Assembly (NCBI GenBank): GCA_019873655.1
Contig: JAIOAU010000026.1
Span: 1 to 36,443 of the forward strand
DNA: 36,443 nucleotides
Direction of reading: 5' to 3'
DNA from: Chloroflexota bacterium
Lineage (GTDB): Bacteria > Chloroflexota > Anaerolineae > Anaerolineales > Villigracilaceae
A program made the translations under genes and the position numbers. Below, one piece after another: positions 1 to 36,443 of the stretch (position 1 is its first letter; each line of letters opens with the position of its first letter). The notes below the pieces were generated by a model that did not search any database, was not told the DNA's origin, and saw only the letters and a program-made list of their open reading frames with translations.

Positions 1-69
1 TGTCAGATATGGAGCTACAAATGCCCATTCTTCGTCACTTACATCACTCGGGTAGGCTTTTCTGGTCAT
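1..69 (-). CDS. IS5-family transposase, N-terminal fragment
   Basis: The ATG at 67-69 (minus) opens a frame that reads MTRKAYPSDVSDEEWAFVAP and then YLT before leaving the window. The string YPSDVSDEEWAFVAPYL is the typical N-terminus (DUF4096) of IS5-family DDE transposases. Only 23 residues are visible, so the catalytic core cannot be judged. The frame overlaps the last codons of the interrupted gene on the same strand in another register. Confidence 0.75.
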   Translation of the reverse strand, partial: MTRKAYPSDVSDEEWAFVAPYLT

Positions 70-109
70 GACCAGAGTCTACCACCTTACCCAAGTTCAT
101 AACACGCTC
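1..109 (-). mobile_element. IS5-family insertion sequence, left end (partial)
   Basis: Reading the minus strand, an element appears to start at position 109 with GAGCGTGTTATGAAC, which resembles the terminus of IS5-family (IS1031/IS427-like) elements, followed 40 nt later by a transposase start codon. The three bases outside it (110-112, CTA on the minus strand) fit the TNA-type target of this group. The rest lies outside the window, so the other end and the target duplication cannot be seen. It interrupts the metallopeptidase-like frame at 44-808. Confidence 0.65.
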
Positions 110-808
110 TAGTGTGTTAGATGGCATCTCATCATTGGCGTCATCAAAGGCGTGCCCCAGCTCGTGAACGATATTGTTTCTTCTCCGCAGAGACCGATCA
201 CTGTAGTAAGAAGCGTCATCGTACATACTGTAAACAAATATAACGCGATAGCACTGGCCATCCAGGGTCTGCCGACCAACATGACAACCTCCTGAATCAT
301 CGCTGCCGCCATCCGGACAGATGGATGGGAAAAACGCGCCAGTATTTTGGGTCGCATCTTGGAATGCGATTGGCGCCTCGTCTGTATGAAAAGCGTCTCT
401 AAACGCCTGGTGACGATCTTTCGAATTACCATGTCCTCTCATAAGGGCTGTAGCAACGTCCTCCACGGCTGAGTAAATTGCTTCAAGTTTGCCGACATCT
501 TCAAAATCCCCAAACAAATAGACATCGTAATAGAACCTCAAAGCGCTCTCAATCATCGATCGCGTTATTACATTTGCGCCGGGCATATCTTTTAGAAACT
601 CATAATCGTCCATCACGGGAGCTCGCTTTCCCGATATCGATGGGGCGAGTGGCAAGTTCCAGGATGATTGTATTTGTCTTGCCGCCACGGCCGCGGCGAT
701 CTGGGCGTCGTAGGCCGCGTCCATGGCGCGCTGGTTGGCGTTGAAGGCAGCGGCGGGGGCTTCGTCTTCTTCGCGGCGGCGCTGCTGCTCGAGGACGTAG
801 GCCGTCAC
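44..808 (-). pseudogene. Tail cassette with HELGH metallopeptidase-like domain, truncated by an IS
   Basis: The frame (GTG at 806-808, possibly not a native start) has three parts. Its first ~45 residues continue a hydrophobic stretch encoded just upstream (VLWGLIGAV), then a Glu/Arg-rich and Ala/Asn-rich segment that is duplicated near 35 kb. Residues ~46-215 are unique and end in NNIVHELGHAFDDA, a zincin-type HExxH motif. After DEMPSNTL the codons come from the inserted IS5-type element, so the last ~20 residues are artificial and any downstream zinc ligand is lost. A conserved stem with an unrelated C-terminal domain resembles the cassettes of polymorphic toxins; that role is inference. 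The unique part is less GC-rich than the chromosomal core. Confidence 0.6.
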
Positions 809-864
809 CGCGCCGATCAGCCCCCATAAGACGGACGGGGGACCGTCGACCGCGGACGATGGAC
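684..864 (-). repeat. 181-bp repeat, left copy (tail-cassette stem)
   Basis: This block aligns without gaps to 35007-35187, with roughly ten mismatches counted by eye. On the minus strand it encodes a short Ser/Pro/Asp-rich linker, a hydrophobic segment and the QQRRREE...FNANQRAMDAAYD stem. Both copies sit on the minus strand and then run into different sequence: here the HELGH domain, at the right end a stop after a few codons. Confidence 0.85.
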
Positions 865-905
865 GGCCGCGGGTTCGATCTTGGTCTATCTTCCGTCCTC
901 CATCC

Positions 906-1872
906 CTACCGCCAATCCGGCGCCCAGCCGTCGGTCAGATAGACCCGTTCCCCTGTCTCCCGGTTCACCTTGAAGATCATTCCCTCTTGAGTGTTGTACA
1001 CCAGCCAACGGCTATCGGGCGACCAGCCGGGCATCGAGACGGTGCGGGCATAGGAAAACACACCCCTGACCAGAACCCGTTCTTCGTCCGTCGCCAAGTC
1101 GCGGACGATCAGATTCCCGTCGGCGGTGTAATAGGCCAGCCAGCGCCCATCGTCCGAGAAGGATGGGTAGATGCCAGCAAATGAGGTTGTCTCGCTAGTC
1201 CTTTGATCGAAAAGCAGGATCATGTCCTGGTTCGTTTCAAAGTCGTAGTAATTGGTCACAAATACACCATCTTGATTCTCTCCGAAAGAGCTTATGATTC
1301 GGCTGTCTATGGAAGATGGCAAGTATATTTCGCCTGCAATTGAGCATTCTCTCAGGTCAACGCGTATAATCACCTGCACATTTGGGTTTCTGATATAGTT
1401 CTCACCGTTTTGTTGCGACCATAGACTTAGAAGGCCCAGAATGTTTCCTTGCTCATCTGTGTTTGTGGGGAAGTTTCCTTCAAAGTCGCTACATTGCGCT
1501 CCATACATTCTGCCATCGCTGTCGATCTCCCTCAGGTTGGGAGCGGTAGAGGCGACTGAAAAAAAAGACAGTATTGCCCGTTTTTGACCATCTTGGCCAA
1601 AGGGCATGCTGAGTATAAAGGGGCAAGCCGAACATTGAAAACGAGCCTGACCGTATTAAAAAAGTGTACTCCTCGCGCCCGCTCCCATCAGCGTTAATGA
1701 AGCCCAAGGTGGCAGAATCGGCATCGTTGTACACTAACCCGGCCTCGGGCATGAACACGATTTCGGCGTCGGGGAGGCCGTCTGGCAACGGAACGGCCGG
1801 TTCGCGTCTGCAGGCGGTCAGCAGGACGGCAAAGAAGACCAAAACAAAGGCGGTTTTCGACAGTCGGTTCAT
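906..1872 (-). pseudogene. Secreted beta-propeller (PD40/TolB-like) lipoprotein, frameshifted
   Basis: The ATG at 1870-1872 follows a GAGGAGGT ribosome site that overlaps the end of the upstream gene. The product begins with a lipoprotein signal ending in LLTAC. It then shows WD40/PD40-like blades such as WPRWSKTGNTVFF, YPSFSDDGRWLAYY and MPGWSPDSRWLVYN, as in TolB-like propellers. The frame is broken at a run of eight T (minus strand, 1559-1566): the first 127-codon frame stops soon after, while the other frame carries the remaining blades to 906. Seven T would give one continuous protein of about 320 residues. It could be a real frameshift, a homopolymer sequencing error, or slippage. Function unknown; a cell-surface binding role is inferred. 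Confidence 0.7.
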
Positions 1873-1884
1873 AGGCGACTTGTT

Positions 1885-2532
1885 TTACCTCCTCGAGATG
1901 ACCACAAAATCCACCGGCCAGGTCATCGGGTCGGACAAATAGCCTTCCATCTGGTCGAGAGTTTTCCACGTCAATCCTGGCGAGGCCGGCGCATCGTCCC
2001 CCGAATTCAAGAACCCGAATCCCCGCTCGGGATCATAGGCGACCAGAACCAGCACATTCTGGCTGAAAGGATTGCCCCGCTCCACATTGTACGAGAATAA
2101 CACCACCGTGTTGGGATCGTACAGGCTCCTGACCAGGTCTTCGGGACTCATCTCCCGCAATTCTGCATGCGGCAGATCCTCTTCCCGGCCCAGGATGACA
2201 GGCCCCAGGTCGTTGACGATGTTCACCAGTTGGAACGGCAGCGTCGCCCCTCCATTTGGAAGGAAGGCGTAACGCAAATGCCGCAGGTAGGGAATCGCTC
2301 GAATCGCGTCCAGCACGTCCTGACCGCTGGTGTTGGCGTTATACAGCACATTCAAGCCCATGGAAACGGCATAGGCCCCGGAGAAGTCGGTCAACCTTTG
2401 ACTTTGCCGCACGGGCGGCCCGACGAGGGCGGTATGAGGGGGCGCATCAGCCCGCGCCGGGGCCGCCAGGCTCAACCCCAGGAGCAAGACCGCGGCCAGG
2501 ACACGCATTCGCTGCCGGAGACGAAGACTCAT
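1885..2532 (-). CDS. Secreted C39-like (papain-fold) protein of unknown function
   Basis: 215 residues starting at an ATG with a clear GGGAGGAAAG site nine bases upstream. An N-terminal signal peptide (residues ~8-29, ending ARADA) predicts export. The mature part (SQRLTDFSGAYAVSMGLNVLYN, then Q/N-rich hydrophobic blocks and LVLVAYDPERGFGFLNSGDDAP) resembles the peptidase C39-like fold. The usual catalytic Cys before GPxxxxMxL is absent (SGAYAVSMGL), so it may be a non-catalytic relative. Its 3' end carries the ribosome site for the propeller lipoprotein downstream, so the two are probably co-transcribed. Assignment to the fold is tentative. Confidence 0.55.
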   Translation of the reverse strand: MSLRLRQRMRVLAAVLLLGLSLAAPARADAPPHTALVGPPVRQSQRLTDFSGAYAVSMGLNVLYNANTSGQDVLDAIRAIPYLRHLRYAFLPNGGATLPFQLVNIVNDLGPVILGREEDLPHAELREMSPEDLVRSLYDPNTVVLFSYNVERGNPFSQNVLVLVAYDPERGFGFLNSGDDAPASPGLTWKTLDQMEGYLSDPMTWPVDFVVISRR

Positions 2533-2697
2533 CGCTTTCCTCCCTGAGAAATGATCGTCAGGTGTGATTGAGATTCATTGTACAGACAAAGAGCAGAAAG
2601 AGGCAAGTGACGATTGTCATGTCTTTGGAGCGAGAGGCCTCGAAGGCATAGAAACGCCTCCATCGAAGGCCGCGAAATCGGTTAGAATAAATGTGCT

Positions 2698-2934
2698 ATG
2701 AAAACCATCCGCGCCTCCGAGATCGGCGCCTACCTCTACTGCGCCCGCGCCTGGTGGTATCAGAAACAGGGCGTGGAATCCTCCCACCAGGCCGAGATGA
2801 ACGCCGGGACCGAACTGCACCGCCAGCACGGGCGGACGGTCATCGCCGCCGGCCTGACGCAGACCCTGGCGCTGATCTTTCTCCTCGCTGCCCTGCTCCT
2901 GGCCGTCGCCTACTGCACCGCCCGCCTGCTCTGA
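2698..2934 (+). CDS. Membrane-anchored N-terminal half of a Cas4/RecB-like nuclease
   Basis: 78 residues. The start, ASEIGAYLYCARAWWYQKQG, matches the N-terminus of Cas4/DUF83 nucleases: C15 corresponds to the single N-terminal iron-sulfur ligand, and His41/His44 in TELHRQHG fit the motif I histidine. Residues ~52-73 form one transmembrane helix and the protein ends soon after. All other nuclease motifs are in the next gene, 11 bp downstream. A -10-like TAGAAT (2683-2688) lies nine bases before the ATG and no Shine-Dalgarno is visible, so the mRNA may be leaderless. It may be half of a two-subunit enzyme, or the 5' part of a gene split by a frameshift. Confidence 0.65.
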   Translation: MKTIRASEIGAYLYCARAWWYQKQGVESSHQAEMNAGTELHRQHGRTVIAAGLTQTLALIFLLAALLLAVAYCTARLL

Positions 2935-2945
2935 GCGAGAACCCG

Positions 2946-3464
2946 ATGACCTCCCTCTATGCCGCCCTCGTCCTCTTCCTCCTGGCGCTGATCTTGTCCT
3001 GGATCGCCGGCCGTCAGCGGCGCGCCGCCCGACTCCCCGGCGGACGCATCATCTACACCGACACGCGCGCCTGGGGACGGCTGGAAAAGCCGCTCTACGA
3101 TCAAGACCTCGGCCTGACCGGCAAACCCGACTATCTCATCGAACAGGACGGCCGCCTCATCCCGGTCGAACTCAAGACCGGCCGGACGCCCGAAGCGCCC
3201 TACGATTCGCACATCTTCCAACTGGCGGCCTATTGCCTGCTGGTCGAGAAGACCTACGGCAAACGCCCGCCCTACGGAATCATCCACTACCCCGGCCGCG
3301 ATTTCGCCGTGGACTACACCCCCGCCCTCGAATCGGCCCTCCTCGACCTGCTGGCCGACCTGCGCCGCGACGAACTGCGCGGCCAGGTCCACCGCTCGCA
3401 CGAGGACGAGCGCCGCTGCCGCGGCTGCGGCTTTCGCGACGTCTGCGAGGAACGCCTGGCCTGA
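2946..3464 (+). CDS. Membrane-anchored Cas4/PD-(D/E)XK nuclease, C-terminal half
   Basis: 172 residues. Residues 4-22 are a transmembrane helix followed by Arg-rich GRQRRAAR, which places the rest in the cytoplasm. The PD-(D/E)XK core is clear: D62 in GKPDYL, E75 and K77 in PVELKTGR, then the QxxxY motif Q92-Y96. The C-terminus has C158, C161 and C167 (CRGCGFRDVC), the three C-terminal iron-sulfur ligands of Cas4. The fourth Cas4 cysteine and the motif I histidine are missing here but present in the preceding small gene. No CRISPR array or other cas gene is in the window, so this is a stand-alone Cas4-like nuclease, perhaps for DNA repair or uptake (inference). Confidence 0.75.
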   Translation: MTSLYAALVLFLLALILSWIAGRQRRAARLPGGRIIYTDTRAWGRLEKPLYDQDLGLTGKPDYLIEQDGRLIPVELKTGRTPEAPYDSHIFQLAAYCLLVEKTYGKRPPYGIIHYPGRDFAVDYTPALESALLDLLADLRRDELRGQVHRSHEDERRCRGCGFRDVCEERLA

Positions 3465-3508
3465 ATGCGTGTTCTCCCCTCAGGAAACCCGCCTCGCCGC
3501 GACAAAGG

Positions 3509-3523
3509 TATAATTATCGAGTG
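3509..3523 (+). promoter_or_regulatory. -10 element next to the nadK start (leaderless transcription likely)
   Basis: A perfect TATAAT at 3509-3514 ends seven bases before the GTG at 3521, so transcription should begin at or within a base or two of the start codon. No Shine-Dalgarno precedes the GTG. No good -35 box was found. Confidence 0.55.
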
Positions 3524-4390
3524 CCTGCCCATTCCTCTCCTCCCCGCCGCGTCATCGTCGCCGGCCACCCCAAGATGCCCGAGGCCTTGCCCGAGGCCGA
3601 AAGCATCGCCGCCTACCTGCGGGAGCGCGGCCTGGACGCCGCCGCCGGGACGCTGGATTCCGCCGACCTGCGCAAGCGCGTCCGGGACGGCAACTTCGAC
3701 TTGCTGATCGCCGTCGGCGGCGACGGGACGATGCTGCGCGCCGGTCACCTGTGCGCGCCGGTCAACGTCCCCATCCTGGGCGTCAACCTGGGGCGGCTGG
3801 GCTTCCTCATCCAGGTCGGGCGCGAGGAGTGGCCCGCCTACCTGGATCAATTGCTGGAGGGCAAGCACTGGCTCGAACAACGCATGATGCTGCGCGTCGA
3901 ACACCTGCGCTCCGGCGAGTCGCTCGGCGTCTGGCAGGCGCTCAACGAGGCGGTCGTCGCGCGCGACGCCTCCGTCCGCCCGGTGCGCGTCCTCGCCACC
4001 GTGGACGGACAACTGCTGACCACCTACGTCGCCGACGGCCTGATCGCCGCCACCCCCACCGGCTCGACCGCCTACGCCCTGGCCGCCGGCGGGCCGATCC
4101 TGCCGCCGGAACTGCGCAACATCCTGCTCGTCCCCATCGCCCCGCACCTGTCGGTGGACCGCGCCGTCGTCCTGTCCGAAGGTTCGTCGGTGCGAATCAC
4201 TCTCCAGGAGGGCAGCGCCGTCCTGTGCGTGGACGGGCAAACCCCCATCGGCCTGGCCGAGAACGACGAGGTGGACGTCCGCGCCGGCGAGTACACCGTC
4301 GCCTTCGTCCGCTTCGGCGACCCGGGCTACTTCTACCGCAACCTGACCGCCCACATGAACCAAAACCCCACCATAGGCCTGCCGCGATGA
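3521..4390 (+). CDS. nadK: NAD kinase
   Basis: 289 residues from the GTG at 3521, chosen because the ATP-NAD kinase domain begins directly after it and a TATAAT lies just upstream; the frame further upstream is not family-like. The enzyme phosphorylates NAD to NADP in the cytosol. Visible motifs are GGDGTMLR (G66-T70, with the catalytic Asp), NVPILGVNLGRLGFL, the NE-containing ALNEAVVARD, and the DGLIAATPTGSTAYALAAGGPI block that binds NAD. It heads a tight cluster: its stop overlaps the next start (ATGA), followed by recN two bases after that gene. nadK-recN linkage is common in bacteria. Confidence 0.95.
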   Translation: MPAHSSPPRRVIVAGHPKMPEALPEAESIAAYLRERGLDAAAGTLDSADLRKRVRDGNFDLLIAVGGDGTMLRAGHLCAPVNVPILGVNLGRLGFLIQVGREEWPAYLDQLLEGKHWLEQRMMLRVEHLRSGESLGVWQALNEAVVARDASVRPVRVLATVDGQLLTTYVADGLIAATPTGSTAYALAAGGPILPPELRNILLVPIAPHLSVDRAVVLSEGSSVRITLQEGSAVLCVDGQTPIGLAENDEVDVRAGEYTVAFVRFGDPGYFYRNLTAHMNQNPTIGLPR

Positions 4391-4911
4391 ACGATGCACC
4401 GACCCTGACCTGCGCCAATCATCCGGGCGTCGCCACCTCCCTGCGCTGCAACAAGTGCGAAAAGCCCATCTGCGCCAAATGCGCCGTGCGCACCCCCACC
4501 GGCTACCGCTGCAAGGAATGCATGCGGGCGCATCAGCAATCCTTCGACGCCGCCTTCAACACCGCCCGCTGGTACGACTACCTCATCGCCTTGCTGGTCC
4601 CCGCCCTCCTCTCGCTGGCCGTCAGCATCGGCGTCGTCTTCGTCACCTTCCTCGTCTGGGGATTGATCGTGCTAATCCTGGCCCCCTCGGCCGGCGAACT
4701 CATCGCCCGCCTGACCCAGGCCGCCCTGCGCAAGCGCCGCTCGCGCGCCCTCTACCGCCTGGTCGCCATCGGCGTCGTCCTGGGCGCGCTGCCGGTCAGC
4801 CTCTTCATGCTGATCACCGGCGGTTGGTTCATCCTCCTCTGGGAAGTCCTCTATCTGGTGATTGCCGTCCCGGTCGTCTACTACCGCATCTCCGGCATTC
4901 GATTGAGTTGA
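4387..4911 (+). CDS. B-box-type zinc finger membrane protein
   Basis: 174 residues; the start overlaps the nadK stop by four bases, implying translational coupling. Residues ~8-48 carry a B-box/rhomboid-type zinc-binding region with the pattern CxxH, CxxC, CxxC and CxxC (CANH, CNKC, CAKC, CKEC). The rest is membrane protein: about four hydrophobic segments between residues ~58 and 170, with an Arg-rich loop (ALRKRRSRAL) in the middle. Such proteins are frequent in Chloroflexota and other bacteria, but the function is unknown. Lying between nadK and recN suggests co-expression rather than a shared role. Confidence 0.75.
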   Translation: MNDAPTLTCANHPGVATSLRCNKCEKPICAKCAVRTPTGYRCKECMRAHQQSFDAAFNTARWYDYLIALLVPALLSLAVSIGVVFVTFLVWGLIVLILAPSAGELIARLTQAALRKRRSRALYRLVAIGVVLGALPVSLFMLITGGWFILLWEVLYLVIAVPVVYYRISGIRLS

Positions 4912-4912
4912 C

Positions 4913-6646
4913 ATGCTGACCGAACTGCGCATCCACAACTTCGCCATCATCGAGAGCCTCGAACTGGAATTCGGCCCCGGCCTGCTCGTCTTCACCGGCG
5001 AGACCGGGGCGGGCAAATCCATCATCATGGACGCCGTCGAAATGCTCCTCGGCGGCCGCGCCGACGCCGCCGTCATCCGCGCCGAGGCCGACCTGGCGCG
5101 GGTCGAGGCGACCTTCCAACTCGCCGGCCCCGAGACGGACGCCGTCCACGAAATCCTCCGGCGCGAAGACCTGCTCGATGACCCGCGCTTCCTCACCCTC
5201 AGCCGCGAAATCCGCCGCGAGGGCCGCCACGGCGCACGCGTCAACGGCCGGACCGTCAACCTGGCCCTGCTCAAGGAACTGGGCAGCCTGCTGGTGGACA
5301 TCCACGGCCAGTCCGAACACCTCTCCCTGCTCGACGTCCGCGCCCACCTCGGCCTGCTCGACCGTTACGCCGGCGTCGAAACCCTCCTGGCCGACTACCG
5401 CAAATCCTACCAGAACCTGCTGGCCATCCGCCGCGAACTGCACGAACTGCGCGCCGCCCAGGCCGATTCCGACCGCCGCGTCGAACTGCTCACCTACCAG
5501 GCCGAGGAAATCGAGGCCGCCCGTCTGCGCCCCGGCGAGGACGAGACCCTGCGCCAGGAACGCGACCGCCTGGCCAACGCCGAGGCCCTGGCCGCCCTGG
5601 CCCAGCAGGCCCTCACCGCCCTGGACGAAGGCGCTCCCGACTCGCCCGCCGCCACCGACCTGGTCGGCGAGGCCTCCCAGGCGCTGGCCAAACTGGCCGG
5701 CATCGATTCCGGCCGCGCCGCCCTGGCCGAGCAGGCCGCCGCCCTCGAGGAAACCCTGGCCGACCTGGCCCGCAGCCTGCGCGACTACCTGGAGACCATC
5801 GAATACAACCCCAAGCGGCTCGAAGAGGCCGAAGAACGCCTCGACCTGATTCACCGCCTGACGCGCAAATACGGCGGCAGCATCGAAGCCGTCCTGGACT
5901 TCGCCGCCCAGGCCCGCCGCCAACTGGAGACCATCTCCAGCGCCGCCGAGCGCATCGCCGAACTCGAAGCCGCCGAATCCGCCGCCCTGAACGAACTGGC
6001 CGAACGCGGCCTGGCCCTCTCGGACAAACGCCGCCAGGCCGCCGACCAGATGAGCCAGGCCATCGAGGCCGAACTCGACGACCTGCGCATGGCCTCCGCC
6101 CGCTTCGCCGTCGACTTCCAGCGCCGCCCCGACCCCGACGGCATCCCCCTGCCCGACGGGACGCGCGTCGCCTTCGACGCCAACGGCCTCGACCGGGTCG
6201 AATTCCTGGTCGCCCCCAACCCGGGCGAGGGCCTCAAACCCCTGGCCCGCATCGCCTCCGGCGGCGAGACCTCGCGCCTGATGCTGGCCCTCAAGAACGT
6301 CCTGGCCCGCGCCGACCAGGTGCCGACCCTCATCTTCGACGAAATCGACCAGGGCATCGGCGGGCGCGTCGGCGCGACCGTCGGCGAAAAATTGTGGAGC
6401 CTCGCCCGCGCCCACCAGGTGCTGGTCATCACCCACCTGCCGCAACTGGCCGTCTACGGCGACAGCCACTTCCAGGTCCAGAAAATCGTCCAGGCCGGCC
6501 GCACCCTGACGCGGGTCGAAAAACTGGACGGCGAGCCGCGCACCCTCGAACTGGCCCAGATGCTCGGCGAGGTCACCGAGGGCACCATCCGTTCCGCCCA
6601 CGACATCCTCCAATCTGCCCAGGCGTTCAAAGCCGGCAAGAAATAA
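4913..6646 (+). CDS. recN: DNA repair protein RecN
   Basis: 577 residues, a normal length for RecN, an SMC-like ATPase acting in recombinational repair of double-strand breaks. The Walker A FTGETGAGKS is at residues 28-37. A long Ala/Glu/Arg-rich coiled coil covers roughly residues 155-380. The C-terminal ATPase lobe has the ABC signature RIASGGETSRLMLALK and the Walker B segment PTLIFDEIDQGIGGR, followed by the His switch VITHLPQLA. The ATG is one base after the previous stop. The ATG of the next gene is 19 bases past the stop, so transcription may continue into it. No LexA-type operator was recognised. Confidence 0.97.
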   Translation: MLTELRIHNFAIIESLELEFGPGLLVFTGETGAGKSIIMDAVEMLLGGRADAAVIRAEADLARVEATFQLAGPETDAVHEILRREDLLDDPRFLTLSREIRREGRHGARVNGRTVNLALLKELGSLLVDIHGQSEHLSLLDVRAHLGLLDRYAGVETLLADYRKSYQNLLAIRRELHELRAAQADSDRRVELLTYQAEEIEAARLRPGEDETLRQERDRLANAEALAALAQQALTALDEGAPDSPAATDLVGEASQALAKLAGIDSGRAALAEQAAALEETLADLARSLRDYLETIEYNPKRLEEAEERLDLIHRLTRKYGGSIEAVLDFAAQARRQLETISSAAERIAELEAAESAALNELAERGLALSDKRRQAADQMSQAIEAELDDLRMASARFAVDFQRRPDPDGIPLPDGTRVAFDANGLDRVEFLVAPNPGEGLKPLARIASGGETSRLMLALKNVLARADQVPTLIFDEIDQGIGGRVGATVGEKLWSLARAHQVLVITHLPQLAVYGDSHFQVQKIVQAGRTLTRVEKLDGEPRTLELAQMLGEVTEGTIRSAHDILQSAQAFKAGKK

Positions 6647-6664
6647 CCCTCCTGGAACGCTGCG

Positions 6665-9600
6665 ATGCTGTCCATCCGTCTGCTGGGTCCCCCCCTGATC
6701 GAATACGATGGCCAGCCGCTCCGCATCCAGCGGCGCATTCCACGCGCCCTGCTCTTCTACCTGGCCGCCGTCGGCGGGCCGGTGGGGCGCGGCGAACTCC
6801 TCTTCCTGTTCTGGCCCGAAGAAAACGAAGAAAAAGCCCGCGAACACCTGCGCGACAACCTGGCGAAACTGCGCGCCGCCCTGCCCGACCCCAGCCTGGT
6901 GCAGACCTCGCCCGAGACCGTCGGCCTGGATTTTTCGCGCCTGACGGTGGACGTGCTCGAATTCCGCCGTCTGACCGAACAGGCCGGCCCCCTGACCCGC
7001 AAACCGCCCGCCGGCGCGCGCCTCTCGGCCTCGGCCTACTACGCCCTTTCCGAAGCGGTCCGTCTTTGGCGCTCGCCCAACTTCATGGCGGGCGCCGATT
7101 TGTCCATCTCGCCGCCCTTCGACGAATGGCTCTCGCGCACCGACCACACCCTGCAATTGACCTACCAGCGCGCCCTCGAGCGCCTGGCCGAACAGGAAAT
7201 CGCCGCCGGCAACCACGAGAAAGCCATCGAATGGCTGCGCCGCGCCCTCGAACTCGACCCTTACAACGAAGACCTCCACCACCAACTGATCAGCCTGCTC
7301 ATCGAAAGCGGAGCGCGCAACGAGGCCCTCCTGCACCTCACCGCCCTCAAAAACCTGCTCGACCGCGAACTCGGCATGCCCCCCTCCGAAAAAATCCTGG
7401 GGCTGGAGAGACGGTTGAACAAACTCGCCGCGCCCGCCACCGGCCCCCTCAAAGCCGTCTGGCCGCTGCGCCCCACCGTCCAGGCGCCCTTTGTGGGGCA
7501 AAGCCAGAACCTGGAGCGCCTGCAAAACGCCTACCGCCGCGGCGGCGGCGTGCTCATCTTCGGCGAGGCCGGCGCCGGCAAGACCCGCCTGGTGCAGGAA
7601 TTCTACCAACGCTTGCCCTCCACCCCGCGCCTGCTGATCGGCGCCTGCCGTCCCACCGAATCCAATCTGCCCTTCCAGCCCTGGATCGAACTCCTGCGCC
7701 ACAGCCTCAGCCGTAAGGAATGGCTGCAACTGCCCGTGACCTGGGCCAGCCACCTCTCCCTGCTCCTGCCCGAACTGGTCAGCCTGCGCCCCGACCTGAC
7801 CGCCGTCCCCGACGTCCGTTCCGACCAGATGCGGGCGGCGCTGTTCGAGGTCATCCGCGCCCTGCTCACCGAACAGGCGCGCCAGTGGCCGCTGCTGCTC
7901 TTCTTCGACAACATCCACTGGGGCGACGAGGCCAGCCTCAACGTCCTGGCCTACCTGCTCGAACACGGCGTCTTCGGCGCCGGCAACGGCCTGCTGGTCA
8001 TGACCGCCCGCACCGAGGAAAACAACCCCTTCCTCGACCGCTTCCTGCTCTCCGCCTCGCCCGCCTTCCGCCTCGAGTCGCTCGAAGTCACCCGCCTCGA
8101 ACCGCCGGAAATCGCCGAACTGGCCTATCACGTCCTGGGCAAACAACCTCCCATGCGGCTGGTCGAACGCCTCGCCCAGGACACGGGCGGCAACCCCTTC
8201 TTCCTGCTCGAAACCCTCCAGGCGTTGCTCGATTCACACACCGACCTCGAAGCCGTGGACGCCCTTCCCCTGGCCAGCAGCGTGCATCAACTGATTCAAT
8301 CCCGCCTCCAGCGCCTCTCGGCCCCCACGCGCGAACTCCTGATGGCCGCCGCCGTGCTGGGCAGCGAGTTCCAGGTGACCCTGCTCGAAAAGGTCGCCGG
8401 TCACTCGCCCGAGCAGATCGCCCAGGCGCTGGAAGAACTGGAAAGCGCCCGTCTGCTGCACATCACCACCAGCGAAGAGACGCTCAGTTACGCCTTCAGC
8501 CACGAAAAAATTCGTGAAAGCCTGCTGCAAGAACTCAGCCCGGCCCGCAAACGCCTCCTCCACCTGCGCGTCGCCCGCGCCCTCGCCGACCACTTCGGCG
8601 CCGAGCGGGGACGCTTCGCCGCCGTCCTGGCCTCTCACTACGAAGAAGCCCTCGCCTTCCCCGAAGCCTTCGACGCCTGGGTGCAGGCCGGCCAGTACGC
8701 CCAGCGCCTCTCCTCCTTCGCCGACGCCTCCGCCGCCTTCCAGCGCGCCGAACGCCTCATCCCGCGCACCGCCGCCCTCAGCGACGAACAAATCTACCAC
8801 CTGTACATGGAATGGGGCGCGATGCTCAGCGAAATCAACGACACCCTCACCCTGCGCCGCATCTACCAGACCCTCATGCGCCTCGCCGCCGATCGTTCCA
8901 GCCCTCTGCTGACCGGCAAAGCCCTCGACGGCCTCTCGGAAGCCTGCTTCACCGTCAACGAGTTCGAGGAAGGCCTGCAATACAACGCCCAGGCGCTGCC
9001 CTACCTGCAAAAAAGCGGCCATCTCTTCAGCCAGATGGAAGCCCTCACCCACCGCGGCCTGTACCTCTACATGCTCAACCAAATCGAGGAGGCCCAGGAA
9101 GTCTTCCGCGAAGCCCTGGAGATCGCCCCCCACACCGAAGACCCCCTGCTCCTGCAAGCCCGCGGCCACGCCAACTACCGCATGGCCCTCACCTATATCA
9201 TCGCCGGCTGGCCGCGCGAAGCCCTGCGCTACGCCGAACAATCTCTGCGCGATTACAGCCGCGCCAGCCGCGCGCATGGACAAGTCATGACGCATGTCGT
9301 CTTGAGCATGGCCAATCACTTCCTGGGCGACTTCGCCATCGGGCGCACCATCGCCCAGGCCGGCATCGAACTGGCTGAACGTTTCGCCGGCTGGCGCATG
9401 CTGGGCGACCTGCACGTGTGCAGCGCCTTCAACGAACTCGATCTGGGCGAACTCGGCGCCGCCTGGCAATCGGCCCAAAAAGCCCTCGCCCTGGGCAACA
9501 AACACGGCCATCACGACATCACCGCCGCCGCCTACCGCGCCTGCGGCGACATCTACCGCCATCTGGGCGCTTTCAACCAGGCCGTCAGCATGTACAAACG

Positions 9601-10165
9601 CGGCCTGGAAGCCGGCGGCCAGCACTTCGCCGCCCTCGAAAACCTCCTGCGCATGGGATTCGCCCTGCTCCAAAAAGGCGACGCCATCGGCGAAACCTAC
9701 TTCCAGCAGGCCGTCCGGCGGGCGTCCGAAATGCGGCTGGGCATGATCACCTTCTACGCCCGCGGCTGTCAACTGCTCATCCTGGCCAAACAGCAAAAAT
9801 ACGCCCTGCTGAAAACCCAACTGGAAAACTACCGCGAAGAAGCCAGCAGGCGCGGCTGGAATCTCTCCCTGGTGATGGAAAAATACCTGCAAGCCGCCCT
9901 GGCCCACGCCGAGGACAATCTGCCCGAGGCCGAAGCCTTGTGCCAGGAGGTGATCGCCGCCGGCAACGAACTCGGCTGCCGGCGCGCCGAACTGCGCGGC
10001 CTCACCCTCCTGCACGCGGTCCTCAAAAAGATGGGCCGGCCCACCGCCGAGACCGACGCGCGCATCCTCGCCATCCTGGACGCCTTGCAGGACAGCCTCG
10101 GCGACACCCCCCTCCAGGACATCTGGGAAGAATACCGCCAAAAAGTCCTGGACACCCTCCTGTGA
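6665..10165 (+). CDS. BTAD/SARP-type regulator with AAA ATPase and TPR-like repeats
   Basis: 1166 residues. Residues 1-95 form an OmpR/SARP-like winged-helix domain (MLSIRLLGPPLIEYDG start). Residues ~95-250 are the all-helical bacterial transcriptional activator domain (LEFRRLTEQAG through NEALLHLTALKNLLDRELGMPP). An AAA_16/STAND ATPase follows, with Walker A FGEAGAGKTRL near residue 300 and Walker B LLLFFDNIHWGDE near residue 415. From ~620 to the end, tetratricopeptide-like helical repeats are seen. This is the AfsR-like layout: a DNA-binding activator whose ATPase and repeats sense an unknown signal. It is the last gene of the nadK-recN run and ends before an intrinsic terminator. The target genes cannot be inferred. 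Confidence 0.85.
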   Translation: MLSIRLLGPPLIEYDGQPLRIQRRIPRALLFYLAAVGGPVGRGELLFLFWPEENEEKAREHLRDNLAKLRAALPDPSLVQTSPETVGLDFSRLTVDVLEFRRLTEQAGPLTRKPPAGARLSASAYYALSEAVRLWRSPNFMAGADLSISPPFDEWLSRTDHTLQLTYQRALERLAEQEIAAGNHEKAIEWLRRALELDPYNEDLHHQLISLLIESGARNEALLHLTALKNLLDRELGMPPSEKILGLERRLNKLAAPATGPLKAVWPLRPTVQAPFVGQSQNLERLQNAYRRGGGVLIFGEAGAGKTRLVQEFYQRLPSTPRLLIGACRPTESNLPFQPWIELLRHSLSRKEWLQLPVTWASHLSLLLPELVSLRPDLTAVPDVRSDQMRAALFEVIRALLTEQARQWPLLLFFDNIHWGDEASLNVLAYLLEHGVFGAGNGLLVMTARTEENNPFLDRFLLSASPAFRLESLEVTRLEPPEIAELAYHVLGKQPPMRLVERLAQDTGGNPFFLLETLQALLDSHTDLEAVDALPLASSVHQLIQSRLQRLSAPTRELLMAAAVLGSEFQVTLLEKVAGHSPEQIAQALEELESARLLHITTSEETLSYAFSHEKIRESLLQELSPARKRLLHLRVARALADHFGAERGRFAAVLASHYEEALAFPEAFDAWVQAGQYAQRLSSFADASAAFQRAERLIPRTAALSDEQIYHLYMEWGAMLSEINDTLTLRRIYQTLMRLAADRSSPLLTGKALDGLSEACFTVNEFEEGLQYNAQALPYLQKSGHLFSQMEALTHRGLYLYMLNQIEEAQEVFREALEIAPHTEDPLLLQARGHANYRMALTYIIAGWPREALRYAEQSLRDYSRASRAHGQVMTHVVLSMANHFLGDFAIGRTIAQAGIELAERFAGWRMLGDLHVCSAFNELDLGELGAAWQSAQKALALGNKHGHHDITAAAYRACGDIYRHLGAFNQAVSMYKRGLEAGGQHFAALENLLRMGFALLQKGDAIGETYFQQAVRRASEMRLGMITFYARGCQLLILAKQQKYALLKTQLENYREEASRRGWNLSLVMEKYLQAALAHAEDNLPEAEALCQEVIAAGNELGCRRAELRGLTLLHAVLKKMGRPTAETDARILAILDALQDSLGDTPLQDIWEEYRQKVLDTLL

Positions 10166-10255
10166 ACGATTTTGTCCACATTTTGTCCGCGCCCTGATGA
10201 TAGAATAAGGTCATAAGATGACATCCAGGGCGCGGCGTTAGGGGTGTCGCGCAAT

Positions 10256-10306
10256 TGCAGAAGCCGGGCGTTCGGGGGAGACGGCGACCGGCTTCTGCAT
10301 TTTTTC
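10256..10306 (+). terminator. Intrinsic terminator after the BTAD regulator
   Basis: A perfect 12-bp stem (TGCAGAAGCCGG at 10256-10267 and its complement at 10288-10299) closes a 20-nt loop and is followed by a run of T (10300-10305). The 90 bases between the stop codon and the stem contain a tandem TTTTGTCC pair but no gene that I can support. Confidence 0.85.
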
Positions 10307-10325
10307 TGAACGAACTTCCAATCGC

Positions 10326-10354
10326 TTGTCAATCCCTTCGAGTCGGGGTAAGAT
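10326..10354 (+). promoter_or_regulatory. Promoter of the FtsB-like gene, leaderless
   Basis: TTGTCA (10326-10331) and TAAGAT (10349-10354) are separated by exactly 17 bp. The -10 box ends six bases before the ATG at 10361, so the predicted transcript starts at the start codon. Confidence 0.65.
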
Positions 10355-10360
10355 ATTTCC

Positions 10361-10741
10361 ATGCCGCGTCTCTCCATCCCCTGGCGCTCGATTCTGGTGA
10401 TCGCCGGCCTCGTCCTGCTCATCCTGCTGGTGGTGAACTTCAACCAGCGCATGGCCGAGTACCACCGCATGAGCAACCAACTGGCGACCGTGCGCGCCGA
10501 AGCGACCGCCGTCATCCAGACCCAAGCGGCGTTGCTAACCCAGGTGGCCTACGCCTCCTCGACCGAGGCGGTCGAAGAATGGGCCTACGAAGACAGTCAC
10601 TGGGTGCGCCCCGGCGAGACCTTGATCCTGCTGGCCCCAGCCGGAGAGCCGACCCCCACCCCCCTCCCCACCGCGGCGCCCCTCGTCGCCAATCCACCCC
10701 CCTGGCGAATCTGGTGGGAATTGTTCTTCGGGGATCATTGA
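10361..10741 (+). CDS. FtsB/DivIC-like septum formation protein
   Basis: 126 residues. A transmembrane helix at residues ~9-26 (ILVIAGLVLLILLVV) is followed by a short coiled coil (residues ~27-62, NQRMAEYHRMSNQLATVRAE), then the TEAVEEWAYEDSHWVRPGETLI segment typical of FtsB/DivIC relatives, and a Pro/Thr-rich tail ending in WWELFFGD. Members of this family bridge FtsL and FtsQ in the division complex at the membrane. The gene stands alone between two terminators and has its own leaderless promoter. The family call rests on layout and the WxxDxxxxRPGE-like motif. Confidence 0.75.
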   Translation: MPRLSIPWRSILVIAGLVLLILLVVNFNQRMAEYHRMSNQLATVRAEATAVIQTQAALLTQVAYASSTEAVEEWAYEDSHWVRPGETLILLAPAGEPTPTPLPTAAPLVANPPPWRIWWELFFGDH

Positions 10742-10792
10742 CCTTGAGCGCCGCCACAAAAATTACTCATTTCTGCCATCCACGCCCCTTCC

Positions 10793-10819
10793 ACCGCGCC
10801 CTCGTCTGGCGCGGTTTTT
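10793..10819 (+). terminator. Intrinsic terminator before glnA
   Basis: An 8-bp stem ACCGCGCC (10793-10800) pairs with GGCGCGGT (10808-10815) across a 7-nt loop and is followed by T residues to 10819. It ends the FtsB-like transcript. Confidence 0.8.
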
Positions 10820-10863
10820 GCTCGTCCGGTGATGACCGGCTGAACAGCCAGTGATGATAGACA

Positions 10864-10892
10864 CTTACACCTTTGCCCTGACCATGTAAAAT
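10864..10892 (+). promoter_or_regulatory. Probable glnA promoter
   Basis: CTTACA (10864-10869) and TAAAAT (10887-10892) are 17 bp apart; the start codon lies 22 bp downstream with a GAGGAGG ribosome site between. No NtrC or GlnR operator was recognised. Confidence 0.5.
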
Positions 10893-10914
10893 TGAGCGCG
10901 AGCGAGGAGGCGCT

Positions 10915-12336
10915 ATGTTCAAAACATTTGCACAAGCCAGTCGTTACGTCAAAGATTACAACGTGGAGATGATCGACCTGAAATTCTGCGACCTGTGGGG
11001 GCGCTGGCATCATCTCACCATCCCCAGCAGCCAGTTCCTGCCGGAACTGATGGAAAAGGGCATCGGCTTCGACGGCTCGGCGGTCGGCCTCAAGTCGGTC
11101 AAAGCCGGCGACATGGTCCTCGTCCCCGACCTGGGCACGGCTTTCATGGATCCCTTCTGGGACACGCCCACCCTGTCGTTCATCTGCACCACCCTCGAAG
11201 CCGACACCCACGCCATCTTCGAGAACGACCCGCGCAACATCGCCATCCGGGCCGAGGAATACCTCAAGAGCACCGGCATCGCCGACGAAAGCCGCTGGGG
11301 GCCGGAGTTCGAGTTCTACATCTTCGACAGCGTTTCTTACGAATACGGCGTCAACCGCGCCAGTTACACCATCTTCTCGAGCGAGGCCGATTGGAACAGC
11401 GCCCAGGGCGGCCACGGACACTACATCCCCGTGCACGGCGGCTACCACGCCATCCCGCCCAAAGACCAGTTGTACCGCCTGCGCACCGAGATGGTCCGCC
11501 ACCTGGAAAAGATGGGCGTGCCGGTCAAATACCACCACCACGAGGTCGGCGGCCCCGGCCAGTCCGAAATCGAGACGCCGATGATGGGCCTCCTGCAGGC
11601 GGGCGACGCCACCATGATCATCAAGTACGTGACCAAGATGACCGCCCACGCCCACGGCCAGACGGCCACCTTCATGCCCAAGCCGCTCTACGGCGAGGCC
11701 GGCTCGGGCATGCACTTCCACCAGCACCTGTTCAAGAAGGGCAAGAACATCTTCTACGACCCCCAGGGCTACGGCTGTCTCTCGCGCCAGGCGCTCTACT
11801 ACATCGGCGGCCTGCTCCAGCACGGGCCGGCCCTGCTGGCGATCACCAACCCCAGCACAAACTCTTACCGCCGCCTGGTGCCGGGCTACGAAGCGCCGGT
11901 CAACGCCTTCTTCTCGCTCGGCAACCGCAGCGCGGCGGTGCGCATCCCCAAATACGCCAACCAGCCCGAAACCGCCCGCCTGGAATTCCGCCCGCCGGAC
12001 GCCACCGGCAACGTCTACCTCATGCTGGCCGCCATGCTGATGGCCGGCCTGGACGGCATCCGCAACCAGATCGATCCGACCGAGGCCGGCTTCGGGCCGA
12101 TCGACCAGAACATCTTCGCCTGGAGCGAGGAACAGCGCGCCAGCATCAAATCCCTGCCCTCCTCGCTGAACGAGGCCCTGCGGGCGCTCGAAGCCGACCA
12201 CGACTTCCTGACCGCCGGCGGCGTCTTCCACGAAGACCTGATCCGCCAGTGGATCGACTACAAACGCAATCAGGAATACTTTGCCGTCCGCAACCGGCCG
12301 CATCCCTACGAAATGAGCCTGTATTTCGACGCCTGA
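10915..12336 (+). CDS. glnA: Glutamine synthetase, type I
   Basis: 473 residues with a GAGGAGG ribosome site. It makes glutamine from glutamate, ammonia and ATP in the cytosol. Characteristic blocks are the N-terminal beta-grasp FCDLWGRWHHLTIP, GIGFDGSAVGL, the metal-binding WGPEFEFY and HHHEVGGPGQSEIE, the KPLYGEAGSGMHFHQ loop, NPSTNSYRRLVPGYEAP, and RLEFRPPDATGNVYL. At the site that carries the adenylylated Tyr in GSI-beta enzymes (NLYDL in E. coli), the sequence is NIFAW with F401, so adenylylation there is impossible. It is followed four bases later by a redox lipoprotein gene, probably by read-through. Confidence 0.95.
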   Translation: MFKTFAQASRYVKDYNVEMIDLKFCDLWGRWHHLTIPSSQFLPELMEKGIGFDGSAVGLKSVKAGDMVLVPDLGTAFMDPFWDTPTLSFICTTLEADTHAIFENDPRNIAIRAEEYLKSTGIADESRWGPEFEFYIFDSVSYEYGVNRASYTIFSSEADWNSAQGGHGHYIPVHGGYHAIPPKDQLYRLRTEMVRHLEKMGVPVKYHHHEVGGPGQSEIETPMMGLLQAGDATMIIKYVTKMTAHAHGQTATFMPKPLYGEAGSGMHFHQHLFKKGKNIFYDPQGYGCLSRQALYYIGGLLQHGPALLAITNPSTNSYRRLVPGYEAPVNAFFSLGNRSAAVRIPKYANQPETARLEFRPPDATGNVYLMLAAMLMAGLDGIRNQIDPTEAGFGPIDQNIFAWSEEQRASIKSLPSSLNEALRALEADHDFLTAGGVFHEDLIRQWIDYKRNQEYFAVRNRPHPYEMSLYFDA

Positions 12337-12339
12337 CCC

Positions 12340-12885
12340 ATGCCTGCCCGCCGCCTTCGCCTGCTGCTCTTCGCCCTGACCGTCTGCCTGGCCGCTTGCG
12401 GAGTCCCCGCCCGCCTGGAGGCGGGTCAACGCCTGACCCTGGCCTCCTTCAGCCAGAATCAGGTCGAGGTGCAGATTTTCCTCCAGGTGGACGCCGCCGG
12501 CGGCGTCTGGCTGAGCGCCGTCTTTACGCCGCTCGAGGACGGCGCTCATCTCTACGCCCTCGACCTGCCGCGCCGCGGCGTGAACGGCGTCGGGCGGCCG
12601 ACCCTGCTCGAACTCCCGTCCGATTCGCCGCTGCAGGCCCTCGGCCCGCTGACCGCCTCGGCCGAGGCTGCCGCCGAAGACCCTGCCTTCCCCGAACTGC
12701 GCTCTTACCCGCCCGGGCCGGTCACCCTGCGCCTGCCGGTGGCCCTGCCGCCCGGCCGAGGCTGGACGGAGACGCACGTCTCGGTGACCTATATGGTCTG
12801 CAAGGGCAACAACTGCCGTCCGCCCGTCGAGAATCGCCTGGTCCCGGTGCGCATTCCTGGAGCCGCGGCAGTCGCCGTCCCCTAG
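12340..12885 (+). CDS. Lipoprotein with a DsbD N-terminal (alpha)-like domain
   Basis: 181 residues beginning three bases after the glnA stop. The signal peptide ends in a lipobox (CLAAC), so the product is predicted to be membrane-anchored and outside the cell. The body is beta-rich. Its C-terminal segment VSVTYMVCKGNNCRPP resembles the DsbD-alpha motif (YQxCxxxxCYPP) that exchanges disulfides with partner proteins, with the same CX4C spacing found in many homologues. The next gene encodes an extracytoplasmic thioredoxin-like protein with a redox motif, so the pair may form a thiol-disulfide relay (inference). The transmembrane part of a full DsbD is not in the window. Confidence 0.6.
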   Translation: MPARRLRLLLFALTVCLAACGVPARLEAGQRLTLASFSQNQVEVQIFLQVDAAGGVWLSAVFTPLEDGAHLYALDLPRRGVNGVGRPTLLELPSDSPLQALGPLTASAEAAAEDPAFPELRSYPPGPVTLRLPVALPPGRGWTETHVSVTYMVCKGNNCRPPVENRLVPVRIPGAAAVAVP

Positions 12886-12917
12886 CAACGCCTTCGCAAG
12901 TTCCCTTCGGAGACGCC

Positions 12918-13475
12918 ATGTCGAGAAAAATTCTCCCATTATTGCTGATCGTGCCTCTGCTGTTTGCCTGCCGGGCGAGTTCGCCGCCGCCCCTCCCGAC
13001 CAAAACCCCTCTCCCTTCGCCGACGCCGCCTCCTTCGCCGACGTCGCCTTCTTCGCCCTCGCCCCAGCCGGAGCAGGGGACAAACGGCTACACGCTCGTA
13101 TACATCCACCGGCGCGACGGCGCTCTCAACGACCTGCTGGCCGAACACGCCCGCCTGGCCGTCGCCCAGGGCCAGGAGCCGGTGGCCTACTTCACCGCCT
13201 CGTGGTGACCGGCCTGCGCAGCGATCTCAGACGGTCTGTCTGAGCAACACCCTGATCTGCTGGAAGCCTTTGCAGGCATCTACGTGATTGCCATCAACGT
13301 CGACGAGTGGGGCTGGTATCACCAGGGATTTCCCGCGCTAGAAGGGGGCATCCCCCTCTTCTACCGTCTGGACGAAACCGGCCAGCCCACCGGCGATTGG
13401 ATCAACGGCAACGCCTGGGGAGCAGACACCCCCGAAAATATCGCCGCCGCCATGCGGCCATGGCTGCAACGTTGA
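12918..13475 (+). CDS. Thioredoxin-like lipoprotein, probable selenoprotein (UxxC, in-frame UGA)
   Basis: An ATG at 12918 with a CGGAG site opens a lipoprotein (lipobox LLFAC18), a Pro/Ser/Thr-rich linker (residues ~20-52) and the start of a thioredoxin fold, ending YFTASW before TGA at 13206-13208. The same frame stays open for 88 more codons: PAC, AFAGIYVIAINVDEWG, a GIPLFYRLDETGQ segment matching the cis-Pro region, and AAAMRPWLQR. The TGA is exactly at the first Cys of the redox motif (W-[TGA]-P-A-C, position 97, partner C100). A SECIS-like hairpin lies just downstream. I therefore call one 185-residue selenoprotein, not two fragments. A nonsense mutation of TGC or TGT is the alternative. 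Confidence 0.8.
13206..13244 (+). promoter_or_regulatory. In-frame UGA with bacterial SECIS-like hairpin
   Basis: After the TGA at 13206-13208 a perfect 7-bp stem CTCAGAC (13226-13232) / GTCTGAG (13238-13244) encloses the five-base loop GGTCT (13233-13237). The E. coli fdhF SECIS loop that SelB recognises also contains GGUCU. The gap from UGA to loop is 24 nt, within the usual range for bacterial selenoprotein mRNAs. Confidence 0.75.
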
Positions 13476-13488
13476 CAGAAGGTGTCTC

Positions 13489-15360
13489 ATGACTCTGGAC
13501 ATGTGGTTGACGCTGGGAATCCTCGCCTTTGCCATTCTGTTCTTTGTGACCGAATGGCTGCGCGTGGACATCGTTGCTCTCATCGTCGTGGTGGCGTTGA
13601 TGATCACCGGCCTGCTCACGCCGCAGCAAGCCATTGCGGGCTTCTCGAATCCGGTCGTGATTACGATTGCCTCGCTCTTCGTCATCGGCGGCGGCATCTT
13701 GCAAACCGGCCTGGCGGCGGCCATCGGCAACCGCGTCCTGAAGGTCGCCGGCACCCATCCGACCCGCCTGATGGTGATGATCATGGTGTCGGTGGCGATG
13801 CTCTCGGCTTTCATGAGCGATACCGGCACGGTGGCGGTCCTCTTGCCGGCGGTGATGGCGCTGGCGGCCAACGCCCGCGTCAGCCCCTCGCGGCTGTTGA
13901 TTCCGCTCTCTTTCGGCTCGCTGCTGGGCGGCGTGGCCACCCTGATCGGCACGCCGCCGAATCTGGTCGTCAGCGATTTGCTGCGCCAACACGGATACCA
14001 ACCCTTTCGTTTCTTCGACTACACACCGCTGGGAATCGCCTTAATCGCCGCGGGCATTCTCTTCATGCTCCTGGTCGGCAAGCGGCTGCTGCCCGACCGT
14101 ACGCCGGTGCAGGAAGTCCAGCGGGTAGAAACGGTCAGCGACCTGGTCAACCGTTACCAGTTGCCCAACAATTTGTTCCGGCTGCGGGTGCGGGCGGCTT
14201 CTCCGCTGGTCGGCAAGACCATCGCCGAGGCCGCTTTCGGCCGCGATTTCCATGTCAACATCATCGAATTGCGCCGCCAACCCGAAGCGCGGCCGCTCAT
14301 CCGGCTGGGAGACGGCTTCCTGGTCTGGAAAGCGAGCAAGGTCAGGGGGACGAAACCCTCGATCGAAACCGCCTTCCAGCCGGAGGACGTCATCCTCGTG
14401 CAGGGGGAGCCGGCCAATGTGGCCCATCTGGCGGCCTCCTGGGACCTGGGCGTGCAACCGGCCCAGGCCGAGGACGAGCAGGCGCTCATCAATCAAGAGG
14501 TCGGGCTGGCGGAGGTCATCATCCCCCAGGATTCGCGCCTGATCGGCAAGACGCTGGTCGAACTGCATTTTGGCCGCGCCTATCGCCTCTCGGTGCTGGA
14601 CATTCGGCGGCCGGGACACGCCCAAAAACTCTCCCTGAAAGACACGCCGCTGCGCTTTGGCGATACCTTACTGGTGCAGGGGTCATGGGAGAACATCCTG
14701 GCGCTGAAGAAACAAATGCGCGATTTCGTCGTCCTGGGCGAGCCGGAGGGGAGGCTGAGCGAGGCCAAACGTTCGAAGGCGCCGCTGGCGGCCCTCATTC
14801 TGATAGGGATGCTGATCGCGATGGTGGGAGAATTCGTCCCGCTGGCCACGGCCAGCATGGCCGGCGCGCTGCTGATGATTCTGAGCGGCTGCGTCAAGAT
14901 CGACGAGGCCTACGGTTTCATCGATTGGAAGAGCATTGTGCTGGTGGCAGGAATGCTGCCGATGAGCACGGCGCTGGAGCAGGTCGGCCTGATCAGCCTG
15001 ATTTCCGAAAAGTTGACCAGCAGCCTGGGCGCCCTGGGGCCGCTGTGGATGCTGGCGGGGCTGTTCCTGCTCACCTCGCTGTTCACCCAGGTCCTGTCCA
15101 ACACCGCGACCGCCGTCCTGCTGGCGCCGCTGGCGCTGGCGACAGCCCAGAACCTGGGCGTTCAGCCGCAGGCCTTCTTGATGGCCGTCGGCGTGGGGGC
15201 TTCGATGGCCTTCGCCTCGCCGGTCGCCTCGCCGGTCAATACGCTGGTCATGGCGGCGGGCAGTTACCGCTTCAGCGACTATCTCAAGATCGGCCTGCCG
15301 TTGATTTTGCTGATGACCATCGTCTCGGTTTTGTTCCTGCCGCTCTTGTGGCCGTTCTAG
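13489..15360 (+). CDS. SLC13-family transporter with two TrkA-C (RCK_C) domains
   Basis: 623 residues. About eleven membrane helices are split into two halves (residues ~1-205 and ~425-623) by a soluble region with two TrkA-C-type domains (RVRAASPLVGKTIAEAAFGRDFHVNIIELRRQ and EVIIPQDSRLIGKTLVELHFGRAYRLSVLDIRR). SLC13/DASS motifs are visible: MSDTGTVAVLLPAVMALA, IGTPPNLVVSDLLR, and LSNTATAVLLAPLALATA in the second half. The family moves anions such as dicarboxylates, sulfate or related ions with sodium; the substrate cannot be told from sequence. The start lies 13 bp after the thioredoxin-like gene, so they may share a transcript, and an intrinsic terminator follows. Confidence 0.9.
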   Translation: MTLDMWLTLGILAFAILFFVTEWLRVDIVALIVVVALMITGLLTPQQAIAGFSNPVVITIASLFVIGGGILQTGLAAAIGNRVLKVAGTHPTRLMVMIMVSVAMLSAFMSDTGTVAVLLPAVMALAANARVSPSRLLIPLSFGSLLGGVATLIGTPPNLVVSDLLRQHGYQPFRFFDYTPLGIALIAAGILFMLLVGKRLLPDRTPVQEVQRVETVSDLVNRYQLPNNLFRLRVRAASPLVGKTIAEAAFGRDFHVNIIELRRQPEARPLIRLGDGFLVWKASKVRGTKPSIETAFQPEDVILVQGEPANVAHLAASWDLGVQPAQAEDEQALINQEVGLAEVIIPQDSRLIGKTLVELHFGRAYRLSVLDIRRPGHAQKLSLKDTPLRFGDTLLVQGSWENILALKKQMRDFVVLGEPEGRLSEAKRSKAPLAALILIGMLIAMVGEFVPLATASMAGALLMILSGCVKIDEAYGFIDWKSIVLVAGMLPMSTALEQVGLISLISEKLTSSLGALGPLWMLAGLFLLTSLFTQVLSNTATAVLLAPLALATAQNLGVQPQAFLMAVGVGASMAFASPVASPVNTLVMAAGSYRFSDYLKIGLPLILLMTIVSVLFLPLLWPF

Positions 15361-15417
15361 GGAAGAGGCCAAAAAACGGTCCGCAATCTGGAACGGGACG
15401 TGTCCAAAAGATAACAG

Positions 15418-15463
15418 AAAAAGGCAGAGACCGCCAAATATGGCGCTCTCTGCCTTTGTTTTA
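15418..15463. terminator. Bidirectional terminator between converging genes
   Basis: An 11-bp stem (AAAGGCAGAGA at 15420-15430 and its complement at 15447-15457), extended by an inner CGCC/GGCG pair, is flanked by A residues on the left and T residues on the right. It can stop both the plus-strand transporter and the minus-strand lamin-tail gene. Confidence 0.8.
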
Positions 15464-15513
15464 AACCGCAAGCGGCGGAACGGCATTCCCCCCTGCTTTT
15501 GAGACGGTTCCGC

Positions 15514-17472
15514 TCAATGCAGGAACGTCCCCCATTTATCCCCTCCCTGCAACCAGAGTCCGCCTTCCATCTGGAAGGCCGGATTCCAGACGGCCGGTCC
15601 GCTGCATTCGACGAGCAGGATGGCCGGCGGCAGGGCCAAATCGGAAAGCGGGCAGGCAGGGACCGCCGGCGAGGCGGACGGCGTCCCGAGGTCGGCGGCG
15701 GGGACGTTGGGGCGGCCGGGGGTGGGGCGGCAGGAAAAGGTCCACAGGCCGTTGCCATCCGGCAGGCGACACCAGGCGCGGTCGAAGACGGTCACCACCG
15801 TATAGTTGAAGATATCGGCCGTCTGGCCGCCGGGCCGCAGCAGGCGGACGCTGTCGCCGCCGTCGTTGAGCAGGATGCCGGTCTGGGAGCCGAAGAAGCG
15901 CATGATTTGACGCGGCTGGATGGTCACATCGGGCAGCGAAAAGGGGCTGGAGCCGCCGACGTCGTCGTCGAGTTTCCAGTTGCGCAGGTTGACGCTCTGC
16001 ATGCCGACGTTCATGATCTCGATGTATTCGTCGCCCACGTCTACGCGGCCGTCGGCGTTCCAGTCGGTGCTGGCGTGGGGCAGGAACTCGTTGATGACCA
16101 ACACGCCGGGGACGGGGGTAATGGTGCGGGTGGGCGTGCGGGTGAAGGTGGGCGTGGCCGTGCTGGTAGGAGTGTAGAGGCTGACGCCGGCGCACAGCAC
16201 CGCCGGAGCGCTGCGGTTCTGGGGCTGGGAGGGGGAGATCAAGCGGAAATCGGCGGTGTTGTCGTCGGTGTCGTAGCAACTGGTCGCCCCGCCCGGCAAG
16301 CGTTCGTAACCCTGGTCGGCGTTCTGGGTGAGGGCGGGCAGGGCCTGGCCCTCGCGGTAGGCCGTGGAGGCACATAGCCCGACCTGGTCCACCATCACAC
16401 CAGCGGCGGTGACGAGGGCCGCGCCGCCGTCGTCGGCGACGCCGCTCGAATAGGTCTGGTCGGCAATGCCGGCTATGCTGGAGGCGTTGTGGGCCAGGAG
16501 GTAGTGCTGGCCCGGATCGAGGATGACGCCTGCAGGGATGGTAGCCACGCTATAGGTGTTGACACCGCAGCCGCTCGACCGGCGCACCTGCCAGCCGCCG
16601 ATGTTGACCGCCGCGCCGGTCGGGTTGTAGAGTTCGATGAATTCGTCGTTGCCGCCGAGCGGCCCGCGGAAGCGCAATTCGCTGATGACCAGGTGAGTGG
16701 GAGCAACCGGCGTGGCCGTAAAGGTCAGGCTGGGGGTGAGGGTGTCGGTGAGGGTGGGAGTCAAGGTCTCGGTGAAGGTGGAAGTAAACGTTGGGGTAAA
16801 GGTTTCGGTGAAGGTGGCCGTCTCGGTCGCAGTGATGCTTTCGGTCGTCACTTGCATGGAACAGGGCGCCAGAGGAGCGGCCGTGTTCTGGGGCTGGGAG
16901 GGGGAGATTTTTTGGAAATCGAAAGCATTATCGTTCGTATCGAAACAACTTCCCCATTTTCGTTCATACGACTGGTCAACATTATTCTTGAATTCCTCTA
17001 AAGGCGTCCCTTCTGCGGCTAGCGTGCTCATCCCCACCTTGTCAACGATTTCTGTTCCCTTGAACAATGCCGCTCCACCATCATCGGCAAAACCGGAAGA
17101 CATCGCCAGATCCCGCGCAACGGGGCCGTTATAACCATCTGTGGCGATCAGATAATATTGACCTGGCTGCAAGATCGTTCCTGCTGGAATGGTCGCTCGC
17201 GTCGCCATGCTTCCTGTACTGCTTACAGAACGAATCAACCATCCCCCAATATCTATCGCGTTAGTTGTAGGATTGAATAATTCCACGATTTCATCCGCAG
17301 CGCCATTCGGCCCTCTGCTCCGAAATTCACTGATAACGATGTGATCTGCCGGCGTCCCCTGGCGCGCCGGGGCGGCGCGGACCGGCCCCTGGAAGAGCAT
17401 CAGCAAACTGCTCCCCAGCAAAAGCAGGACAAGCATCCAGCCGGAAACGGCGCGAGAGGGTCGAGAGGACAT
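15514..17472 (-). CDS. Secreted protein with three lamin-tail (LTD) domains
   Basis: 652 residues from the ATG at 17470-17472, chosen for the GAGGAAAAAT site before it; an in-frame TTG five codons upstream lacks one. A signal peptide ends near AAPARQ. Three lamin-tail domains follow, each with the VISEFRSRGP...DEIVELFNPT...IGGW pattern: residues ~40-200, ~260-415 and ~450-600. They are separated by low-complexity Thr-rich linkers (TETFTPTFTSTFTET and similar) likely to be extended or glycosylated. LTDs occur in secreted bacterial proteins, often with nucleases or surface structures; no catalytic domain is present here. A role in surface adhesion or scaffolding is inferred. Confidence 0.85.
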   Translation of the reverse strand: MSSRPSRAVSGWMLVLLLLGSSLLMLFQGPVRAAPARQGTPADHIVISEFRSRGPNGAADEIVELFNPTTNAIDIGGWLIRSVSSTGSMATRATIPAGTILQPGQYYLIATDGYNGPVARDLAMSSGFADDGGAALFKGTEIVDKVGMSTLAAEGTPLEEFKNNVDQSYERKWGSCFDTNDNAFDFQKISPSQPQNTAAPLAPCSMQVTTESITATETATFTETFTPTFTSTFTETLTPTLTDTLTPSLTFTATPVAPTHLVISELRFRGPLGGNDEFIELYNPTGAAVNIGGWQVRRSSGCGVNTYSVATIPAGVILDPGQHYLLAHNASSIAGIADQTYSSGVADDGGAALVTAAGVMVDQVGLCASTAYREGQALPALTQNADQGYERLPGGATSCYDTDDNTADFRLISPSQPQNRSAPAVLCAGVSLYTPTSTATPTFTRTPTRTITPVPGVLVINEFLPHASTDWNADGRVDVGDEYIEIMNVGMQSVNLRNWKLDDDVGGSSPFSLPDVTIQPRQIMRFFGSQTGILLNDGGDSVRLLRPGGQTADIFNYTVVTVFDRAWCRLPDGNGLWTFSCRPTPGRPNVPAADLGTPSASPAVPACPLSDLALPPAILLVECSGPAVWNPAFQMEGGLWLQGGDKWGTFLH

Positions 17473-17563
17473 ATTTTTCCTCGACAAACAAGAATCCGAA
17501 TTCGGCTTCGCGAGGCGCCCTCGCGGAGCAGCCTTTGCCTGGCTCCTTTCTTAAAGCCAACAA

Positions 17564-17824
17564 TCAGCGGGGATCGATGATCAATTTGATGGCGGTGCGC
17601 ACCTTGCCGTCGATTTCCACGTCCACGAACTCAGGGACGCAGACGATGTCGATGCCATCGTTCTTCAGATAGCCGGTGGCCAGCACCAACGCCTTGATTG
17701 CCTGATTGACCGCCCCTGCCCCAATGGCTTGCACTTCCGCATGTTTATGTTCGCGGATCACACCCGCGATTGCCCCAGCCACAGCGGAGGTACGGGAGGT
17801 AGCAGACACCTTAATCATCTCCAT
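17564..17824 (-). CDS. spoVS: SpoVS-family protein (Alba-like fold)
   Basis: 86 residues from the ATG at 17822-17824, preceded by GGGAG; the frame continues upstream but without family similarity. The sequence MEMIKVSATSRTSAVAGAIAG...EVQAIGAGAVNQAIKALVLA...GKVRTAIKLIIDPR follows Bacillus SpoVS closely along its whole length. SpoVS affects spore-coat assembly in Bacillus but is widespread in non-spore-formers, where it is thought to bind nucleic acid, so no sporulation is implied. It has a strong promoter containing an inverted repeat and lies next to a DnaA-box cluster. Confidence 0.93.
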   Translation of the reverse strand: MEMIKVSATSRTSAVAGAIAGVIREHKHAEVQAIGAGAVNQAIKALVLATGYLKNDGIDIVCVPEFVDVEIDGKVRTAIKLIIDPR

Positions 17825-17882
17825 GGCATTTCTCCCTCTTGAACGTTGATTGTTCGAACGGGGCAACTTGCTCTCATCACAA

Positions 17883-17911
17883 ATTGTACAGTATTTACGC
17901 TGTACTTTCAA
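17883..17911 (-). promoter_or_regulatory. spoVS promoter with inverted-repeat operator in the spacer
   Basis: On the minus strand TTGAAA (17906-17911) and TACAAT (17883-17888) are 17 bp apart. The spacer region contains a perfect inverted repeat, GTACAG (17886-17891) and CTGTAC (17900-17905), eight bases apart. A repressor bound there would cover the promoter. No regulator was identified. Confidence 0.65.
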
Positions 17912-17990
17912 GGCGCTTTTGACAGGTCGCGTAAATCCCAAAGAGTGAATTAAGAGAGTCCATTAGTATTCATAGTAGGGAGCGTGGAAA

Positions 17991-18256
17991 TGTGGAAAAC
18001 CTCCTTGCTCCCCCAGCGCTGGGGAACGGACGCGGCTTGCCCCCCAGATCTGCGGCCTGCAAGCGGCGGGCGCCGATTTGCCTTGTGGATAACGCTGGGA
18101 TGAAAATTCCGGCTTCAAAAAGCCGATTCTGCCCCTTTCCATATTTTGGCCTTCTTCTCTATATGCGGCCATATCTGGGGGCATCTGTGTAGAACAATTG
18201 CGCGCCTTTTCCACAGCGCGCCCAGTTTATCCACAGATTTTGGTCAGTTATCCACA
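17991..18256. other. Cluster of five DnaA-box-like sites (candidate origin or DnaA-controlled region)
   Basis: The non-coding stretch 17825-18303 holds five 9-mers of DnaA-box type. TTATCCACA occurs exactly at 18227-18235 and 18248-18256 (plus) and at 18084-18092 (minus). TTTTCCACA occurs at 18207-18215 (plus) and 17991-17999 (minus). The last three plus-strand sites are spaced 20 and 21 bp apart, two helical turns. AT-richer tracts lie at 17945-17975 and 18101-18175. No dnaA, dnaN, gyrB or rpmH is adjacent, so origin function is an inference. Confidence 0.55.
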
Positions 18257-18303
18257 TCTGGAACGAATAACAGACCAGGCGCTTCCCCCAAATATGGACG
18301 AGG

Positions 18304-19299
18304 CTACAGCCCCTGCTCTTTGGCCAGTCCGTCCAGGATTTCTTCGACCAGGTCGAGGAAGCCATCCAGGCTTTCCAGGCGGGCGTAGAAGCCGACCCCG
18401 GCCAGTCCGAGCGACTCGCAGACGGCCAGCCAGCGGGCCTGTTTGGGGGCCGGCAGGACGAGGGCGGCCAGCGCCCAGGTGTGCAACAGCGGCCAGAGGA
18501 TGGCGCGCCGGCTTTCGCTGGCCAGGATGGCATCGAAGGAGAGTTTGTAGTATCCCAGCCGGGCGGCGTGGATGCGCGCCTCGACCTTTGGCCGGCTGGC
18601 GGCGTCCAGGAAGGCGGCCTCCCATTCGGGCAACAGGTCCTCCAGCACGGTGCCGGTGGACATCTCGGAGCCGAGCAGGCGGAACAACTCACCCGCCAGG
18701 CCCGGCGCGCGGACGGCCTCGGCCCGCAGCGGGAATTCGAGCAGCAGACGGCGCTCGGCCAGCGGCGGCCCGTTCAGCACGGCGACAGCGTTGGCGGCGT
18801 CGGCGACTGCCTCGAGGTAGGCGAGGATGCGGGTGGGCGTCTCCTCCTGGCTGGTCTGCAGGCCGTTCCAGGCCTGGCGCGCCCGCTCGGCCAGCAGACG
18901 GGCGCGGGCCAGGACGTTCTCGGGGGCGTCGAACTTGTCGCGTACGCCGGCCTGGACGAATTCGAGGAAGTGCTGGCTTTCGTAGAGCCAGACGGGGGCG
19001 TACAACTCCGGCCCCAGGAAGGGGTCGGCGCGCAACTGACGCGGCCGGGCGTAGTCGGCGCGGCTGCGGTGGAGGATGTCAATGTGCACCTCGGCGGTCA
19101 GCGGGACGATTTCGCGCCGCGCCGCGGGTTCCTTGGCGTGGACGACGACCAGGTCGATGTCGCCGGCGCCGCCCAGCAGCGGGTCGGGGCGCAGCAGCGA
19201 GCCGGTCAGGTAGACGGCTGCCAGGTCAGGTTCGGCCAGCGCCCGCTTTTGGGCGGTCTCGCGGGCGACGCGCAGCAGAAAGTCAGGCGTGAGACGCAT
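18304..19299 (-). CDS. Nucleotidyltransferase-fold protein
   Basis: 331 residues. Residues 30-75 show the polymerase-beta-type nucleotidyltransferase signature: G33-S34 in YLTGSLLRPDP, D47 and D49 in GDIDLVVV, and a third acidic residue in AEVHIDIL (D74). The remaining ~250 residues are mainly helical with no domain I recognise. Relatives transfer nucleotides to antibiotics, proteins or RNA; the substrate here is unknown. The ATG overlaps the end of the deoxynucleoside kinase gene by 17 bp on the same strand, so the two are translationally coupled. It ends close to the DnaA-box cluster. Confidence 0.75.
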   Translation of the reverse strand: MRLTPDFLLRVARETAQKRALAEPDLAAVYLTGSLLRPDPLLGGAGDIDLVVVHAKEPAARREIVPLTAEVHIDILHRSRADYARPRQLRADPFLGPELYAPVWLYESQHFLEFVQAGVRDKFDAPENVLARARLLAERARQAWNGLQTSQEETPTRILAYLEAVADAANAVAVLNGPPLAERRLLLEFPLRAEAVRAPGLAGELFRLLGSEMSTGTVLEDLLPEWEAAFLDAASRPKVEARIHAARLGYYKLSFDAILASESRRAILWPLLHTWALAALVLPAPKQARWLAVCESLGLAGVGFYARLESLDGFLDLVEEILDGLAKEQGL

Positions 19300-19927
19300 G
19301 TCGCTCCTCCTGGGCCGGGCGGGGCAGGTCCAGCACGGCGCGGATGCGCGCCTCGATCAGGTCGAGGTGTTCGGGGTAGCGGACGAAGTCGAGCGGGTCG
19401 GTGTCGATGGTCAGGACGGGGGTGTTGTCGTAGGGCTTGGAGAAGAACTCTTCGTAGGTCTGGTTGAGGGTCTCGATGTAGGCGCGTTCCATGTTGCGCT
19501 CGTAGGAGCGGTCGCGCATGGCGATGCGCTGCATGAGGGTGTCGGTGCTGGCGCGCAGGTAAACGAGCAGATCGGGCAGGGTGATTTTTTCGGCCAGGGC
19601 CTCGTGCAACTGGCAGTAGACGGCCAGTTCGTCGTTCTTCAGGTTGATGCGGGCGAAGAGCGAGTCTTTGGCGAAGGTGTAATCCGAGATGAGCGGACGG
19701 CCGCGCGCCAGGATGGCCGGGACGGTGCGGTGCTGTTGATGGTAGCGGCTCAGGAGGAAGAAGATTTGCGTCTGAAAGGCGTAGCGTTCGCGGTCGCTGT
19801 AGAAGTCGGAGAGGAAGGGGTTTTCCTCAAAGACTTCGAGCAGGAGTTCCGCGTCGAAGCGGGGCTGGAGGAGCCGCGCCAGGGTGGTCTTGCCGACGCC
19901 GATGACGCCTTCGATGGCAATGTACAT
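19283..19927 (-). CDS. Deoxynucleoside kinase (dGK/dCK-like)
   Basis: 214 residues from the ATG at 19925-19927, preceded by GAGGG; an in-frame GTG five codons upstream is less likely. It phosphorylates deoxynucleosides for salvage in the cytosol. Motifs: P-loop EGVIGVGKTT (residues 6-15), the glutamate pair EVFEENPF, the DRS-type substrate motif (MRDRSYERNMERAY), YHQQHR, and the LVYLRAS strand. This is the bacterial deoxyadenosine/deoxyguanosine kinase layout. It is first in a two-gene operon with the nucleotidyltransferase. Hairpin-rich DNA separates it from the divergent KAP gene. Confidence 0.9.
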   Translation of the reverse strand: MYIAIEGVIGVGKTTLARLLQPRFDAELLLEVFEENPFLSDFYSDRERYAFQTQIFFLLSRYHQQHRTVPAILARGRPLISDYTFAKDSLFARINLKNDELAVYCQLHEALAEKITLPDLLVYLRASTDTLMQRIAMRDRSYERNMERAYIETLNQTYEEFFSKPYDNTPVLTIDTDPLDFVRYPEHLDLIEARIRAVLDLPRPAQEERHASHA

Positions 19928-19962
19928 GGTATCCCTCACCACAAAGTAAGTGTGTTTTGGAG

Positions 19963-20082
19963 TCCGACAACTCCAGTTGTCGGAAATCGGTTAATGCCGA
20001 AGTCCGGAGACTTCGGACTCCTGGCAACACATGAGTTAAGGATACCACAGACTTCCGAAGTCTCGAAGACTTCGGAAGTCTG
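19963..20082. repeat. Three perfect palindromes in a divergent intergenic region
   Basis: Three inverted repeats lie in a row: TCCGACAACT at 19963-19972 with its complement at 19975-19984; CCGAAGTC at 19997-20004 with its complement at 20009-20016; and a 16-bp arm at 20048-20063 with its complement at 20067-20082. The last two share the GAAGTC/GACTTC word. They look like a nested dispersed palindrome family of REP type. A TATAAT follows at 20092-20097, ahead of the KAP gene. Confidence 0.8.
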
Positions 20083-20127
20083 CAAGTCTGCTATAATGAT
20101 TTTGCAAATTCACCTCTGGAGGGCAAA

Positions 20128-22395
20128 GTGGCCGGAAAGAGACGCAAACGCTGGGAACGACCGCAGATTCTTTCGGACCTGCCGCTGCGCGAGGCGGACG
20201 AGGCCTATTTCCACTTCGACGACTTCGCCGGGACGCTGGCCCTCTTGATCGCCGACCCGAACACGCGCACGCCGCTGACGATCGGCGTCAGCGGGCCGTG
20301 GGGCTCGGGCAAGACCACCCTCCTGCGGCGGGTGAAGACCCTGCTGGAGACGCGCGACCGGGAGGGACGGCCCTTCTTCGCCAGCGAGGGGGAAACAGCC
20401 AGCGATTTCCGCGCCTGCAAGACGGTCTGGTTCGACGCCTGGAAGTACACCGACGAGGATGAACTGCTGGTGGCGCTGGTGCGCGTCATCCTGGCGGCGA
20501 TGAGGCGCGACGGCCTGTTCAACAAACTCAAGGCGGCCGCCGAAGATCCGCAGCAACCGAAATACGACCTGCTGAACCTGTTCCTCAACGCCTTCCAGTT
20601 CAAATTCGGCGGGCTGGGGGCCGAGGTGCAGGTCAAATTCGACCCGAAAAAGTTCGAGAAGGAATCCCCCTTCGTCTCGCATACCGCCTTCTTCGACTAT
20701 TTCGACGAGGCCTTCGAGCGCCTGCTGGCCCTGTGGGTGCACGGCCGGGGCGACTTCCGCAAGATCGACGAGACCCGGGGCGCGCTGGTGGTCTTCATTG
20801 ACGACCTCGACCGCTGCCTGCCGGAGAAGACCGTCCAGGTGCTGGAGGCGGTCAAACTGTTCCTCGACAAGCCCGGCTGCATCTTCCTGATCGGGGCGCA
20901 CACCCAGGTGGTGCAGGAGGCGGTGACCCGCTTCTACGCCGGCATGAGCGCCGAAACCGCCGCCGACTACCTCGAGAAGGTCATCCAGTTGCGCCTGGAA
21001 CTGCCGCCCATCCCCGAACCGCAGATGGGCGAGTTCTTCGAGGCGCAGAAGGAGGCGCGCCGCCTGCCCGCCGAGGCCTTCGAACACTGGAAGACCATCG
21101 CCGAGGGGGCCGAGCGCAATCCGCGCAAGGTCAAGACCTTCCTCAACGACCTGAACCTGGCCTGGGCGCTGCTGGTCAACTCGGGGCAGGCGCAGGGCGT
21201 GGACCGCGCCGATTTCACCCGCTGGCAGGTGCTGATGCGGGCCGCGCCCGCCTCGCTCAAGAAGCAGATCTATGAGGTCTTCGACGACCGCGACCTGCGC
21301 TTCAAATTCGTGCAGAACCTGCTCGGCTGGGCGAACGGGGACGCCAGCGCCGCCAAGGTCATCGAGGAGTTCGACTTCAGCAAGAGCCTGCGCCTGCGGC
21401 GCACGCTGAGGAAGATCGGGGATTTCGGGCCGCGCTTCAGCGCCGAGAGCCTCGAGTCGTTGATTTATTTCGTCGCCCCGCCCTCCCCGGCCGAGGCGGA
21501 AAAGGTCCCGGCCGAGGCGAAGGAAAAGCCGCGCCAGGAAGTTCTGGAAGCGCGGCGCGGCGCAAAGGAAACCGAAAAGGCCGCCCTCCCCGAAGCGCGC
21601 CTCTTCGGCGGCCTGGCCTTCCTGCCGGTGCCGGCCGGCAAGTTCCTGATGGGCTCGAGCGACGACAACCCACTCGCCTTTGAGGACGAGAAACCCCAGC
21701 ACACGGTCGAAATTCCCTACCAGTACTGGATCGGGCGGTTCCCGGTCACCAACGAACAGTTCGCCCGCTTCGTCGAAGCCAGGGGGATTGTGACGCTGGC
21801 CGAGAAAGAGGGCGGCTGGACAGGGTCGGAGTACAAAAAAGGCTACGACTGGCGTCACCCGCTCGGTCCCGAGGACAGTTTCGAGAAGAAACTCGATCAT
21901 CCGGTGGTGCAGATTAACTGGCGCGAAGCGCAGGCGTTCTGCGACTGGCTCAACCGGTCGCATGGCGCAGAACTGCCAGAAGGTTATGCCTTCCGCCTGC
22001 CGACGGAAGCCGAGTGGGAGAAGGCCGCCCGCGGCGAGTTCGGCTTCGAGTGGCCGTGGGGCAACGAGTTCGACCCGGACAAATGCAACTCGGCCGAAGG
22101 CGGCAAAGGGGACACCACGCCGGTCGGGATGTACTCGCCGGCCGGCGATTCGCCCTACGGCTGCGCCGACATGGTTGGCAACGTCTGGGAGTGGACGCAG
22201 AGCCTTTACAAGGGCTACCCCTACGACGCCGGGGACGGGCGCGAGGATTTGAAAGCCGGCGGCGCCCGCGTGGTCCGCGGCGGCTCGTTCCTCGGCATTC
22301 ATTGGTACGCCCGCTGTGCGTGCCGGGGCAGGGACAACGCTGCTCGTAGCCTCAATCGGGGGTTTCGCCTGGTGGTCGCTCCCATCTCTCTCTAA
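20128..22395 (+). CDS. KAP P-loop NTPase fused to an FGE/C-type-lectin-like domain; DGR target
   Basis: 755 residues from a GTG with a GGAGGG site. Residues ~30-460 are a KAP-family NTPase: Walker A GPWGSGKTT (56-64), Walker B VVFIDDLDR (221-229), and the AWKYTDEDELLVAL motif after it. A charged linker (~450-490) leads to a formylglycine-generating-enzyme-like domain (~490-755): GRFPVTNEQFARFV, RLPTEAEWEKAARGE, WPWGNEFDPDKC and DMVGNVWEWTQSLY. This fold is also used for ligand display. Residues 712-752 are the variable region of a diversity-generating retroelement. By analogy with DGR-targeted NTPases in multicellular bacteria, it may be a sensor that changes its binding surface, perhaps in defence. 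No membrane segment was seen. Confidence 0.9.
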   Translation: MAGKRRKRWERPQILSDLPLREADEAYFHFDDFAGTLALLIADPNTRTPLTIGVSGPWGSGKTTLLRRVKTLLETRDREGRPFFASEGETASDFRACKTVWFDAWKYTDEDELLVALVRVILAAMRRDGLFNKLKAAAEDPQQPKYDLLNLFLNAFQFKFGGLGAEVQVKFDPKKFEKESPFVSHTAFFDYFDEAFERLLALWVHGRGDFRKIDETRGALVVFIDDLDRCLPEKTVQVLEAVKLFLDKPGCIFLIGAHTQVVQEAVTRFYAGMSAETAADYLEKVIQLRLELPPIPEPQMGEFFEAQKEARRLPAEAFEHWKTIAEGAERNPRKVKTFLNDLNLAWALLVNSGQAQGVDRADFTRWQVLMRAAPASLKKQIYEVFDDRDLRFKFVQNLLGWANGDASAAKVIEEFDFSKSLRLRRTLRKIGDFGPRFSAESLESLIYFVAPPSPAEAEKVPAEAKEKPRQEVLEARRGAKETEKAALPEARLFGGLAFLPVPAGKFLMGSSDDNPLAFEDEKPQHTVEIPYQYWIGRFPVTNEQFARFVEARGIVTLAEKEGGWTGSEYKKGYDWRHPLGPEDSFEKKLDHPVVQINWREAQAFCDWLNRSHGAELPEGYAFRLPTEAEWEKAARGEFGFEWPWGNEFDPDKCNSAEGGKGDTTPVGMYSPAGDSPYGCADMVGNVWEWTQSLYKGYPYDAGDGREDLKAGGARVVRGGSFLGIHWYARCACRGRDNAARSLNRGFRLVVAPISL
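22261..22381 (+). other. DGR variable region (VR)
   Basis: The last 121 bp of the shared segment inside the KAP-FGE gene align with 22511-22634. With one clean codon-sized gap (CCT present only in the template) there are 18 substitutions and every one falls where the template has A (changed to G, T or C); all template C, G and T positions are unchanged. The invariant 3' end (GGGTTTCGCCTGGTGGTCGC) is where cDNA priming would occur. Confidence 0.93.
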
Positions 22396-22510
22396 CTCTG
22401 GACTCTGAATTTCTGGACTCTGATCTCTGGAGGGTGGGGGTCTGGGGCCTCCCCCAGCGCAAATTGTGGTAAACTGCAAGCGTGGCCGCAAGGTCACAGG
22501 GGCCGGTCAC

Positions 22511-22634
22511 AACGACCGCGTGGTCCGCGGCGGCTCGTTCCTCAACAATCATAGGAACGCCCGCTGTGCGTACCGGAACAGGAACAACCCTGATAATCGT
22601 AACCACAATCAGGGGTTTCGCCTGGTGGTCGCTC
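22511..22634 (+). other. DGR template repeat (TR)
   Basis: This 124-bp non-coding copy of the lectin-like gene end lies 115 bp past the stop codon. In the target's frame it reads as mostly Asn codons ([23 protein letters not shown]), the usual signature of a template in which AAY codons can be turned into many amino acids. Its direction matches the target gene. A GTGGCC/GGTCAC-rich segment just before it may form RNA structure. No reverse transcriptase or Avd gene follows in the window, so the enzyme must act from elsewhere or be lost. Confidence 0.92.
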
Positions 22635-22833
22635 ACGCCTCTCTGAAAAGTGTGGGACAAACTTCCATTTTGTCCTGCTGCCCCTGCCGGAAATTCTGCG
22701 CGTCGAACGCCCTGGCGCCTTAGATACGCAGACGAGGCCCTATGAGAGAGATGGCCGACCGTTGCTCCTGGCCGCGCCTCCCTTGGCCCTCTTCTTGGAG
22801 AGGGGCGAAGCGAGGCCGGGCAAATATCGAAGA

Positions 22834-22871
22834 GACCTGCCGCCTGGGATCACGAATCCCCGCGGCAGGTC
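22834..22871. terminator. Long hairpin upstream of the AbiE pair
   Basis: A 10-bp stem GACCTGCCGC (22834-22843) pairs with GCGGCAGGTC (22862-22871) and encloses a second GGGAT/ATCCC stem. The following bases (GATTTA) give only a short T-run, so termination strength is doubtful. Between the TR and this hairpin (22635-22833) I see no gene. Confidence 0.5.
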
Positions 22872-22911
22872 GATTTAATGGCGGCCGACAGTCCCGGCTT
22901 GTTTTTCCCTC

Positions 22912-22950
22912 TTGACGCATTTCTTTATACTCCATAAAATATAGAGTATA
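22912..22950 (+). promoter_or_regulatory. abiEi promoter with an inverted-repeat operator at the start codon
   Basis: TTGACG (22912-22917) and TAAAAT (22935-22940) are 17 bp apart. A perfect inverted repeat TATACTC (22926-22932) / GAGTATA (22944-22950) with an 11-bp gap brackets the -10 box and reaches the first base of the ATG at 22950. AbiEi antitoxins are known to bind inverted repeats in their own promoter, so this is the likely site of autorepression. Confidence 0.75.
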
Positions 22951-23528
22951 TGGGAACGTATAACCTGGCTGCGGCTGCCAAATCCCTCTACGAGGCGCGC
23001 CTGACGCTCCTGACCACGAAAACCCTGCGCGACCTGCTGGGGCCGGCCCTGCCGGAGGCCTCCTTCTTTTCCCTGCTCGACCGCCTCGGCCGTGCCGGGG
23101 TTCTGCGCCGCCTCGAGCGCGACAAGTACATGCTCGCTGACGGCGCGGCGCACGATTTTCAGATTGCCAACTTTTTGTACGAGCCGTCCTATGTCTCTCT
23201 GGAAACGGCGCTCAATTTTCACGGCATCCTTCCGCAGTTTCCCTATGAGATTGCCAGCGTGACGCCGCGCAAGCCGGTCGTCAAGACGCTCGATGGCAAG
23301 ACCTACCGCTACGTTCATCTCAAGCAATCCCTGTTCTGGGGTTACGACGCCGCCCCCGGCTTCCTGGTCGCCCATCCCGAAAAAGCCCTGCTCGATTTGC
23401 TCTATCTCCAATCGAAGGGATTGGCGCGGGCGCACCTGGACGAGATGGAACTCTCGCGCCTCGACCGCGCCCGCTTCGAGGCCTATGCCGGCCGATTTCC
23501 GGCCCTGAAAGGACTGCCGCGCCTATGA
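22950..23528 (+). CDS. abiEi: AbiEi-type antitoxin / transcriptional repressor
   Basis: 192 residues. The N-terminal ~70 residues form a winged-helix domain (TTKTLRDLLGPALPEASFFSLLDRLGRAGVLRRLERDKYML), followed by the AbiEi core with FLYEPSYVSLETALNFHGILPQ and HPEKALLDLLYLQSKG. In type IV toxin-antitoxin pairs AbiEi represses the operon and counters the AbiEii nucleotidyltransferase. The ATG is about ten bases past the -10 box, so the mRNA is nearly leaderless, and the inverted repeat described just upstream covers this site. The stop overlaps the next start by four bases. Confidence 0.85.
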   Translation: MGTYNLAAAAKSLYEARLTLLTTKTLRDLLGPALPEASFFSLLDRLGRAGVLRRLERDKYMLADGAAHDFQIANFLYEPSYVSLETALNFHGILPQFPYEIASVTPRKPVVKTLDGKTYRYVHLKQSLFWGYDAAPGFLVAHPEKALLDLLYLQSKGLARAHLDEMELSRLDRARFEAYAGRFPALKGLPRL

Positions 23529-24289
23529 TGACCCCCGAACAAGTCCGCAGCCTGGCCGCCCGTTTCCGCATCCACGAGACGGTGGTGTTCCGGGAATATC
23601 TCCAGGTGGCCTTTCTGCAGAAACTGTACCGGCGGACGGCTGCTGCTCAAATCTACTTCAAGGGCGGCACGGCCATCCATCTCCTCTTGGGCGCGCCGCG
23701 TTTTTCGGAGGACTTGGATTTCAGCGTCATGCTCGACGACGCGGCATTCGACAAATACATCGCCCTTGTCTTGAAGTGGATGGAAACCGAGGAGGGCGTC
23801 TCATGGAAGGAAAAGGACAGCCTGGCGGGACGTCAGTTTCTCCTGACGGCGGCGGCGGGCGTCCTGCCGCATTCCACCTACATCACGCTCGATTTCTCCT
23901 TCCGCGAACCGGTCCACGACCCTCAACGCTCCATCCTCCAAACCCCTTATCCGGTGATTTTCACTTCGTTTGTCCATCACCTTTCGGCCGAGGAACTCCT
24001 GGCGGAGAAAATCCGCGCCCTGATGACCCGTCAGAAGGGACGCGACCTCTACGACCTGTGGTATCTGCTCTCGAAGGGCGCGCCGATTCGCAGCGATCTG
24101 GTCGCAGCCAAACTGGCCTATTACCGGCGCGCCGATATTTCCCCGGCCGAGATTCTCGAGCGGGTTGCATCTTTTCCCAAAAAAGAGTTCATCCTGGATT
24201 TGCGTCCTTTCCTGCCTCAGGGCGAGCGGGAACGCCTGCCGGAATTGTTCGAATACGTCCAGGCCTTTCTGCGCCAGGCGCTTGCGTGA
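23525..24289 (+). CDS. abiEii: AbiEii-type nucleotidyltransferase toxin
   Basis: 254 residues, start overlapping the antitoxin stop (ATGA). The catalytic block is clear: F46-K-G-G-T49, then RFSEDLDF (residues 59-66) with the two metal-binding Asp residues, and LDFSF further on. The HLSAEELLAEKIRALMTRQKGRDLYDLWYLL segment is the conserved C-terminal helix region of AbiEii/JHP933-type toxins. Such enzymes add nucleotides, for example to tRNA ends, stopping growth and blocking phage. Forms a complete two-gene module with AbiEi, next to the DGR template. No truncation seen. Confidence 0.9.
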   Translation: MMTPEQVRSLAARFRIHETVVFREYLQVAFLQKLYRRTAAAQIYFKGGTAIHLLLGAPRFSEDLDFSVMLDDAAFDKYIALVLKWMETEEGVSWKEKDSLAGRQFLLTAAAGVLPHSTYITLDFSFREPVHDPQRSILQTPYPVIFTSFVHHLSAEELLAEKIRALMTRQKGRDLYDLWYLLSKGAPIRSDLVAAKLAYYRRADISPAEILERVASFPKKEFILDLRPFLPQGERERLPELFEYVQAFLRQALA

Positions 24290-24377
24290 TTTCTTGGCTG
24301 AACATAAGAGTTCTGAAGGACGGACGTGAGTTCGGACGACGCGGATTGATTCTCCGCTCTTTCCGCAAAAAATCGGC

Positions 24378-24406
24378 TTGACTCTCGCCGCGCTTGCGCG
24401 TATAAT
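24378..24406 (+). promoter_or_regulatory. Promoter of the valS T-box leader
   Basis: TTGACT (24378-24383) and a perfect TATAAT (24401-24406) are separated by 17 bp, placing the transcript start near 24413 at the beginning of the T-box leader. Confidence 0.8.
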
Positions 24407-24412
24407 CCCGTC

Positions 24413-24662
24413 AACTCCGGGAGGAGTAGGCTCGAAGCGGCCTGATAGAGAAGGAGACGCACGGTGGAAGTCTCCGCAGGAGCGCCGGGCCGAAGTCGCC
24501 TGGATGATTTGACGAAGAAAGCCGGAGGCAAGTAGACCGTCACGGGTGCGCCCGTTAGCGCGCAGGCCGATGAACACGTCGGCCAAGAGAGCGCCCCTTT
24601 GGGGCGAATTGAGGTGGTACCGCGGAGCGTGCGCTTCGTCCTCAACAGGACGAGGCGTTTTT
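24413..24662 (+). promoter_or_regulatory. T-box riboswitch controlling valS
   Basis: The 250-nt leader holds the invariant T-box sequence AGGTGGTACCGCGG at 24612-24625, followed by a terminator hairpin (24632-24642 pairing with 24647-24657, one G-T pair) and a T-run. Uncharged tRNA-Val would pair with the T-box region and stabilise the antiterminator, so valS is read when valine is short. The specifier codon could not be fixed by eye; a GTC at 24496-24498 is a candidate. Confidence 0.9.
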
Positions 24663-24674
24663 GTTTCATCCCTC

Positions 24675-24749
24675 CTACCTGTTTACTTGCTACCTGTTTA
24701 CCTCCTACCTGTTTACCTGCTACCTGTTTACCCGCTACCTCTCCCCTGC
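24675..24749. repeat. 15-bp minisatellite upstream of valS
   Basis: Four and a half tandem copies of CTACCTGTTTACNNG (15 bp each: 24675, 24690, 24705, 24720, then a decayed copy at 24735) fill the space between the T-box terminator and the valS ribosome site. The same words, reverse-complemented, form the repeat at 34147-34213. No spacers of unique sequence are present, so it is not a CRISPR. Confidence 0.85.
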
Positions 24750-24783
24750 CTACTCGACGTTTTTTCACTTTCAAGGAGTCCTC

Positions 24784-27525
<2,742 letters not shown>

Positions 27526-27573
27526 ATCTTCTCTGGAAGGAGGCCGGGAAGGGTCATTCAGTAGTGTAAAATG

Positions 27574-27598
27574 GGTCGTGGCAGCCTCTGCCACGACC
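27574..27598. repeat. Perfect 11-bp hairpin upstream of the M32 gene
   Basis: GGTCGTGGCAG (27574-27584) and its exact complement (27588-27598) are separated by three bases. A TAAAAT lies just before it (27567-27572) and the AAGGAG ribosome site just after. It has no T-run, so it may be a dispersed palindrome or an mRNA 5' stabiliser. Confidence 0.6.
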
Positions 27599-27620
27599 TT
27601 CGATTCCCAAGGAGAATACC

Positions 27621-29132
27621 ATGAGCGCAGAAAAGAAACTCGCCGAACTCAAGTCCCGCCTGCTCGAAATCGCCGACCTGAACGGCGCGGCCAGCGTCCT
27701 CGGCTGGGACCAGTTGACCTACATGCCCCCCGGCGGCGCGGCGGCGCGCGGCCGTCAGATGGCGACTCTCGCCAAACTGGCGCAGGAGAAATTCATTGAC
27801 CCGGCCATCGGCAGACTGCTCGATGACCTGCGCCCCTACGAGGAAAGTCTGCCCTACGAGGACGACGACGCCAGCCTCATCCGCGTCGCCCGCCGCGACT
27901 ACGAGCGCGCCACGCGCGTCCCGCCGGAGTTCATGGCGCGCCTGAACGTCCACATGTCCGAGGCCTACATGGCCTGGGCGGAGGCGCGTCCGGCCAACGA
28001 TTTCAAGAAAGTCCAGCCGTATCTCGAAAAGACCCTCGACCTGAGCCGCGAACTGGCGAACTTCTTCCCCGGCTACGAACACATCGCCGACCCGCTGATT
28101 GACTACGCCGACTACGGCATGAAGGCCGCCAGTGTGCGCAAACTCTTCGCCGAGTTGCGCGCCGCCCAGGTCCCCATCGTCCAGGCCATCACCGCCCAGG
28201 AACCGGCGGATGACTCCTGCCTGCGCAAACACTTCCCCGAAGCGGCGCAGATGGCCTTCTGCGAGGAGGTCGTCCGCCAGATTGGCTACGACTTCCAGCG
28301 CGGCCGCATTGACAAGACCCATCATCCCTTCACCACCTCCTTCTCGGTCGGCGACGTGCGCATCACCACCCGCGTGCGCGAGGATTACCTCGGCGAATGC
28401 CTCTTCTCGAACATCCACGAGGCCGGTCACGCCATGTACGAGCAGGGCGTGGACATGAAGTACGACGGCACGCCGCTCGCCGGCGGGACCTCGGCGGGCG
28501 TCCACGAGAGCCAGTCGCGGCTGTGGGAGAACATCGTCGGGCGCAGTCTCGGCTTCTGGGAGTACTTCTTCCCCAAACTCCAGCAGACCTTCCCGGAGCA
28601 ACTCAAGGGCGTCTCGCTGGAGACCTTCTACCGCGCCGTCAACAAGGTCGAGCGCTCGCTCATCCGCACCGATGCCGACGAGGTGACCTATAACCTGCAC
28701 GTCATGCTGCGCTTCGAGTTCGAACTGGCCATGCTCGAAGGGACGCTGGCCGTCCGCGACCTGCCCGAAGCCTGGCGCGAACGCTTCCGGGCCGACATCG
28801 GCATCCTCCCGCCCGACGACAGGGACGGCTGTTTGCAGGATGTCCACTGGTTCGGCGGCGTCATCGGCGGCGCGTTCCAGGGCTACACCCTCGGCAACGT
28901 CCTCGGCGCGCAGTTCTACGCCGCGGCGCTCCAGGCGCACCCGGAAATCCCCGACGAGATGAAACAGGGCAAGTTCGACACCCTGCACCGCTGGCTCATC
29001 GAAAACATCTACCGCCACGGGCGCAAGTTCACCGCCCCCGAACTGGTGAAACGCGTCACCGGCGGCGACATCTCCATCGAACCCTACATTGCCTACCTGA
29101 AGGCCAAGTACGGTCAACTTTACCGGTTGTGA
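27621..29132 (+). CDS. Thermostable carboxypeptidase (M32, Taq family)
   Basis: 503 residues, the usual M32 length, with an AAGGAG site before the ATG. A cytosolic metallocarboxypeptidase that removes C-terminal residues from peptides. The zinc motif is HEAGH (266-270) and the third ligand Glu sits in the conserved HESQSRLWEN block. Other family motifs include LGWDQLTYMPPGGAAARG near the N-terminus, RITTRVREDYL, the GTSAGVHES turn, and IRTDADEVTYNLHVMLRFE. The next gene begins seven bases after its stop, so it likely leads an operon with the reductase and the aminoacyl-transferase that follow. Confidence 0.93.
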   Translation: MSAEKKLAELKSRLLEIADLNGAASVLGWDQLTYMPPGGAAARGRQMATLAKLAQEKFIDPAIGRLLDDLRPYEESLPYEDDDASLIRVARRDYERATRVPPEFMARLNVHMSEAYMAWAEARPANDFKKVQPYLEKTLDLSRELANFFPGYEHIADPLIDYADYGMKAASVRKLFAELRAAQVPIVQAITAQEPADDSCLRKHFPEAAQMAFCEEVVRQIGYDFQRGRIDKTHHPFTTSFSVGDVRITTRVREDYLGECLFSNIHEAGHAMYEQGVDMKYDGTPLAGGTSAGVHESQSRLWENIVGRSLGFWEYFFPKLQQTFPEQLKGVSLETFYRAVNKVERSLIRTDADEVTYNLHVMLRFEFELAMLEGTLAVRDLPEAWRERFRADIGILPPDDRDGCLQDVHWFGGVIGGAFQGYTLGNVLGAQFYAAALQAHPEIPDEMKQGKFDTLHRWLIENIYRHGRKFTAPELVKRVTGGDISIEPYIAYLKAKYGQLYRL

Positions 29133-29139
29133 GACGCGT

Positions 29140-29976
29140 ATGGGAAAGGCATCGCCCTTTGCAGACAAACTCGTCCTGATTACCGGCGGTTCGAGCGGCA
29201 TCGGCCTGGCGCTGGCGAAGGGACTGGCCGCGCAGGGGGCGCGCGTCTGGCTGACGGGGCGGCGGAAGGACGCTTTGACGGCGGCCGGCCTCGAGGTCGA
29301 GCGGGCGGCGGGGCGGACCCCGGGCCTGTTTCCCGCCGACGTGAGCGATTTCGCCCAGGTGGAGGCGCTCCTCGCCGAGGTCGCCCGCCGCGACGGCCTC
29401 CCGGACCTGGTCATCAACTCGGCCGGAGTCACCCATCCCGGTTACGTGCAGGACATCCCGCTCGACATCTTCCGCCAGATGATGGACATCAACTACTTCG
29501 GCACGGTCAACGTGGTCAAGGCCGTCCTGCCGGGGATGCTGGCGCGCCGCAGCGGGCATATCGTCAACATTTCGTCCGGGGCGGGGTTTTTGGGCGTCTT
29601 CGGCTACTCGGCCTACGGGGCCTCGAAGTACGCCGTGCGCGGCTTCTCGGACGTCCTGCGGGCGGAGATGAAACCGCACGGCATCCGCGTTTCGATTGTC
29701 TTCCCGCCGGATACGGATACGCCCCAACTGGCCTACGAGACGCCCTTCAAGCCGCCGGAGACGAAGGCCATTTCGGGCAACGCCAAAGTGCAATCGGCGG
29801 AGGCGGTGGCGGCGGCGATTTTGAAGGGCGTGGCGCGCGGCCGCTACGTCATCCTGCCCGGCTTCGACATCTGGCTCTTTTACCACTTGAACAACCTGCT
29901 TGGCAACGCGGTCTATCCGCTGATGGACTGGATGGTCGCCGACGCCCGGCGGAAAAAATCCAAACTTTCGAGGTAA
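29140..29976 (+). CDS. 3-ketodihydrosphingosine reductase-like SDR
   Basis: 278 residues. A classical short-chain dehydrogenase with the NAD(P) motif TGGSSGIG (15-22), NSAG, and the catalytic Y159-xxx-K163 with the upstream serine in NISSGAG. The segment VSIVFPPDTDTP matches the hallmark of KDSR/TSC10 enzymes, which reduce 3-ketodihydrosphingosine with NADPH. A hydrophobic C-terminal part (FDIWLFYHLNNLLGNAVYPLMDWMV) fits membrane association. The partner gene, a serine-palmitoyltransferase-like enzyme, starts two bases after its stop, and it would make the substrate. A generic SDR role is the alternative. Confidence 0.8.
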   Translation: MGKASPFADKLVLITGGSSGIGLALAKGLAAQGARVWLTGRRKDALTAAGLEVERAAGRTPGLFPADVSDFAQVEALLAEVARRDGLPDLVINSAGVTHPGYVQDIPLDIFRQMMDINYFGTVNVVKAVLPGMLARRSGHIVNISSGAGFLGVFGYSAYGASKYAVRGFSDVLRAEMKPHGIRVSIVFPPDTDTPQLAYETPFKPPETKAISGNAKVQSAEAVAAAILKGVARGRYVILPGFDIWLFYHLNNLLGNAVYPLMDWMVADARRKKSKLSR

Positions 29977-29978
29977 TC

Positions 29979-31160
29979 ATGGATATTTTCGAGAAATGCG
30001 GCCAATTCACTGCGGCGAAGGAGGCGATGGCCGCCGGCCTCTATCCCTATTTCATCCCGATGACTGAAAGCGAAGGCACGGAGGCGGTCTTCCGCGGCCA
30101 CCGGCTGATTATGTGCGGCTCGAACAACTATCTCGGTCTGACCACCGACCCGCGCGTCCGCCAGGCGGCGATTGACGCCATCAAACGCTTTGGCACTTCC
30201 TGCACGGGGTCGCGCTTCCTGAACGGGACGCTGGAACTGCACGAGCAGTTGGAACACGAACTGGCCGAGTACGTCGGCAAACCGGCGGCGCTGGTCTTCT
30301 CGACCGGCATGCAGGCCAACCTGGGCGCCATCAGCGCCCTCATCAGCCGCTCGGACGTGGTCATCCTCGACAAGGACGACCACGCCAGCATCGTGGACGG
30401 GGCGCGGCTGGGCTGGGGGGAGGTCAAGCGCTTCCGCCACAACGATTTCGCCGACCTGGAGCGCATCCTCGCCGCCCTGCCCGACAACGCCGGCCGGCTG
30501 GTGGTGGTGGACGGCCTCTACAGCATGGGCGGCGACATCGTCCCCCTGCCGGAACTGGTCGCGGTCTGCAAGAAGTACGGAGCGCGCCTGATGGTGGACG
30601 ACGCCCACGCCCTCGGCGTGCTGGGCGGCGGACGCGGCACGGCGGCCCACTTCGGCATGACCGACGACGTGGACATCATCATGTCCACCTTCAGCAAGTC
30701 CTTTGCCTCGCTGGGCGGCTTCGTCGCCGGCGACGAGACGGTGATTCACTACATCAAGCATCACGCCCGGGCGCTCATCTTCAGCGCCAGCATTTCCCCG
30801 GCCAATGCGGCCGCGGCGCTGGCGGCCCTGCACATCATGCGCGACGAACCGGAGCGCGTGGCGCGCCTGGCGCAAATCGCCGAAAAGATGCGCAAGGGGT
30901 ACCGCGAACTGGGCTTCAACATCGGCAATTCCACCACGCCCATCATCCCCATCATCATCGGCGACGACACGACCGTCCTGCTCTTCTGGAAGGCGCTCTT
31001 CGAGAACGGCGTCTTCGTCAGCCCGGTGCTTTCGCCCGCCGTCCCGCACGGGATGCAGTTGCTGCGCACCAGTTACATGGCGACCCACACGGATGAACAA
31101 CTCGACCGCGTGTTGGAAATCTTTGCCAGAGTGGGTCGTCAGTTGGGCGTGATTCAGTGA
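29979..31160 (+). CDS. Serine palmitoyltransferase-like alpha-oxoamine synthase
   Basis: 393 residues, with GAGG before the ATG. A PLP enzyme of the alpha-oxoamine synthase family (SPT, KBL, BioF). Visible motifs: MCGSNNYLGLTTDPRV, GTSCTGSRFLNGTLELHEQLE, the PLP-stacking DDHASIVDGARL, the cofactor-binding VDDAHALGVLGGGRG, and the Schiff-base lysine K240 in STFSKSFASLGG. SPT condenses serine with palmitoyl-CoA to give 3-ketodihydrosphingosine. BioF or KBL activity cannot be excluded from motifs alone, but pairing with a KDSR-type reductase and absence of bio genes favour SPT. No acyl carrier protein gene is adjacent. Confidence 0.8.
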   Translation: MDIFEKCGQFTAAKEAMAAGLYPYFIPMTESEGTEAVFRGHRLIMCGSNNYLGLTTDPRVRQAAIDAIKRFGTSCTGSRFLNGTLELHEQLEHELAEYVGKPAALVFSTGMQANLGAISALISRSDVVILDKDDHASIVDGARLGWGEVKRFRHNDFADLERILAALPDNAGRLVVVDGLYSMGGDIVPLPELVAVCKKYGARLMVDDAHALGVLGGGRGTAAHFGMTDDVDIIMSTFSKSFASLGGFVAGDETVIHYIKHHARALIFSASISPANAAAALAALHIMRDEPERVARLAQIAEKMRKGYRELGFNIGNSTTPIIPIIIGDDTTVLLFWKALFENGVFVSPVLSPAVPHGMQLLRTSYMATHTDEQLDRVLEIFARVGRQLGVIQ

Positions 31161-31277
31161 CGCTGCCGTGCAGTCTTGCCCGGCCGCCTCGCCTGGATTG
31201 TCGCCGAAAGAGTGCTGAGAGGATTTTGATAGCAAATGCAACCTCTGGTTCGTTACTCTACTGGCAAGGAGGTCAGT

Positions 31278-31772
31278 ATGAGCCATGCCAAACGGTTGCG
31301 TTTCATCCGTTTCGTCTTGATCTTCTTCATCTTTGCCCTGACGGTCAGCGGGCTGACGGCCATCCCCTTGCGCTGGGAACTGCGCCTGCTGACCCGCCTG
31401 GCCGGCCCCGCCTCCGCGCTGGGGACGGCGCTGCCGTGGTTGGGAGAATGGATCGGCCGCGTGAACGCTGGCGTCCAGGAGGGGTATGGGACCTATCCGT
31501 TCCTCGCCTATGGCACCGACTGGCTGGCGTTCGGCCATATCGTCATCGCCATCTCCTTCATCGGGGCGGTCAAGGATCCTGTCCGCAACCGCTGGGTGAT
31601 CGAGTATGGGATGATCGCCTGCGCCCTTGTTCTCCCGTGGGCGTTGATCTTTGGCGAGGCGCGCGGCATCCCCCTGTTGTGGAGGCTGATCGACATGTCC
31701 TTCGGCGTCTTCGGCATCCTGCCGCTCTGGTTGGCGCGGCGGGAGGTGCAGCGCCTGGAAAGAATATCATGA
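31278..31772 (+). CDS. Integral membrane protein of unknown function
   Basis: 164 residues from the ATG at 31278, chosen for its AAGGAGGT site; an upstream in-frame start has none. Four hydrophobic helices are predicted (residues ~10-30, ~80-100, ~112-130, ~135-152). The conserved-looking strings LTAIPLRWEL, YGTDWLAFGHIVIAI, KDPVRNRWVIEYGMIAC and RLIDMSFGVFGILPL recall an uncharacterised membrane family also present in Bacteroidota. It stands alone with an upstream gap of 117 bp in which I see no promoter that convinces me. Function not inferred. Confidence 0.75.
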   Translation: MSHAKRLRFIRFVLIFFIFALTVSGLTAIPLRWELRLLTRLAGPASALGTALPWLGEWIGRVNAGVQEGYGTYPFLAYGTDWLAFGHIVIAISFIGAVKDPVRNRWVIEYGMIACALVLPWALIFGEARGIPLLWRLIDMSFGVFGILPLWLARREVQRLERIS

Positions 31773-31829
31773 CAAAAGCGGTCAAATTCAAGACTTTTGT
31801 CATTTGACACTCGTCAGACGATAAAGTAA

Positions 31830-32063
<234 letters not shown>

Positions 32064-32064
32064 T

Positions 32065-32093
32065 TTGACATCGCGGCGGCCTTTCGCTATAAT
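32065..32093 (+). promoter_or_regulatory. Consensus promoter of the riboflavin transporter operon
   Basis: A perfect TTGACA (32065-32070) and perfect TATAAT (32088-32093) are separated by 17 bp, about 20 bp before the FMN aptamer. Confidence 0.9.
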
Positions 32094-32112
32094 CTCGACC
32101 AACCCAATATCC

Positions 32113-32233
<121 letters not shown>

Positions 32234-32324
32234 AAGACGCGCCCGCAAGGGCCGGCCTTTCCATTTGCCCCGGAAATCCATTTTCCGGGGTTTCGTTCGA
32301 TGGAAACGCGCCTGCGTCTCCCTG

Positions 32325-32354
32325 CCCCGTCCCTGCGACGGGGCTGTTGTTTTT
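32325..32354 (+). terminator. Expression-platform terminator of the FMN riboswitch
   Basis: CCCCGTC (32325-32331) pairs with GACGGGG (32337-32343) across five bases and is followed by CTGTTGTTTTT. An earlier stem-loop (CCCCGGAAA with TTTCCGGGG, ~32268-32290) may serve as the competing structure. Confidence 0.75.
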
Positions 32355-32379
32355 GCATCGAATGGCACGAATTGAACGA

Positions 32380-33174
32380 ATGAACTTGAACCCTTTTCGC
32401 CTCTCCCCCCAAACCCTGCGCCGCTCGCGGCCCTGGGCGGTTTTGCTCTCCCTGGCCGCCGCGCTCCTGACCTGGGAACTGGTCAGCCGTTTCAGCGGCC
32501 TGCCGTCCTTCATCCTCCCCGCGCCGGAGCAGGTGGCCGTCCGCTTCTGGCGGGCGCTGAACGAGGATAACCTGCTCCTGCACACCGCCGTCACCTTGAG
32601 CGAGATTTTGCTCGGCCTGCTGACCGGCACGCTGGCGGCGGTCGGCCTGGGCTACGCGGTCGCCAAATCGCGGACCTTCGAGCGGCTGGCCGCGCCCTAC
32701 CTGGTGGCCTCGCAGGCCATTCCGGTGGTCGCCATCGCGCCGCTGCTGGTCATCTGGTTCGGGCCGGGGATGTTCTCGAAGGTGCTCATCTGCGCCCTGA
32801 TTGTCTTCTTTCCGGTGCTGGTCAACACGGTGGTGGGGGTGCGCGCCGTGCCGCGGGCGCTCCACGACCTGATGCGTTCGCTGCGCGCCACGCGCGGGCA
32901 AATCATCCGCCTGCTCGAGGTCCCGGCGGCGCTGCCGGTGCTGTTGGGCGGACTGCGCATCGGGGCGACCCTCTCGGTCATCGGGGCGGTGGTCGGCGAA
33001 CTGGTCGGCGCGGACCGGGGGCTGGGTTTCCTCATCAACACCGCCCGCGGCCTGTACGACACCGCCCTGGTCTTCGTGGCCGTCTTTACGCTCATCGCTC
33101 TGGCCCTGGCGCTCTACGGACTGGTCGCCGGGCTGGAGAAAAAATTCCTTTCATGGCAGGAGTCTCACGAATGA
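32380..33174 (+). CDS. ribX: Riboflavin ABC transporter, permease
   Basis: About 264 residues from the ATG at 32380 (an ATG at 32362 is also possible; neither has a strong ribosome site). The product is a BPD-type permease of the SsuC/ThiX family: about six membrane helices and the EAA loop ALHDLMRSLRATRGQIIRLLEVPAALPVLLGGLRIG that touches the ATPase. The FMN riboswitch upstream makes a flavin, most likely riboflavin, the substrate. RibXY systems of this kind are known in Chloroflexota. Its stop overlaps the start of the binding protein (ATGA). Confidence 0.85.
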   Translation: MNLNPFRLSPQTLRRSRPWAVLLSLAAALLTWELVSRFSGLPSFILPAPEQVAVRFWRALNEDNLLLHTAVTLSEILLGLLTGTLAAVGLGYAVAKSRTFERLAAPYLVASQAIPVVAIAPLLVIWFGPGMFSKVLICALIVFFPVLVNTVVGVRAVPRALHDLMRSLRATRGQIIRLLEVPAALPVLLGGLRIGATLSVIGAVVGELVGADRGLGFLINTARGLYDTALVFVAVFTLIALALALYGLVAGLEKKFLSWQESHE

Positions 33175-34136
33175 AGAAACTCTTTTCGCTTTCCCTGCTT
33201 GTCTTGCTGCTGGCGCTCACCGCCTGCGGAGGCAAGCCCTCCCAGCCGCTGACGCATGTGCGCCTGTCGCTGGGCTACATCCCCAACATTCAGTTTGCTC
33301 CCATCTACGCGGCGATTGCGAATGGCCGCTTCGCCGCCGAAGGCCTGGAGGTGGAAGTCACCCACATGGACGAGAATCAGGCCGCGGCGCTGGTCGGCTC
33401 CGGCGACCTGGACTTTGCGGTTGTCTCCGGCGAGCAGGTGCTGCTGGCGCGCGCCCAGGGACTGCCGGTCGTCTATGTGATGGCCTGGTATCAGCGCTAC
33501 CCGGTCTCGGTGGTGGCGGCGGCCGGCGAGGGCGTCAACTCTCCCGCCGACCTGCGCGGCAAGACCATCGGCCTGCCCGGCCTCTACGGGGCCAATTACA
33601 TTGGCCTGCGCGCCCTGCTCCACGCCGGCGGCCTGACCGAGGCGGACGTGACCCTCGAGTCGATCGGCTATACCCAGGTCGAGGCGCTGGCTTCCGGGCG
33701 CAATCCGGTCATCTGCGGCTACACGGCCAACGAACCGGTGCAACTGCGCGCCCGCGGCTACGACATCACCGAACTGCGCGTCGCCGATTACGTCCAACTG
33801 GCGGGCAACGGCCTGCTGGTCAGCGAGAAGACCGTCCGCGAGAACCCCGAACTGGTGCGGCGGATGGTCAACGGCTTCCTCAACGGCCTGCTGGATGTCA
33901 TCGCCGACCCCAAGGCGGCCTACCGCATCTCGCGCGACTTCGTCGAAGGCCTGGGCGAGGACGACCCCATTCAGATGCAGGTTCTCCTGACCTCCATCGA
34001 ACTCTGGCGCGCCGAGCGCCCCGGCTACTCCGACCCGCAAGCCTGGCAGAACATGCAGGACACCCTGCTCGATATGGGCCTGCTCTCCGCGCCGCTGGAT
34101 TTGTCGCAGGCGTTCACGAATGAGTTTGTGCCGTAG
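33171..34136 (+). CDS. ribY: Riboflavin ABC transporter, substrate-binding lipoprotein (NMT1/THI5-like)
   Basis: 321 residues. The signal peptide ends in a lipobox (LALTAC), then a Gly-rich start. The NMT1/THI5-type binding fold is indicated by RLSLGYIPNIQFAPIYAAIANGRFAAEGLEVEV, GSGDLDFAVVSGEQVLLARAQG, NSPADLRGKTIGLPGLYGANYIGLRALL and NPELVRRMVNGFLNGLLDVI. ThiY-like proteins bind thiamine precursors, but genes behind FMN riboswitches in Chloroflexota take up riboflavin. Translationally coupled to the permease by a four-base overlap. It is followed by a minisatellite and then the ATPase. Confidence 0.88.
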   Translation: MKKLFSLSLLVLLLALTACGGKPSQPLTHVRLSLGYIPNIQFAPIYAAIANGRFAAEGLEVEVTHMDENQAAALVGSGDLDFAVVSGEQVLLARAQGLPVVYVMAWYQRYPVSVVAAAGEGVNSPADLRGKTIGLPGLYGANYIGLRALLHAGGLTEADVTLESIGYTQVEALASGRNPVICGYTANEPVQLRARGYDITELRVADYVQLAGNGLLVSEKTVRENPELVRRMVNGFLNGLLDVIADPKAAYRISRDFVEGLGEDDPIQMQVLLTSIELWRAERPGYSDPQAWQNMQDTLLDMGLLSAPLDLSQAFTNEFVP

Positions 34137-34146
34137 AAGAGCAGGG

Positions 34147-34213
34147 AAACAGGTAGGCAGGTAAACAGGTAGGCAGGTAGGCAGGTAAACAGGTAAGCAG
34201 GTAAACAGGCAGG
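34147..34213. repeat. 8/16-bp minisatellite between binding protein and ATPase genes
   Basis: Tandem 8-mers alternate as AAACAGGT and AGGCAGGT (16-bp superunit) from 34147 to 34213, ending right at the ATG of the ATPase gene. The reverse complement (CTACCTGTTTACCTGC) is the same word as in the repeat before valS. The AGGCAGG part is also the only candidate ribosome site for the ATPase. Confidence 0.85.
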
Positions 34214-34215
34214 TT

Positions 34216-34953
34216 ATGGAACCCATCCTCACCGTTCGCGAATTGAGCGTGACCTTTCCCGATAACAACGGCGGGTTGGAGGCGCTCGGCTCGGCATCCT
34301 TCGAGATTTGCCCGCAGGAGTTCGTCTGCCTGCTGGGGCCGTCGGGGAGCGGCAAGTCCACGCTGCTGCGCGTCCTGGCCGGGCTGCTGCGCCCCACCGG
34401 CGGCGACTTCGTCTTTGCCGGCGGCCAGCCGAAGATTGGCATGGTCTTCCAGCAGGCCAATCTCATGCCCTGGCGGACGGCGCTGGAGAATATCACCTTG
34501 CCGCTGGAATTGGAAAACGTCCCGCCCGATGAGCGCCGCGCCCGCGCCCTGGAACTAATCGAACTGGTCGGCCTGACCGGCTTCGAGGACGCCCGGCCGC
34601 GCGACCTTTCGGGCGGGATGGCCCAGCGGGTGGCGATTGCCCGCGCCCTCATCCACGACCCCGACCTGCTGCTGCTCGACGAACCCTTCGGCTCGCTCGA
34701 CGCCCTGACGCGCGAACGGATGTGGAGCGAACTCTCGCGCATCTGGCAGGCGCGCCGCAAGACGGTGCTGATGGTGACGCATTCCATCGGCGAGGCGCTC
34801 TTCCTGGCCGACCGGGTGCTGGTGCTCAGTCAGCGCCCGGGGCGAATCAAACTCGACCTGGCGGTGGATTTGCCCCGTCCGCGCACGGACGAGGTCCGCT
34901 ACACCGCCCATTTTGGCCGCCTGGCGCGGAAGTTGAAGGAAGCAATTGAGTAG
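34216..34953 (+). CDS. Riboflavin ABC transporter, ATP-binding subunit
   Basis: 245 residues, typical of SsuB/ThiZ-class ATPases. Walker A GPSGSGKST (41-49), Q-loop region GMVFQQANLMPWRT, signature LSGGMAQRVAIARAL, Walker B LLLLDEPFGSLD and the H-loop MVTHSIGEA are all intact. It energises the permease encoded upstream. It is the last gene of the FMN-riboswitch operon; its TAG stop lies inside a palindrome that may protect or end the transcript. The leader of this gene is a minisatellite, so copy-number change there could alter its translation. Confidence 0.93.
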   Translation: MEPILTVRELSVTFPDNNGGLEALGSASFEICPQEFVCLLGPSGSGKSTLLRVLAGLLRPTGGDFVFAGGQPKIGMVFQQANLMPWRTALENITLPLELENVPPDERRARALELIELVGLTGFEDARPRDLSGGMAQRVAIARALIHDPDLLLLDEPFGSLDALTRERMWSELSRIWQARRKTVLMVTHSIGEALFLADRVLVLSQRPGRIKLDLAVDLPRPRTDEVRYTAHFGRLARKLKEAIE

Positions 34954-34975
34954 GTCGGATTGCCAATCCGACCTA
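34951..34975. repeat. Perfect 12-bp palindrome at the end of the transporter operon
   Basis: TAGGTCGGATTG (34951-34962) and its exact complement (34964-34975) flank a single C. The first TAG is the stop codon of the ATPase gene. There is no T-run, so it is more likely a REP-like repeat than a classical terminator; it also marks the boundary of the decayed right-end region. Confidence 0.8.
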
Positions 34976-35340
34976 TGGTGTTGCATTGGGTTCGGCGCGC
35001 TGGGCGGCCACGGCTGCGGCGATCTGGGCGTCGTAGGCCGCGTCCATGGCGCGCTGGTTGGCGTTGAAGGCAGCGGCGGGGGCTTCCTCTTCTTCGCGGC
35101 GGCGCTGCTGCTCGAGGGCGTAGGCCATCACCGCGCCGATCAGCCCCCATAAGACGGACGGTGGACCGTCAACGGTGGACGATGGACCGTCGACAGCAGA
35201 CGGCGGATTGCTGACCGCGGACGGCGGTTCGGGGGGCGGGGTGGCGAAGGCGCGGGTCGTCGGCTGGGGGAGGAAGTCGTCCGGGACGGGGAGCGGGCGC
35301 AGGGTCAGCGGCAGGGAGACGTAGGGGCTAGGTCCGAGCC
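34973..35340 (-). pseudogene. Orphan tail cassette, second copy, cut short
   Basis: On the minus strand the frame encodes YVSLPLTLRPLPVPDDFLPQ, a Pro-rich stretch, repeated SAVDGPSS-type linkers, the hydrophobic VLWGLIGAVMAYALEQ and the RRREEEEAPAAAFNANQRAMDAAYDAQ stem, then stops after AQRAEPNATP at the palindrome. It begins inside the 3' end of the 4-TM gene in another register and has no plausible start of its own, so it is a fragment of a larger gene. The stem matches the left-end copy at about 95 per cent; the effector part is gone. Confidence 0.65.
35007..35187 (-). repeat. 181-bp repeat, right copy (tail-cassette stem)
   Basis: Gap-free match to 684-864 in the same orientation; see that entry. 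Identity ends upstream within the SAVDGP linker and downstream at the point where the C-terminal parts diverge. Confidence 0.85.
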
Positions 35341-35774
35341 GGGTCGAGGCGCGACCGGTTAAGCAGCCACGTCCAGGCCGAGCGCGCCAGCCAGCCGGAT
35401 GTCCACCCTGCCGCAAAGCCGGCCAAGAGGCTCACGGCAACCACCGACCAGACCGGCCAGCCGGCCTCCCAGGCGGATTGTCCCGCCAGCCGCCCCGCCC
35501 AGCCGCCAGCAGCGATCGCGATCAGCAGGGTCAGCAACAGGCCGGTTGCGTTAATCAACAACGCCCGCGCCAGAGCGCGCCGGTCCAACTGACCTGCGCG
35601 GTAACCCCGCCAGGCTGGCCGGAGGGCGAAGAACAGCGCCATCCCTACTCCTGCCGAGAACACGCCCAGGGATAGCCACCCTGCCTGCCGCGGCCAGAGG
35701 ACCGTCGTTGCAGCCAAGAGCAGCAGGGTCAGCAGCCAAGCAAACAGCCAGAATTTCTTGTATGGTTTGGTCAT
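35328..35774 (-). CDS. Four-helix membrane protein of unknown function
   Basis: 148 residues from the ATG at 35772-35774, preceded by AGGAGGGG. Four hydrophobic segments are visible (residues ~8-24, ~28-47, ~68-90, ~98-122), with Arg-rich loops (RPAWRGYRAGQLDRRALARA) and a C-terminal WTWLLNRSRLDPART. It lies between a propeller fragment and an orphan tail cassette on the same strand. A place next to a tail cassette is where immunity proteins occur in polymorphic toxin loci, but the order here (before the cassette) is not the usual one, so this stays speculative. Confidence 0.6.
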   Translation of the reverse strand: MTKPYKKFWLFAWLLTLLLLAATTVLWPRQAGWLSLGVFSAGVGMALFFALRPAWRGYRAGQLDRRALARALLINATGLLLTLLIAIAAGGWAGRLAGQSAWEAGWPVWSVVAVSLLAGFAAGWTSGWLARSAWTWLLNRSRLDPART

Positions 35775-35809
35775 GATTTCCCCTCCTAATCCAAGTTTCA
35801 GAATAACTG

Positions 35810-36355
35810 TCACGGGACCACCCACCATCCATAGAAGGGACTATATTCTACAAATGGATAGGGAATGATGACCTGTGTTTTGAGCGAGATTGCTGAGAGA
35901 GGCCCTTGAGCCCGTTCAAAAATTGCCCATTCTCCATCGGGTGAGAGAGCGACTATCCCCGAGCCGATAGGAGCATATTCTGTCACGATTCTCTCCGCAC
36001 CCTTTTGGCTATCTATTATCCCTACAGTCGTGTAAGTGGGATATGGAAGGCCTTCTAGGGCAAGAAAATCGAACCAGACCAAATAGCGTCCCGCTCGATC
36101 CCAAACAGCACTTGCCACCCGGACCGGACGCTGATACCAGTATTCGCACTCTGTCCCTGTCATCAAGCATTCGGACCTGGTAATGGCCAGCAGATTGGGG
36201 AACGGCCTTGGTGTACCTGAAGGGTCGGGAAGAATCAGAACTGTATTTTGCCCGGCGGCCAATATTCGATGATGTATGCTCCAATTATCTTGACAGGCAA
36301 GTCCACCGAGGCTCAACGATCCAAAACAGTTTGGCTCATCTTGAGAAAGAGTGAT
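35810..36355 (-). pseudogene. Beta-propeller (PD40-like) protein, fragment
   Basis: The minus-strand frame is open from about 36360 to the TGA at 35810 and lacks a good start: it enters with DEPNCFGSLSLGGLACQDNW and a TTG at 36316 is the first usable codon. Blade-like segments include AVWDRAGRYLVWFDF and IVALSPDGEWAIFE, as in TolB/PD40 propellers. The N-terminal signal and first blades are missing, and a transposase start lies on the opposite strand right beyond, so an IS insertion probably removed them. It differs in sequence from the left-end propeller. Base composition is less GC-rich than the core. Confidence 0.6.
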
Positions 36356-36369
36356 GGTACACTATAGGC

Positions 36370-36443
36370 ATGGAATTTCCGATCACCGACCTCCTGAGCG
36401 CAGAAGAAAGTGAACGCTGGATTTTGGAACACTTTCATCCTGA
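36370..36443 (+). mobile_element. Transposase, N-terminal fragment of an IS element
   Basis: The ATG at 36370 opens MEFPITDLLSAEESERWILE, then HFHP, and runs off the window. A start of this kind (EFPITDLL...FHP) is typical of zinc-ribbon-containing IS transposases (IS1595-like and related). Only 24 residues are seen, so the family is tentative. The element end probably lies near 36330-36360. Confidence 0.55.

Follow-up and report, generated by a model that had tools for sequence, protein, structure and literature searches.

Organization of the locus

The window, by which we mean the whole stretch of 36,443 nucleotides that was analysed, contains a gene in which a KAP P-loop NTPase is joined to a C-terminal FGE domain, followed by a repeat pair and several short elements:

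20128..22395, + strand: target gene, KAP P-loop NTPase with a C-terminal FGE-sulfatase (C-type-lectin-like) domain, 755 aa (Pfam)
22261..22381, + strand: variable repeat (VR), 3' end of the target gene; 18/18 substitutions at adenines of the template repeat, one codon (CCT) missing
22382..22391, + strand: IMH-like tail of the VR, CCATCTCTCT (by inspection of alignments)
22397..22444, + strand: TCTG tract just 3' of the VR, six TCTG with spacings of 7, 8, 7, 7 and 15 nt
22482..22497, + strand: short hairpin 5' of the template repeat, GTGGCC-GCAA-GGTCAC (by eye from the sequence)
22511..22634, + strand: template repeat (TR), adenines confined to codon positions 1 and 2
22635..22644, + strand: IMH*-like tail of the TR, ACGCCTCTCT (by inspection)
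22676..22874, + strand: structured element at the 3' side of the TR RNA, equivalent to a spacer RNA, with a GC-rich hairpin at its end (model R1: 62.7 bits, E 5.2e-14)

The target protein matches KAP_NTPase (3e-40) and FGE-sulfatase (7.6e-59) in Pfam, and its FGE part matches TvpA (PDB 2y3c), a variable protein of a diversity-generating retroelement (DGR), with an E value of 1.6e-8; both the Pfam and the TvpA match support the FGE/C-type-lectin-like target proposed in the initial annotation. The VR is placed at the 3' end of this CLec/FGE-type gene, as expected of a DGR. The KAP-FGE protein is probably a defence sensor.

With the 3-nt gap set on a codon, the VR differs from the TR by 18 substitutions and by the missing CCT. 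All 18 substitutions fall on TR adenines, which make up 28 of the 121 aligned positions, and none of the 93 aligned C, G or T positions is changed. The hypergeometric probability of this restriction is 1.0e-14, a value that depends on a gap placed to favour A and on treating the positions as independent. The gap position with the fewest mismatches leaves 17 mismatches between VR and TR. Unconstrained local alignments that reach into the 3' tail give 15 A changes and 3 others, and a local alignment begun farther upstream gives 17 A changes and 3 others; two of the three non-A changes lie in the 10-nt IMH-like tail past 22634, and one results from gap placement. In the target frame, 12 TR adenines occupy codon position 1 and 16 occupy position 2 (28/28). 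The window VR/TR pair is a DGR cassette without its own enzyme. The DGR origin, the template-A bias and the assignment of the two repeats in the initial annotation are therefore upheld, the latter with exact coordinates.

The tails that follow the repeats were compared by inspection of alignments. Many VRs of the clade end in ...CCCATCTC, and the TRs end in ...CACGCCTC, CACACCTC or CATGCCTC; on this inspection, a possible IMH/IMH*-type difference looks alike in the window, in the second DGR of the genome (contigs C14 and C21, below) and in several relatives. Many clade TRs are also preceded by hairpins comparable to that at 22482..22497, as judged by eye.

Search for a reverse transcriptase in the window and in the genome

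No relative of a reverse transcriptase (RT) or of Avd better than E=0.1 was found in the 36 kb window by tblastn with 12 clade RTs, the C-terminal half of the genome's own RT and its own Avd, and an RT profile gave no match at E<=1, which leads us to reject a hidden remnant of either gene. The initial annotation had likewise seen neither gene near the cassette and had called this unusual. The absence stands; it is less unusual than claimed because RT-less and remote loci have been published for Thiohalocapsa and remote targets for cyanobacteria (passages of PMC10907252 and PMC7517822) and because RT-less pairs recur in the relatives.

The genome comprises 3.04 Mb in 45 contigs and is estimated to be 99.8% complete. 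A whole-genome RT search, as suggested with the initial annotation, returned a single RT-family match at E<=0.001, which is located at the end of C14 and adjoins a VR, a bAvd gene and a TR on C14/C21. The C14 RT starts 42 bases past a TIR-FGE gene, and C21 carries, from its start, the C-terminal part of the RT, the bAvd gene (Pfam 1.3e-20) and the TR. The C21 TR and the C14 VR differ by 13 changes, all at A (13/13, P=4e-10). The genome thus holds a second DGR with the order target-RT-Avd-TR, spread across two contigs that presumably join. Its RT contains GNLTSQ and YVDD motifs, which we take to be DGR-like. When matched at non-A sites, each of the two VRs fits its own TR alone, and writing of the window VR from the C21 TR is ruled out by 26 non-A differences. 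Ten other FGE genes of the genome were set against both TRs as candidate present targets, and none matches at the non-A sites. Contig C13 bears a weaker bAvd-like gene (49 bits); in its first 15 kb, neither a clade RT/Avd match at E<=1e-3 nor an A-biased repeat pair is found.

The two contigs meet the RT at what resembles the ends of an insertion sequence (IS). A sequence of ~110 bases at the end of C14 is repeated at six other contig ends (identically at five, with 99% at C11) and within C1 (99%), C6 has a weaker match (77%), and the first 111 bases of C21 are 100% identical to the other end of the C1 element. The C1 copy encodes a DDE_Tnp_IS1595 transposase domain (1.2e-16). The 8 bases AAGAACAA adjoin both IS ends within the RT reading frame. 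In addition, alignments of most RT homologues to the C14 part end at residue 240-244, and one weak match (39%) reaches 250. Because the homologue alignments stop at this point, where the IS ends and AAGAACAA are also found, the RT is read as IS-interrupted: an IS1595-type element, flanked by an 8-bp duplication, appears to divide the only RT found. Own-genome matches to residues 243-279 of the query P0001 are matches to the IS and were not counted as RT. Judged across the contig gap, the assembly would hold no intact helper RT, and neither locus should therefore be active now in the assembled state.

The structured RNA element downstream of the TR

In related genomes, a structured element that ends in a GC-rich hairpin stands 3' of the TRs. 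A covariance model (R1) built from four RT-linked loci, with the window left out, locates the window element at the position expected relative to the TR. In the genome itself, two elements rise above the noise, one in the window and one on C21; the third row has an E value of 0.4. Across 35 aligned elements, standard pairs occupy 92.5% of the pair cells, and covariation is 0.554 compared with 0.169 for shuffled and at most 0.093 for slid alignments, in an RNA alignment fitted to the model structure, which favours the model. The window element retains 32 of the 36 consensus pairs, including all 13 of the terminal hairpin (13/13). Sub-threshold microRNA-like matches were all that Rfam returned, and all lie outside the window element; in one relative (L196), such matches fall inside the element.

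A tree was built from 59 elements; of the 62 matches aligned, one duplicate locus and two partial hits were dropped. The window element belongs to a supported clade (99/85) of eight rows that includes the C21 element and RT-linked elements. Its end branch is 0.45, compared with a median of 0.18, and this long branch, together with the loss of 4 of 36 pairs, could reflect relaxed constraint. A separate alignment, of 12 divergent RNA elements, gave a poor fit in the terminal hairpin and was set aside.

In BPP-1, the spacer at the corresponding place folds and recruits bRT-Avd (passages of PMC12875486), and for this reason we propose a step in which the TR RNA would be recognized through the element. 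A simple scan found no promoter ahead of the window TR.

KAP-FGE homologues in relatives

Sixteen relatives of the KAP-FGE protein were fetched. Two of these homologues belong to complete cis DGRs, in which RT and Avd sit between VR and TR (L122, 48% identical, 16/16 changes at A; L128, 27%, 20/20 at A). Two others are remote targets whose TR and RT are located on another contig (L123, 49%, 15/15 at A; L126, 31%, 17/17 at A). With the RT-less window, the KAP-FGE target type therefore occurs in all three states. For L119, L120 and L124, no match was found to the TRs fetched from their own genomes, each of which has a close RT; at L119, an RT stub of 25 residues remains.

RT-less cassettes in the family

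Applied to the family, R1 detects 38 elements in 26 of 150 genomes, the same 150 in which RT relatives were sought. For 28 element loci, the surrounding DNA was examined for a VR/TR pair and an RT; 18 have a pair, and 11 of these 18 have no RT match in the DNA examined, a proportion that is not a frequency because the loci were chosen mainly for having no RT on the same contig or an R2 match (see below). The 11 RT-less pairs are those of the window, G090:C371, G072:C82, G004:C2, G113:C362, G142:C20, G009:C75, G071:C4, G078:C27, G100:C3 and G180:C198, where G090:C371 is a contig of 5.6 kb, G113:C362 was covered for 1.7 kb downstream, and G100:C3 and G180:C198 lie at contig ends, so that their RT may be missing from the contig only. 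An RT profile run over these loci found none. At G102:C16a, the nearest RT is ~11 kb away. A long transposase-like open reading frame lies between VR and TR in G100, as seen by eye.

Avd is kept in four of the 11 RT-less loci (G113, G142, G071 and G180). A close RT, 58-77% identical, is present elsewhere in the genomes of G090, G072, G004, G113 and G142; G009 has an RT fragment only and G078 a 29% match only, no close RT was found in G071 and no match is listed for G100, and G180 belongs outside the 150-genome set. Most pairs that were viewed are A-only or nearly so in their core. Several non-A differences are present in G102:C16 and G113:C362, and G078 has two and has lost its VR tail. Since G102:C16 and G113:C362 are mismatched despite a close RT elsewhere, the presence of a helper does not guarantee that VR and TR stay matched.

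A second model (R2) was derived from five loci without an adjacent RT, with the window excluded; one of them (G130:C17) lacks a VR/TR pair. In a scan of 152 family genomes, R2 scores above 100 bits at six held-out loci (G113:C362, G142:C20, G080:C6, G009:C75, G071:C4 and G078:C27), none with an adjacent RT in the DNA examined, although G080:C6, at the very start of its contig, allows no judgement. The maximum on held-out RT-linked loci is 88.7 bits, and G154:C113, with neither RT nor VR/TR, reaches 92.6. Assignment of the window element to this RT-less variety is unsupported: it scores 68.2 bits with R2 against 62.7 with R1, within the R2 range of RT-linked loci, and the tree contradicts the assignment by grouping it with RT-linked elements. 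In the tree, 8 of 11 rows labelled RT-less and three undetermined rows form one group of weak support (80/66), and the RT-less label is clustered, requiring 7 changes, where 2 of 500 shuffles gave so low a number.

At L182, L183 and L186, a terminator-like hairpin with a T run and a TATAAT are seen by eye between the target gene and the TR, an arrangement that would suit independent transcription of the TR. Neither feature is clear in the window.

A TCTG tract follows most VRs

The tract seen 3' of the window VR recurs in the relatives. At least three TCTG occur within the next 90 nt for 40 of 46 VRs (mean 4.17) and for none of 42 TRs (mean 0.36), and 1% of random windows from the same loci have such a content; partial pairs and the G056 pair (308 nt, 8/10 at T) were left out of these counts. 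Neighbouring TCTG in the 90 nt are spaced by 7 or 8 nt in 108 of 146 cases, and in 18 VRs viewed singly the two spacings often alternate. The lowest VR rows, with 1-2 TCTG each, are those of G026 (two), G059, G031, G078 and G102b.

Conversely, an FGE/CLec C-terminal motif precedes 31 of the 36 distinct strict tracts, compared with 139 of 4000 random positions of the same loci. Among the other five are one simple repeat and two VR ends not recognized by the motif. These counts come from about 1.09 Mb of partly overlapping DNA taken from the surroundings of DGR and FGE genes; they speak for such loci and are silent on whole genomes. By its position, the tract may be a target mark. In BPP-1, an inverted-repeat hairpin occupies the corresponding place and is required for efficient homing (passages of PMC3240598). 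A literature search for TCTG with DGRs, to which most subscription papers were closed, found no paper.

Origin and state of the cassette

The initial annotation had concluded that the cassette must be served in trans or is a frozen relic. This choice is narrowed, not closed: the second DGR of the genome could be the helper, but its RT is apparently IS-split. On balance, we regard it as probable, with moderate confidence, that the window holds a non-autonomous DGR cassette that has lost RT and Avd, that the C14/C21 machinery served it in trans, and that it is stalled in the assembly. The ancestor would have been a complete DGR with the order target-RT-Avd-TR, as in the L122 and L128 homologues. 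The cassette would then have lost RT and Avd and kept the target gene, the VR, the target marks and the TR RNA with its 3' element. The C14/C21 RT-Avd would have bound the window TR RNA through that element and copied it, with errors at A, into a cDNA that took the place of the VR of the KAP-FGE gene, until an IS1595-type insertion in the shared RT stalled diversification at both loci. We infer the recognition of the RNA in trans, the order of these events and the present inactivity. As for a trans target, the window VR fits its TR at all non-A sites, and the only RT found is that of C14; the C21 RNA element, in the same supported clade as that of the window, speaks for this helper. Because the C14/C21 DGR has a different TR of its own, its RT is a putative user of the window TR.

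Rather unlikely, in our judgement, is that the cassette is a frozen relic, last active with its own cis RT and Avd, which were deleted so recently that the pair has not yet decayed. Deletions of this kind are visible in relatives, where RT fragments are fused to the RNA element or left past the target gene (L055, L101, L094, L188, L180 and L119). At L180, the pair has 17/17 A-only changes next to an RT stub, and the RT-less pair of G071 is A-only in its aligned core, yet that genome has no close RT relative. In the window, however, no coding trace of RT or Avd remains, which speaks against a very fresh loss; even so, 0/93 non-A positions differ. The TR hairpin, the 3' element, the IMH-like tails and the TCTG tract are also all in place, and the genome contains a possible helper whose RNA element is related, which argues against a relic. 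The zero non-A changes in themselves fit recent activity in trans and likewise a recent loss of a local RT. Service in trans is thus favoured over a recent relic rather than proven.

The stalled state may apply to the assembled genome only, and intact RT alleles may exist in the population. We consider it unlikely that the cassette is fully active there, with intact-RT variants of C14/C21 coexisting with the interrupted one and diversifying both targets. The insertion looks recent, since both RT parts have remained open reading frames and the 8-bp duplication has no mismatch. A mixture of intact and transposon-interrupted RT variants within a single aggregate is described for Thiohalocapsa (passages of PMC10907252); the assembly, however, shows the interrupted state only. 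An ordinary duplication of the gene end, diverged as a paralogous repeat without reverse transcription, would account for two direct copies 250 bp apart, but it is rejected on the substitution spectrum and has a negligible probability given the A restriction (P=1e-14), the second pair of the genome with 13/13 at A, the conserved RNA element and the many like pairs in relatives.

Beyond the window, we tentatively suggest, at somewhat less than an even chance, that RT-less VR-TR cassettes are a stable, non-autonomous 'satellite' form of DGR, with a TR RNA gene of their own that bears a recognizable 3' element, RT-Avd borrowed in trans from helper DGRs and a TCTG tract, mostly of 7/8-nt spacing, that marks the targets. 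On this same tentative footing, many such cassettes would have a distinct RNA variety, and some would have their own terminator and promoter-like sequence. If TR RNAs live as separate units for a shared RT-Avd, one enzyme could hypermutate many sensors. DGR inventories built outward from the RT would then undercount targets, and RT-based surveys would miss such cassettes altogether. The 3' RNA element and the TCTG tract offer two sequence tags for finding templates and targets without an RT, and they are candidates for the signals that specify which RNA is copied and which site is rewritten.

Comparison with known systems

The FGE/CLec domain of the target resembles TvpA of Treponema denticola (2y3c), with the difference that in the window protein it is joined to a KAP NTPase. 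Bordetella phage BPP-1 shares the TR/VR pair, Avd, a structured RNA 3' of the TR and an element directly 3' of the VR, and its IMH/IMH* may have a counterpart in the tails seen here; in the phage, the spacer RNA folds and recruits bRT-Avd (passages of PMC3240598 and PMC12875486). In contrast to the window, BPP-1 is cis-complete, with the TR after avd, and it marks the target with an inverted-repeat hairpin, at the place taken here by a TCTG direct-repeat tract.

Remote variable proteins have been described in cyanobacteria by Vallota-Eastman et al. 2020 (PMC7517822). In the passages concerned, these targets lie far from the RT and were assigned through TR homology, as remote targets are here; however, their VRs use the TR of a DGR and are not RT-less VR-TR cassettes. 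Roux et al. 2021 (PMC8144416) state in one passage that their own survey would miss remote targets, and the passages of Yan et al. 2019 (PMC6642488) that bear on the subject contain nothing on RT-less pairs. The literature search, with the same scope regarding subscription papers, found no account of a class of RT-less VR-TR cassettes or of the TCTG tract in the passages of the sources it covered.

The closest precedent is Thiohalocapsa sp. PB-PSB1, for which passages of Dore et al. 2024 (PMC10907252) already report loci devoid of an RT, RTs split by transposons, activity in trans and targets of the KAP/TIR/FGE kinds. Common to both systems are RT-less loci, RT genes that are, or here appear to be, interrupted by a transposon, targets best explained by action in trans, NTPase or TIR joined to FGE/CLec domains, and multicellular hosts. 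The trans-served VRs of Thiohalocapsa (DGR 4 and 5) match the TR of a complete locus, whereas the window has a distinct TR RNA of its own. What is newer here than that precedent is the recurrence of RT-less VR-TR cassettes within a bacterial family (11 of the 18 pairs), many with their own RNA-element variety, and the TCTG tract 3' of the VRs. The fusion of KAP and TIR to FGE fits the idea, put forward by Dore et al., that putative immune sensors are diversified in multicellular bacteria.

RT-less cassettes and the apparently interrupted RT gene

The only reverse transcriptase (RT) gene found in the source genome (G000) appears to be interrupted by an inserted IS1595-type element, whose ends lie at L002 8806-8916 (the end of contig C14) and L038 1-111 (the start of contig C21), and the same element terminates contigs at several breaks of the source assembly. 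A second bAvd-like gene is present at G000 C13:5856-6182 (49 bits); the first 15 kb of contig C13 contains neither a clade RT nor a VR/TR pair.

Six loci in relatives (L055, L101, L094, L188, L180 and L119) are deletion derivatives in which part of the RT gene persists, either behind the target gene or joined directly to the TR RNA element. At L230 3401-5400 (G100:C3), all 16 of the 16 VR-TR changes are at A, and the VR and TR are separated by 1.8 kb, between which lies a 466-aa transposase-like frame; no RT match was found at this locus. The loci L226 (G071:C4) and L227 (G078:C27) are natural examples of stranded cassettes: both are RT-less, and no close RT relative was found in their genomes, which are estimated to be 96% and 99% complete, respectively.

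Sequences downstream of the VR and TR

Two features follow the VR and the TR element of the window, respectively:

22397-22444, TCTG tract, 3' of the VR
22950-24289, 192-aa ORF and AbiEii nucleotidyltransferase gene, immediately after the TR element

The nucleotidyltransferase is assigned by Pfam (E 5.3e-33) and the 192-aa ORF has no Pfam match; the two are perhaps an AbiE-type toxin-antitoxin pair. Further downstream, a tandem repeat with a 15-bp unit of the CCTCCTACCTGTTTA type occupies 24671-24745, and its period is approximately twice the TCTG spacing.

Two other FGE genes of the source genome carry TCTG past the stop codon, with six copies at C20:3215-3904 (L039 3918) and three at C5:56991-57641. 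Neither gene matches either of the two TRs at non-A sites, and both are possibly former targets. A TCTG tract likewise lies behind an FGE gene outside Chloroflexota, at L129 8251, in a record titled Rhodothermia bacterium.

Across the related loci, including the window, at least three TCTG copies are present in the next 90 nt of 40 of the 46 VRs, compared with 0 of the 42 TRs, at a spacing of mostly 7 or 8 nt, and the tract is a candidate mark of target genes.
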